Notes under the pieces: generated by a model
Told to the model about the DNA's origin: nothing
Seen by the model: only the letters and a program-made list of their open reading frames with translations
Database searches by the model: none
Position numbers and translations under genes: made by a program
Source of the DNA: Candidatus Thiodubiliella sp.
GTDB lineage: Bacteria; Pseudomonadota; Gammaproteobacteria; PS1; Pseudothioglobaceae
NCBI GenBank assembly: GCA_029237605.1
Contig: JAQRGB010000023.1
Location: 1-64,000, forward strand
DNA length: 64,000 bases
Direction of reading: 5' to 3'
In this document: positions 1 through 64,000 of the stretch, one piece after another
Layout: each line of letters starts with the position of its first letter
Numbering within the stretch: the first letter of the stretch is position 1

Positions 1-31
1 CTCACAGAACGACATGGCTACGATCCGACTT
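1..31 (-). other. MGI reverse adapter remnant 1 (5' truncated)
   Basis: Reverse complement of the reverse-type MGI/BGI adapter, ending CGATCCGACTT. It sits at the window edge and replaces the upstream part of dapD. It also supplies the false TTG start used by the ORF track. Confidence 0.95.
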
Positions 32-645
32 GGTAAAAAATAATACGCCAATACCAGGTGGGTTTACACAATACTATGATAAAGTGCCTTCAAAGTTTGC
101 AAATATGTCTAAAGCAGATTTTAACGCTATGGGGGTGCGCATAGTACCACCGGCTAGTGTACGCCATGGTTCATTCATCGCTAGAGACACGGTACTTATG
201 CCGTCATACGTCAATATTGGGGCTTATGTTGATTCTGGAACTATGGTAGATACTTGGGCAACAGTAGGTTCTTGTGCGCAGATTGGTAAAAATGTACACT
301 TATCAGGTGGTGTTGGTATTGGCGGTGTTTTAGAACCATTACAAGCTAACCCAACCATTATTGAAAATAACTGTTTTATCGGTGCACGCTCAGAGATAGT
401 AGAAGGTGTAATTGTTGAAGAAGGAGCGGTAATTTCAATGGGTGTTTACATAGGACAATCTACTAAAATTTTCAATCGGGAGACTGGAGAAGTAACTTAT
501 GGTCGCATACCAGCAGGATCAGTTGTTGTATCTGGCAACAAGTCGGATCGTAGCCATGTCGTTCTGTGAGCCAAGGAGTTGTTATCAGGTGGATGCAAAA
601 ACTCGTTCTAAAGTAGGCATCAATGAGCTTTTAAGAGGCATTTAG
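32..645 (+). CDS. dapD: Tetrahydrodipicolinate N-succinyltransferase, 5' partial and adapter-interrupted
   Basis: DapD transfers succinyl from succinyl-CoA to tetrahydrodipicolinate in lysine and meso-diaminopimelate synthesis in the cytoplasm. The sequence shows the left-handed beta-helix hexapeptide region ([20 protein letters not shown], then [11 protein letters not shown] and [11 protein letters not shown]). The family is about 270 residues. Roughly the first 85 are missing at the left adapter. A second adapter at 540-590 cuts the gene after VVVSGN, and the true C-terminus ([18 protein letters not shown], stop at 643-645) continues in frame-broken form behind it. This is assembly damage, not a real pseudogene. 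The identity is certain; the N-terminus is unknown. Confidence 0.93.
540..590 (+). other. MGI reverse adapter 2 with barcode TTATCAGGT
   Basis: Complete 42-nt reverse adapter (540-581), followed by nine bases that match the barcode TTATCAGGTC seen intact in antisense at 62282-62291. It splits dapD. Confidence 0.96.
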
Positions 646-647
646 AC

Positions 648-1493
648 TCAATCTATAATAACAGATAACGCTATTCCAATAAAAATTACCATACCAAAAA
701 AATTATTGTGTAAAAAAGCTTGAAAGCAGGCTGTTTTTTCTCTATTTTTAATTAATTTTTGATGAAAAATTATTAAAAAAACACTCAAAATTATCGAAAT
801 ATCATAAAAAATACCTAAGTTAAAAATCTTCGAAACTTTAATTAATACTAATAATAGACAGACTTGTAACACACCAATGATTAATTTGTCGTATCTTGCA
901 AATAGAATTGCGGTGGACTTAACACCGATTTTTAAATCTTCTTCTCTGTCTGCCATTGCGTATATAGTGTCATATATCACCGTCCAGATAACAGTTGCCA
1001 GAAAAATCCACCATGAATCATTAGGTACAATACCTTTTGTTGCAGCAAATGCCATTGGTACACTCATGGCAAACGCTAAGCCTAATACAAGCTGTGGCAA
1101 ATATGTCCAACGCTTGGTGAATGGATATAACATTGCTAAAGCACCTGCAACGAAAGATAATTGTATAGTGAGTTTATTAGTAAGCAATACCAATGCCAGC
1201 GCAAGTATCATAATTACAACAAATAAAATCAAAGCTAACTTAGGGCTGACCTCACCTGAGACGATAGGACGATGTTGCGTACGCTCAACTAACTTATCAA
1301 TTTTCCTATCGGCATAATCATTAATAACGCAACCTGCGCTGCGTATTAAAATTGTACCAAGTACAAAGATAAATAGAGTTTTCATATCAGGAATGCCATC
1401 TGCTGCTAAAAATAATGCCCATAGCGTTGGCCATAGCAATAGGTAAATACCGATCGGCTTATCAAGGCGCATTAATCTAAAATAAGCATTCAT
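648..1493 (-). CDS. ubiA: 4-hydroxybenzoate polyprenyltransferase
   Basis: UbiA attaches the polyprenyl tail to 4-hydroxybenzoate in ubiquinone synthesis at the inner membrane. The 281-residue product has the two Asp-rich prenyl-diphosphate/Mg motifs: NDYADRKID around residues 58-66 and DREEDLKIG around 182-190. It is otherwise a chain of hydrophobic helices. Length is normal for the family. The ATG at 1493 begins MNAYFRLMRLDKPIG, the usual UbiA N-terminus. It ends three bases after the dapD stop on the other strand, so the two genes converge. It lies downstream of rluC in the same direction. Confidence 0.95.
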   Translation of the reverse strand: MNAYFRLMRLDKPIGIYLLLWPTLWALFLAADGIPDMKTLFIFVLGTILIRSAGCVINDYADRKIDKLVERTQHRPIVSGEVSPKLALILFVVIMILALALVLLTNKLTIQLSFVAGALAMLYPFTKRWTYLPQLVLGLAFAMSVPMAFAATKGIVPNDSWWIFLATVIWTVIYDTIYAMADREEDLKIGVKSTAILFARYDKLIIGVLQVCLLLVLIKVSKIFNLGIFYDISIILSVFLIIFHQKLIKNREKTACFQAFLHNNFFGMVIFIGIALSVIID

Positions 1494-1510
1494 ATTTTTT
1501 GCAAAAATTT

Positions 1511-1560
1511 AGGAGTTGACTCTCTACCTTGTCTTCCTAAGACCGCTTGGCCTCCGACTT
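1511..1560 (+). other. MGI adapter 3: reverse tail, barcode ACTCTCTACC, forward part
   Basis: AGGAGTTG (1511-1518), a full 10-nt barcode ACTCTCTACC (1519-1528), then the reverse complement of the forward adapter (1529-1560). This is the exact order of a ligated MGI adapter. It truncates the 3' end of rluC. Confidence 0.97.
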
Positions 1561-2413
1561 ACTTGGGTTGGTAAACTTTAGTTGATGTGCGTGTAAAAAT
1601 AAACGCCTCAAGCCTTGGGTATGTAACTTATGGTTAAATTCTCTGTCACCATATTTATCATCACACGCCAAAGGATGCTGAGCATATTGTGCATGCACAC
1701 GAATTTGATGCATACGCCCAGTTTCAATTAACACCTCAACTAAAGAGGCATTAATACCTTTAAAATTTTTTATCGGCTGAAAGTGGCTAAGTGCATCTTT
1801 ACCTTCAACATCAACCACGATACAGCGAGAATTTTGATACAATGGCGCATCAATGCTATGGCGTTTTTTAGACCATGTGCCTTTAACCAAGGCTGTATAG
1901 CGTTTTTCCATTTGGTGTTGAGCCAGTTGCTCATGCAGATTTTTTAATACGCTGCGTTTCTTAGCAATCAACAATAAACCTGAAGTAGCACGGTCAATAC
2001 GATGCACCAGTTCAATAGAAATTTTATATATTTCTCTTAAGGCCTCAATCATTCCAATATCAATGCCACTACCGCCATGTACCGCTAAACCATTTGGCTT
2101 ATTAATTACTAACAAACCCTTGTCTTCGTATAAAACACTATCGGTTAAAGTCGGATCGTAGCCATGTCGTTCTGTGAGCCCTCAGGAGTTTTTGTTGTTT
2201 TTGATTCAGATATACGTATTGGCGGTATGCGTACCACATCATTTAATTGCAGCTTGTACTCTGCTTTTTCCTACCTTTATTAACACGTACTTCGCCCTTG
2301 CGAATAACGCGATATATGTGCGATCTTGGTACATTTTTTAGATTCTTTAATAAAAAATTATCTAAGCGCTGTCCTGCAGAAAACTCATCGACTGTTTGAA
2401 AGCTAACTCTCAT
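1561..2413 (-). CDS. rluC: Ribosomal large subunit pseudouridine synthase, RluC type (broken by adapter and frameshift)
   Basis: RluC-type enzymes convert uridines to pseudouridine in 23S rRNA. Reading down from 2413, an S4 RNA-binding domain appears first ([39 protein letters not shown]). The catalytic RluA-family domain follows, with [16 protein letters not shown] holding the catalytic Asp, and GRMHQIRVH. Three lesions are visible: a missing A in an A5 run (2265-2269 on the plus strand), an adapter at 2148-2180, and loss of the C-terminus at 1511-1560. The start overlaps the tatD stop as ATGA, so the two are probably translationally coupled. RluC versus RluD cannot be settled by eye. Confidence 0.85.
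2148..2180 (+). other. MGI reverse adapter 4 (33 nt)
   Basis: First 33 bases of the reverse adapter (AAGTCGGATCG to GTGAGCC). It lies between the S4 and catalytic domains of rluC. Confidence 0.95.
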
Positions 2414-3180
2414 GCTAAAAACAATTGTTTAAAATTATTAGTAGTGATGTTAGCAATGGTTTTAATGCTTTGCGTATGAATATTAGCTATTTTTTCAACC
2501 ACATAATAGGTATAGGCAGGTGAGTTTGGCTTTCCACGATAAGGCGCAGGCGTTAGATAAGGTGAGTCAGTTTCCACCAAGATTCTATCCAATGGCACCT
2601 TTTTAACCACTTCACGCAACTCATTAGCATTCTTAAAAGTAATAATTCCTGAGAATGAAATATAAAAACCTAAGTCTAATGCCGCCTTAGCAGTGGCCCA
2701 ATCCTCGGAAAAACAATGCATAACACCTTTCTCTGCCCGCTCTTCTTGCATAATGGCAATAGTATCAAAACGTGCATTGCGAGTATGGACAATCATCGGC
2801 TTTCCAGACTGGTTAGAAGCAGCAATATGCCTCCTAAATCGCTCCCTCTGCCAGTCAGCTGTGTCTTTTTCAATATGGAAATAATCCAACCCTGTCTCAC
2901 CAATGGCGATAACATTATCGTCATCTGCTAACGCTAATAATTCTTCTACTGTAGGGTCTTTTCCATCTAAATCACAAGGGTGTACACCTACTGAGGCGTA
3001 AATTTGTGGATATTTCTTCGCCAAATAAAGCACATTATCAAAATGTTCTAGGTCAACACAAACACATAGAAACTCTTCGACTGATAATGTCTTAGCATGC
3101 GCTAATAGTCTTTCTATGCTACCACCAAAAGCCGATAAATCTACCCTATCAAGATGACAATGTGAATCAATAACTTTCAT
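2410..3180 (-). CDS. tatD: TatD family metal-dependent hydrolase/deoxyribonuclease
   Basis: TatD-like proteins are TIM-barrel metal-dependent nucleases implicated in DNA repair and degradation. All family signatures are present in the 256 residues: the metal-binding HCHLD near the N-terminus, [13 protein letters not shown] with the bridging Glu, MIVHTR, MHCFSE and [11 protein letters not shown] near the C-terminus. It is intact. Its stop overlaps the rluC start by ATGA, and an AsmA-like gene lies nine bases upstream, so it sits inside a minus-strand run from rsmG to ubiA. The precise substrate cannot be told from sequence. Confidence 0.93.
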
Positions 3181-3188
3181 TATCTTTA

Positions 3189-3932
3189 TTAAAAACTAAA
3201 ATTTTTAAACAAATATTTTGCCTTATTTTTAAGTTTATCACCTTCTACACCGAGTTGCTGTTTAATTTTTCTACGCAAGTTGTATTTAATTTCTTTTTTA
3301 CTCATTTCAACACCCTTTTCTTCTAATACTTTTTTCAAATTATGTAGAATTTCTTTAACAATTTCTTTTCCAATTTCATCAACTCTAACACCTGAATTGC
3401 CGCCGAAATTACTAATGGAAATATTAGGAACTTTAAGTGTAGTTTTCAGCCACTTAGTATCTACTTTAAGGTTAATATTAATAACTTTAAAGTGCTTTAT
3501 TATTATACGTTCTTCGTTGATAATAACACCGTTAGACGAACTAGAATACTTTGACTGCACTTGATTCACATTATCAATAAATTTATTTAAATTCACATTG
3601 GAATCATTTTGCTCCAAGATGAATTCTAATCCATTAAAAACTAATTTATCAATAACAATCAAGTCGTCGTCAATATCACCTACTTTTAAAAAAATGATTT
3701 AAAGAAATAGTATTTTTATTCTTAGAATTAGATATATTTTTCACCTTAATAAAATCAATATTAATACTTTTTGCTAAAAAATTAGAACTAAATTGGCTGA
3801 CTGTAACTGGTGCTTTTAATAGTTCAGTAGCATACTGTTGAGTAATTTTTTTCCAATTGGATCAAATAAAATAATGATAGCTACTATTACAATAATAATT
3901 AATCCAAGCAATATATAAATTATCTTTTTCAT
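3189..3932 (-). CDS. AsmA-like single-span membrane protein, two frameshifts
   Basis: I do not recognise a precise family. The reconstructed product is about 245 residues. It opens with a short charged MKK and one long hydrophobic segment (YILLGLIIIVIVAIIILF), then a polar periplasmic part with beta-rich repeats (VSQFSSNFLAKSINIDFIKV, IDKLVFNGLEFIL) that resembles the N-terminal part of AsmA/DUF748 proteins. The C-terminal tail is very Lys-rich. Two single-base losses break the frame: an A7 run (plus-strand T7 at 3846-3852) and a T7 run (plus-strand A7 at 3688-3694). Adding one base to each gives one continuous frame from the ATG at 3932. It lies between rsmG and tatD. Confidence 0.6.
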
Positions 3933-3934
3933 AT

Positions 3935-4552
3935 TTATTTCCTTATTTCTAATAAGAACCGCTTATTCGAAACATTCGACACAGATAGTTGATGGATTTC
4001 TGTACCCTTAGGTAATGTTTCTTGCTTAACATTAGCACCCTTCATTAATAAATAACGCCCATTATCGCATAATAAATGCTGTGTTAATTTTAATGTTTTA
4101 TTCACTTCAGCAAATGCTCTGGAAGTAATCTGCCCAAAGCATTTACCAGATTCAAATGCTTCAACACGCTCATTTACTACTGATAATTTTTTAAGTACTA
4201 GTTGAGATTTTACAAACTGCATAAAATGACATTTCTTGCCAACTGCATCTAACACACTAACACAAAGATCTGGGCGCATAATGCTAATTACAATCCCTGG
4301 TAATCCTGCACCTGCTCCCACATCAAGTAAAGGTGATTTATCAATAAATGGCACAATAGACAAACTATCTAATAAATGTTTTTTAATGCCATCTTGCATT
4401 GTGCGGATCGCACTTAGGTTATAAGTTTTATTCCATTTAATTATCAATTCTAAATAATCAATTAGTTTTTTTGCCTGCGTATTGTCTAATTTAATGTCTG
4501 TTAGTTTAGCATCATCTATTAGATTTATTATTCTTTGTTCTTTAAAAATAAT
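3935..4552 (-). CDS. rsmG: 16S rRNA (guanine527-N7)-methyltransferase
   Basis: RsmG (GidB) methylates G527 of 16S rRNA using S-adenosylmethionine. The SAM-binding motif LLDVGAGAGLPGIV follows KWNKTYNLSAIR, both diagnostic. The ORF track starts at a TTG inside the protein, but the conserved N-terminus (FKEQRIINLIDDAKL, TDIKLDNTQAKKLIDYLE) reads upstream in the same frame with no ATG, GTG or other TTG. A TAGGAG sequence lies six bases before ATT ATT TTT AAA, so translation may begin at ATT near 4552 or 4549, or the start codon is lost. The gidA-gidB neighbourhood is conserved. Confidence 0.88.
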   Translation of the reverse strand: MIFKEQRIINLIDDAKLTDIKLDNTQAKKLIDYLELIIKWNKTYNLSAIRTMQDGIKKHLLDSLSIVPFIDKSPLLDVGAGAGLPGIVISIMRPDLCVSVLDAVGKKCHFMQFVKSQLVLKKLSVVNERVEAFESGKCFGQITSRAFAEVNKTLKLTQHLLCDNGRYLLMKGANVKQETLPKGTEIHQLSVSNVSNKRFLLEIRK

Positions 4553-5313
4553 AGTTAACTCCTAGAACAGAATTCTTGTCCTTATATTTTTTTAAAAATA
4601 AGCTGTAATTTTTAGTGAATTGTTTTTGCCATTCGTATGAAATTGACGATTCTCCTTCTTTAAAATTAAACTCAGTTGATACTAAAAAATTTCCTACAAT
4701 ATTTCTATGAATTATACTCAAACGAGATTGCGACGAAAATTCATTATTAGTTTGGTTTATTAAAGCTGATATCATAAAATACAAAAGGTCATTTTCATTA
4801 GAAAATAAAACTTTACCAATGCCAACAACAGCTGATGACTTGATTTTATCATTAATATTTTTTACCCCAAACTGCACTTCCCATGATATATTTTGATGAG
4901 GATAGTTTTTTAGATAATCATTTAATTTAATGATTTTTATAATATCTAATGAATGTAATTTAACTCTATTTTTTTATCATTGAATAGTGTAATTCTAGGA
5001 GTGACTAACTCAAAATTTTTAAGACTGTGTTCTCCTAATAAAGTATTATTGAAAATACTAAATTCACTATAAAGATTATTTTGATGCCATTTTTGCAATG
5101 CGCTACAAAAACTTGGATATATTTCATACTTCTCCAATTTAACTTGTTTACTAAGCCAGAAATATCTATCAGGAAACAAACATCTAGGGTGTTTATTCTT
5201 AAGTGATTTAGGTTTACCGTAAGACTCTTTTAATGCTTTTACTTCTTCTGTAATATTATTTTTGCCTTTTTTAGATAAATAAAAATATATTTCATATCAT
5301 TTAACAGTATTAT
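4542..5313 (-). pseudogene. Remnant of a DUF4105/Lnb-type periplasmic protein
   Basis: Two ORF-track fragments join into one decayed gene between mnmG and rsmG. The upper part keeps the motif HPRCLFPDRYFWL followed by PSFCSALQKW, which resembles the CRFPARY...WL segment at the start of DUF4105 proteins. The lower part looks like their beta-barrel-like C-terminal half. The expected middle (the Lnb hydrolase core) is absent, so there is a large internal deletion, and the N-terminus is cut at the mnmG stop. A missing A in an A7 run (plus T7 at 4969-4975) adds a frameshift. The family assignment is tentative. Confidence 0.5.
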
Positions 5314-5316
5314 AAT

Positions 5317-7179
5317 TCAAATACGTCTTTTTAAATAAACAAGCAAGATTGAGATTGAAGCCGGTGTTATACCTTGAATGCGGCTTGCTTGACCGATAGT
5401 TTCTGGACGATAGTCGCTAAGTTTTTGTATCACTTCATTTGACAGTGCTTTAATAGAGTTATAATCCATATCACTAGGTAAAACAGTGTCTTCGTTCTTG
5501 CGATATTTTTCAATTCTCCTTGGCTCACAGAACGACATGGCTACGATCCGACTTCATACTTAATCTGATTTTCCACAACTCCGATTAAAGTTGTATTAGT
5601 CAGAAAAGGCTGCCCAGATTCAATCTGACTTAAAATTCGATAATCCACTTTTGGTCGTTTTAATAATTCCAGCAATGAATATTCATGATTCAGTGTTTGG
5701 CCTAAAATCTCAGATGCCTGCGTATCATTAGCTTGAATCCAAGTGGATTTTAAACGCTTTTTTTCTTGCGCTGCTGCTTTATATTTAATTTGAAATGCTG
5801 TCCAACGCTCATCATCTACCAAACCTAATTCTCTACCCTTAGGCGTTAAGCGTTCATCAGCATTGTCTTCTCTCAATAACAAACGATATTCAGCACGCGA
5901 AGTAAACATACGGTAAGGCTCGTTTGTACCTTTAGTAATTAAATCATCTACCATCACGCCAATATAAGATTCATCACGTTTTGGTAGCCAAGCTTCTTTT
6001 CCTAATACAGCACACCCTGCGCTCACACCTGCTAACAATCCTTGTGCTGCTGCTTCTTCGTATCCAGTGGTGCCATTAATCTGTCCAGCAAAATAAGTCG
6101 GATCGTAGCCATGTCGTTCTGTGAGCCAAGGAGTTGTACAAAAGATCATACTCAATAGCATAACCAGGACGCACAATATTGGCATTTTCAAAACCTTTAA
6201 TTGAACGAATAAAATTTCGCTGTATTTCATATGGTAAAGAAGTAGAAACGCCATTTGGATAAACTTCATTCGTCATTAAGCCTTCTGGTTCAACAAAAAT
6301 CTGGTGTGTGTCGCGCTCGCTAAAACGTACAACTTTATCCTCAATCGAAGGGCAATATCTTGGGCCAATGCCTTTAATATTGCCTGTGTACATTGGAGAA
6401 TACTTTAAACTATCACGAATAAAATCATGCGTCTGTTCATTAGTATGTGCTATATAACAAGGAATTTGTTGTGGATGCTCACTTATCTTACCCATAAAAG
6501 AAAAAGTTGGTAATGGTGTATCATCTAGCTGTTTTTGCAACACACTAAAATCAATAGTACGCCCATCAAGCCTTGGCGGTGTGCCAGTTTTTAATCGACC
6601 AACACCTAGATCATAATTACGCAATGTCTTGGATAAAGCATTGGACGGTGCATCGCCAGCCCTTCCACCTTGAAAATTCTTTTGCCCAATATGAATAATA
6701 CCTCCTAAAAAAGTACCAGAAGTAAGAATTACCTTATCCGCGCTAAATGATAAACCCATTTGTGTTACCACTCCTTTAACCACATTATTCTTAATAATTA
6801 AGTCATCAACTTCTTGTTGAAAAAGTGATAAATTTTCCTGATTTTCTAATGCATAACGAATAGCTGCCTTATACATAACCCTATCTGCCTGAGCGCGTGT
6901 GGCACGTACTGCAGGGCCTTTTGATGCATTTAAAGTTCTAAATTGAATACCAGCCTGGTCAATAGCCCTAGCCATTATTCCTCCCATAGCATCAATTTCT
7001 TTAACTAAATGTCCTTTACCAATCCCACCAATAGCAGGATTACAGCTCATTTGCCCAAGTGTTTCAATATTATGTGTTATCAACAGTGTATTTACACCCA
7101 TACGTGCAAGCGCAAGCGACGCTTCGGTACCTGCGTGCCCACCGCCAATGACAATAACTGAATAATGTTGTGATTTCAT
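5317..7179 (-). CDS. mnmG: tRNA uridine 5-carboxymethylaminomethyl modification enzyme MnmG (two adapter breaks)
   Basis: MnmG (GidA) works with MnmE to modify the wobble uridine of several tRNAs, using FAD and NADH. The FAD-binding [18 protein letters not shown] lies at residues 8-25, and [23 protein letters not shown] follows. The C-terminal domain ends [27 protein letters not shown]. Adapters at 6095-6144 and 5516-5554 split the gene into three ORFs. About 18 residues are missing at the first break and a few at the second. The gene was probably intact in the organism. It lies upstream of rsmG, as in many Gammaproteobacteria, but with a remnant gene between them. Confidence 0.94.
5516..5554 (-). 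other. MGI reverse adapter 5 (39 nt, antisense)
   Basis: Antisense reverse adapter starting CTCCTTGGCTCACAG and ending GATCCGACTT. It interrupts the 3' third of mnmG. Confidence 0.95.
6095..6144 (+). other. MGI reverse adapter 6 with barcode TACAAAAG
   Basis: Full 42-nt reverse adapter followed by eight bases of the barcode TACAAAAGGA, which is complete at 59443-59452. It interrupts mnmG. Confidence 0.96.
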
Positions 7180-7186
7180 ATAATTA

Positions 7187-7216
7187 AAAAAGGCTCGTGT
7201 TGAACGAGCCTTTTTA
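7187..7216. terminator. Rho-independent terminator between fba and mnmG
   Basis: Perfect 8-bp stem AGGCTCGT / ACGAGCCT with a five-base loop, flanked by A-runs on the left and a T-run on the right. It can act in either direction. It lies 18 bases past the fba stop and just upstream of mnmG, so it probably ends the tkt-fba transcript. Confidence 0.85.
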
Positions 7217-7234
7217 TTAACCAGTCATTAAATT

Positions 7235-8296
7235 TTACTTGATTTGTGCATCTAACTCACCAGATAAATATCTTTTACTCATTGTATCTAATGAAGATAC
7301 TTTAATTTTGTCAGCGTTACCAGCAGAACCAAATGCTTCAAAACGTGCAGTACAAATATCAGCCATTGCATTAGTTGCATCCTTTAAGAATTTACGAGGA
7401 TCAAAGTTAGCTGGGTTCTCAATCAAGTGCTTACGGACAGCGCCAGTTGAAGCCATACGCAAATCAGTATCAATGTTAACCTTACGCACGCCATTCTTGA
7501 TGCCTTCTTGAATTTCACTTACTGGCACACCATAAGTTTGACCCATATCACCACCGTGAGAATTAATAATTTTTAACCAATCTTGTGGCACTGAAGAAGA
7601 GCCATGCATAACTAAATGTGTATTTGGTAAACATATGTGAATTTCTTTAATGCGATCAATGCGCAAAATTTCACCATCTGGCTCTTTGGTGAATTTATAA
7701 GCACCGTGTGAAGTACCAATAGCAATTGCTAAAGCATCAACATTAGTTTCTTTTACGAAATCAGAAGCTTCTTCAACTGAAGTCAATAGTAAATCAAGAT
7801 CTAACTTGCCTTCGGCGCCATGACCGTCTTCTTCACCCATCTCGCCAGTTTCAAGCGAACCTAAACAACCTAATTCACCTTCTACAGATATGCCACCTGC
7901 ATGTGCCATTTTAACAACCTCTTTAGTCACCGCAACATTGTATTCAAATGAAGAAGGTGTTTTGCAATCTGCTTCTAACGAACCATCCATCATTACTGAT
8001 GAAAAACCTGACTGAATTGAACGCAAACATACTGCTGGTTCGCTACCATGGTCTTGGTGCATTACTACTGGAATGTGTGGATACATTTCAATTGCCGCTG
8101 AAATTAAGTGACGTAAGAACGGCTCACCTGCATAACCTCTAGCGCCAGCAGAACCCTGCATAATTACTGGACTGTTTGTCTTGTTCGCAGCCTGCATAAT
8201 CGCATGCACCTGTTCCATGTTATTAACGTTAAATGCCGGCATACCATAACCATTTTCTGCCGCATGGTCTAATAATTCCCTTAATGAAATTAACAT
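7235..8296 (-). CDS. fba: Fructose-bisphosphate aldolase class II
   Basis: Zn-dependent aldolase that joins or splits dihydroxyacetone phosphate and glyceraldehyde 3-phosphate. It also makes sedoheptulose bisphosphate in the Calvin cycle. The product is intact at 353 residues. Visible motifs are [11 protein letters not shown] with metal and catalytic residues around 80-83, [35 protein letters not shown] and [11 protein letters not shown]. The long form with the extended EDGHG insert matches the Calvin-cycle type. AAAGGAG precedes the ATG at 8296. It is the last gene of the tkt-gap-pgk-pyk-fba run and is followed by a strong hairpin. Confidence 0.96.
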
Positions 8297-8386
8297 ATTT
8301 TTACTCCTTTTTTACTTAAATTTAATATTATCTGTTTATTTAAAAAAAACATATTTTTTGTTATTTTAGCTTGTTAACTTTAGTAT

Positions 8387-9847
8387 TTAATATTGTTCAT
8401 CATTATCAACACAAAGAATTTTCATTAGGTTAGTGCCGCCTGATCCTCCTTTATACATGCCTTTAGTTAATATCACTAAATCTCCATTTTCTACAATATC
8501 TTTATTTTTTAACACTTGAATTACTCTAGCATTGACCTTGCCCCAATCTAAACTAGACATATCCTTAATACCACAAGGATAAACGCCACGATAAAGTGTA
8601 GTTTTACGCAAAGTAACGATGTTATCACTCATTGCATAAATTGATATATTAGAACTCATACGTGACATCCACAATGATGTTTTACCACTCTCGGTAAGCG
8701 CTGCAATTACTTTAACACCTAAATGATTCGCCGCATACATTGTGCTCATAGCAATAGTTTCATCAATATGTGTAAAATCTTTATATAGACGATGTTGTGA
8801 GTTTTTTACAATTGGATTCTTCTCTGCCTCTATACAAACATCGCTCATAGTCTTCACTGCGTTTTCTGGGTAATCACCTGCAGCTGTTTCAGCAGATAAC
8901 ATCACTGCATCTGTACCATCTAATACTGCATTTGCTACATCAAACACTTCTGCTCGTGTTGGAATTGGATTATTAATCATTGATTCCAACATTTGTGTTG
9001 CGGTAATTACAATACGGTCATTTGATCTAGCTAATTTAATTAAACGCTTTTGCTGTGCTGGTAATTGCGGATCGCCAATTTCAACGCCCAAATCACCACG
9101 CGCAACCATAATACCAGCAGACTCTTTTATAATGTCTTTAATAGTTACATCTACTAAAGATTCAGCACGTTCAATCTTTGAAATAACACCAGCTTCAGAT
9201 CCAGCTGCTTGCAATAATTTCTTGGTAAGGCGTACGTCATCACCATTTACTGGAAATGAAAGCGCAACATAATCTGCCTTTGCCTTGGCAGCAGTTATAA
9301 TATCTTTTTTATCTTTTTCAGTCAATGCGCCAGCGGATAAGCCACCACCACGAAGATTGATCCCTTTTTTATCTGATAATATACCACCTTGTGTTACCAT
9401 AGTGTTAATTTTATTACCTTTAATATCGGTAACTTCTAAAATAACCTTGCCATCATCAAGTAATAAAATATTACCAACTTTTACCTCTTGTGGCAATGTT
9501 TTATAAGATATACCAACAGCATTTTTATAACCAGATACTTCATCCATATCTGCATCAAGTGCAAATTTATCACCGATATTTAACTTGATTTTTGCTCCAT
9601 CTTTAAAACTAGCAATACGAATCTTTGGCCCTTGTAAATCCATCAAAACACCAATATAAGTATTGTTATTATGTGCCCAATTACGCACAGACTTCACTCT
9701 ACATAAGTGCTCTTCTTCATTGCCGTGAGAGAAATTAATACGAACAACATTGACGCCAGCTACTAGAATGCTTTCTAATACGCCTGGCTTATCTGTTGCT
9801 GGGCCAAGTGTTGCTAATATTTTAGTTCTTCTTAACAAGCTCCTCAT
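8387..9847 (-). CDS. pyk: Pyruvate kinase
   Basis: Converts phosphoenolpyruvate and ADP to pyruvate and ATP. The 486-residue protein is complete. It starts [20 protein letters not shown] and keeps NFSHG, the active-site [19 protein letters not shown] (the catalytic Lys in the ISKIE motif), [11 protein letters not shown] and TATQMLESM, plus a C-terminal allosteric domain. Its ATG overlaps the pgk stop as ATGA, which points to translational coupling. In an autotroph this step drains fixed carbon from 3-phosphoglycerate towards pyruvate. Confidence 0.96.
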
Positions 9848-11007
9848 TCTGTTGCTCTTTGTTCTAAAATTTCAACTGCAGGCAAAATTTTGCCCTCTAA
9901 GAATTCTAGAAATGCACCACCACCAGTAGAAATATAGCTTATCTTATCTTCAATGTTATATTTATCGACCGCTGCTAGAGTATCGCCACCACCTGCAATT
10001 GAAAATGCTGAACTTTCTGCAATTGCCATTGATAATTCTTTAGTACCTTGGTCAAATTGATCAAATTCAAACACGCCAACAGGACCATTCCAAATAATTG
10101 TATTTGCGTTATTTATTATTTCGACTAATTCTTTTATGGAATTTGGACCAATATCAAAAATCATATCATCATCATCAACAGATGAACTATTTTTGGTTTT
10201 TGCTATGGTTGTTTCTGAGAATTCTTTGCCACAAACTACATCGTTTGGCACAGGAATTTCACAAGTTTCCATTAGTTTTTTAGCTGTTGGAATTAAATCA
10301 TTTTCACACAGTGATCGTCCAATATTATGGCCTTGCGCAGCAATAAAAGTATTAGCAATGCCGCCCCCAACAATTAATTGGTCAACAATCTTGGATAAAG
10401 ACCCTAACACTATCAATTTTGTTGATACCTTGGAACCACCGACAATCGCAACCATTGGGCGCGCAGGATTATCTAGTGCCTTGCCTAATGCTTCAAGTTC
10501 ACCTGATAATAATGGACCAGAGCAAGCAATTGGTGCGTATTTAGCCACGCCATGTGTTGAGGCTTGTGCGCGATGTGCTGTACCAAATGCATCCATCACA
10601 AAAATATCACACATTGCTGCCATACGTTTAGATAGCGTATCATCATTCGCCATTTCACCCACATTAAAACGCACATTTTCGCACAGTATAACCTCGCCAT
10701 CATTCATCTCAATACCATCTAACCACTTTGTAGCTAAATGCACTGTAGTGTTTAGCAAAACACTTAAACGATCGGCAACTGGCTGTAAAGTAAATTCATT
10801 ACTTGCCTTACCTTCTGTAGGACGGCCACGATGTGACATTAACATTACTTTAGCGCCTTGTTTTATTGCCATTTCAATAGTTGGTAGTGACGCTTTAATA
10901 CGCTTATCACTAGTAACAACACCGTCTTTAATTGGTACGTTAAAATCCTGGCGAATTAATACTCTTTTTGAACTTAAGTCTAAGTCTGATAAATTTATAA
11001 CTGACAT
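9844..11007 (-). CDS. pgk: Phosphoglycerate kinase
   Basis: Phosphorylates 3-phosphoglycerate in the Calvin cycle direction. The 387-residue product is complete. It carries [11 protein letters not shown] near the N-terminus, [11 protein letters not shown], the nucleotide-binding [10 protein letters not shown], the GPVGVFEFD segment and the C-terminal [12 protein letters not shown] and [15 protein letters not shown]. It overlaps pyk by four bases and follows gap after about 120 bases. Antisense ORFs in the track (for example 10136-11020) are shadows of this gene. Confidence 0.97.
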
Positions 11008-11127
11008 ATTTTTTTCCTAAAATAAAATTTAATCCTTAACTATTTATCTTTAGAATAAGGAGAATTGTAAATAGCTATTTTTTAACATCATTATTAAGTG
11101 AGACAAATAATACTGGGATTATTGTCT

Positions 11128-12119
<992 letters not shown>

Positions 12120-12149
12120 CTCCATTACTCCTTTTTTTATTTTTTAAAA

Positions 12150-14143
12150 TTACGCTAAAACTTTGTTCACAGTCTTGACAACTTAGCTACAACTCCTTGG
12201 CTCACAGAACGACATGGCTACGATCCGACTTGCTGGAGCTGATTCGCCAAAACTAGTCATACAAACTACATCACCATCTAGTCCAACATATTTATACCAA
12301 GCATCGCCAACACCTGCTTCAATTGCAATACGTTTCACGCCTGGAGTCAATACAGAATCTTGGTAAACTTTATTTTGTGTATCGAATGCATCCGTCGAAG
12401 GCATAGAAACAACGCGTATTTTTTTATCACTCATTGCTACAGCACTTTCCATAGCTAAGCCAACTTCAGAGCCTGTTGCAATTAAAATAATGTCTGGTAT
12501 TCCTTCACAATCCTGCAACACGTAACCACCTTTTTCAATATTTATAACTTGTTCAGCCGTTCTTTCCATTGGTGTTAAATTTTGTCTTGAGAACACCAAT
12601 GCAGTTGGCGCATTACCCCTTAACATTGCTACTTTCCAAGAAACTGCTGATTCAACTGCATCACAACCCCTCCAAGTTTGAAAGTTTGGAATCATTCTCA
12701 TAGTCGCTAATTGCTCCACAGGCTGATGCGTTGGACCATCTTCACCTAAGCCAATAGAATCATGTGTAAGTCGGATCGTAGCCATGTCGTTCTGTGAGCC
12801 AAGGAGTTGTAGCTATTGCGCATAAATTCCATAAACATAAAAAATGTTGCGCCATAAACTTTGAACCCACCGTGCAAAACCATGCCGTTCATCATATGTG
12901 CCATGCCAAATTCACGTACCCCCCATGAGATATAATTACCATTCGCATTTTTTTTATTAACTTTAACTGTGCCTGACCAATTAGTTAGATTTGATCCAGT
13001 TAAATCAGCACTACCGCCAAACATTTCTGGTAATAATGGACCCATTGCTTCAATCGCATTTTGACTTGCCTTGCGTGATGCGATATTTGGCATTTCATCT
13101 TGGGTCTTAGTAATAAACTTATTCATCTCAACTTCAAAATTAGCTGGAAGTTCATTTGCCATACGACGCTCAAACTCAGCTGCTTCTGTTGGAAATTCTG
13201 CTTTATAAGCAGAAAATTTATCATTCCAAATACCTTCATCTGCCACGCCTTGTGCCTTATGATTCCAACCTTCATAAACATCGACAGGAATTTCAAATGC
13301 TGCGTGGTCCCAACCTAATTTCTTACGTGTTGCTACGATTTCCTCATCACCTAAAGGTGCGCCATGACAATCATGTGTGCCTGCAAGATTAGGCGATCCA
13401 AAACCAATCGTTGTCTTACAACAAATCAAACTTGGCTTGCTGGTCTCTGCTTTAGCTTCAGCAATTACCTTGCTGATTGAGCCAGCATCATGTCCATCAA
13501 CAACAATCACCTGCCAATCATAAGAATTAAAACGCCCTGGAACGTTTTTTTCCATCCAGTCACCAATATGACCATCGATTGAAATGTCATTATCGTCCCA
13601 AAATGCAATCAACTTACCTAAACCTAATGCGCCTGCCATTGCGCAAGATTCATGCGATAGACCTTCCATTAAACATCCATCACCCATAAATACATAAGTA
13701 TGATGGTCAACAATTTTATGACCTGGCTTATTAAATTGTGCACCTAATGTACGTTCTGCAATCGCCATACCCACAGCATTAGTGATACCTTGCCCTAGTG
13801 GGCCTGTTGTTGTCTCAATACCTTCTGCATAGCCATACTCAGGATGACCTGCAGTTTTTGCATGTAATTGACGGAAGTCTTTAATGTCATTAATTGATAA
13901 ATCAAAACCTGTTAAATGCAATAATGAATAAATCAACATTGATCCGTGTCCATTAGACAAAACAAATCTGTCTCTATCTGCCCAATTAGCATTAATTGGA
14001 TTGTACTTCATGTGGTCGTTCCAAAGTACTTCTGCGATATCAGCCATTCCCATTGGGGCACCTGGATGACCTGAATTTGCTTTCTGAACTGCATCCATGC
14101 TTAAAGCACGAACCGCATTTGCTAAATTTCTGCGTGACGGCAT
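12150..14143 (-). CDS. tkt: Transketolase (two adapter breaks)
   Basis: TPP-dependent two-carbon transfer enzyme of the Calvin and pentose phosphate cycles. The N-terminal segment ([38 protein letters not shown]), the TPP-binding [12 protein letters not shown]...WDDNDIS and the pyrimidine domain ([20 protein letters not shown]) are clear. Adapters at 12768-12815 (middle) and 12182-12231 (near the end) split it. The native end (VKTVNKVLA) is readable beyond the second adapter, with its stop at 12150-12152. It is the first gene of the run tkt-gap-pgk-pyk-fba, so a promoter is expected above 14143. Confidence 0.95.
12182..12231 (-). other. MGI reverse adapter 9 with barcode TAGCTAAG (antisense)
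   Basis: Antisense reverse adapter (12190-12231) preceded by CTTAGCTA, the complement of barcode TAGCTAAG(TG). It removes part of the tkt C-terminus. Confidence 0.96.
12768..12815 (+). other. MGI reverse adapter 10 with barcode TAGCTA
   Basis: Full reverse adapter followed by the first six bases of barcode TAGCTAAGTG. It interrupts the middle of tkt. Confidence 0.96.
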
Positions 14144-14307
14144 GTTTAAATTTCCTTTAAATTAGAAATCAGATAATTATACGTAAAAATTATAAATTTA
14201 TCAACACAACTATAAACACTTATGCTGCAAAAATGAATAACTCTTTAATGGACAAAAATATCAGTTTGTAGTTACAATGCCATAAAAATAATCTTAACAA
14301 TACTTAG

Positions 14308-14466
14308 CGTATAAAAATAATATTAATCAAAGTATCATCAGCAAAGACTGGGCATTTTTATACAACAACTAAGAATAAACGCCTTCACCCAGAGAAGATA
14401 GAAGTTAAAAAATTCGATCCAGTTGCCCGACAACACGTAATGTACAAAGAAGTAAAAATTAAGTAA
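14308..14466 (+). pseudogene. rpmG: Ribosomal protein L33, start codon not visible
   Basis: Not in the ORF track. The frame reads [20 protein letters not shown] and goes on [19 protein letters not shown]...YKEVKIK-stop, a clear full-length L33. It is preceded directly by TAG where an ATG would be expected, and no ribosome binding site or alternative ATG, GTG or TTG is in frame. The usual partner rpmB is not adjacent. Either the start was lost (L33 is dispensable in several bacteria) or there is a base error here. The family identity is firm; whether it is expressed is open. Confidence 0.75.
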
Positions 14467-15462
14467 TTTGAATTTGAATTGGCGTAATAAAAAACAGTGA
14501 AAATTAAAACCACCAACCCACTAATGATTTGACTTCAACTTAAATAAACCACACAAACAATACATAAATAATAAAAATAACACACCGTTAATTGGTGGAT
14601 CAATTGCCACTTTACTATTTGTTGTATTGTTGTGTTGTTGCTCTTAACTTGATATTGAGTGATTAATAGATATCAAATTAACAGCCTTATAGCCATGCTT
14701 TATTACTATCTTTGTAATACTCTTTTAGCTCTTGCACATATTGATAAATTTTTATATAAGGACAAGACTTGCAAATACTACAAAACGTGTTATTTTTCAG
14801 AAAATCTGAAGAAATGTAGAATTATTTTTCTAGATTACAATAATTATTATTATAAGTTCGTTATCTATATTAATTTAGAACGCTATTATTCTACTAGGAG
14901 ATAAAAATAAAAAGATATCACTATGAGTACTTACGTGCCTTCAATGCAGTGCTGAGTATTTAGAAGCTTTGCATTGCTGCCTATCAATAGAACTTTTTCT
15001 AATTAGAGGTGTGGTGTTGGTCTAAGGACAATCTTGAATAACCTAAAGCCATGTTTGATAAGATATTTGTTCTTAGCTCTGACAAACTTACGACATCGAA
15101 AATAAAAAGCAGTCAATCTTGTTACGTAAAAGCTTTGGATTAATATGGTGCTTTATTAATTAAATCCATAAAGATATCAATATTTTTAAAAGATTCCTTT
15201 TATCTTAAACATAGCGTTTTTATAGATGGAATTGTACAACTCTCTTATTACATTTTTTAGATTTGTACCTTTGTTAGCCAGACTCATTCTTGCCAATCCT
15301 AACAAAGATGTGGCTCTTTATTTTTAAACTCATATACTAAAAAATTTTTATCTTCAATCCCATAGTTAAAATAAACTAAATTAGAGTTTAGTTGAGCAAA
15401 ATAGCTAGATAAGGGTATTTTTTATAAAATAATTTATCTTTTTATAATACTTTTTAATAGAC
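14467..15462. other. Gene-poor, AT-rich stretch with decayed coding remnants
   Basis: About one kilobase with no gene I can support. The 81-residue ORF at 14659-14904 looks random. On the minus strand around 14685-14830 a frame reads SSDFLKNNTFCSICKSCPYI and continues to a stop, without a start. It looks like the Cys-rich C-terminus of a lost protein. A 33-codon ORF at 15226-15327 (plus) is the only other open frame noted. It reads as degraded DNA. Confidence 0.4.
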
Positions 15463-15521
15463 AAAAAAAATAGACCCTGTATAAAACCCTTGTTATGTAA
15501 GGAGTTATAGAGGATCTATTT
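15463..15521 (-). terminator. Terminator downstream of cytochrome b561
   Basis: Outer arms AAATAGACCCTGTATA (15468-15483) and TATAGAGGATCTATTT (15506-15521) pair with two mismatches, and CCTT/AAGG pair inside. On the minus strand the hairpin is followed by a run of eight T, as expected for a rho-independent terminator of the gene at 15547-16122. Confidence 0.65.
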
Positions 15522-15546
15522 CTAAAAGTTAGTATTTAATTAACTT

Positions 15547-16122
15547 TTATTTAGTTGATGAAGTTTTTGTATAATTTTTACCCAACATCCTTCTTAAAAC
15601 GTTATCTTTATTAATAAAATGATGTTTAATAGCACCAGCAATATGCAGAACAATAGCGGCAATCATTGTCCACCCTGATATTTCATGCGTTTCACCCATA
15701 AATCCAGCAAGTGCGGCATTATGTGGGATAGCCTCTTTGACTATGGGGTCAAATTGTGCTGCAATAATTTCTAAACCAAATACTGAGACACCATAACCAC
15801 CTGCACCAGACATAATAAAACCTGAAATTGGCATTATAATCATTGTAATTATTAATACCCAATGAACTATTCTTGCCAAATTATGCTCAACTGCCTTATA
15901 TCCAGTAATAAGTTGGGGCCACCCATTTACAAAACGCCAATAAACTCTGACAATAATTACTGCAAAAATTAAAACACCAATTGACTTATGGATAGGATAA
16001 AGCCAAAATACTTCATTTTCATCCATATAAATGCCAACAACCACCAGTGCAATAATAGTTAAACCTACCGCCCAATGCAAAAATATTGTTAAGTTAGATA
16101 GTTTTTCTTTTGTATCTCTCAT
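15547..16122 (-). CDS. Cytochrome b561 family protein
   Basis: Four-helix inner-membrane dihaem cytochrome b that passes electrons between quinol and a periplasmic or unknown partner. The 191-residue protein has hydrophobic helices with candidate haem-ligand histidines in FLHWAVG (about 16), YPIHKSIG (about 45), GETHEISG and VLHIAGAIKHH. It is complete, begins at the ATG at 16122, and stands alone with its own terminator. Its partner is not apparent from neighbours. Confidence 0.85.
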   Translation of the reverse strand: MRDTKEKLSNLTIFLHWAVGLTIIALVVVGIYMDENEVFWLYPIHKSIGVLIFAVIIVRVYWRFVNGWPQLITGYKAVEHNLARIVHWVLIITMIIMPISGFIMSGAGGYGVSVFGLEIIAAQFDPIVKEAIPHNAALAGFMGETHEISGWTMIAAIVLHIAGAIKHHFINKDNVLRRMLGKNYTKTSSTK

Positions 16123-16264
16123 GTTTTTTTTTAATTTTCAATTATTCAAAAAAAATAAAATTTATTGTTTAAAGAATTTAAGTAAGTAATACCTGCCTAC
16201 CAAATAAAATATTGTAACAATAAAATATGTGCATAAATTATACAACAATATTAGTACAATAAAT

Positions 16265-16726
16265 TTAAATATGCTTAGCCCCCATAAATCCAATTTGTCG
16301 CCAAGCCTCATATGCCACAATAGAAACACAGTTAGATAAATTTAAACTGCGAGAACCGTCCTGCATTGGCAAAGTAATGCATTTAAATTTATCTAATATT
16401 TCTTGTGGCAGTCCTCGTGTTTCAGATCCAAATAAAAATGAATCATCTTCTTTATATTTTATCTCTGCATAATTGCTTTGCACTTTTGAACTTACTGCAA
16501 AAATACGCCTTGGCTTTGCTTTATTTAAATAATCCTCAAAGTTATCATATTCAAAAACTTGTGCTAACTCTTTATAATCAAGCCCTGCACGTCTTAGACG
16601 TTTATCAGTAATTTCAAATCCAAATGGCTTAATAAGATGCAAATTAGCTCCCATATTAGCACTTAAACGAATTAAACTACCTGTATTATTAGGAATCTCT
16701 GGTTCAAGCAATACTAAATTCAACAT
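16265..16726 (-). CDS. trmL: tRNA (cytidine(34)-2'-O)-methyltransferase
   Basis: SPOUT-family methyltransferase that modifies the wobble base of tRNA-Leu species. It has the complete small TrmL form of 153 residues. EPEIPNNTGSLIRLSANMGA lies at the N-terminus, and the SAM-binding knot is formed by FLFGSETRGLP and SRSLNLSNCVSIVAYEAWRQ. Its start faces clpB across about 270 bases. Confidence 0.93.
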   Translation of the reverse strand: MLNLVLLEPEIPNNTGSLIRLSANMGANLHLIKPFGFEITDKRLRRAGLDYKELAQVFEYDNFEDYLNKAKPRRIFAVSSKVQSNYAEIKYKEDDSFLFGSETRGLPQEILDKFKCITLPMQDGSRSLNLSNCVSIVAYEAWRQIGFMGAKHI

Positions 16727-16935
16727 AACATTAAGAATAATTTTATTCTTATTTTTTTTACAGTAGTTTCTATCATTTTTTACATCAATTCTTCAGAATA
16801 AGGTAATTTTAGCATTTAAGCTGCAGTATTTATTTTTTGCTTTACAATATAAAATAAATCTACAAAAAAACATCTTAATGAATATATGACCATTTTGTTA
16901 ATTTTTAATAAATATCTAAGTAAATTACTCTAGTA

Positions 16936-16962
16936 CTTGAAGTTTGTTATATCATCCCATAG
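16936..16962 (+). promoter_or_regulatory. RpoH (sigma-32)-type promoter for clpB
   Basis: CTTGAA (16936-16941), a 13-base spacer, and TCCCATAG (16955-16962) closely match the heat-shock sigma consensus CTTGAA-N13..16-CCCCATNT. It lies about 30 bases before the clpB ATG. Its position before a classical heat-shock gene makes it credible. Confidence 0.7.
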
Positions 16963-16994
16963 ATAAATAATAACTAAAATAAAAACAATAAAAA

Positions 16995-19475
16995 ATGGAT
17001 ATTAATAAATTAACTTCGCAATTCCAACAAGACTTAAGCGCTGCACAGTCCATTGCAATTAATAAAAATCATGCGACAATTGAGGGCGTGCATATATTAA
17101 GTAGTATGCTTAGTAATTACTCTTCAAGTGTAAGTAATATTCTTAAGATATTAAATGTGAATACCAAAAAACTTAAAGACAATATCGATAAAGAGATTGA
17201 TAATTTAGCCGTAGTAGGTAATCCAAATAGTGCTATTGGTATATCGCAAAACTTATTAAGATTGTTTAGCGCTACTGAAAAATTATCAACAGATAAAGGT
17301 GATAAATACCTGTCAACTGAATTATTTTTATTAGCGATTATTAATAACAATGACACAACGACTAAATTATTAAAAGATTTAAATATTGATAAAAAAATCT
17401 ATCAGCTGCTATAGATAAAATTAGAGGGGTAAAACCGTGAATGAGCAAAATACAGAATCTCAAAGAGATGCTCTAAACAAATACACAAGGAGTTGTAGCT
17501 AAGTGTTGTCTTCCTAAGACCGCTTGGCCTCCGACTTGCTTGATCCTGTGATTGGTCGCGATAATGAAATCCGTCGTGCTATTCAAGTCCTACAACGACG
17601 TACCAAAAATAACCCTGTACTTATTGGTGAACCAGGTGTAGGTAAAACTGCAATTGCTGAAGGTTTAGCACAACGCATTATCAATAATGAAGTGCCAGAA
17701 GGCATTAAAGGTAAACGACTATTATCATTAGATATGGCGGCATTGATAGCAGGTGCAAAATACCGTGGTGAATTTGAAGAGCGCTTAAAAGCTGTGCTGA
17801 AAGAACTTGAGGCTGAACAAGGGCAGGTGATCTTATTTATTGATGAATTACATACTATGGTCGGCGCAGGTAAGGCTGATGGCGCAATGGATGCTGGTAA
17901 TATGCTTAAGCCTGCACTTGCTCGTGGTGACTTACATTGTATGGGAGCTACCACGTTGAATGAATATCGTGAATATATTGAAAAAGACTCCGCCTTAGAG
18001 CGTCGTTTTCAAAAGGTATTAGTAGATGAACCTAGCGAACAAGATACGATTGCTATCCTGCGTGGACTGAAAGAAAAATATGAAGTGCATCATGGTGTAG
18101 AAATAACCGATCCTGCTATTATTGCTGCTGTTAGTTATTCTCAGCGCTATATTACCGACAGACAGCTACCTGATAAGGCCATTGATTTAATTGATGAAGC
18201 GGCATCACAAATTCGCATGGAAATTGATTCAAAGCCTGAATCAATGGATAAACTTGACCGTAAATTAGTGCAACTCAAAATTGAACGCATGGCACTGAAA
18301 AAAGAAAAAGATAAAGCATCTAAAGAAAGACTTAAGGAGCTTGAAAAAGTCGGATCGTAGCCATGTCGTTCTGAAAAAACTTGAAAAAGAATATGCTGAC
18401 CTTGAAGAGGTTTGGAAAAAAGAAAAATCTGTTGTCCAAGGCGCACAATATTTAAAAGAAGAACTTGAGCAAGCGAAATCTGACTTTGAATTGGCGCACC
18501 GTAATAATGATTTAGCCAAAATGAGCGAATTGCAATATGGTAAAATTCCAGAACTTGAGGCTAAGATAACAGAATCTGAATCAGCTAATGTGGAAGATAT
18601 GACGCTACTACGCAATAAGGTCACTGAAGATGAAATAGCATACATTGTTGCACGTTGGACAGGCGTTCCTGTAGATAAAATGATGGAAGGTGAGAAGGAT
18701 AAACTCTTACAAATGGAGAATATTATTCATCGGCGCTTAATCGGCCAAGACAAGGCAGTTAAGGTAATATCAGATGCTGTTCGTCGTTCTCGAGCAGGTT
18801 TATCAGACCCTGATCGTCCTGATGGATCGTTTATGTTTATGGGGCCAACAGGTGTAGGCAAAACAGAACTTACTAAAGCATTAGCTGATTTCTTATTTGA
18901 TACAGAACAAGCCATTGTACGCATTGACATGAGTGAGTTTATGGAAAAACATTCTGTTGCACGATTAATTGGAGCGCCTCCTGGATATGTTGGTTATGAA
19001 CAAGGTGGTGTACTGACTGAAGCTGTTCGCAGAAAACCGTACTCAATCATACTACTTGATGAAGTAGAAAAAGCACATTCTGATGTGTTTAATATTCTCT
19101 TACAAGTACTCGATGATGGTCGTTTAACTGATGGACAAGGTCGCACGATTGATTTTAAAAATACTGTTATTATAATGACTTCTAATCTTGGATCTCATTT
19201 AATACAAGAAAATCCTGGAAAAGATATGAACTCTGAATTAACTCAAATTATCGCAGAACACTTCCGCCCTGAGTTTGTCAATCGTATCGATGAGATTGTT
19301 GTGTTTAATAATCTTGAAAAAGAGCAAATTAAAAACATTGCCATATTACAAATTGAAATCCTGAAATCTCGTCTAGCAAAAATTGACCTCAAACTTGAGT
19401 TAGATAGTAATGCAATAACTGTAATTGTAGACAATGGATATGACCCAGTATTTGGCGCACGCCCACTCAAACGCA
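16995..19475 (+). CDS. clpB: ATP-dependent chaperone ClpB (frameshifts, two adapter breaks, 3' truncated)
   Basis: Hexameric AAA+ disaggregase working with DnaK. The N-domain starts [20 protein letters not shown]. The first ATPase domain has GEPGVGKT and the sensor region [14 protein letters not shown]. The coiled-coil M-domain includes [16 protein letters not shown]. The second ATPase has [14 protein letters not shown] and [12 protein letters not shown]. The frame breaks at an A7 run (17391-17397) and a G4 run (17426-17429), each one base short, then at adapters 17486-17537 and 18347-18373. The last residues are cut by the adapter at 19476-19503. The ORF track shows three pieces of one gene. 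Confidence 0.95.
17486..17537 (+). other. MGI adapter 11 with full barcode TAGCTAAGTG
   Basis: CAAGGAGTTG, the complete barcode TAGCTAAGTG (17496-17505), and the antisense forward adapter (17506-17537). It lies in clpB between the N-domain and the first ATPase domain. Confidence 0.97.
18347..18373 (+). other. MGI reverse adapter 12 (27 nt)
   Basis: First 27 bases of the reverse adapter inside the clpB coiled-coil region. Alignment by eye to E. coli ClpB suggests only a couple of native residues are missing, so here the adapter mostly adds length. Confidence 0.94.
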
Positions 19476-19503
19476 CTTCCTAAGACCGCTTGGCCTCCGA
19501 CTT
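19476..19503 (+). other. MGI forward adapter 13 (28 nt, antisense)
   Basis: CTTCCTAAGACCGCTTGGCC... truncated by four bases. It removes the 3' ends of both clpB and the convergent small lipoprotein gene. Confidence 0.95.
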
Positions 19504-19714
19504 CTCGATGCCAATTAGCAGGAAGTATATTTTCTTTTTCTACTCGCCCCCAATTCATACCACCACCATCTGTTCCAACAAATATTGTGCGTGTTTGATT
19601 GTCATCTTCACTCACAAGTACAGATAATACTCTGCTATCACTCAAAGGAGCATTACAACTAGATAATAGAATAATTGATAAAATTACAATAAATTTAAAA
19701 AATAAACTATTCAT
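19504..19714 (-). CDS. Putative lipoprotein, C-terminus cut by adapter
   Basis: Function unknown. I place the start at the ATG at 19714, giving MNSLFFKFIVILSIILLSSC, a typical signal ending in a lipobox (LLSSC, Cys at about 20). A polar part follows (NAPLSDSRVLSVLVSEDD, TIFVGTDGGGMNWGRVEKEN). The upstream extension in the ORF track adds only an unlikely leader. It converges on clpB, and the adapter removes the end, so its true length is unknown. Confidence 0.55.
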
Positions 19715-19733
19715 AATATTGTTTTCTTTGTAA

Positions 19734-19920
19734 CTAAATGTTGCCATCATTATATTTAATTTCTGTCATAAATAAAACACTAAATTGTTCAAAATTATAA
19801 TTATCTAATTCATTTACAAAACCTTCAATTAATAATAAAATGGTTTTTTAGACCTTTGATTATCAATGCTTTGTCAATCTCTCTCAGATATTTTATAACT
19901 GGTTTATTCGTAATTATAAT
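19734..19920 (-). pseudogene. Decayed small ORF upstream of the lipoprotein
   Basis: No known family. On the minus strand the frame IITNKPVIKYLREIDKALII (continuing KGLKNHFIIN) shifts to EGFVNELDNYNFEQFSVLFM (continuing TEIKYNDGNI-stop). It looks like one protein with a frameshift near a T6 run (19844-19849) and no ATG. An AAGGAAAG lies just upstream of an ATT codon. It may be a broken gene or another single-base error. It is too short and degraded to name. Confidence 0.35.
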
Positions 19921-20209
19921 ATTATTCTTTCCTTAATGTTAATTTAAAATGAATAATAAAAATACAAAATTAATTTAGTGCCATAATTATTATAAAATAT
20001 ATATGGTAATTAAACCTAATTATTATTACAATGGCATATTTACTCTATGTGTGATTGATAAAATAAAACTAGCGGGTAAATTCAATTAATGTGTAAGCGG
20101 GAAATAGATTAAAAATATAGACTGAGTTTAATCTTAAAAATTAAATAAAATTTTTTGGTTATTGTAATGAAGTTTTTAGGATCTCTCTAAAGTATATAAT
20201 TAGACATCA

Positions 20210-20857
20210 ATGAATGACTATATCAAAATTATAAAAAATGGCTTATGGAACAACAACCAGGCTTTAGTTGCATTATTAGGCTTGTGCCCACTGTTAGCGG
20301 TAACCAATAATATTACTAATGCAATTGGCTTAAGCGTTGCCACCACTTTTGTATTAATAGCTTCAAACATAAGTGTTTCTATTTTTCGCAACTACATTCA
20401 TAAAGAGGTTCGTATTCCAATATTTGTACTAATTATTTCTTCTTTTGTAACAATTGTTGAGTTAATAATGCAATCATATTTTTACGATCTTTATTTAATA
20501 TTAGGTATTTTTGTACCACTTATTGTTACAAACTGTATTATTTTAGGTAGGGCAGAGGCCTTTGCTAGTAAAAATACTTTTGGCAAGTCTGCATTAGACG
20601 GCCTAATGATTGGCATCGGTTTTTCTATTGTGTTAATTATCTTAGGTGCAATGCGTGAATTAATTGGCTCTGGTACTTTATTCGACCAATCAGTATTATT
20701 ATTAGGCGATTTAGGCAATAAACTTAGTGTCACTGTATTTAAAGGCTACCAAGGTACTTTATTAATAAGTTTACCACCTGGAGCGTTTATTGGCTTAGGT
20801 TTGATTGTAGCAATTAAAAATCTCATTGATCAGAAAATATCTAACAAGTCAGCATAA
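20210..20857 (+). CDS. rsxE: Electron transport complex subunit RsxE/RnfE
   Basis: Inner-membrane subunit of the Rnf/Rsx complex, which couples electron flow between ferredoxin and NADH to an ion gradient or keeps SoxR reduced. The 215 residues contain several membrane helices and the family motifs [20 protein letters not shown] and [18 protein letters not shown], then RELIGSGT and [11 protein letters not shown]. The other rsx genes are not in this window upstream (only decayed DNA lies there). It overlaps prmC. Confidence 0.92.
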
Positions 20858-21608
20858 AGATATTATTCAGTTACTGTCTTTAACACTTGGAAAAAATAAC
20901 GCTTGGTTATTTGCCAATGATAATTACCAACTCAATAAAGATGAAATACAAAAACTAAATGTACTAATAAAAAATAGAGCAAATGGCGTGCCATTTGCTT
21001 ATTTAAGTGGTGCCAAAGGTTTTTATCACTTAGACTTCAAGGTGACCACTGATACTCTTATTCCACGACCAGAAACCGAACTTCTTATTGACATTGCATT
21101 AAACTTATTTACTGACAATAAAGAGCCTTATAATATATTAGATTTAGGCACAGGTAGTGGTATTATCGCCATCACACTAGCAGACAAGAATCCACATTGG
21201 CAAGTTAGTGCTACAGATTTTTCTCAATATGCACTTGAAGTAGCGAAGAAAAATTCCACCAATGATATTAATTTTCAACAGGGTAGTTGGTTTGATGCTG
21301 TACCTAAGCAGCGTTTTGATTTAATTATCTCTAATCCGCCTTATATTAAGGAAAATGACCCACATTTGCTTAAATTAAAACATGAACCAATCAGCGCACT
21401 TGTATCTGGCAAAGACGGTTTGGATGACATTCGCCTTATTATTAAACGCGCGCATCAACACATTAATAAAAGAGGCTATCTTCTATTGGAGCATGGCTAC
21501 GATCAACAAGAAGAAATTATTTCATTGTTGCAAGAAAAATTCTCTTACATTAAAACATTTAAAGATTATAATTTTAAAAATCGCGCCATCTTGTCAAGAC
21601 TTAAATAA
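20826..21608 (+). CDS. prmC: Peptide chain release factor N5-glutamine methyltransferase
   Basis: PrmC methylates the Gln of the GGQ motif in release factors 1 and 2. The SAM site [15 protein letters not shown] and the catalytic [13 protein letters not shown] are present, with [12 protein letters not shown] before them. The ORF start is a TTG inside rsxE. The region before [13 protein letters not shown] is shorter than usual, so the exact start is uncertain. It is probably co-transcribed with rsxE. Confidence 0.93.
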
Positions 21609-21623
21609 AAACCTAAAGGAAAA

Positions 21624-22739
21624 ATGAAAAAAATAATACAATTACTCACTACAGCTTCATTATTAATTACAACTGCTAACGCCAATTGGTTTAACAATGA
21701 CGATAAGCCTAAACCTGAATCAACAATACAAAATAACAAAACTTACACATTAAAATTAGCAGAAACCTGGCCAAGTAATTACCCAATTTTTGGAGATACT
21801 ACTAAAAAATTTAAAAAATTAGCAGAGACAATGTCAGGAGGTAGGTTAAAAATTAGAATTGATTCTGCAAATAAACATAAAGCAGCGTTTGGTATTTTTG
21901 ACTTTGTTAAATCAGGTCAATATGATCTAGGTCATTCTGGATCTTACTATTGGAAAGGTAAAGATATTAACACTTTGTTCTTTACCAATATGCCATTTGA
22001 TATGACAACTGACGAACAGCATGCTTGGTTTGAATATGGTGGCGGTCAAGAGCTAATGGATAAAGTATATGCAAAACATGGAATGAAGTCTATTATTGGT
22101 GGTAATACTGGCAACCAAATGGGTGGGTGGTTTAAAAAAGAAATTAACTCAGTTAAAGACTTACAAGGCCTAAAAATGCGCATTCCTGGGTTTGCAGGAG
22201 AAATTATGGCAGAAGTTGGCGCAAAACCAACTAATATCCCAACAGGGGAGCTCTACACCGCACTAGATAGAGGTACTATTGATGCTCTAGAATGGGTTGG
22301 ACCTTCATTGGATTTACGCATGGGTTTCCACAAAATTGCACCTTACTACTACACTGGTTGGCATGAACCTGGTGCCGAATTGCAATTCTTAATTAACCTT
22401 AAAAAATACAATACTCTACCCAAGAACTTACAAGCTATTCTAATATCAGCAATGAAATTATCCGCTTACCAGATGTATAATCAGTCTGAACATGAAAGTG
22501 CTAAAAACTTGGCGATCATGAAAAAAGATTATCCTAATATTAAAATAAAAACTTTCCCTAAATCTGTATTTAATGTATTACATAAAGCAAATAATAAGTT
22601 ACTTAAAGAATTAGCTGCAAAAAATACACTCTCTAAGGAAATTATTGAATCTAGATCCAACTATCTGAAAAAGATACGTGCTTGGACGACAATTTCTGAT
22701 CAATCTTATTTAAACTCTCAATCTAACATAGATAAATAG
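21624..22739 (+). CDS. dctP: TRAP transporter substrate-binding protein (DctP family)
   Basis: Periplasmic receptor of a tripartite ATP-independent transporter. It has a Sec signal peptide (KKIIQLLTTASLLITTANA), a short linker, and the DctP fold (TYTLKLAETWPSNYPIFGD, the ligand-contact region LQGLKMRIPGFAGEIMAEVG, DALEWVGPS, GWHEPG). The GLKMRIPG and EWVGP pattern is closest in memory to 2-oxo acid (TakP-like) receptors, so a 2-oxo or carboxylic acid substrate is plausible but not proven. The first gene of dctPQM, it follows prmC by 15 bases. Confidence 0.9.
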   Translation: MKKIIQLLTTASLLITTANANWFNNDDKPKPESTIQNNKTYTLKLAETWPSNYPIFGDTTKKFKKLAETMSGGRLKIRIDSANKHKAAFGIFDFVKSGQYDLGHSGSYYWKGKDINTLFFTNMPFDMTTDEQHAWFEYGGGQELMDKVYAKHGMKSIIGGNTGNQMGGWFKKEINSVKDLQGLKMRIPGFAGEIMAEVGAKPTNIPTGELYTALDRGTIDALEWVGPSLDLRMGFHKIAPYYYTGWHEPGAELQFLINLKKYNTLPKNLQAILISAMKLSAYQMYNQSEHESAKNLAIMKKDYPNIKIKTFPKSVFNVLHKANNKLLKELAAKNTLSKEIIESRSNYLKKIRAWTTISDQSYLNSQSNIDK

Positions 22740-22743
22740 AAAG

Positions 22744-23220
22744 TTGTTAAGTAATAAATATACCCAATGGTTAGAGCGATTAACTGTTGGGCTGTTGTTG
22801 TTAACAATTTTTAATGTATTTATTAATGTTATACTTCGTTATGTCTTTAATAACTCATCTATCGCTTTGCAAGAAATGGAATGGCATTTATTTTCTGCAT
22901 TATTTTTATTAGGCATTGCCTATACCCTGCAAAAAGATACACACGTTAGAGTGGATATTTTTTATACAAAATTTTCTATCAAAAAACAAGCTTTAATCAA
23001 TCTTATTGGCTTCGCTCTATTTGTCTTGCCGATTAGCTTGCTAATTATTTATTACGGAGTTGAATTTGCTTATTCAGCTTATGTAATAAACGAAAAAAGT
23101 GGTGACCCTGGTGGATTAACTCATCTTTTTATTATAAAAAGTATTATTCCAATTAGTTTTATTTTGTTAATAATATCTGGCACACTATTTGCCAAAGATA
23201 ACTACGAGAGACTAAAATAA
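22744..23220 (+). CDS. dctQ: TRAP transporter small permease DctQ
   Basis: The small four-helix membrane subunit. The 158 residues show the DctQ pattern: NVILRYVFNNSSIALQEMEW in the first half, then YTLQKDTHVRVDIFY and two further helices. The start is a TTG at 22744, because no ATG lies upstream in frame before the dctP stop. It overlaps dctM by one base. Confidence 0.88.
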   Translation: MLSNKYTQWLERLTVGLLLLTIFNVFINVILRYVFNNSSIALQEMEWHLFSALFLLGIAYTLQKDTHVRVDIFYTKFSIKKQALINLIGFALFVLPISLLIIYYGVEFAYSAYVINEKSGDPGGLTHLFIIKSIIPISFILLIISGTLFAKDNYERLK

Positions 23221-24535
23221 TGATTGGCTTAGTTATGTTTATCGTCACCTTGGTGTTATTAATGGTTGGCTTTCCAGTGGCATTCACCTTTGCTGGCATG
23301 GCAGTTATTTTTGGTATTTTAAGCCAAGGCGTTGATTTATTTGACTTTATGCCTTATCGCATCATGAGCATAATGCAAAATACCATTCTTATAGCAATAC
23401 CATTGTTTATTTTTATGGGCATTGTCTTACAAAAAACTAAACTTGCCGAACAACTACTGGAAGCCATGGGCAACTTATTTGGTAATATACGCGGTGGCTT
23501 AGCTATTTCTACTATCTTAATTGGTTCATTACTCGCAGCATCAACAGGTGTGGTAGGAGCAAGTGTAATTGCCATGGGTGCTATTTCTCTACCAGTTATG
23601 CTTAAATACAATTACAAAAAAACATTATCTACTGGTGTTATTTGTGCCTCAGGTACCTTAGGTCAAATCATTCCACCTTCTATTGTATTGATTATTCTAG
23701 CAGATGTCTTAAGTGTGTCAGTTGGTGATTTATTTAAAGCAGCAGTCATGCCATCTATTATTTTAGTTGGTGGCTATATTGTTTATGTATTGGTTATATC
23801 TTACCTATACCCAGAAGTAGCCCCAGCCTTTAAAGATAAGAATAATAACTTGGAAAAATCAAAAAAATACATAGCTGTTATCAAGGCCATTGTGCCGCCT
23901 ATTGTGCTAATCATTGCCGTACTTGGTTCAATTTTTTTAGGTATTGCCACGCCAACAGAATCTGCTTCTATCGGTGCAGTTGGCTCTTTACTTTTAGCAT
24001 CTTTCTACCGACGACTTAATTGGGATATATTGTACCAATCAAGTATTGAAACCATTAAAGCCACTTCTATGGTATTTGCTATTTTGATTGGTGCTACTGC
24101 CTTTTCAATGGTATTTACTTATAACGGTGGCGACATAATAGTGGAAAATTTTATTCATAGCCTACCAGCCAAAGAAATAAATTTTAAAGTCGGGGGCCAA
24201 GCGGTCTTAGGAAGACAATGCTAATTATTTTCATTCTTGGATTCTTTATTGATTTTGTAGAAATTTCACTCATTATCGTGCCAATTTTCTATCCAATCGC
24301 CCTATCGCTTGGCATTGATATACAATGGTTCGCCATTCTTATTGCTATGAATTTACAAACTTCATTCTTGACGCCACCATTTGGCTTTAGTTTATTTTAC
24401 CTCAAAGGAGTCGCTCCGAAGTCTATTCAAACCACTGACATATATAAAGGTGTAATGCCTTTTATTATAATACAAGTCACGATATTAGTCAGCTTAATTG
24501 CATTTCCACAATGGTATGGCTTTGATGGGATTTAA
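23220..24535 (+). CDS. dctM: TRAP transporter large permease DctM (adapter-interrupted)
   Basis: The large, about twelve-helix subunit that carries substrate with sodium. It starts IGLVMFIVTLVLLMVGFPVA. It contains the conserved GVVGASVIAMGAISLPVML, SGTLGQIIPPSIVLIILAD and ATPTESASIGAVGS, and a C-terminal LGFFIDFVEISLIIVPIF and LQTSFLTPPFGFSLFYLKGV. A forward adapter at 24187-24218 splits it into two ORFs and displaces roughly ten residues of a membrane helix. A strong hairpin follows its stop. Confidence 0.93.
24187..24218 (-). other. MGI forward adapter 14 (one substitution)
   Basis: AAGTCGGGGGCCAAGCGGTC..., identical to the forward adapter except G for A at the eighth base. It interrupts dctM. 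Confidence 0.94.
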
Positions 24536-24575
24536 ATTTAATTAGCTATTTTTATATAAAAATAGCTAATTAAAT
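24536..24575. terminator. Perfect 18-bp AT-rich hairpin after dctM
   Basis: Arms ATTTAATTAGCTATTTTT (24536-24553) and its exact complement (24558-24575) around a four-base loop, starting at the dctM stop. It probably ends the TRAP transcript in a T-rich tract and isolates the carbonic anhydrase gene. Confidence 0.75.
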
Positions 24576-24590
24576 TAAATCTATTTGTCT

Positions 24591-25070
24591 ATTTGAAATA
24601 TCATATATAAATAAACAAGGTAATAATATTATGATAAAAAATAAAAATATTTTAATCGCATATACAATTGCTACGCTAATTCCATTTAATATAAGCGCAA
24701 AAGATGCTAATTATGACTATCATGAACCAGTTGCAAATAGTATAATTACAGAACAACGTGTATCATTAGAAAAAATACTAAGGGTGCAGGATTTGGGCCA
24801 CAATCACCACGTGACATTGATAATATAGATATTTGAAATATCATATATAAATAAACAAGGTAATAATATTATGATAAAAAATAAAAATATTTTAATCGCA
24901 TATACAATTGCTACGCTAATTCCATTTAATATAAGCGCAAAAGATGCTAATTATGACTATCATGAACCAGTTGCAAATAGTATAATTACAGAACAACGTG
25001 TATCATTAGAAAAAATACTAAGGGTGCAGGATTTGGGCCACAATCACCACGTGACATTGATAATATAGAT
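24591..25070. repeat. Exact 240-bp tandem duplication
   Basis: Positions 24591-24830 and 24831-25070 are identical base for base by eye. The unit holds the leader, start codon, signal peptide and about the first 65 codons of the carbonic anhydrase gene. It could be a recent real duplication or an assembly artefact. Confidence 0.93.
24631..24828 (+). pseudogene. Duplicated 5' fragment of carbonic anhydrase
   Basis: First copy of the duplicated signal-peptide region (MIKNKNILIAYTIATLIPFN...). It has the same A6 frameshift as the second copy (24770-24775) and then runs out of frame to a stop. It has no catalytic domain and is not a separate gene. If the frameshift is a base-calling error, the frame would read through into the start of the second copy, because 240 is divisible by three. 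Confidence 0.8.
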
Positions 25071-25754
25071 ATTGGCAACAACCAAAGATTATTTGGTATA
25101 GCGCCATCCTATACAGAAATGAATTTATGTCATATTCATTTTCATAAAAATGCTGAGCATAAGGGTGGGGAATTTACTAAATATGCAGGTAATGGTGATG
25201 GGCATGGTTTTCAAAGTGGATTTATATATTCATATTTAGCAAAACTAAATAGCGCAGAACTTAAACCTGTTGCACATGAAGTTTGTCCTAGTAAGCACGG
25301 TGGGCTTGTCTCTGGAGATACAATTGAAGCTCATTATGTTTATTCAACTGCAAAAATTAGTCCAGGCCCTGGATTAAGTTATTGTTTTAATGACTCAATC
25401 AAGAATCCTCAGTTGCGTGTGGAATCTCAGGTATATATCCTTGTTAATGATAAAAATGCTCTAGATTTTAAAAATTTAGCTAAATATAACAAAGTATATG
25501 GACTATACCAAGCAACAAATATACCATCTAATACTGGCACTCCAGTTGAGTACATTGGGTCAACTACTGGACCTGATTACAATACAAAAGGGTCTCCGTT
25601 TCAAGTTTCATGGAGTGTTCGCCCTAATGTAGCAAAGGTTGATATAACATCAGTAAATGCTTGGTGTAAAAGAAACGTATTTAATGAAGATCATGCGCGC
25701 GGCGTACGAAATCTTATTATTAATCCTGATTTGCTTTCAAAAATCAATAAATAG
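24871..25754 (+). CDS. Delta-class carbonic anhydrase family protein (one frameshift)
   Basis: Interconverts CO2 and bicarbonate. The signal peptide (KNKNILIAYTIATLIPFNISA) sends it to the periplasm. The catalytic domain contains MNLCHIHFHKNAEHKGGEFT, with the HxH and downstream EH arrangement expected for zinc binding in delta-type enzymes, then HEVCPSKHGG and a second Cys pair candidate. One A is missing from an A6 run (25010-25015). Restoring it gives SLEKNTKGAGFGPQSPRDID, joining both ORFs into about 295 residues. It probably supplies inorganic carbon to the Calvin cycle. Family by memory; the class could be checked by a profile search. Confidence 0.75.
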
Positions 25755-26346
25755 CCTACAGTTAAGTAAGAAAATTTGGTATTACTCAAAAAGCAGCATA
25801 TTTTATGTTGTAAAGAATTAGAATAGCTTATAAACATGGCTCGTTTAAATTTTTTAATATTATTGAAGTGGATAAGACTTATATAAGCAGTAAAGAGAAA
25901 ACAAACACACTGATAATAAATTAAAAGATGATTGTGATGTAGTTAATAAAATAATGGCATTCTTTATTTTTTCAAATCGTATAAAAAGAGTTATTTTAAA
26001 CATACTTAACATCATAGGCTTTAACTCCTGCTAAAAGTATGCCAATAATAACAAAAATACTGAGTCAAAGAAGAGAGGAATATATCGCTTTTATTATGCC
26101 AAATGTAGTCAAACCAAGTACACTTAAATACCGGTCACTACAGTTATAAAGAAGGTATATTTTTAGTTAGCTTAATTGTATAAATCCTAGAGTAAGCCTT
26201 AATAATTAAATTAATTATATTTAATTTAAGATTCTTTTTTTATAACGCATCACTTACCAAAGCTTTGAAAATGGCTAAGTCGACTGCGCGGAAAAAATGG
26301 GTCAAGTTAAAAAAAAGGTCGTTGATTCTATAAAAAATAAATTAGA
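25755..26346. other. Non-coding stretch between carbonic anhydrase and rnpB
   Basis: No intact gene. On the minus strand near 26010-26170 frames such as RYLSVLGLTTFGIIKAIYSS and FVIIGILLAGVKAYDVKYV (with stop) lie in different frames. They look like the decayed end of a membrane protein. Confidence 0.35.
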
Positions 26347-26678
26347 GAAGTTAGTCTATAAGCCGGGTTCTGTAATAGATAGTCATTCATCTACGAATCT
26401 TGTCACCAAAATTCTTTAGCACTCTACCCGTTACCTTGTGCGAGCTTACACCATGGGTAACCTATTTGAGCTTGCTCCAAGTGGGGTTTTCTTGCCACGG
26501 TTGTTACCTTCCGTGCGGTGCGCTCTTACCGCACCTTCTCACCTTTTCCCATAAAGGGTAGTCTATTTTCTGCAGCACTTTCCGTTATGTCACCATACCT
26601 AGCCGTTAGCTAGCACTTTGCCCTGTGGAGCCCGGACTTTCCTCTGAGAAAAACCTCAGCGACTATCCGACCAACTTC
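26347..26678 (-). ncRNA. rnpB: RNase P RNA, class A
   Basis: Catalytic RNA that trims the 5' leader of pre-tRNAs. On the minus strand the 5' end GAAGTTGGTC pairs with the 3' end GACTAACTTC (helix P1). The core contains GAGGAAAGTCCGGGCTCCAC, a GGTAAGAGCGCACCG region, AGATGAATGACT and the 3' ACAGAACCCGGCTTAT. Length about 332 nt, normal for bacterial type A. Not in the ORF track. A TATAAT lies just upstream. Confidence 0.96.
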
Positions 26679-26685
26679 AGTGCTT

Positions 26686-26691
26686 ATTATA
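26686..26691 (-). promoter_or_regulatory. -10 element of rnpB
   Basis: TATAAT on the minus strand, seven bases upstream of the inferred 5' end of RNase P RNA. No good -35 is visible at 17 bases. Confidence 0.55.
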
Positions 26692-26789
26692 GCATTGTAT
26701 AAAATATTTATAATATAATGATATATAAATATATTATAATATTATAATGTTATAATATATAAAGTTTAAAATAAACATTTAGAAGAAAC

Positions 26790-27026
26790 ATGAAAATATT
26801 ATTAATAACAATACTTTTTTTAGCAAATTTTACATTTGCAGGTGCACGGTTGACTGTATATTTAGAAGATAATAATATAACAGAAACTGTGGTTTTTCAA
26901 TGTATGAATTTAAATGAATGCGCTGAGCGTATTCAAGAACGTATGGAATCTGAAGGCGGTTGTGACCCACGCGTTAAAAAAGTAGTAATTGAAACGATTC
27001 ATATTCCTGGAATAGACGACGCTTAA
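26790..27026 (+). CDS. Small secreted protein of unknown function
   Basis: I do not recognise it. The 78 residues begin with a clear Sec signal peptide (MKILLITILFLANFTFAGA). A short acidic domain with three Cys follows (VVFQCMNLNECAERI, SEGGCDPRVKKV) and ends IETIHIPGIDDA. It is preceded by an extremely AT-rich tract. It stands alone between rnpB and fumarase. The signal peptide and regular coding pattern support a real gene. Confidence 0.65.
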   Translation: MKILLITILFLANFTFAGARLTVYLEDNNITETVVFQCMNLNECAERIQERMESEGGCDPRVKKVVIETIHIPGIDDA

Positions 27027-27205
27027 AATTTATTACTTTTCTATAAATATTTACTTAAATAGAGACGATTGACGAAATTACAATTTTCTACCAAATGAAT
27101 GATTTTATTAAATCTTATCCTAGTAATAACTAAGGCTGGACTTTAAAAACCATTAAGTTAATAAAAAGTAACATTTTGATGATTATTCCTATTTATGCAA
27201 AAAAT

Positions 27206-28690
27206 CTATTCTAATAAATTTTTAAATATAGCGTGGATATTCTCACCTTTGGGATCCACTGCGACAGTGACTGGCATATCTTTAACTTCAAACTCATAAA
27301 TAGCTTCCATACCCATTTCTTCAAAAGCTATTATTTTAGCTTTTTTAATAGATTTAGAAATCAAATAAGCTGCACCACCAACTGCGATTAAATAACTGGC
27401 CTTGTGTTTTTTAATGTTTTTGATGGTTGCTTTACCACGTTCAGCTTTACCAATCATACCTAAAATACCTGTGTTCTCCAACATCATATCGCTAAATTTA
27501 TCCATACGAGTGGCAGTAGTAGGCCCTGCAGGGCCAATCACTTCATCGCCAACTGCATCTACTGGCCCTACATAATAGATAAATTTATTATTAAAATCTA
27601 CACCTTTAGGTAGTCCTTCGCCATTGTTTAACATTTGCTTAAGTCGCTTGTGCGCTGCATCTCGTCCTGTAATAATTGTGCCAGTAAGTAGTAAAGTATC
27701 CCCCACCTGCCATTCATTCATCTGCTCTCTATTTAGAGTATTCAAGTCAATTTTATTATACTTAGAAGTATCTATTTTTAAATCAGGATAAATATTCATA
27801 TCTACTTTTGGTAACTGCGCCATTCCTGAACCATCTATAGAAAAATGCAAATGACGCGTGGCAGCACAATTTGGAATTATGGCAACTGCTTGTGATGCGG
27901 AATGACTTGGGTAATCTTTAATTTTAACATCCAATACCGTAGTCAGTCCTCCTAAACCTTGTGCACCAATACCGAGGTCATTGATTTTATTAAATAAATA
28001 TAAGCGCATTTTATCAATCTTTGTTGGGTTAGATTTTTGCGCAATTTCACTAATATTAATCGGCTCCATTAGGCTTTCTTTTGCTATTAACATCGCTTTC
28101 TCAGCAGTGCCACCAACACCAATACCTATAACACCTGGAGGACACCAGCCTGCGCCCATTGTAGGAATCATTTTTAATACCCAATCAATAACATTGTCAT
28201 CAGGTTGTAATACAGAAAATTTTGCTTTATTTTCCGATCCACAACCTTTGGCTGCTACAATAAAATTCACTTTATTACCTGATACAACTTTCATATGAAT
28301 GACTGCCGGTGTATTATCTTTAGTATTGGTTCTGCTAAATAGTGGGTCTTCAACAATTGAAGCACGTAAAGGGTTGTTCTCATTAGTAAAAGCTTGTCTA
28401 ACGCCCTCATTAATCATATCTTCTAACGATAAGTCAGCGTCCCATGTAACATTCATACCCACTTCAACAAATACGTTGACAATGCCTGTATCTTGGCACA
28501 TTGGACGCTGACCAATGGCAGACATTTTTGAATTAATTAAGATTTGTGCAATAGCATTTTTAGCAGGTCTATTGCTTTCTTTTTCGTAAGCACCTATCAT
28601 TGCCTTAATAAAATCAGGACTATGGTAATAGGAAATATATTGCAATGCATTAGCAATGCTTTCAATGATATGTTTTTGTTGAATTTTCAT
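27206..28690 (-). CDS. Fumarate hydratase class I (iron-sulfur)
   Basis: Converts fumarate and malate in the TCA cycle using a 4Fe-4S cluster. The 494-residue protein is complete. Cluster Cys candidates lie in RPMCQDTGIVNVFV, AAKGCGSENKAKF and GAGWCPPGVIGIG. The C-terminal beta domain has GRDAAHKRLKQMLN and YVGPVDAVGDEVIGPAGPTT. It is oriented away from mreB; the two start about 95 bases apart. FumA versus FumB naming is not resolvable. Confidence 0.93.
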   Translation of the reverse strand: MKIQQKHIIESIANALQYISYYHSPDFIKAMIGAYEKESNRPAKNAIAQILINSKMSAIGQRPMCQDTGIVNVFVEVGMNVTWDADLSLEDMINEGVRQAFTNENNPLRASIVEDPLFSRTNTKDNTPAVIHMKVVSGNKVNFIVAAKGCGSENKAKFSVLQPDDNVIDWVLKMIPTMGAGWCPPGVIGIGVGGTAEKAMLIAKESLMEPINISEIAQKSNPTKIDKMRLYLFNKINDLGIGAQGLGGLTTVLDVKIKDYPSHSASQAVAIIPNCAATRHLHFSIDGSGMAQLPKVDMNIYPDLKIDTSKYNKIDLNTLNREQMNEWQVGDTLLLTGTIITGRDAAHKRLKQMLNNGEGLPKGVDFNNKFIYYVGPVDAVGDEVIGPAGPTTATRMDKFSDMMLENTGILGMIGKAERGKATIKNIKKHKASYLIAVGGAAYLISKSIKKAKIIAFEEMGMEAIYEFEVKDMPVTVAVDPKGENIHAIFKNLLE

Positions 28691-28723
28691 ATTATCTATT
28701 ATTTAAATTTTGTTAAAAAGTAA

Positions 28724-28752
28724 TTGACTATTTATAGTATTATATATACTAT
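28724..28752 (+). promoter_or_regulatory. Candidate sigma-70 promoter for mreB
   Basis: TTGACT (28724-28729), a 17-base spacer and TACTAT (28747-28752), about 33 bases before the mreB ATG, in the gap between the divergent fumarase and mreB genes. AT-rich context lowers the weight of the -10. Confidence 0.55.
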
Positions 28753-28784
28753 TTATTTTATCTAATATTTAGGCGGATTTTTTT

Positions 28785-29816
28785 ATGTTTAATTTTTTCA
28801 AACCACAGTGTCTTTCTATTGACCTTGGAACAGCAAATACATTAATTTCTATGAATGGTGAAATTGTACTAAATGAACCATCTGTTGTTGCTATTCATCA
28901 TGAAAAAGGTGCAATAGAAGCAACTGTTATTGCAGTAGGTCAAGAAGCTAAATTGATGTTGGGTAGAACTCCTGGTTCAATTGAGGCTATTCGTCCAATG
29001 AAGGACGGTGTTATCGCTGACTTCAAAATCACAGAAAAAATGCTACAGTACTTTATTCGCAAAGTATCTCATAATAGTTTTTTTTCACCAAGCCCTAGAG
29101 TTCTTATCTGTGTTCCTTGTGGCGCTACACAAGTAGAACGTCGTGCTATAAAGGAAAGTGCAGTTGGCGCTGGAGCACGTGATGTGTACTTAATTGAAGA
29201 ACCAATGGCAGCAGCACTTGGCGCAGGTATAGCGATTAAAGAAGCATCAGGAACAATGGTTATTGATATCGGTGGAGGAACCACAGAGATTGCTATTATG
29301 TCACTAAATGGTTTAGTTTATTCCGATTCGTTGCGTGTGGGTGGCGATGTATTTGATGATTATATTATTAAATATATACGCAAAAAGTATGGCATTATCA
29401 TCGGTGAATCTACTGCTGAAAATATTAAAGAGGAAGTAGGCTCAGCTTTTAATACGACTATTATCAAGAAAAAAGAATTTAGAGGTAGAGATGTCGCCAA
29501 AGGTATTCCGGTAAGTTTTGAGGTGACTAATACAGAAATTAGAACAGCCATACGAGAGCCATTAATCAGTATTGTTAATGCGGTGAGGGTTGCGCTTGAG
29601 CAAACACCGCCGGAGCTAAGCGCTGATATTGTAGAGAATGGTATAGTGTTAACAGGTGGTGGCGCTCTTTTAGAAGGTTTGGATAAACTTATCAATCAAG
29701 AAACTAAGTTACCAGTACGTGTTGATGATGACCCTTTAACTTGTGTGGTTCGTGGTGGAGATATCGCCCTAGGTATGATAGAAAAACACGACATAGGATT
29801 CTTGTCAGCAGAATAA
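28785..29816 (+). CDS. mreB: Rod shape-determining protein MreB
   Basis: Actin-like filament protein that positions peptidoglycan synthesis. The 343 residues are complete: [20 protein letters not shown] (phosphate 1), [16 protein letters not shown] (phosphate 2), [18 protein letters not shown] (adenosine motif). It is first in mreB-mreC-mreD-mrdA, all on the plus strand with short gaps. Confidence 0.97.
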
Positions 29817-29847
29817 TTTTTCTTTAGATGCTTTAAGTATCTAAGTT

Positions 29848-30657
29848 ATGCAAAAAAATTTAAAAGTTCTCATACCTATTTTTATCTCTACTTTTATAAT
29901 CTTTTTAGATTATAAATCTTCCTATTTAAACAGTCTAAAGCAAACAATCAATATACTTATATCGCCAGTATATTTAGTCGCTAATTTACCATCTCAACTC
30001 TATATTTGGATTAACGAACAAAATACAACAAAGCAAATATTATTAAGTCAAAATAAAAAACTCAAAGCCGAATTGCTACGTTTAAAAGTTGATTTACAAG
30101 TTCATAACGCTCTATTGCTAGAAAATAAAAAACTTGGTCAATTATTAAAATCTCGTTACAAACTTGATAAAAAAGAGTTTATATTAGCACGTGTCATATC
30201 TGTTAGTCAGTCACGATTAAAAAAACAAATTTCCATTAATAAAGGCAGTGGTGATGGCATAAAAATTGGTCAAGTTGTATTAGGAGCTGATGGAGTGCTT
30301 GGGCAAGTGAGCCATGTAACGTCATTATATTCAAGTGTGTTGCTAATCACTGATCCATCTCAACACATACCTGTTAAGAATGAGCGCAATGGTGTCCGCG
30401 GTATTGGTAAAGGTATGGCGTTTTATAAAGAAAAATTAATGGTGAATTTTATTCAGCATGGACTTGATATAAATATTGGAGACATTTTTTTAAGTAGTGC
30501 TATCGGGTCAAAATTCCCAGAAGGATATCCGGTAGGCCGTGTAACTCATATAGATAAGAAGAAAAATGACCAATTTTTAACTATCGAATTAACGCCATCT
30601 CAAACTATTGAGCAGCTAGAGTTCGTTCTAATTAATAATATATCTAAAACATTCTAA
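29848..30657 (+). CDS. mreC: Rod shape-determining protein MreC
   Basis: Bitopic membrane scaffold for the elongasome. It has an N-terminal membrane helix (VLIPIFISTFIIFLDY), a coiled-coil (QILLSQNKKLKAELLRLKVD) and the periplasmic beta-domain with ISINKGSGDGIKIGQVVLGA and GVRGIGKG. The 269 residues are complete. It precedes mreD by two bases. Confidence 0.94.
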   Translation: MQKNLKVLIPIFISTFIIFLDYKSSYLNSLKQTINILISPVYLVANLPSQLYIWINEQNTTKQILLSQNKKLKAELLRLKVDLQVHNALLLENKKLGQLLKSRYKLDKKEFILARVISVSQSRLKKQISINKGSGDGIKIGQVVLGADGVLGQVSHVTSLYSSVLLITDPSQHIPVKNERNGVRGIGKGMAFYKEKLMVNFIQHGLDINIGDIFLSSAIGSKFPEGYPVGRVTHIDKKKNDQFLTIELTPSQTIEQLEFVLINNISKTF

Positions 30658-30659
30658 AT

Positions 30660-31133
30660 ATGCTTACCCATAAAAGACCTTATATTTTTCTTATCAAAGC
30701 TATGTTGTTTGTACTAATTATTAGCACACTTTATCTACCTGAAATAATTTTAGATATTGCTCCTTTTTGGACTTTGTTATTTTTTATTTACTGGATAAAG
30801 ACTTTTACTATTAATGGACAATTTTATCTTGCTTTGCTATTAGGTATGTTAATTGATGTGCTATATGGAGATATTTTAGGTCAAAATGCTTTGGCGCTTA
30901 TCTTGAGTAGTGCTTTTATTAATAATGTAAAGCAATCTTTTGTTGTTTCTAATATTACCACACAGCAAACTTATGTCTTTGTCGCATCTAGTATTTATTT
31001 AAGTATATTGCTATTAGTACATGCCCTATCAATCCAAGATATTAGTTTTAACCCCAATTTACTACTCAAGCCATTTATAAGCGCATTACTATGGCCTGTA
31101 GCTCAAGTATTACTCTCAAAGCTTAAACATTGA
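30660..31133 (+). CDS. mreD: Rod shape-determining protein MreD
   Basis: Small integral membrane partner of MreC. 157 hydrophobic residues with several helices, and the family pattern LLGMLIDVLYGDILGQNAL around the centre. Identification rests on this pattern and on its fixed place between mreC and mrdA. Confidence 0.9.
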   Translation: MLTHKRPYIFLIKAMLFVLIISTLYLPEIILDIAPFWTLLFFIYWIKTFTINGQFYLALLLGMLIDVLYGDILGQNALALILSSAFINNVKQSFVVSNITTQQTYVFVASSIYLSILLLVHALSIQDISFNPNLLLKPFISALLWPVAQVLLSKLKH

Positions 31134-31154
31134 CACAATATATCTAGACAACTT

Positions 31155-32993
31155 ATGAATAAAGTTAGCAATATTAAGATAGAAAATAAAATTTTTTCTA
31201 AAAGAATAACTTTGGCACTAATTTTTATCTTACTTCTAACTTTGATATTAATATCAAGTATCTTTAGTCTACAAATTATTAATTACGATTATTACACTAA
31301 AGAATCATTGGGCAATAAAATGCGCATACTACCGATTGCTCCAATGCGTGGTAAAATATTTGACCGCTATGGTGAAATCATTGCTACAAATCAGCTTTCT
31401 TATAAACTCACACTTACCATTGAAAAAATCAAAGATATTTCCACAACACTATTGTCACTTAAAAAGTTTGGTTTAATTAATGATAAAGACATTAGCACTT
31501 TTAAAAAAATAAATAAGCAGTATAAAAAATTTCACAGTATCCCGTTAAAACACAAACTAAGTGAAGGACAAGTAGCAAAATTTTTAGTTAGCAACCAATT
31601 TAAAGTCGGAGGCCCAAGCGGTCTTAGGAAGACCTTATTTTCATAGAATCTATCCTAATAATGATTCTAGCGTACATGTGACTGGCTATATATCAAGAAT
31701 GAATAAAAAAGATAATGAGCTCTACGATAAGAAAAATTATGCAAATACTTTTTTGTTGGAAAAACTGGCATTGAAAAACAATACGAAACTTTATTACATG
31801 GAAAAATTGGTAAGAGGCAAATTGAACGCAATGTTACAGGTCGAATTATCAATACAAAAAATATTCAAAAGCCAAAACAAGGTAGCGATTTATACCTCAG
31901 TATTGATTTAGAATTGCAAAAAAAGCAGAATCTCTGCTCAAAGGTAAACGTGGCTCTATTGTAGCAGTTGATACCACGAATGGCGAAGTATTGGTAATGG
32001 TAAGTACTCCTATTTATAACCCAACATTCCTGGAGAACGTGGTGGCATTTTGCCTTCTAGGGCTTGGACAAAAATCAAAAGATATTCCACAGCTAAATCG
32101 TGCTATTCAGGGATTATATCCGCCAGGCTCAACCATTAAGCCTATGGTTGCATTGGCAGGACTTGAACAAGGAATAATCACTTCTCATAGTAAAACTTAT
32201 TGCCCAGGTTTTTTCAAACTACCAAATGTAGCACGTAAATTTAATGGCTGGAAGCGCAGTGGACATGGTGTGATAAATGTTAAAGATTCCATTGCACAAT
32301 CTTGCGATGTATTCTTTTATGATCTAGCTGATAAGATTGGCATTAATGGCTTACACGATAGCTTAGAATATTTTAATTTTGGCAAAATAACTGGCATTGA
32401 CATTCCTGGAGAACGTGGTGGCATTTTGCCTTCTAGGGCTTGGAAAAAAATCAATAAGGGTAAGCCTTGGTATCGAGGAGAAACTCTGATTACAGGTATT
32501 GGACAAGGGTTTATGACAGCTAGTCCATTGCAACTAGCTGTTGCCACGGCGGCTTTAGCTAATAAAGGTATGATTATTCAGCCTAAATTACTAAAGAGAG
32601 TTAGGACATCAGATGGTAGTATTAAAAATACTGATAAAATTTTGCAAAAACAAATACCTATTAAAGATATTCATAATTGGGAATATGTAATTGAAGGCAT
32701 GAGGCGAACCATTTATGCACCAAAAGGTACAGGCAGAAAACTCAACAAAGATTTGAAGTACACCTTAGCAGGAAAAACAGGTACCGCTCAAGTATTTAGT
32801 TTAGGTGCTGACGAGCAATATATTGCCGCTAATTTAGATGAACGCTTGCGAGACCATGCGCTATTCACTGGGTTTGCACCTATTAAAAACCCAAAAATTG
32901 CAATTGCTGTAATTGTGGAAAATGCAGGTAGTGGTAGCTCAGAAGCAGCGCCACTCGCTAAAGAAGTTCTAGATTTATACTTTGAAAAACAAG

Positions 32994-33004
<11 letters not shown>
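31155..33004 (+). CDS. mrdA: Penicillin-binding protein 2 (adapter, two frameshifts, misplaced 55-bp segment)
   Basis: Transpeptidase of cell elongation. After one N-terminal membrane helix it has RILPIAPMRGKIFDRYG and a transpeptidase domain with GLYPPGSTIKPMVALAG (catalytic Ser), SCDVFFYDLA and AGKTGTAQV. Four lesions: a forward adapter at 31603-31633; one T missing in T6 (31749-31754); one A missing in A7 (31918-31924); and at 32024-32078 an out-of-frame copy of 32400-32454 where the family normally has a short variable stretch. Restoring the bases joins the three ORFs. Damage this dense in an elongation gene could also mean decay. Confidence 0.92.
31603..31633 (-). other. MGI forward adapter 15 (one inserted C)
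   Basis: AAGTCGGAGGCCCAAGCGG..., the forward adapter with one extra C. It lies in the N-terminal part of mrdA. Confidence 0.93.
32024..32454. repeat. 55-bp direct repeat inside mrdA
   Basis: Copies at 32024-32078 and 32400-32454 share 54 of 55 bases (ACATTCCTGGAGAACGTGGT...). The second copy encodes the normal PBP2 sequence IPGERGGILPSRAWKKI. The first is read one frame off and gives nonsense in a conserved gene. Confidence 0.92.
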
Positions 33005-34499
<1,495 letters not shown>

Positions 34500-34523
34500 A
34501 ATTATATGAAAAAAAAATTAAAA

Positions 34524-34571
34524 GAGAGTCAACTCCTTGGCTCACAGAACGACATGGCTACGATCCGACTT
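34524..34571 (-). other. MGI reverse adapter 19 with barcode ACTCTC (antisense)
   Basis: Full antisense reverse adapter (34530-34571) preceded by GAGAGT, the complement of barcode ACTCTC(TACC). It covers the recX stop. Confidence 0.96.
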
Positions 34572-34977
34572 GTTTAATATGCTCAAAATCGAAACCTCTG
34601 TATTGCAGAAACCGCTGTTGTTTGGCTTTCTCTTTATAATTTTTTGGCACTTCTTCACCATATTTTGACACTCTGACTTGTTTTGCTAAAGCAAAGAAAT
34701 CATATTCAGATAAATCAAAATTTTCGATGCCTCGTTGCTTTAAATCAATGGCTATCTTGACAGGTCCTTTGCCTTGATTAAAGCGCATCTGAATAAACTC
34801 GCTGGAAAAACGCTCATCAGATTGATAATTTTGACTTTTGAGTTTTTCCAACGCTTGCTCTACTTCATATTCTTTATAACAACTTAAGAGTTTTTTATAA
34901 AGCTCCAAATAAGAATGCTCGCGTCTAGCGAGCATTTCTAAAGCATTGTCATAAGCCGTTTTACTTAGAGATAGCAT
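34572..34977 (-). CDS. recX: Regulatory protein RecX (last residues masked)
   Basis: Modulates RecA filaments. About 135 residues made of the tandem three-helix repeats typical of RecX (DNALEMLARREHSYLELYKK, LKSQNYQSDERFSSEFIQMR, GKGPVKIAIDLKQRGI, QQRFLQYRGFDFEHIKQ). The adapter at 34524-34571 hides the stop, but the length suggests almost nothing is lost. It lies six bases downstream of recA. Confidence 0.9.
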
Positions 34978-34983
34978 TTTGTT

Positions 34984-35983
34984 TTATATAATCTTCTCTG
35001 GTGCCAATATTTTTTGCTTAATTTTTGCCTCTAAATCTGCACTCATTTTTGTATGTTCCTTCAAATAATCGCGTGCATTATCTCTACCTTGAGCTATTCT
35101 TTCACCTTTGACGCTATACCATGCACCAGATTTTTCTACAAAACCATGTTGCACACCTAAATCAATAATTTCACTTTCACGAGAGATTCCTTCATTATAA
35201 AGAATTTGAAACTCTGCTTGTTTAAATGGTGGCGCTACTTTATTTTTTAATACCTTGACACGAGTTTCGTTGCCTAATATTTCATCACCTTTTTTAATTG
35301 CACCTATTCGACGAATATCTAGGCGCACCGATGCATAAAACTTCAATGCATTGCCTCCTGTAGTAGTTTCAGGATTACCAAACATAACGCCAATTTTCAT
35401 ACGTAATTGGTTAAAAGTCGGATCGTAGCCATGTCGTTCTGTGAGCTGTTAATTTTCTTAATGCTTGAGACATTAGACGCGCTTGCAATCCCATATGTGA
35501 CGCACCCATATCGCCTTCAATCTCAGACTTTGGTGTAAGCGCAGCAACCGAATCAACCACCACAATATCTGTGCCGCCTGAACGCACTAATATATCAGTA
35601 ATTTCTAACGCTTGCTCACCTGTATCTGGTTGAGAAATCAACAATTTATTCGTATTAACTCCGAGTTTTTTAGCATATTGAGGGTCTAATGCATGCTCTG
35701 CATCAATAAAAGCTGCCGTACCACTAGTCTTTTGAATTTCTGCAATTACATGTAACGCTAAAGTAGTTTTGCCTGATGACTCAGGCCCATAAATTTCAAT
35801 TACACGCCCACGAGGTAATCCACCAATACCAAGCGCAATATCTAAACTTAAACTACCTGTAGAAACAGCTTCAATGTCAGTATTATATCCTGAATCACCT
35901 AAAAACATAACTGAGCCCTTTCCAAATTTATTATCAATTTGCGACAATGCTGCTTTTAGCGCTTGTTTCTTTTGTGCATCCAT
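34984..35983 (-). CDS. recA: Recombinase RecA (adapter-interrupted)
   Basis: DNA strand-exchange protein. Walker [10 protein letters not shown] lies at residues 66-74 after [20 protein letters not shown]. Walker B is [21 protein letters not shown]. After the adapter (35415-35446) the protein resumes with [20 protein letters not shown], and the C-terminal domain is complete. About 12 residues (the segment usually reading NIKKSNT...IFI) are masked. Genuine loss is unlikely, because both halves are perfectly conserved. recX follows, and ribD lies divergently upstream. Confidence 0.96.
35415..35446 (+). other. MGI reverse adapter 20 (32 nt)
   Basis: First 32 bases of the reverse adapter, cutting recA into two ORFs. 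Confidence 0.95.
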
Positions 35984-36037
35984 TATGATTCTTCCTTAGG
36001 TAAAATATAATTGATTTTACGAGTAATTATAACTATT

Positions 36038-37110
36038 GTGGCAACTTTTTCAACAAATGACACGCGATTTATGTCGCTAGCGCTTAAACTTGCTCGCAAA
36101 GGTAGGTACGGTGTTGGGTCTAATCCTATGGTGGGCTGTGTAATTGTTAGAGAGTCAACTCCTTGGCTCACAGAACGACATGGCTACGATCCGACTTCAT
36201 AAAACCTTCGGTGAAGCTCATGCAGAGATTAATGCATTGGCGCAAATCAACCACCAAGCTGATGGCTCTACACTGTATGTAACTTTAGAGCCATGCACAC
36301 ATCAAGGCAAAACACCGCCATGTACTCAAGCCATCATTGACGCAGGTGTAAAAAAAGTTGTAATTGCTACGCTTGATCCTAACCCTATAATTAATGGCAA
36401 GGGTGTGGCAATGCTGGAATATGTTGGCATTATTGTTAAAATTGGCTTGCTTAAAGACGAATCTAGAAATATCAACCGCAGTTTTATCAAACGCATGGAA
36501 ACAGGCTTGCCTTTTGTTACTTGTAAAATAGCCATGAGTATAGATGGCAAAACCTCTATGGCGTCTGGACAAAGCAAATGGATTACTAGTAAAGAAGCAA
36601 GACATGATGTGCAAAAATTACGTGCAAAAAATCAAGCTATACTCACTGGCTCTGGCACAGTATTAGCAGATAACCCATCAATGACAGTTCGTCTTGGTAA
36701 TATTAATAATACGCCACTTCGCGTTGTTATTGATGGCAAAAATCAAATTACTGACACTACGCTCAAACTATTTTCCAATAATGAAGTCGGATCGTAGCCA
36801 TGTCGTTCTGTGCAAGAATACTCAACTAAATAATGCTGGAAAGTTAGATTTACATCATGTCTTAGTGCAATTAACTCAGCAAAATATTAATAGCGTATTA
36901 CTAGAAGCAGGTCCTAAGTTAATTGGTGCTATGATAAAAAAAGGATTGGTTGACGAATTTATTATATACATTGCACCTATATTAATGGGTAGCGATGCCA
37001 TTTCAATGATTAATATTGCCATTCAACAAATGGATAAATGCTTAGTATTAGATATTAAAGATATTAGAATGGTAGGTAAAGATATTAAAATAACGGCAAC
37101 ACTAAAATGA
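36038..37110 (+). CDS. ribD: Riboflavin biosynthesis deaminase/reductase RibD (two adapter breaks)
   Basis: Bifunctional: the N-terminal zinc deaminase and C-terminal NADPH reductase produce the pyrimidine precursor of riboflavin. A GTG at 36038 gives VATFSTNDTRFMSLALKLAR, the usual N-terminus. Deaminase motifs are HAEINAL and TLEPCTHQGKTPPC. The reductase half has TCKIAMSIDGKTSMASGQSK and LLEAGPKLIGAMI. Adapters at 36148-36197 and 36784-36812 give three ORFs. The end overlaps coaBC as ATGA. Confidence 0.94.
36148..36197 (-). other. MGI reverse adapter 21 with barcode ACTCTCTA (antisense)
   Basis: Antisense adapter (36156-36197) preceded by TAGAGAGT, the complement of barcode ACTCTCTA(CC). 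It breaks the ribD deaminase domain. Confidence 0.96.
36784..36812 (+). other. MGI reverse adapter 22 (29 nt)
   Basis: First 29 bases of the reverse adapter, inside the ribD reductase domain. Confidence 0.94.
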
Positions 37111-38311
37111 ATGGGTCATTAAATAATAAAAATATTATCTTAGGCGTTAGTGGATCAATTGCTGCTTACAAAGCGCCAAATATTGTGCGTCGTTTGCAAG
37201 ATTTAGGCGCAGAAGTACGTGTCATACTTACCAAAGGTGGGTCTCAATTTATTACTGAATTATCGTTACAAGTAACTTCAAAAAATAAAGTATATAATAA
37301 TTTATGGGATAAAGAAGCTGAACTTTCCATAAGACATATCGAACTGGCTAAATGGGCGGACACAATATTAATTGCACCAGCAAGTGCTAATACCATTGCC
37401 AATCTTACTTTGGGTAAGGCGAGCGATTTACTTGGCAGTGTCATCCTAGCAAGTAATTGCCCAATATTCATTGCATCTGCCATGAATCAACAAATGTATA
37501 CTTCTAATAGCGTACAGGCAAACTTAAAAAAATTAGCCAAACGTCAAATTTTAATTATTGCGCCAGAAAGTGGTTGGCAAGCATGTGGCGATATCGGTGA
37601 AGGTCGCTTAGCTAAGTCTAGTTATATCGCTCAAAGAGTTGGGAATATTTTTCAAAATACTAAACTTAGTGGTAAAAAAGTCCTAATTACCTTAGGCGGA
37701 ACTATTGAAGTGATAGATCCTGTTAGGTATCTATCAAATCATTCTAGTGGTAAGATGGGTTCAGCGCTTGCAGATGCTTGTATTGAGTCTGGTGCACAAG
37801 TAACATTAGTACATGGTAATATCAATGTCACACTTAATCAAAAAGCACAGATAATATCAGCAATGAGCGCTAAGGAAATGTACCAATCGGTAATGGATAA
37901 TATTGCCGGACAAGATATTTTTATTGCTTGTGCTGCAGTGAGTGATTACTCAATGAAAAACATTGAAAAAAATAAAATTAAGAAAACTGAACAGAACGAC
38001 ATGGCTACGATCCGACTTTAACACCCACTAAAGACATTTTAAAAAAAGTATGTGAATTAACAAAAAAACCTTTGTGCATTGGTTTTGCTGCAGAAACACA
38101 AAATTTTATTAAAAATGCCAAAAACAAATTAAAAAATAAAGGCTGTGACGCCATTATTTTAAATGACGTTTCCAAGAGCAATTTAGGATTTAAAAGTGAT
38201 GAAAATGAGGTGTTATTTTTAGATCAAAAGAATAGTATAAAAATAAAAAAAAATAGCAAACAAAAACTAGGTCGGAAAATCATTGAAATACTAAGTGAGA
38301 AATTTTTTTAA
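37107..38311 (+). CDS. coaBC: Phosphopantothenoylcysteine synthetase/decarboxylase CoaBC (adapter-interrupted)
   Basis: Two-domain enzyme of coenzyme A synthesis. The CoaC half has SGSIAAYKAPNIVRRLQDLG, the catalytic His in RHIELAKWAD, PASANTIANL, SAMNQQMY and ACGDIGEGR. The CoaB half has GGTIEVIDPVRYLSNHSSGK and, after the adapter at 37991-38018, TPTKDIL, CIGFAAET and ILNDVS. It probably continues the ribD transcript through a four-base overlap. Confidence 0.93.
37991..38018 (-). other. MGI reverse adapter 23 (28 nt, antisense)
   Basis: ACAGAACGACATGGCTACGA... end of the antisense reverse adapter. It splits the CoaB domain. Confidence 0.95.
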
Positions 38312-38659
38312 TACAAAAAACCTTGTTAAATCAATATTCAACAGAGTTACCAACAAATATGTGGATAACTCTGTTAATATCTTTATAAAAATAGGTCGAA
38401 GTACTTATATATTGCACTTTCTTATAGTTTTGAACAAAAAACAATCACTTATTTTTTTTAATTAAAAATCAATAATTTATAAAAAAAAATGGAAAAAATT
38501 AAAAATGTATTTTTTTTTAAATTTTTTTTAAATTTATAGGGGAAAACTTTATAAGTTTTATGTATTAAATTGGAAATTTCATAGAATATTAAATAATTAT
38601 AAACTTATAAATTTATAAAATTTATAAAAAATTATGACATCATTTTATCGCCACTATTT
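38312..38659. other. Very AT-rich island with one DnaA box and a hairpin
   Basis: No gene. AACAGAGTTA (38340-38349) pairs with TAACTCTGTT (38366-38375), probably a coaBC terminator. Between them TGTGGATAA (38360-38368) is a perfect DnaA-box complement. The next 250 bases are almost pure A and T with long homopolymers. Confidence 0.6.
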
Positions 38660-40958
38660 GTGTTAATTTACGCCCTTAGTTTCTTACTCGGAATTGGGTT
38701 ATTTTCATTCAAAAGTACACTGCAAATAAGCCCTGTGGAATGGCTGATATTTTTCACGATATTTCTAACAATTTTAACGACATTTAAGCACCATAAAATA
38801 CTGTATTTAAATTTAGCTATTTTAGTACTTGGTTTTATTTGGATGGGATTTATATCAACACAGGTTTTAAACACTCAAATCCAGCATGATTATCTTAATA
38901 AGCCAATTCTTATTAAAGGTGAAATTGTGGAATTACCAGAGAAAACCTTAAGCAGTACAAAGTTTATTTTTAAGACAAGTTATCCCATACAAGGACGATT
39001 AAAATTAGTATGGCGCAGTCATTATAATAATCAAACTACTACCTTATTCAAGGTGCCTAATTTGCGTGTAGGAGAATCCTGGCAATTACTCTTAAAATTA
39101 AAACACAATAATAGTTATCAAAATCTAAGTAGTTTTGATTATGAAAAATGTTATTCTATAAACGCATTGATGCTACAGGTTATGTGCGTACTTCAATTGA
39201 TAATAAGCGTATTAATGCCATTGGCAACACTTTGTCAATAGATAGAATTAGACAAGATATCCGCTATTTACTATCGCCATTTTTGGAAAAAAAAGAATTT
39301 GGTGGTGTAATTAATGCATTAATTATAGGCGACCGCTCTTTAATTCCTGATGTACAGTGGTCATTGTTTAAATCTACTAACACCACTCATCTTAGTGTAA
39401 TTTCTGGATTGCATATTGGACTTATATCTGGCCTCATGTTCTTGCTAATACAACTTTTATGGCGCCATTGTCCACGCTTAAATATAATAATACCTGCAAA
39501 GATTGCAGCTGCTTACTTTGGGATTATATCTGCATTATTATATACGTTGATTTCTGGCTTTTCAATTCCAACAGTCCGTGCCTTTATTATGGCAAGCGTA
39601 GTATTTATATCAATTATTCTTAAACGTCACAATAATATTTGGCAATTATATGGTATAGCGTTAATACTAACATTACTATATAACCCATTAAGTGTTCTTA
39701 GTATTGGGTTTTGGCTATCATTTTATGTGGTAGCAGTAATTATCTATGGCTCCGCACAACATCAGAATAAATCTTGGCTATATCGCCTAATTTATATACA
39801 GTTACTCATTAGTTTTTCTACATTACCACTTACAATCTGGTTTTTTTCTTCTACTTCGGTTTTATCGCCAATTGCAAATTTAATTGCCATTCCAGTATTT
39901 AGTTTTATCACCACTCCGCTATCAATAATTGGTGCATTATTAACTTTTAGTGGCCTTACTGATTTATCAGAAATAAGTTTTTTCATTGCTAATAAGTCAT
40001 TGATTTATCTATCTATTTTTCTAAAACAATTACAACAATTTGATTTTAATCAATGGAATTACACGCAAACATCATTGACAGATTTGACATTTTTTATCTT
40101 TTTAGTATTTATTATTATTATTCCAAAAGAATTAAAACTTCGTTTGTTATCTATACCTATTTTAGGCTTAATTCTATTTGTACCTAATCCTAAAATAGAT
40201 AACAATTCGGTGCTAATTACTACACTTGACGTGGGCCAAGGGTTAGCTACTATAGTACAAACCAGAAACCATGTTTAAGTCGGATCGTAGCCATGTCGTT
40301 CTGTGAGCCAAGGAGTTGTAGCATTACACCTTATCTTCGTGCAAAGCATATTCAACATTTAGATAAAGTTATTATTTCTCACGATGATAACGACCATATT
40401 GGTGGACTTAATAATATTTTAAAAAATTTTAAAATAGACGAGATACTTAGCTCAATTCCTGAAAAAATTAGAACGACTTTTATTTGTCAAAAAGGGCAAA
40501 ATTGGAAATGGGATGGCGTGATATTTGAAATACTAAACCCTGATAAAGATACAGACTTAAAGAATAATAATGCTTCTTGTGTACTTAAAATCTCTAATAG
40601 GAAACATAGTGTACTACTTACTGGAGATATTGAGAAGAAAGCCGAATATAATCTTGTACAAAATAATAAAGAAAAACTCAAAAGTACCATTATGTTTGCA
40701 CCACATCATGGTAGCAAGACATCTTCAACACAGGAATTCTTAAATGCAGTATCTCCGTCATTGATTGTAGTATCTAATGGCTTTAATAATCGATTCAAAC
40801 ACCCTGCTAAAGCTATTATTAAGCGCTATCAATCCAATGGAATTAAAGTATTAAAAACCAGTTGTTCTGGTCAAATTGATATTCCTTGTCTTCCTAAGAC
40901 CGCTTGGCCTCCGACTTGAAAAGAATCTGCACATTACTATTTGCGTCAATGCAAATAA
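38660..40958 (+). CDS. comEC: DNA uptake channel protein ComEC/Rec2 (frameshift, two adapter breaks)
   Basis: Inner-membrane channel for single-stranded DNA in transformation. The N-terminal part has membrane helices and an OB-like segment. The Competence domain has FKSTNTTHLSVISGLHIGLI and SIGFWLSFYVV. The C-terminal metallo-beta-lactamase-like domain has TLDVGQGLAT, ISHDDNDHIGG and APHHGSKTSS. A G is missing at 39150 (FDYEKW would become continuous). Adapters at 40277-40322 and 40886-40917 break it again. The native end ESAHYYLRQCK stops at 40958, overlapping the convergent dnaE by 13 bases. Confidence 0.92.
40277..40322 (+). other. MGI reverse adapter 24 with barcode TAGC
   Basis: Full reverse adapter followed by TAGC, the start of barcode TAGCTAAGTG. 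It breaks the comEC hydrolase-like domain. Confidence 0.95.
40886..40917 (+). other. MGI forward adapter 25 (32 nt, antisense)
   Basis: Complete antisense forward adapter, just before the comEC C-terminus. Confidence 0.96.
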
Positions 40959-43900
40959 TTAATACGGCTAGACTGATGGCTGCTTAACAACGTATTAATT
41001 TCATTAATTAATTGTTGATTTGGGGTAACGCAATATGTTGTATTTAATAGTAAAAAACCTATAGATTGTTCAACCTTATAATGTAGTATAACTTGGCATT
41101 TACCCTGGTTTTTTTTAAGAACTGTTGAAAGTTTTTCAAATAATGATGAATGTTGATTATTAAGAAATATATCAAAGTTTTTGGCATATTTTTCTTTCAC
41201 CACATCTATGTTTTCAATTTTATTAACCACCAATTGCCAGCCATCACGATAATCATCTCTTTCTATTTTTCCAGAAACCACAACTACTGTATCTACAACT
41301 AGAGCATCACTCATAGAATTCTCTGCATTTATTTCTGCACTTAATACTTTGGGAAAAATAATTCCATTTAATGTGCTTTTATTATCCTCAAGTGTAATTG
41401 AAGCCATTAATTTGCCATTCTTTGTACTTCTATAATACACATAAGAAAGAAGTCCTAATAATCGTACTTCTTTATTATTCCTAAGCACTGTCTCACTAGG
41501 TAAAGTGGCAGAAATATATTGTAAATCATACTTGTATTCATCAGTTGGATGATTATAAAAATAATAGCCCATTGTCATCTTTTCAAATTGCAGTATTTGT
41601 CTAAATGAAAAACTTGGTGTTAATAAATAGTTCGTCTCATATTCATTACACTCTAACACATTAGTAAACAAACCACTTTGCCCACTTAAATGATCATTTT
41701 GTCGTTGCTCAGCTTGTCGCATTGCACTAGGATAAGTATTAATCAAAATTGCCCTATCAATTCTAAACTCATCTAAAGCGCCACTATAAATTAAAGCCTC
41801 TAAGGCACGTTTATTAAGAGTTCTCTTTTCTATACGCATACAAAAATCAAACAAATTTTGGTAATCTCCGTTCTTTCTACGTTCAGCAACCAAGGCTTCA
41901 GCTAAAGACTTGCCAACACCTTTAATAGCGCCCAATCCATAAGTCAGTGTTTTGTCATCTTGAATACTAAATTCATACATAGATTCATTCACATTTGGAC
42001 CTTTGATGGTGACCTGCATGACTTGTGTTTCCCCAACAGTAAAACTAACCCTATCTGTGTCAGTCATCATTCCTGAAAGCACAGATGCCATAAAAGCAGC
42101 GGGATAGTGCACCTTAAGCCAAGCTGTTTGATATGATATATAGGCATATGCTACCGAGTGTGACTTATTAAAGCCATAACCTGAGAATTTATCAATTAAA
42201 TCAAAAACTTCATTAGCTTTAATCTCGTCAATATCATGTTTAGCCGCACCCTTAACAAATACATCTCGTTGCACGTCCATTTCTTCAACAATCTTTTTAC
42301 CCATTGCCCTACGCAATAAATCTGCTCCGCCAAGTGAATAATCCGCCATCACCTGTGCTGACTTCATCACCTGTTCTTGATATAAGAATACACCATTAGT
42401 TGGCTTTAAAATATCTTCCAACATTGGGTGTGGGTATTTCGCTTCTTGCTTGCCATGTTTTACATTGATATAATCATCTACCATGCCTGCATCAAGTGGA
42501 CCTGGGCGATATAAAGCAAGCATTGCTACAATATCTTCAAATGAATCGGCTTGCAATTTCTTTAGATAACCACGCATACCTTCAGACTCTAACTGAAAAA
42601 TACCAGTAGTGTCGCAACGCTGCAATAAATCATAAACACCTTTATCATCTAGTAACAAAGCATCAATATCAATCAGTTCTTCGCTTAATCCCTTTGCATA
42701 AATAAGTTTTACGGTTTTATCAATTACTGTTAAGTTTGACAAACCTAAAAAATCAAACTTAACTAACCCAAGTGCTTCAATATCTTTCATATCAAATTGT
42801 GACACAACACTATCTTCTTTACTAGCCTTGTAGACTGGACAAAAATCACTAATTTTACTTGGTGCAATCAATACACCGCCTGCGTGTGTACTGACATTGC
42901 GCACTAAGCCTTCTAACTGTAAAGATAGATCTATTAGCGTTGTTACGCTTTCCTCAGAGTTATATCTATTGATTAATTCTTTCGAGAGCCATTTGTCTTT
43001 ATTTTCTTGAGATTCATCCTCTGAAAAACGACCTAATGCACGTGATAGATTGATTTTTAAATCATTTGGAATAGATTTAGAAATACGATCACTAAAGCCA
43101 TAAGGATGCCCTAAAACACGTCCTACATCACGCACTACACCCTTAGCCGCCATAGTGCCATAAGTAATAATCTGCGATACTTTTTCAGAACCATATTTTT
43201 GCGCTACATACTCAATTACTTCATCACGACGATCGGTGCAAAAATCCACATCAAAGTCTGGCATAGAAACACGTTCAGGATTTAAAAATCTTTCAAATAA
43301 TAATTCATGCTTAATCGGGTCAATATTGGTAATACCAAGCGCATACGCTACCAGCGAACCTGATCCAGATCCACGACCAGGACCAACTGGTATGCCATTA
43401 TCTTTAGACCAGCGAATAAAATCAGCAACAATTAAAAAATAACCAGAGAAGTTCATTTGCACAATCACTGAAAGTTCAAACTGTAAGCGCTCATCATAAA
43501 TCTTACGTCTAACATCCAACCCATCTAAGCGCTTATCCAAGCCTAACTTTGATTCTTGCGAAAAGAACTCCGCCATACTAACGCCTTCAGGCACAGGGAA
43601 ATTTGGCAAATAATTCTTTTTGTATAATTCAAAATGCACATTACAGCGCTTAGCGATTTGAATAGTATTACTAATAACTTCAGGTAAATCAGAAAACAAT
43701 GCAATCATCTCTTCGCCAGATTTTAGATACTGCTCTTCACAATAGTGTTTTTCACGTCTAGCATCATCTAATAAACCACCATGAGAAATACAGATGCGCG
43801 CCTCATGTGCCTCAAATTCATTTTTTTCTAGGAAAACCACATCATTAGTTGTTACTAATGGAATGTTAAGCTCCAAACCTAATTCAACACAAAGGTGTAA

Positions 43901-44431
43901 GTGTTGTTCGTCATGAATACGGTTTGTGCGTTGCACGCTTAAATAAAACCTATCTCCAAATGTAGTTTTCCAAATAATCGCTTTTTCTTTTGCCTTAGGT
44001 TTTTGATTCTCAATTAGTGCTTGCGCTATATCACTATGGATCGCTGGTGCAATCAATATCAACCCATAATTGTACTGAATTAATTGTTCAGCACTAATGC
44101 TTGCGTCATTTATACCTCTATCTTTCAGATAAGATAAAGAAATTAATTCAGATAGATTTAAATAACCTTGTTGATTTTGACACAAGAGCAATAAAGAAGA
44201 TTTTTTACCTTCATCTTCAAGTATAATTTCAGTACCAAAAATTGGCTTAATACCAGAACTTTTTGCCGCCTTATAAAACTTTATGGCGGCGAATAAATTA
44301 CCATTGTCTGTTAATGAAATCGCACTCATACCTAGTTTTTTAACTTGATTAACTAATTTTGGTATGCGAATCAAACTATTATCAATAGAGTATTCGCTAC
44401 GGCATTGAAGGTGTACAAATTCAGTAAACAT
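40946..44431 (-). CDS. dnaE: DNA polymerase III subunit alpha
   Basis: Replicative polymerase catalytic subunit. The 1161-residue ORF is uninterrupted. The N-terminal PHP domain begins FVHLQCRSEYSIDNS. The palm catalytic triad region includes PVGPGRGSGSGSLVAYALGI and MPDFDVDFC. Fingers follow, then a C-terminal OB fold (VRLLGLLSYVYYRSTKNGKL). It lacks any homopolymer frameshift or internal adapter over 3.5 kb, which makes it a useful control against the damaged genes around it. Confidence 0.98.
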   Translation of the reverse strand: MFTEFVHLQCRSEYSIDNSLIRIPKLVNQVKKLGMSAISLTDNGNLFAAIKFYKAAKSSGIKPIFGTEIILEDEGKKSSLLLLCQNQQGYLNLSELISLSYLKDRGINDASISAEQLIQYNYGLILIAPAIHSDIAQALIENQKPKAKEKAIIWKTTFGDRFYLSVQRTNRIHDEQHLHLCVELGLELNIPLVTTNDVVFLEKNEFEAHEARICISHGGLLDDARREKHYCEEQYLKSGEEMIALFSDLPEVISNTIQIAKRCNVHFELYKKNYLPNFPVPEGVSMAEFFSQESKLGLDKRLDGLDVRRKIYDERLQFELSVIVQMNFSGYFLIVADFIRWSKDNGIPVGPGRGSGSGSLVAYALGITNIDPIKHELLFERFLNPERVSMPDFDVDFCTDRRDEVIEYVAQKYGSEKVSQIITYGTMAAKGVVRDVGRVLGHPYGFSDRISKSIPNDLKINLSRALGRFSEDESQENKDKWLSKELINRYNSEESVTTLIDLSLQLEGLVRNVSTHAGGVLIAPSKISDFCPVYKASKEDSVVSQFDMKDIEALGLVKFDFLGLSNLTVIDKTVKLIYAKGLSEELIDIDALLLDDKGVYDLLQRCDTTGIFQLESEGMRGYLKKLQADSFEDIVAMLALYRPGPLDAGMVDDYINVKHGKQEAKYPHPMLEDILKPTNGVFLYQEQVMKSAQVMADYSLGGADLLRRAMGKKIVEEMDVQRDVFVKGAAKHDIDEIKANEVFDLIDKFSGYGFNKSHSVAYAYISYQTAWLKVHYPAAFMASVLSGMMTDTDRVSFTVGETQVMQVTIKGPNVNESMYEFSIQDDKTLTYGLGAIKGVGKSLAEALVAERRKNGDYQNLFDFCMRIEKRTLNKRALEALIYSGALDEFRIDRAILINTYPSAMRQAEQRQNDHLSGQSGLFTNVLECNEYETNYLLTPSFSFRQILQFEKMTMGYYFYNHPTDEYKYDLQYISATLPSETVLRNNKEVRLLGLLSYVYYRSTKNGKLMASITLEDNKSTLNGIIFPKVLSAEINAENSMSDALVVDTVVVVSGKIERDDYRDGWQLVVNKIENIDVVKEKYAKNFDIFLNNQHSSLFEKLSTVLKKNQGKCQVILHYKVEQSIGFLLLNTTYCVTPNQQLINEINTLLSSHQSSRINYLH

Positions 44432-44437
44432 TTAAAT

Positions 44438-44465
44438 AAGTCGGATCGTAGCCATGTCGTTCTGT
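44438..44465 (+). other. MGI reverse adapter 26 (28 nt)
   Basis: First 28 bases of the reverse adapter, directly upstream of the dnaE start. It probably masks the dnaE ribosome binding site. Confidence 0.94.
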
Positions 44466-44803
44466 TTTTAAAAGTTTAATTTTAATCTTAAAATTAACTA
44501 AAACAATGATAAAAATAATTTTAAAACTTAACATTATGATAAGGTAAGTTACGATATAACTTAATTGTAAATATTAAAAAAATTTAAATAATAATGAGCT
44601 ACTGCTCTAATATTTCTTAGTATTTATATTCTAAAAAATAGCTCCTGAATTAAGCATGACATAATAGCACTAAATCCATATCGAAATAAATATTTTAAAA
44701 TTACCTATAGATATAAAATAATTTTTTTACTCTAAAGTCTATTAAATAACGCAAACAGCCATTATCTTAACATTTTTTATAATTAACTACTATTTTCTTA
44801 TAG
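44466..44803. other. Intergenic region between dnaE and sox cluster
   Basis: About 340 bases of AT-rich DNA. I see no ORF, RNA or clear motif. It should include the dnaE promoter (minus strand), but the adapter prevents a safe placement. Confidence 0.4.
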
Positions 44804-44837
44804 ACAAAAAAATACCCCAATAAAGGGGTACTTTTTT
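44804..44837. terminator. Rho-independent terminator of the sox operon
   Basis: TACCCC (44813-44818), loop AATAAA, GGGGTA (44825-44830), with A-runs to the left and T-runs to the right. On the minus strand it lies about 20 bases after the soxK stop and ends in a T-run, so it should close the soxXYZAK transcript. Confidence 0.88.
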
Positions 44838-44855
44838 TCAGATAGCTATATAAAT

Positions 44856-45233
44856 CTAAAAACCCATATGACCTGCATTGATCTGACTTATAGCTTGCTT
44901 TTGGGCAAGAATTGCTTGATTTTTAGCCATATTAGCCAATTTCACACATTTTTTACCACCAGCCTTTTTAGCTTGTTTAATAAATTTTCCTGTATCACGC
45001 CATTCAAAACCAACTTTTCTAGCTTTCTTATTCTCAGCACTTGCTGCAGAGATTGCATTTTTACATGTTCTAGAAAGTTTAGGCTTAGAGACTTTAGACC
45101 GCTTATAAATTTTAGGCTTAAAGGCTTTAACAGATGGAGGGTTATTCCAATTATACGTGTAATCTGCCGCAATTGAATCAACTTGAATAGACAAAGCAAA
45201 TGCAGTTAATGTTATTAACAATAGTTTTTTCAT
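44856..45233 (-). CDS. soxK: SoxXA-binding protein SoxK
   Basis: Small periplasmic partner that stabilises or activates the SoxAX cytochrome. 125 residues: signal peptide KKLLLITLTAFALSIQVDSIA, a basic linker (KPKIYKRSKVSKPKLSRTCK), then a helical segment EWRDTGKFIKQAKKAGGKKC followed by KLANMAKNQA, which resembles the family. Placed at the 3' end of soxXYZA, which supports the call. I am fairly but not wholly sure of the family name. Confidence 0.75.
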   Translation of the reverse strand: MKKLLLITLTAFALSIQVDSIAADYTYNWNNPPSVKAFKPKIYKRSKVSKPKLSRTCKNAISAASAENKKARKVGFEWRDTGKFIKQAKKAGGKKCVKLANMAKNQAILAQKQAISQINAGHMGF

Positions 45234-45244
45234 GATATTCTCCT

Positions 45245-46112
45245 TTATTGTCTATACTCAGTACCAGAAATCTCCATACCATTACTTGGCTCACAGAACG
45301 ACATGGCTACGATCCGACTTGATTGTTATATTCTTTACGATGTCTTTTAAATGGTTTAGCGCGAACCTGCTTATTACAACCACCATAACGACGCTGAATA
45401 GTTCCAAAACCATCACCTTTGCTCTTAGCCCATTTACCACGCCATACTGGGAAATGTGTAGTATGACCTAATGCTGGTGACAATATGTCACCACGAATAC
45501 GTCGACCTGCGTAGTCTACATGGCAATTTGCACAAGAAAGATTTAACTGTCCACGCTTAGAATAAAAGAACTTTTTACCATCTTTATAAGCCTTCAATGC
45601 TTTAGCGTCGCCTTCTGGAACAATTACATTAATCACCTGACCTTCAGCAATAGTAGTTAAGTAAGCCGAAATCCATGCCAATCTACCTTTACCAGAGCCA
45701 ATTTTTTTTTCACCATTTTTAACACGGCAATCAATAATAGCTTGTTCTAAGGTTTCAACTCTACTTTTTACAGTATCCCATCTTGGAAATTGAGTGCGTA
45801 TAGTTTTATCATTACCGGAAAAACAACTAGAATAATTCTTACCATTTCTAAATGTTTTCTTCCATAACTTCTCACCTTTCTCAACATGGTCTTCAAACGG
45901 AGGCATTTCCATCAAAGTCGGATCGTAGCCATGTCGTTCTGTGAGCCAAGGAGTTGTACAAAATCATTAAACGATAAGTTAGGGAATTTCTTCTTAAAAT
46001 AACCTTGAAAAGCATCAATATCAGCTTGAACAACTGACGACTGCTGTGCTGCGAATACAACAGCTGAGCTTAATAAAGATGCCACTGCTATTGTTGTTAT
46101 AATTTTTTTCAT
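45245..46112 (-). CDS. soxA: L-cysteine S-thiosulfotransferase subunit SoxA (two adapter breaks)
   Basis: Haem-c subunit that, with SoxX, oxidatively attaches thiosulfate to the SoxY swinging arm. Start at ATG 46112: signal KKIITTIAVASLLSSAVVFA. The haem site is LSCANCHVDYAGRRIRG. A downstream Cys in RYGGCNKQVRAKPFKRH is a candidate for the active-site cysteine persulfide. Adapters at 45915-45963 and 45285-45320 split it. The native end NGMEISGTEYRQ stops at 45245, shown only in the raw sequence. Confidence 0.94.
45285..45320 (-). other. MGI reverse adapter 27 (36 nt, antisense)
   Basis: CTTGGCTCACAGAACGACAT... antisense reverse adapter near the soxA 3' end. Confidence 0.95.
45915..45963 (+). 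other. MGI reverse adapter 28 with barcode TACAAAA
   Basis: Full reverse adapter plus seven bases of barcode TACAAAAGGA. It breaks soxA near its N-terminus. Confidence 0.95.
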
Positions 46113-46138
46113 TACTCTCTCCTTAATAAAAAACAAAA

Positions 46139-46441
46139 TTACTTAGACTTTGCAATCTTAGAACCAGCTTTACCTTTATTATCTTCATATTTAAGTTCAA
46201 TCATATCACCTTTAACACCGGCAACTTTAAACTTAAAGTATGGATCTTTAGACACTGCACTGCCAATACTTGCATCAACCACTTTGTTACCATTATGCAA
46301 TACAATCAAACTCTCAATGTGATTTGCAGGAACTATTTTACCTTTCTTCTTGCGAAGACCGGTTTCCATTGGGTGTTTAATTAATGCTTTAATAGTAATA
46401 ATACCTTTTCTAGCCTTTGGCTTTAATTTAATCTTTGCCAT
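46139..46441 (-). CDS. soxZ: Thiosulfate oxidation carrier complex protein SoxZ
   Basis: Partner of SoxY in the carrier that holds sulfur intermediates. 100 residues, complete, no signal peptide (it is co-exported with SoxY). Family features KARKGIITIKALIKHPMETG near the start and SKDPYFKFKVAG later. Between soxY and soxA with short gaps. Confidence 0.95.
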   Translation of the reverse strand: MAKIKLKPKARKGIITIKALIKHPMETGLRKKKGKIVPANHIESLIVLHNGNKVVDASIGSAVSKDPYFKFKVAGVKGDMIELKYEDNKGKAGSKIAKSK

Positions 46442-46476
46442 AATAGTTTCTCCTAATTAATAATTAATATATCAAA

Positions 46477-46912
46477 TTAACCGCCGCAGCCGCCAATAGT
46501 TACCTTAACTTCTTTTGTTATTTTAGTTGTATAACCATCTGCAGTAACTAGCGCATCTACTTCTGAAGTTTTACCCATCTTAATACGAGTAGAGACAAAA
46601 CCAACTGCACCAGAAAAGTTAAATGAAGCTGCTAGTGGTGTAGCATTAGTCATCACTAAAAAAGAAATATTACTAACGTTATTCATTTTAGAGGCGTCTA
46701 CTTCCATTGGAACTACCGCGCCATTCTCAGCAATTTTAGGGGCTTTAAACTTAAATGAACCTTTAGCAGCACTTTTCCCACGTGATATCACATCATTTGA
46801 TAAACCTTTAAATTTTGCTGAAGCGGCAAAAACTGTTGATGGTATTAATAAGCCAGCTCCTACTGCAGTTACAACTGCAGAACTTGCCATTGCACTTTTT
46901 AAAAATAATCTT
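46477..46912 (-). CDS. soxY: Thiosulfate oxidation carrier protein SoxY (start masked by adapter)
   Basis: Carries the sulfur substrate on the Cys of its C-terminal swinging arm, seen here as VTIGGCGG at the very end. RRLFLKSAMASSAVVTAVGA is a Tat-type signal peptide. The ORF track starts too late, at an internal ATG. The real start lies at the 14-nt adapter scrap 46913-46926, seven or so bases after AAGGAG, so the ATG itself was overwritten. Confidence 0.94.
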
Positions 46913-46926
46913 CTACGATCCGACTT
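46913..46926 (-). other. MGI reverse adapter scrap 29 (14 nt)
   Basis: CTACGATCCGACTT lies exactly where the soxY start codon should be. It is short, but the match and the missing start support it as adapter. Confidence 0.75.
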
Positions 46927-46936
46927 CTCTCCTTAT

Positions 46937-47347
46937 TTATAGTGAATGAATAAAATCTGTAACTGAATCAATTTGCTTTTCAGTTAATATTTTATGCTTG
47001 CCCATTGGTGGCATTAAAGAATTTGGATTATCAACTGTTATATCCCAAATTTTTGCTCTTAAAGTTGCTCTACTTGGAAATCTTGCTTTCATTGCAATAA
47101 GTGGTGGCGCAATATTACCCGTCTGCGTACCTCCTTGAATATTATGACAGCCTAAACAATTACCATGACTTCTACTAAATGCAGGTGCGCAACCTTCAAT
47201 GTCCATAGGATATACTTGTTTACACGATTTAGCCGCATCTTTTAGCGCTTTTTCTCCTTTCTTATCTGCATAAGAAGATGTTGCAAAAATTACGACACTT
47301 GCTGCTACGAATAATGCTAATATGGAAAAATGTTTATTCTTAATCAT
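46937..47347 (-). CDS. soxX: Sulfur oxidation c-type cytochrome SoxX
   Basis: Haem-c subunit of SoxAX. 136 residues: signal FSILALFVAASVVIFATSSYA, haem site NCLGCHNIQGG, NIAPPLIAMKARF, and the axial Met region SLMPPMGKHKILTEKQID. First gene of soxX-Y-Z-A-K, so the promoter should lie in 47348-47474. Confidence 0.96.
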   Translation of the reverse strand: MIKNKHFSILALFVAASVVIFATSSYADKKGEKALKDAAKSCKQVYPMDIEGCAPAFSRSHGNCLGCHNIQGGTQTGNIAPPLIAMKARFPSRATLRAKIWDITVDNPNSLMPPMGKHKILTEKQIDSVTDFIHSL

Positions 47348-47474
47348 TTTTTCTCCTATTTGTTTAAAAAAAAATAAAACTCTTGGTTGAGTTTATAAAT
47401 ACCAACTACGCAATAATAATACTTACATTAAAAATAATTGCAAGACTATTATTAAAGCATAATATTATGGTATT

Positions 47475-48935
47475 CTAAACTTGTTCAGAAGCCTTAATAA
47501 GCGCATACGCTTTATGCATGGTTTCATCCCACTCAGATTGTGGCACTGAATCATAAACAACACCTCCTCCAGCCTGAATATAGAGTATTTCATCTTTAAT
47601 TACTGCAGTGCGAATGGCAATCGCCATATCCATACAACCATGCCAAGAAAGATAACCAATCGCACCTGAATAAATATTACGTTTAAGTGACTCAACCTCA
47701 TTAATAATTTCCATTGCACGTACTTTTGGCGCACCACTAAGCGTACCTGCCGGAAATGTAGCCTTCAACACATCAATCGCGCTCACTCCATCTCGTAAAA
47801 CACATTCAACATTTGACACAATGTGCATCACATGTGAATAACGTTCAATAGACATTTTATCGGTTAAATCAATACTACCTATTTTAGCAATACGGCCAAG
47901 ATCATTACGACCAAGGTCAATTAACATTAAATGTTCGGCGATTTCTTTTTCGTCTGCTAACAAATCTTTTTCTAATGCTAAATCTTGTGCTTCATTTTGA
48001 CCACGAGAACGCGTGCCAGCAAGAGGGCGTACAGTTGCACGTCTATTTTTATCGATACGTGTTAAAATTTCAGGTGATGAGCCGACAATTGCACTATCTC
48101 CTAAATTAAGATAATACATATGAGGTGATGGGTTTAAAAGACGCACTTGACGATATAACTCCACAGGTGGCGCACTGAATTTAGCGCTAAGTCGTTGAGA
48201 CGGGACTACTTGCATAACATCACCTGCGATAATATATTGTTGAATTTTCTCAACTGCGGCCTTATAGTTACCCTCACCAAAACTTGAAACAAAATCTCGT
48301 TCTTCTAAATTATCAGATTGATATTGTTCACATTTGTATGGTGTTTGAATTTTATTTAAAATTTTATCCAGTTGTGTTTGTGCATCTTCATAGTTCTGCG
48401 TATTTGGATCAATATGGGTTATGATAAATGCTTGATTCAACACATTGTCAAATACCACTAAATCATTAGATACCATTAACAAAATATCAGGCATTCCCAA
48501 TTCATCTTGTTGATCAATTTTGGCTAATTTTGACTCAATATAACGAATGATCTCATAACCAAAATAACCAACTAATCCACCATTAAAATCTGGCAACTCA
48601 TCCATCTTCGGTACTTTGTATTGACTCAAGTACTCTTCAACCCACGCTAATGGATCGTTCACTTTATTTGACTCAAATAACTCACCTTGGCGCTCTATAT
48701 GCACATCATAATCAAATACTTTAATAACAGTTTGTGCGTGCAAGCCAATTATAGAGTAGCGACCCCATTTATCACCTCCTTCAACTGATTCAAAAAGATA
48801 AGAATAAGGATTATTGGCTATTTTTAAATACAAGTCTAAAACTGTATTATCATTTATATCAATTGAAATGATTTTGTAAACGGGAATATGATTATATCCA
48901 TCAACCACATATTTATCAAAACTTATTCTATTCAT
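47475..48935 (-). CDS. trpE: Anthranilate synthase component I
   Basis: Makes anthranilate from chorismate with the TrpG glutaminase. 486 residues, complete. An N-terminal ESVEGGDKWGRYSIIGL carries the Ser-rich tryptophan feedback site. The catalytic half has VVPSQRLSAKFSAPP, VGSSPEILTRI, PLAGTRSRG, LIDLGRNDLGRI and TFPAGTLSGAPKVRAMEII. trpG is not next to it in this window. Confidence 0.95.
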   Translation of the reverse strand: MNRISFDKYVVDGYNHIPVYKIISIDINDNTVLDLYLKIANNPYSYLFESVEGGDKWGRYSIIGLHAQTVIKVFDYDVHIERQGELFESNKVNDPLAWVEEYLSQYKVPKMDELPDFNGGLVGYFGYEIIRYIESKLAKIDQQDELGMPDILLMVSNDLVVFDNVLNQAFIITHIDPNTQNYEDAQTQLDKILNKIQTPYKCEQYQSDNLEERDFVSSFGEGNYKAAVEKIQQYIIAGDVMQVVPSQRLSAKFSAPPVELYRQVRLLNPSPHMYYLNLGDSAIVGSSPEILTRIDKNRRATVRPLAGTRSRGQNEAQDLALEKDLLADEKEIAEHLMLIDLGRNDLGRIAKIGSIDLTDKMSIERYSHVMHIVSNVECVLRDGVSAIDVLKATFPAGTLSGAPKVRAMEIINEVESLKRNIYSGAIGYLSWHGCMDMAIAIRTAVIKDEILYIQAGGGVVYDSVPQSEWDETMHKAYALIKASEQV

Positions 48936-48958
48936 AAATGTATTTTATATCAAAAATA

Positions 48959-48996
48959 AAAAAAGCCACTCTAATGTAAGTTAGCGTGGCTTTTTT
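48959..48996. terminator. Terminator between rpoC and trpE
   Basis: AAAAGCCAC (48961-48969) pairs with GTGGCTTTT (48986-48994), with further CTAA/TTAG pairing inside and T-runs on both strands. It ends the rpoBC transcript shortly after the rpoC stop. Confidence 0.88.
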
Positions 48997-49014
48997 ATTT
49001 ATCAGTAATAACTA

Positions 49015-53218
<4,204 letters not shown>

Positions 53219-53222
53219 CTAA

Positions 53223-56200
53223 TTAGTGCTGTTCAAGCTCAACATCAACACCTAATGAACGAATCTCTTTAACTAATACATTAAAAGATTCTGGCATCGC
53301 TGATTCAGTTAAATTCACACCATCAACAATACTCTTATACATCTTAGCGCGACCTACGACATCATCTGATTTAACAGTTAACATTTCACGTAACGTATGT
53401 GCCGCACCATAGGCCTCTAATGCCCAAACTTCCATCTCACCGAAACGTTGACCACCGAACTGTGCTTTACCGCTCAATGGTTGCTGCGTCACTAATGAGT
53501 AAGGCCCTGTTGAGCGTGCGTGCATCTTATCATCAACTAAATGATTAAGCTTTAACATATGCATATAACCAACCGTTATTAGACGATCAAATGCCTCACC
53601 CGTGCGGCCATCATAAAGTTGTTCTTGGCCAGATTCTGGCAAACCAGCTAATTTTAATAATGACTTAATATCTTCTTCTTTAATGCCGTCAAATACTGGT
53701 GTTGCCATTGGCACACCAGCGCGTAAATTGTTGGCTAATTCAATAATTTCTTTATCACTGAATAATTTAAGCTCTTCTTTCTTGCCATAAGAATTATAAA
53801 CTTTATCTAGAAAATCTCTAATTTCTTTAACCATTTCGCTACGTTTCTCATCAAGTATTGTAGCAATCTTATCCCCCAAACCTTTAGCAGCATAACCCAA
53901 ATGAACTTCTAACACCTGGCCAACATTCATTCGAGATGGCACACCCAATGGATTAAGCACCACGTCAATAGTAGAGCCATCTGCTAAATATGGCATATCT
54001 TCTACTGGAGATACACGCGAAATAACACCTTTATTGCCATGACGACCAGCCATCTTATCCCCAACTTGCAGAGTTTTACGTGTTGCCACATAAACTTTAA
54101 CCATCTTCATTACGCCTGGTGGTAGCTCTGCATCTTCATTAATCTTAGCGCATTCATTTTCAAAAAAGGCATCAAATTCAACTTGTTTCGCTTTAACCTG
54201 CTTAACCAATGCGGCTACTTCTTTATTAACAATTACATCTTTTACTTTAAGATTTACAAGTTCTTCATCGGTTAAAAGTTTCATTGTTTTAGCGTTTAGT
54301 TTTTCACCTACCTTAATATTAGCAATACCTTTTGTTACTTCGTTACCTGAAAGTTTTAGGCGAATACGACGGAAAATATCACCATCAATAATGTCAAACT
54401 CGTCATCAATATCTTTCCTAATTTTTGCTAACCTTCCTTCATCGATACTTTGCGCTCTTGCATCTTTTGCAACGCTATCACGAGTAAAGATTTGCACATC
54501 TATAACCACACCAGATTTTGATGCACCAACACGCAACGAGGAGTCTTTAACATTGTTAGCTTTTTCACCAAAAATAGCACGTAATAATTTTTCTTCTGGT
54601 GAAAGTACAGTTTCGCTCTTAGGCGTAACTTTACCCACTAAGATGTCGCCACCATTAACACGAGCACCAACATATACCACGCCAACCTCATCAAGTTTAG
54701 CAAGAGCAGATTCACTAACATTCGGAATATCGGCTGTGATTTCCTCTGAACCTAAGGTAGTATCACGTGCATAAGAAGTCAATTCTTCAATATGAATTGA
54801 AGTGTAACGATCTTCTTGTATAACACGCTCAGAAATTAAGATTGAATCTTCAAAATTATAACCATTCCATGGCATAAAGGCAATTTTCATATTTTGACCC
54901 AATGCTAATTCGCCTAAATCTGTTGAAGGTCCATCAGCCAATACGTCGTCAGAACAAACTTTATCACCAGTTTTAACTAAAGGCTTTTGGTTAATACAAG
55001 TATTCTGATTAGAACGTGCATATTTTGTAAGATTGTAAATATCAACACCTAATTCACTGGCTTTAGTATGTTTGGAATCAACACGAATAACGATACGAGA
55101 AGCATCAACTGTCTCAACCACGCCACCGTGTTTAGCAGTTACACAAACACGAGAATCTGTTGCAACAACACGCTCAATACCAGTGCCAACTAATGGTTTC
55201 TCAGCACGAAGCGTTGGCACTGCTTGACGCTGCATATTTGAACCCATTAATGCACGATTTGCATCATCATGTTCTAAAAATGGAATAAGAGCTGCTGCCA
55301 CTGATGATATTTGTTTAGAGTCAATATCAATTAAAGTCACGTCTTCTGAATTTACTAAAACAAATTCATTTTTACGACGACAAGAAATTAAATCATCAGT
55401 AAATTTTCCTTTTGCATTAACATTAACATTAGCCTGTGCAATAGTATGCGTAATTTCATCAATTGCAGAAACATAAATAATCTCATTAGTTACCCTGCCA
55501 CTCTTAACTACTTGATATGGAGTTTCTAAGAAACCGTATTTATTAGTCTTAGCATAAACCGCTAAAGTGTTAATCAAACCAATATTTGGGCCTTCTGGTG
55601 TTTCAATTGGGCATAAGCGACCATAGTGAGATGGGTGGACATCACGCACTTCAAAGCCAGCACGCTCACGTGTTAAACCACCAGGACCTAAGGCGGAAAT
55701 ACGACGCTTGTGTGTTACACCTGATAATGGATTTACTTGATCCATAAATTGTGATAATTGAGAAGAGCCAAAAAACTCTTTAACCGCAGCTGATACTGGG
55801 TTGGAATTAATCAAATCTTGTGGAGTTAATTCATCTGTTTCAGCTAAGTTCAAGCCTTCTTTAACTGCCTTCTCAACCCGTATCAAACCAATCCTAAATT
55901 GATTCTCAATCATTTCACCAATTGATCTTACGCGTCTATTAGCAAGCGTATCAACATCGTCAACTGAATCCTTTCCATCTAAGTCGGATCGTAGCCATGT
56001 CGTTCTGTGAGCCAAGGACATTCTGAATATCTTCGTTACTTAATACATGTATACCTGTTTCAGATTCAATACCTAAACGACGATTAAGCTTCATACGTCC
56101 AACTTTAGAAAGGTCATAACGCTCATTCTTAAAAAATAGATTATTAAACAACAAATTAACCGCATCTTCCGTTGCTGGTTCACCTGGACGCATTACATGA

Positions 56201-57318
56201 TAAATAGACATGCGCGCTTCAATTTCAGTTTGTGATTCATCTAAACGCAGAGTATCTGAAATATAAGCGCCTGTCTCAGAATTATTAATATAAAGAATTT
56301 TAAATTTATTAACTTTATTAACTGTGATTAATTCTAATACTTCTTCGCTAATAACTGTATTAGTGGCGATTAAAATTTCACCTGTTTCTTTGTCAATAAT
56401 ATCTTGTGAAATAACCTTATCTAATAAGTACTCAAATGGTGCATTAACTAACTTCACACCTTTTTTTTTTAAGATTTTTGTATGCTTAGTAGTAATACGA
56501 CGGCCTTTTTCAATCACCGTCTTCTTGTCCAGCTTAATGTCAAATTCTGCAATTGTGCCATGCAATTTAGTAGAAGATAAGCCAACATCACAAGATTTTG
56601 CTTTAAGCGTAATATCAATTTTTTCAAAAAAGGTACTTAAAATTGCATTTGAGTCAAGGCCCATTGCGCGCAATAATATAGTTATCGGTAATTTACGACG
56701 ACGATCAATTCGCATATATAAATGCTCATTATGGTCAAATTCAAAATCTAACCATGAGCCGCGGTAAGGAATAATACGAGATGAAAATAAAATCTTACCT
56801 GAAGAATGTGTTTTACCTTTATCGTGTTCAAAAATAACGCCAGGCGACCTGTGTAATTGAGATACTACAACACGTTCAGTGCCATTAATAACAAAAGTAC
56901 CTGTGTTAGTCATCAATGGTAATTGACCAAGATAAACATCTTCTTCAATAACTTGCTTGATTTTTCGTTTTTTCTTTAAGGTAGAGCCGTTCTTGTCAAA
57001 TAAAACTAAATTTAATTTAACACGTAGTATTGAAGCAAAAGTAGCGCCACGTAATTTACACTCTTCAACATTAAACTTTGGTTTTTGTAGCTCATAATTT
57101 ACATACTCCATTTCCGCGTAACCATTATTTGCTGTTATTGGAAATACAGATTGAAAAACAAGATGTAAATCAGAGTCTGATTCTGTTCCTTTATCAGCTT
57201 TAATAAAACTATTAAACGATTTAATCTGGATAGATAATAAATCTGGTTCAGTTAAAATTGATTCTCTTGAGCCAAAATTATTCCTAATTCGCTTCTTTTC
57301 AGTAAATGAATAAGCCAT
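53223..57318 (-). CDS. rpoB: RNA polymerase subunit beta (adapter-interrupted)
   Basis: Second-largest RNA polymerase subunit. I start it at [20 protein letters not shown] (57318), the conserved N-terminus, not the ORF-track start four codons earlier. It contains the rifampicin region [20 protein letters not shown] and [13 protein letters not shown], and the C-terminal [20 protein letters not shown]. One adapter (55981-56018) shifts the frame after NEDIQNV; only about eight residues are affected. Confidence 0.97.
55981..56018 (+). other. MGI reverse adapter 32 (38 nt)
   Basis: First 38 bases of the reverse adapter, splitting rpoB. Confidence 0.96.
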
Positions 57319-57455
57319 AATACCTCGCATTATTTAATCTTACAATTTAAAAAAGACAATCTATTAATAAAACTACCTAAGAAGTAAAAAAACCTCTTTA
57401 TAATAAGGCAATCTTTGTAGATTGATAACACACTCACCAAAGAGTGTAAAATACC

Positions 57456-57477
57456 AGAATCCACTCACGTGGATTCT
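57456..57477 (-). promoter_or_regulatory. Hairpin in the rplL-rpoB gap (attenuator candidate)
   Basis: AGAATCCAC (57456-57464) and GTGGATTCT (57469-57477) form a perfect 9-bp stem. In the rplL-to-rpoB direction only a weak T tract follows. Partial termination between rplL and rpoB is known in other Gammaproteobacteria, which fits. Confidence 0.65.
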
Positions 57478-57496
57478 GAGTTTTTCATAAAACTAA

Positions 57497-57877
57497 TTAC
57501 TTAAGTTCTACGCTAGCGCCAACTTCTTCAAGTTGCTTTTGAATATCTTCAGCTTCAACTTTAGATGCGCCCTCCTTAACTGCAACAGGCGCTGACTCAA
57601 CCATATCTTTAGCTTCTTTCAGCCCAAGACCAGTGATACTGCGTACTGCTTTAATGACAGCAACCTTTTTATCGCCAAAACTAGTTAACATTACATTAAA
57701 CTCATTTTTTTCTTCTGCCACGCTATCGTTGTCACCGCTAGCCATTACTGCTATTGGTGCTGCTGGTGCTGCAGATACACCGAACTTTTCTTCCATTGCT
57801 GAAACTAGTTCAACAACGTTCATTACTGACATATCAGCAACTGCATTTAAAATATCTTCGTTGGTTAATTTAGCCAT
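57497..57877 (-). CDS. rplL: Ribosomal protein L7/L12
   Basis: Stalk protein recruiting translation factors. 126 residues from the ATG at 57877 ([20 protein letters not shown]), with an AGGAG just upstream. The longer ORF in the track is not supported. The hinge is Ala-rich ([12 protein letters not shown]) and the C-terminal domain is conserved ([16 protein letters not shown]). Confidence 0.97.
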
Positions 57878-57906
57878 GATATTTACTCCTTTTTTATTTA
57901 TATTTA

Positions 57907-58428
57907 TTATTGTTTTTGTTGCGCTACTGCTGAAACCACCCGAGTCACTTGACAAGGAATATCGTTTAAACTTCTCGCTAGTTTTTCAATCGGTGCCAGC
58001 ATCAATGTCATAACTAAGCTAATTGCTTGATCTTTAGTTGGCAAGTCTGCAATACGTTTAAGTTCACTTGCTTCTACAAAGTCACCTGAAACACCAAGCC
58101 CTTTAACAACTAAATCTTCATTTTCTTTAATGAAATTTTTAAATACTCGTGCCACTGCACCTGGATCTTCTTGTGAAAAACCAAGAACTACTGGCCCAAC
58201 CAACACAGGCATTACACATTCGCATACCGTATTTTCTAACGCCCTCTTTGCCAAAGTATTTTTTACAACACGTAAAGAAACATTTGCATCTATTGAACTG
58301 GTACGTAGATTAGTCATTTGTCCAACTGTCAACCCACGATATTCAGCTACACCAACAGAAATACTACTCTCAGCAAGTTCATTTATTTGCTTAACAACAG
58401 CTTTTTTTGCTTCAAGATTTAAAGCCAT
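57907..58428 (-). CDS. rplJ: Ribosomal protein L10
   Basis: Base of the L7/L12 stalk and autoregulator of the rplJL messenger. 173 residues, complete. N-terminal [20 protein letters not shown] and [17 protein letters not shown]-terminal helices that bind L7/L12 dimers. 29 bases before rplL. Confidence 0.96.
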
Positions 58429-58436
58429 TTTGCCTA

Positions 58437-58735
58437 TCTCCTAAACAGTTTAAAAAAGAAAGCCATAAAACCTTATAACTTTCACCATAGAGTATTACAT
58501 AAGAGACTCTAAATGCCATAAGCAAAATTCTAAAATACAATAAGTAGCGTCTTTTAAATCTAAAAACCACTATTTTTTAAATTTTACAATCACACTTAAA
58601 GCACTTAGGCTTCCCTATACTCTCTACATAGGCTGAGAAGTATTACCACTCACTTAAACAAACACTCCAGAAGGAGTTTGCTTGCACCTATGGTCTTTGA
58701 GATCGTAGAATAACTCTAAGATCTAAAAGAATTCT
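58437..58735 (-). promoter_or_regulatory. rplJ leader (L10 autoregulatory leader candidate)
   Basis: A 300-base leader between rplA and rplJ with no ORF. On the minus strand AAAGACCATAGGTGCAAGCA is followed by the hairpin ACTCCTTCTGGAGT. Gammaproteobacteria have an L10-binding leader at this position. The assignment is from position and partial sequence pattern, not from a model fit. Confidence 0.5.
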
Positions 58736-59438
58736 TTAAATATCTACCGAAGCTAAATCAACGTTTAAGCCAGGACCCATCGTTGATGAAATACTCATTT
58801 TTTTAAAATAAATACCTTTAGCCGAACTAGGTTTTGCTTTTTTCAATGCCTCCATTAAGGCAATAATATTTTCAGCCAATGCTTCTATAGTAAATGACGA
58901 TTTGCCAATGCCAGCATGAATAACTGCCGCTTTATCAGTACGATAACGCACCTGTCCTGCTCTTGCATTATTAATTGCAGTTACAACATCTGGTGTTACT
59001 GTACCAACTTTTGGATTAGGCATTAAACCACGAGGTCCCAATACTTGACCTAAGCGACCAACAACACCCATTGCATCTGGAGAAGCAATCACAACATCAT
59101 AGTTAATATCGCCATCTTGCATTGATTTCATTAAATCATCCATACCAACAACATCAGCGCCAGCTGCTTTTGCTTTCTCTACATTATCACCTTGTGTAAA
59201 AACCGCAATACGTACTGATTTTCCAGTGCCATTTGGCAAAACTACTGCACCACGTACATTTTGGTCAGATTTATTTGCATCAACGCCAAGGTTGACACTA
59301 ATATCAATAGACTCATCAAATTTTGCCGTTGAACAAGTCGGAGGCCAAGCGGTCTTAGGAAGACAAGTCCAAACAGCTTCAGTTATTGCGTAACGCTTTC
59401 CAACTTCGATTTTTTCTACAATATTTTTTTGTTTTTTT
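58736..59438 (-). CDS. rplA: Ribosomal protein L1 (5' end and interior hit by adapters)
   Basis: L1 stalk protein and regulator of its own operon. N-terminal [20 protein letters not shown] is readable behind the adapter at 59439-59484; the very first residues are missing. After a second adapter (59335-59376) it continues [20 protein letters not shown]...[16 protein letters not shown], then [15 protein letters not shown] and ends [10 protein letters not shown]. About 9 to 15 residues are masked. Operon with rplK. Confidence 0.95.
59335..59376 (-). other. MGI forward adapter 33 with barcode CTGTTTGGAC (antisense)
   Basis: Complete forward adapter (59335-59366) followed by GTCCAAACAG, the exact complement of barcode CTGTTTGGAC seen at 51541. 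It interrupts rplA. Confidence 0.97.
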
Positions 59439-59484
59439 GTTGTACAAAAGGATTGTCTTCCTAAGACCGCTTGGCCTCCGACTT
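59439..59484 (+). other. MGI adapter 34 with full barcode TACAAAAGGA
   Basis: GTTG, the complete barcode TACAAAAGGA (59443-59452) and the antisense forward adapter (59453-59484). It hides the rplK stop and the rplA start. Confidence 0.96.
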
Positions 59485-59909
59485 CCCTCCACTTCAATGC
59501 CCATTGAACGAGCTGTTCCAGCAATAATGTTTACTGCTGCTTCCATGTCGTTTGCATTTAAATCTTTCATTTTAATTACTGCAACTTCTTCTAATTGTGC
59601 ACGTGTAATTTTGCCGACTTTATCTGTATGTGGAACGCCACTACCTTTTTTAATGCCTGTTACTTTCAAGATTAACAATGCTGCTGGTGGTGTTTTGGTA
59701 ATAAATGTAAAACTACGGTCACTATAAACCGTAATAACCACTGGCACTTTCATACCTTTGTCAATTTCTTGTGTTGCTACATTAAATGCCTTACAAAAAT
59801 CCATAATATTCACACCGTGTTGGCCTAATGCTGGTCCCACTGGAGGTGATGGATTTGCATCTTGCGCTGGAATCTGCAATCTAATATATGATTCAATTTT
59901 TTTGGCCAT
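59485..59909 (-). CDS. rplK: Ribosomal protein L11 (stop codon masked)
   Basis: Binds the GTPase-associated centre of 23S rRNA. 141 native residues from [20 protein letters not shown], with [15 protein letters not shown] and the end [15 protein letters not shown], which is where the family usually ends. The ORF-track extension ([17 protein letters not shown]...) is adapter plus rplA. Confidence 0.96.
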
Positions 59910-59979
59910 TTTTCCTTTCCTTTGAGATATTTTCTCGTTTTGGGTGCAAGCGCTATATTAAGTAAGCTTCCCTGTTAAA

Positions 59980-60522
59980 TTAAGTTTTCTGTACTTGTGA
60001 AAACTCTAGTTCTACTGGTGTAGCGCGTCCAAAAATCAACACTTCTACTTTTAGTAAATTCTTTTCATAGTCAACCTTTTCAATTGTAAAGTCGGAGGCC
60101 AAGCGGTCTTAGGAAGGTCCATCAACAATCAAGATTTCTTCTCCTGGTTGGTAAGCAACCTTAGGCTTAGGTTTGTCAGTTCCCTCTTGCACACGTGCCA
60201 TAATTTTATCAACTTCACGCTGTGTAATTGGCGATGGTTTGCCAGAATTTCCACCAATAAATCCAATTACATTATTAGTATTTTTTACCAATAACCAACT
60301 TGACTCAGTTAATTCCATATTAATTAACATATAGCCTGGGAAAAATTTACGCTCAGCTGTTTTTTTCTGACCATCTTTTAACTCTACTACTTGTTCAGTT
60401 GGAATCATAATATCGCCAAATAAATCTGACAACCCCTCTCTCTCTATCGCCTCTTCAATAGCGATCTTTACTTTTGCTTCATAAACACTTCTTGCATGGA
60501 GCACATACCATCTTTTAGACAT
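59980..60522 (-). CDS. nusG: Transcription termination/antitermination factor NusG (adapter-interrupted)
   Basis: Links RNA polymerase to ribosome or Rho. The NGN domain is [20 protein letters not shown] with [14 protein letters not shown]. The KOW domain is cut at VDGP by the adapter at 60089-60116, but resumes [20 protein letters not shown] to the native end FSQVQKT, stop 59980-59982. Only a few residues (usually FADFNG) are lost. Confidence 0.95.
60089..60116 (-). other. MGI forward adapter 35 (28 nt)
   Basis: First 28 bases of the forward adapter in the nusG KOW motif. Confidence 0.95.
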
Positions 60523-60538
60523 CTTTTAAAAACCCCTT

Positions 60539-60913
60539 TTAATTTGTTAACAATTGCACAGCCCAAGTAAAAAATGAATCAACAATCCATAAAAAAATAG
60601 CAATAATAATTACCGCTATCATAATTATGCCAGTTGTCTTAATAGTTTCATCTTTAGTTGGCCAAACAACTTTGCGTAATTCAATTTTTGTTTCTTTTAA
60701 AAAAACGCTCATTTGTATGCCTTGAGGCGATTTAAAAAATACAAATCCTGCTAACACTAAGCCTAATAACAAAACTAACACCTTGTAAAGTGTTGTATTT
60801 AACTCTAGCGGATCCAAATAAAAAAGTACGAGAAAAACCACTGCAATCAGGAGTGATGCAATTGCTCCTATTGATGATTTTAATTTAACTTGATTCTCTA
60901 TATTTTTACTCAC
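60539..60913 (-). CDS. secE: Preprotein translocase subunit SecE
   Basis: Essential clamp of the SecYEG channel. I start at the GTG at 60913 (SKNIENQVKLKSSIGAIASL), since the longer ORF in the track runs into the tRNA. Three membrane helices and the conserved FLKETKIELRKVVWPTKDET before the last one. 125 residues, 16 bases before nusG. Confidence 0.94.
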   Translation of the reverse strand: MSKNIENQVKLKSSIGAIASLLIAVVFLVLFYLDPLELNTTLYKVLVLLLGLVLAGFVFFKSPQGIQMSVFLKETKIELRKVVWPTKDETIKTTGIIMIAVIIIAIFLWIVDSFFTWAVQLLTN

Positions 60914-60929
60914 ATTACATCCTTTAATA

Positions 60930-61005
60930 TGGCAGGCAAGGAGGGACTCGAACCCCCAACCAACGGTTTTGGAGACCGCCACTCTACCAATTGAGCCACT
61001 TGCCT
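60930..61005 (-). tRNA. trnW: tRNA-Trp (anticodon CCA)
   Basis: On the minus strand AGGCAAGTGGCTCAATTGGT begins the gene and CTTGCCTGCCA ends it. The acceptor stem AGGCAAG pairs with CTTGCCT, the discriminator is G and CCA is encoded. The anticodon loop is TCTCCAAAA. The T-loop reads GGTTCGAGTCC. Usual place between tuf and secE. Confidence 0.97.
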
Positions 61006-61081
61006 AAATTTAAAAATACTTCTACCAGTCCTGCATGCCACTAAAGGTATTCTTTACAAGATTCAAAATATAGAGTCGCTT

Positions 61082-61132
61082 AAGGAGTTGGGTCTAGTCA
61101 TTGTCTTCCTAAGACCGCTTGGCCTCCGACTT
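61082..61132 (+). other. MGI adapter 36 with full barcode GGTCTAGTCA
   Basis: AAGGAGTTG, the complete barcode GGTCTAGTCA (61091-61100) and the antisense forward adapter. It removes the tuf 3' end. Confidence 0.97.
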
Positions 61133-62313
61133 GTCCACCTTCTCTAATAGCAAACCTCAAGCCATCTTCCATTGCAATTGGTGACAATAGCTCTACATTC
61201 ATCTTAACATTATCACCAGGCATCACCATTTCTACATCTTTTGGTAATTGACAAGCACCGGTTACGTCAGTTGTTCTAAAATAAAACTGCGGACGGTAGT
61301 TATTAAAAAATGGTGTATGACGACCTCCTTCCTCTTTGCTAAGTACATAAACTTCTGCTTCAAACTTAGCGTGTGGCTTGATTGAACCAGGCTTAGCCAA
61401 TACTTGACCACGCTCTACATCTTCACGTTTAGTGCCACGTAAAAGAACGCCAACATTATCTCCAGCTTCACCAGAGTCTAATAACTTACGGAACATCTCG
61501 ACACCTGTACAAATTGTTGTTTGAGTATCTTTAATACCAACAATCTCAATTTCATCATTAACATTAACAATACCTGCTTCAATACGACCTGTTACAACAG
61601 TGCCACGACCTGAGATTGAAAATACATCTTCAATTGGCATGATAAATGACTTATCAGTATCACGCTTTGGTGTTGGAATATACGAATCTAGCGCCTCAAC
61701 TAACTTAAAAATTGAAGGCACTCCAATCTCTGATGTATCGCCTTCTAATGCCTTAAGTGCAGAACCAAAAATAATTGGTGTGTCGTCACCTGGAAAGTCA
61801 TATTCATTTAGTAGCTCACGAATTTCCATTTCAACTAACTCGACTAACTCTTCATCATCAACCATGTCTGCTTTGTTCATATAAACAAGAATATAAGGCA
61901 CGCCCACCTGTTTAGATAAAAGGATATGTTCGCGTGTTTGAGCCATTGGGCCATCTGTTGCAGCAATAACAATGATAGCACCATCCATTTGTGCAGCACC
62001 TGTAATCATATTTTTAACATAGTCAGCATGTCCAGGGCAGTCAACATGCGCATAATGACGATTTTCTGACTCATACTCTACGTGTGCTGTTGAGATAGTA
62101 ATGCCACGCTCCCTCTCTTCAGGAGCATTGTCAATATCTGCATAATCATTAAACTCTCCGCCATTAGCTTCTGCCATAACTTTAGTTATCGCCGCTGTTA
62201 GAGTTGTTTTACCATGGTCAACGTGACCGATCGTACCTACGTTTACATGAAGTCGGAGGCCAAGCGGTCTTAGGAAGACAAGACCTGATAACAACTCCTT
62301 TTTCTTTTGACAT
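61133..62313 (-). CDS. tuf: Elongation factor Tu (both ends damaged by adapters)
   Basis: GTPase that delivers aminoacyl-tRNA. The native start MSKEK is at 62313; the adapter at 62250-62300 then masks about seven residues before [21 protein letters not shown]-motifs DCPGHADY and NKADMVDD follow. The C-terminus ends at AIREGG; about 13 residues (usually RTVGAGVV...) are replaced by the adapter at 61082-61132. It lies between fusA and tRNA-Trp. Confidence 0.96.
62250..62300 (-). other. MGI adapter 37 with full barcode TTATCAGGTC (antisense)
   Basis: Complete forward adapter, then GACCTGATAA (complement of barcode TTATCAGGTC), then CAACTCCTT, the start of the antisense reverse adapter. It breaks the tuf N-terminus. 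Confidence 0.97.
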
Positions 62314-62338
62314 TTTATTATTCCTTGGCTCTATATAT

Positions 62339-64000
62339 TTATTTATTCAATTTTTCAATAACTTTATCCGCAACATTCTTTGGTGCTGCTGTGTACCTTG
62401 CAAATTCCATTGAGTAGCTTGCACGACCTTGTGTCATTGAACGAAGATCATTTGCATAACCAAACATTTCTGCTAATGGAACATCTGCTTTTAACTGTTT
62501 ACCATTTGGTAGATCTTCCATACCACCTACTAAACCACGACGACGATTAATATCACCCATCACATCGCCCATATAATCTTCAGGAGTAACAATTTCTACT
62601 GCCATCATTGGCTCAAGCAGTTGAGGATTAGCCATTCTTACGCCTTCTGCTAAACACTTAGAGGCAGCAATCTTAAATGCCATTTCATTTGAATCAACAT
62701 CGTGGTAAGATCCATCATAAACTGTAACCTTCATGTCAACTAATGGGAAACCTGCAAGTACGCCATTTTCCATTTGCTCTTGAATGCCTTTATTAACCGC
62801 AGGAATATATTCTTTAGGAATAACTCCACCTTTAATTTCATCAACAAACTCATAACCTGTGCCATGTTCTTGTGGCTCAATACGTAAATATACATGGCCG
62901 TACTGACCACGACCACCTGATTGTTTCGCAAATTTGTGTTGGTGTTCAACCAATGTTGTAATCGCTTCACGGTATGCAACCTGAGGCGCGCCAACATTAC
63001 ACCCAACATCAAATTCACGCATCATGCGGTCAACAATAATATCTAAGTGAAGCTCTCCCATACCTGCAATAATGGTTTGACCAGATTCTTCATCGCTAGA
63101 AACTCTAAATGATGGATCTTCTGCGGCCAATTTACCTAATGCGATACCCATTTTCTCTTGGTCAACTTTGGTTTTAGGCTCAACCGCCAAGGCAATCACT
63201 GGTTCTGGGAATTCCATACGCTCTAATATGATTTTTTCTTTCATGTCACACAGAGTATCGCCAGTGGTCACGTCTTTAAGCCCAATCGCTGCTGCGATAT
63301 CACCGGCACGTACTTCTTTAATTTCATCACGTTCATTCGAATGCATTTGCACCATACGGCCAATGCGCTCTTTTTTACCTTTTGATGAATTATAAACAAA
63401 GTCACCTGCTTTTAACACACCTGAATAAACGCGAAAGAAGGTCAATGTACCTACAAATGGGTCGGTTGCAATTTTAAACGCAAGAGCAGCAAATGGCTCG
63501 CCATCATCAGCCTTTCTAAGCGCTTTAGTTTCATTTTTGTCTTCTAAAATACCTTCAATTGCATTTACATCTAGTGGTGATGGCATATACATAATCATTG
63601 CATCTAATATTGCTTGTACGCCTTTATTCTTAAAGGCTGAACCACAAAACATTGGAATTATTTTATTATTAATTGTTTGCAAACGGATGCCTTGTTTAAT
63701 CTCATCTTCTGATAGTTCATCTCCTTCTAAGTATTTTTCCATTAACTCTTCAGAACCTTCAGCTGCTGATTCAATCATAAATTCACGCTGACTTTCAGCT
63801 ACAACTCCTTGGCTCACAGAACGACATGGCTACGATCCGACTTCTCTTGCGTCATAAGTGGCGCCTTGGTCTACTTCATTCCAATAGATCGCTTTCATAG
63901 TAATTAAGTCAACAACACCTTCAAAATATTCTTCTGCACCAATAGCAATTTGCATTGGTACTGGATTACCACCTAAGCGCGATTTAACTTGCTCGCAAAC
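62339..64000 (-). CDS. fusA: Elongation factor G, 5' end outside the window, one adapter break
   Basis: GTPase driving ribosomal translocation. Seen here are domains 2 to 5: [20 protein letters not shown] at the window edge, then after the adapter [40 protein letters not shown], and at the end [15 protein letters not shown]. The GTP-binding N-terminus lies beyond 64000. The adapter at 63797-63843 masks a few residues. Upstream gene order (rpsLG) cannot be seen. Confidence 0.95.
63797..63843 (-). other. MGI reverse adapter 38 with barcode TAGCT (antisense)
   Basis: Full antisense reverse adapter preceded by AGCTA, the complement of barcode TAGCT(AAGTG). It breaks fusA. Confidence 0.96.

What the first reader, a model, noticed from the sequence alone, without database searches (positions are those of the whole stretch)
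24591..25070. Exact 240-bp tandem duplication at the carbonic anhydrase start
The unit copies the leader, start and signal peptide with no difference between copies, including the same A6 frameshift. 240 is divisible by three, so with the frameshift restored the first copy would read through into the second and give a protein with two signal segments. Perfect identity in decaying DNA points to either a very recent event or an assembly error.
Basis: seen in the sequence. Interest (0 to 1): 0.6.

Follow-up and report, generated by a model that had tools for sequence, protein, structure and literature searches.

The report
Short tandem duplication in adapter-ridden assembly
A 240-base stretch at the start of a carbonic anhydrase gene really is written twice in this draft genome, but the broken genes around it come from leftover sequencing adapters and miscounted letter runs, so the doubling is at most an ordinary small duplication and may itself be an assembly error.

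Summary
In detail: 24590-25073 is a perfect head-to-tail duplication (period 240, 244 matching positions, breakpoints sharing TATT). It covers the leader, ribosome-binding region, start and signal peptide of a delta carbonic anhydrase (PF10563) gene. The interpretation mostly fails. (1) With the frame restored, copy 1 would not read into copy 2: the repeat junction creates a TGA at 24834-24836. Copy 2 keeps its own leader and start, so the duplication neither breaks the gene nor makes a double-signal protein. (2) The 'decaying DNA' is largely assembly error. The draft genome carries 206 pieces of MGI/BGISEQ sequencing adapter, with eight sample barcodes, in 864 kb; 500 kb of congeners carry none. 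Of 22 gene frameshifts found against relatives, 14 lie at adapters and the other 8 at homopolymers of 6 or more. None of these 8 lies in the adapter-bounded '<...>' segments, which I take to be short-read contigs. The gene's own A6 (A7 expected) sits in the error-prone kind of segment. Identity 'including the frameshift' is therefore no clock. Whether the duplication itself is real cannot be settled without reads: I give about 55% to an ordinary microhomology-bounded duplication and about 40% to an assembly artefact. Low interest; the adapter contamination is the useful result.

The parts
24590..24829 (+). first 240-bp repeat unit: leader, start codon (24631), signal peptide and N-terminal codons of the delta carbonic anhydrase; a 65-aa dead-end ORF at 24631-24828
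24830..25069 (+). second, identical repeat unit; supplies the leader and start (24871) of the carbonic anhydrase gene proper
24590..24593 (.). TATT microhomology; also found at 24830-24833 (junction) and 25070-25073 (right breakpoint)
   Evidence: a random 240-bp-spaced breakpoint pair has 4 or more shared bases with probability 0.032
24834..24836 (+). TGA made at the repeat junction; it stops copy 1 in the true coding frame, so no read-through into copy 2
25119..25754 (+). main body of the delta carbonic anhydrase (PF10563, E 1.9e-76); the coding frame is open from the A6 run in copy 2 to 25754
25012..25017 (+). A6 run in copy 2 (A7 expected from relatives; same in copy 1 at 24772-24777); most likely a homopolymer miscall
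   Evidence: alignment with four relatives; all adapter-free frameshifts found are at homopolymers of 6 or more and outside adapter-bounded segments
24187..24218 (+). MGI/BGISEQ adapter piece inside dctM, 372 bp before the repeat; it causes the dctM frame break
24529..24581 (.). A+T-rich palindromic hairpin between dctM and the repeat, a possible terminator
   Evidence: self-match on the minus strand; -23.1 kcal/mol, z -7.1

Best explanation
The sequence holds one exact 240-bp tandem duplication at the 5' end of a delta carbonic anhydrase gene. Most likely it arose as an ordinary slippage or illegitimate-recombination duplication between two TATT sites 240 bp apart (inferred). It has no coding effect: copy 1 is a dead-end leader and short fragment closed by a junction TGA (shown), and copy 2 provides a full leader, start and signal peptide (shown). 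The apparent decay around it, including the A6 frameshift in both copies, is mostly assembly error: untrimmed MGI adapters built into the contigs, and homopolymer miscalls in stretches that look like uncorrected long-read sequence (adapters shown, long-read origin inferred).
For: Exact repeat with TATT at the breakpoints, P = 0.032 for 4 or more shared bases at random breakpoints. It is the only long-period tandem duplication in 864 kb, and none of the 67 adapter sites of the contig shows long repeated flanks other than adapter sequence (one chance-like 14-mer), so overlap duplication is not a habit of this assembly. No adapter 8-mer lies within 24400-25300. Junction TGA. Adapters: 206 pieces in 864 kb against 0 in 500 kb of congeners, with eight recurrent 10-nt barcodes between the two adapter arms; adapter identity from PMC10788357. 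Frameshifts: 14 of 22 adapter-linked, 8 of 8 others at homopolymers of 6 or more against 19% background. The ten adapter-free indel sites (two of them) are all outside the adapter-bounded '<...>' segments.
Against: Four bases of microhomology is modest. In Salmonella, duplication junctions confirmed by experiment had 11 bp or more, and those with 7 and 9 bp failed (PMC3411829). The repeat lies 372 bp after an adapter-marked segment end whose opposite adapter is missing, which is where a bad join could hide. No reads and no second genome of the species were available.
Confidence: 0.55

Rival explanations
1. The duplication is an assembly artefact: a gap-bridging piece and the start of the next piece overlapped by 240 bp and were joined end to end.
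For: The contig is demonstrably a patchwork: adapters alternate in orientation ('<...>' pieces joined by bridges), contig ends carry adapters, and C1 holds scaffold gaps of 94-97 N at repeats. The repeat sits in a segment (24219-31602) that begins at an adapter and lacks the matching opposite adapter.
Against: No other such duplication in 864 kb; no long repeated flanks at 67 adapter sites; 4-bp microhomology is unlikely by chance for a blind join (P = 0.032); both copies carry the same A6, whereas a bridge meeting an accurate contig should differ there if A6 is a miscall.
Confidence: 0.4
2. The gene is truly decaying: the A6 frameshift is real, arose first, and was then copied by a very recent duplication.
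For: Both copies carry the same A6; delta carbonic anhydrase is patchy in the genus (3 of 12 genomes incl. own, one of them a fragment), so loss would be tolerable.
Against: Frameshifts of the same kind hit clpB-like, PBP2-like and other genes that are intact in the relatives compared, always at adapters or homopolymers; the rest of the carbonic anhydrase frame is open and scores 256 bits against PF10563.
Confidence: 0.12
3. The duplication has a function, for example a doubled leader or a promoter made at the junction (TTGATA-16-TATCAT, 24817-24844) that raises expression.
For: A 10-of-12 promoter-like match spans the junction; tandem duplication activating horizontally acquired genes has been reported (PMC11111574, abstract); the gene is absent from this place in two congeners.
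Against: The number of promoter-like sites does not clearly exceed shuffles (10 found, mean 7.2, sd 2.9); no homologous duplication is seen in relatives.
Confidence: 0.03

Closest known systems
Spontaneous small tandem duplications at short direct repeats in bacteria (PMC3411829)
   Same: direct tandem copy with short shared sequence at the breakpoints
   Different: only 4 bp shared here; existence in the cell not shown
Sequencing-adapter contamination of public microbial genomes (PMC11536531)
   Same: adapters concentrated at piece ends, reverse complements at piece starts
   Different: here MGI/BGISEQ rather than Illumina adapters, and most lie inside long contigs, breaking genes
Delta carbonic anhydrase, PF10563
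   Same: whole domain matched, with a signal-peptide-like N-terminus as in relatives
   Different: nothing unusual apart from the A6 run and the doubled 5' end

Membership tests
Delta carbonic anhydrase (PF10563) | profile match over the whole domain | tested here: met
   profile positions 4-181 of 181, 256.6 bits, cut-off 26.3
Delta carbonic anhydrase (PF10563) | catalytic activity | not testable with these tools
   needs an enzyme assay
Genuine tandem duplication | head-to-tail copies with defined breakpoints | tested here: met
Genuine tandem duplication | short shared sequence at breakpoints beyond chance | tested here: inconclusive
   4 bp, P = 0.032; shorter than experimentally confirmed cases
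Genuine tandem duplication | present in single reads from the organism | not testable with these tools
   no reads held
Pseudogene / gene decay | disabling mutations not explained by sequencing error | tested here: not met
   14 of 22 frameshifts at adapters, 8 of 8 others at homopolymers; the latter all outside adapter-bounded segments
Adapter contamination | sequence identical to known library adapters with barcodes | tested here: met
   both BGISEQ adapters as printed in PMC10788357, eight recurrent 10-nt barcodes, none in relatives

The most novel reading that the evidence does not exclude
A real, recent 240-bp duplication of the leader and start of a horizontally acquired carbonic anhydrase that changes its expression in this lineage.
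Probability: 0.03. Interest if true: 0.3.

Novelty: already known. Interest (0 to 1): 0.12.

Why it matters
Biologically little: a small tandem duplication that leaves the gene's own start intact. Practically more: this draft genome serves as a species representative although it carries over 200 MGI adapter pieces, and those make healthy genes look like pseudogenes. Claims of gene decay drawn from it should be withdrawn or re-checked.

Tried and rejected
Double-signal read-through protein: rejected (TGA at the junction). Other copies of the unit elsewhere in the genome: none; a second delta carbonic anhydrase gene: none. The same duplication in relatives: intact single-copy genes only. The junction sequence in viral contigs: none. 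Adapter remnants at the repeat: no 8-mer; a 9-of-10 match to one barcode near 25071 is the conserved Gly-Asn-Asn codons of the gene and is taken as coincidence. Repeated flanks at other joins: none of note.

Full report
Observation. Positions 24590-25073 are an exact head-to-tail duplication with period 240; the match runs for 244 positions, so the breakpoints share TATT. The left flank reads TTTGTC|TATT|TGAAAT, the junction ATAGA|TATT|TGAAAT and the right flank ATAGA|TATT|GGCAAC. The unit holds 41 bp of leader, the ATG, a signal-peptide-like stretch and the first codons of a delta carbonic anhydrase, whose main body (25119-25754) matches PF10563 at 1.9e-76. No other copy exists in the genome, and no second gene of this family.

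Coding consequence. In relatives the N-terminus reads ...LEKNTKG-GFGPQSPRDID... without a break. Here the A-run has 6 bases where 7 keep the frame, in both copies. In the true frame, copy 1 runs ...GFGPQSPRDIDNIDI and then meets TGA at 24834-24836, made at the repeat junction. Copy 2 carries a complete leader and start, so the duplication does not harm the gene.

Is the neighbourhood decaying? Comparison with congeners showed broken frames in dctM and in clpB-like, PBP2-like and one further gene (the clpB and PBP2 names are inferred from position and length, not from a family search). The alignments explain these. Inserted pieces read AAGTCGGAGGCCAAGCGGTCTTAGGAAGACAA and AAGTCGGATCGTAGCCATGTCGTTCTGTGAGCCAAGGAGTTG, whole or in part, which are the two BGISEQ/MGI adapters as printed in PMC10788357. 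There are 206 such pieces in 864 kb of this genome and none in 500 kb of four congeners. The core of one adapter is found 71 times in the genome and its reversed control never. Eight 10-nt barcodes recur between the two adapter arms. Of 22 frameshifts detectable against relatives in 108 kb, 14 are adapter-linked, and the other 8 all have a homopolymer of 6 or more nearby, against 19% of background stretches.

How the contig was built (inference). Adapters mostly alternate in orientation, reverse-complement at the start of a piece and forward at its end, and most contig ends examined carry them too. This suggests short-read pieces ending in untrimmed adapters, set into or joined by other sequence. 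The ten adapter-free indel sites (eight, two more in the clpB-like gene) all lie outside the '<...>' pieces, although those hold 49 of 108 kb of the compared coding sequence. That pattern fits long-read sequence not corrected by short reads. The carbonic anhydrase start lies in such a stretch (24219-31602). Its A6 run is therefore most simply a homopolymer miscall, and systematic miscalls repeat in both copies. Perfect identity of two 240-bp units is expected at an error density near one frameshift per 4-5 kb and says nothing about age.

Is the duplication real? For: four shared bases at the breakpoints have probability 0.032 for a blind join; no similar duplication in 864 kb; no long repeated flanks at 67 adapter sites in the contig; no adapter trace at the repeat. 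Against: 4 bp is short compared with junctions confirmed in Salmonella (PMC3411829), and the repeat follows an adapter-marked piece end by 372 bp with the opposite adapter missing. I put a real duplication slightly ahead (about 55:40). Reads are needed.

Genomic setting. The space between dctM and the RNase P RNA gene is about 120 bp in two congeners but about 1.8 kb here and 1.2 kb in another congener, which has a different gene there. The carbonic anhydrase is present in only three of twelve genomes of the genus, own included (one a fragment), and in one of them at another place. The gene looks like a lineage-specific insertion in a variable intergenic site.

Noticed in passing
whole window, 38 sites, e.g. 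540-581, 6095-6136, 17506-17537, 34431-34472, 62250-62281: Untrimmed MGI/BGISEQ adapter pieces, often with barcodes, built into the contig; the contig itself begins with one (1-31). They break dctM, clpB-like, PBP2-like and other genes.
   Followed up: yes
34431-34571: Two facing adapters 58 bp apart coincide with a break in gene order relative to congener G011 (its coordinates jump by about 7.5 kb), so this may be a wrong join.
   Followed up: partly
G000 contig C1 at about 194206, 338585, 344208 and 513939: Gaps of 94-97 N, all at or beside repeats, three of them short tandem repeats.
   Followed up: partly
24535-26343: The dctM to RNase P RNA gap is variable in the genus: about 120 bp, a carbonic anhydrase here, or an unrelated gene in G002.
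   Followed up: partly
L067 2400-2570 and 3290-3450: In congener G011 the region upstream of the carbonic anhydrase has two similar stretches (about 170 bp) that begin and end with AGAGAC-TTTGCATAAAT and its complement, perhaps a small mobile repeat.
   Followed up: no
G002 C1 1-81000 (L148-L152): Many exact 291/294-bp tandem repeats spread over about 80 kb, perhaps very large repeat proteins.
   Followed up: no
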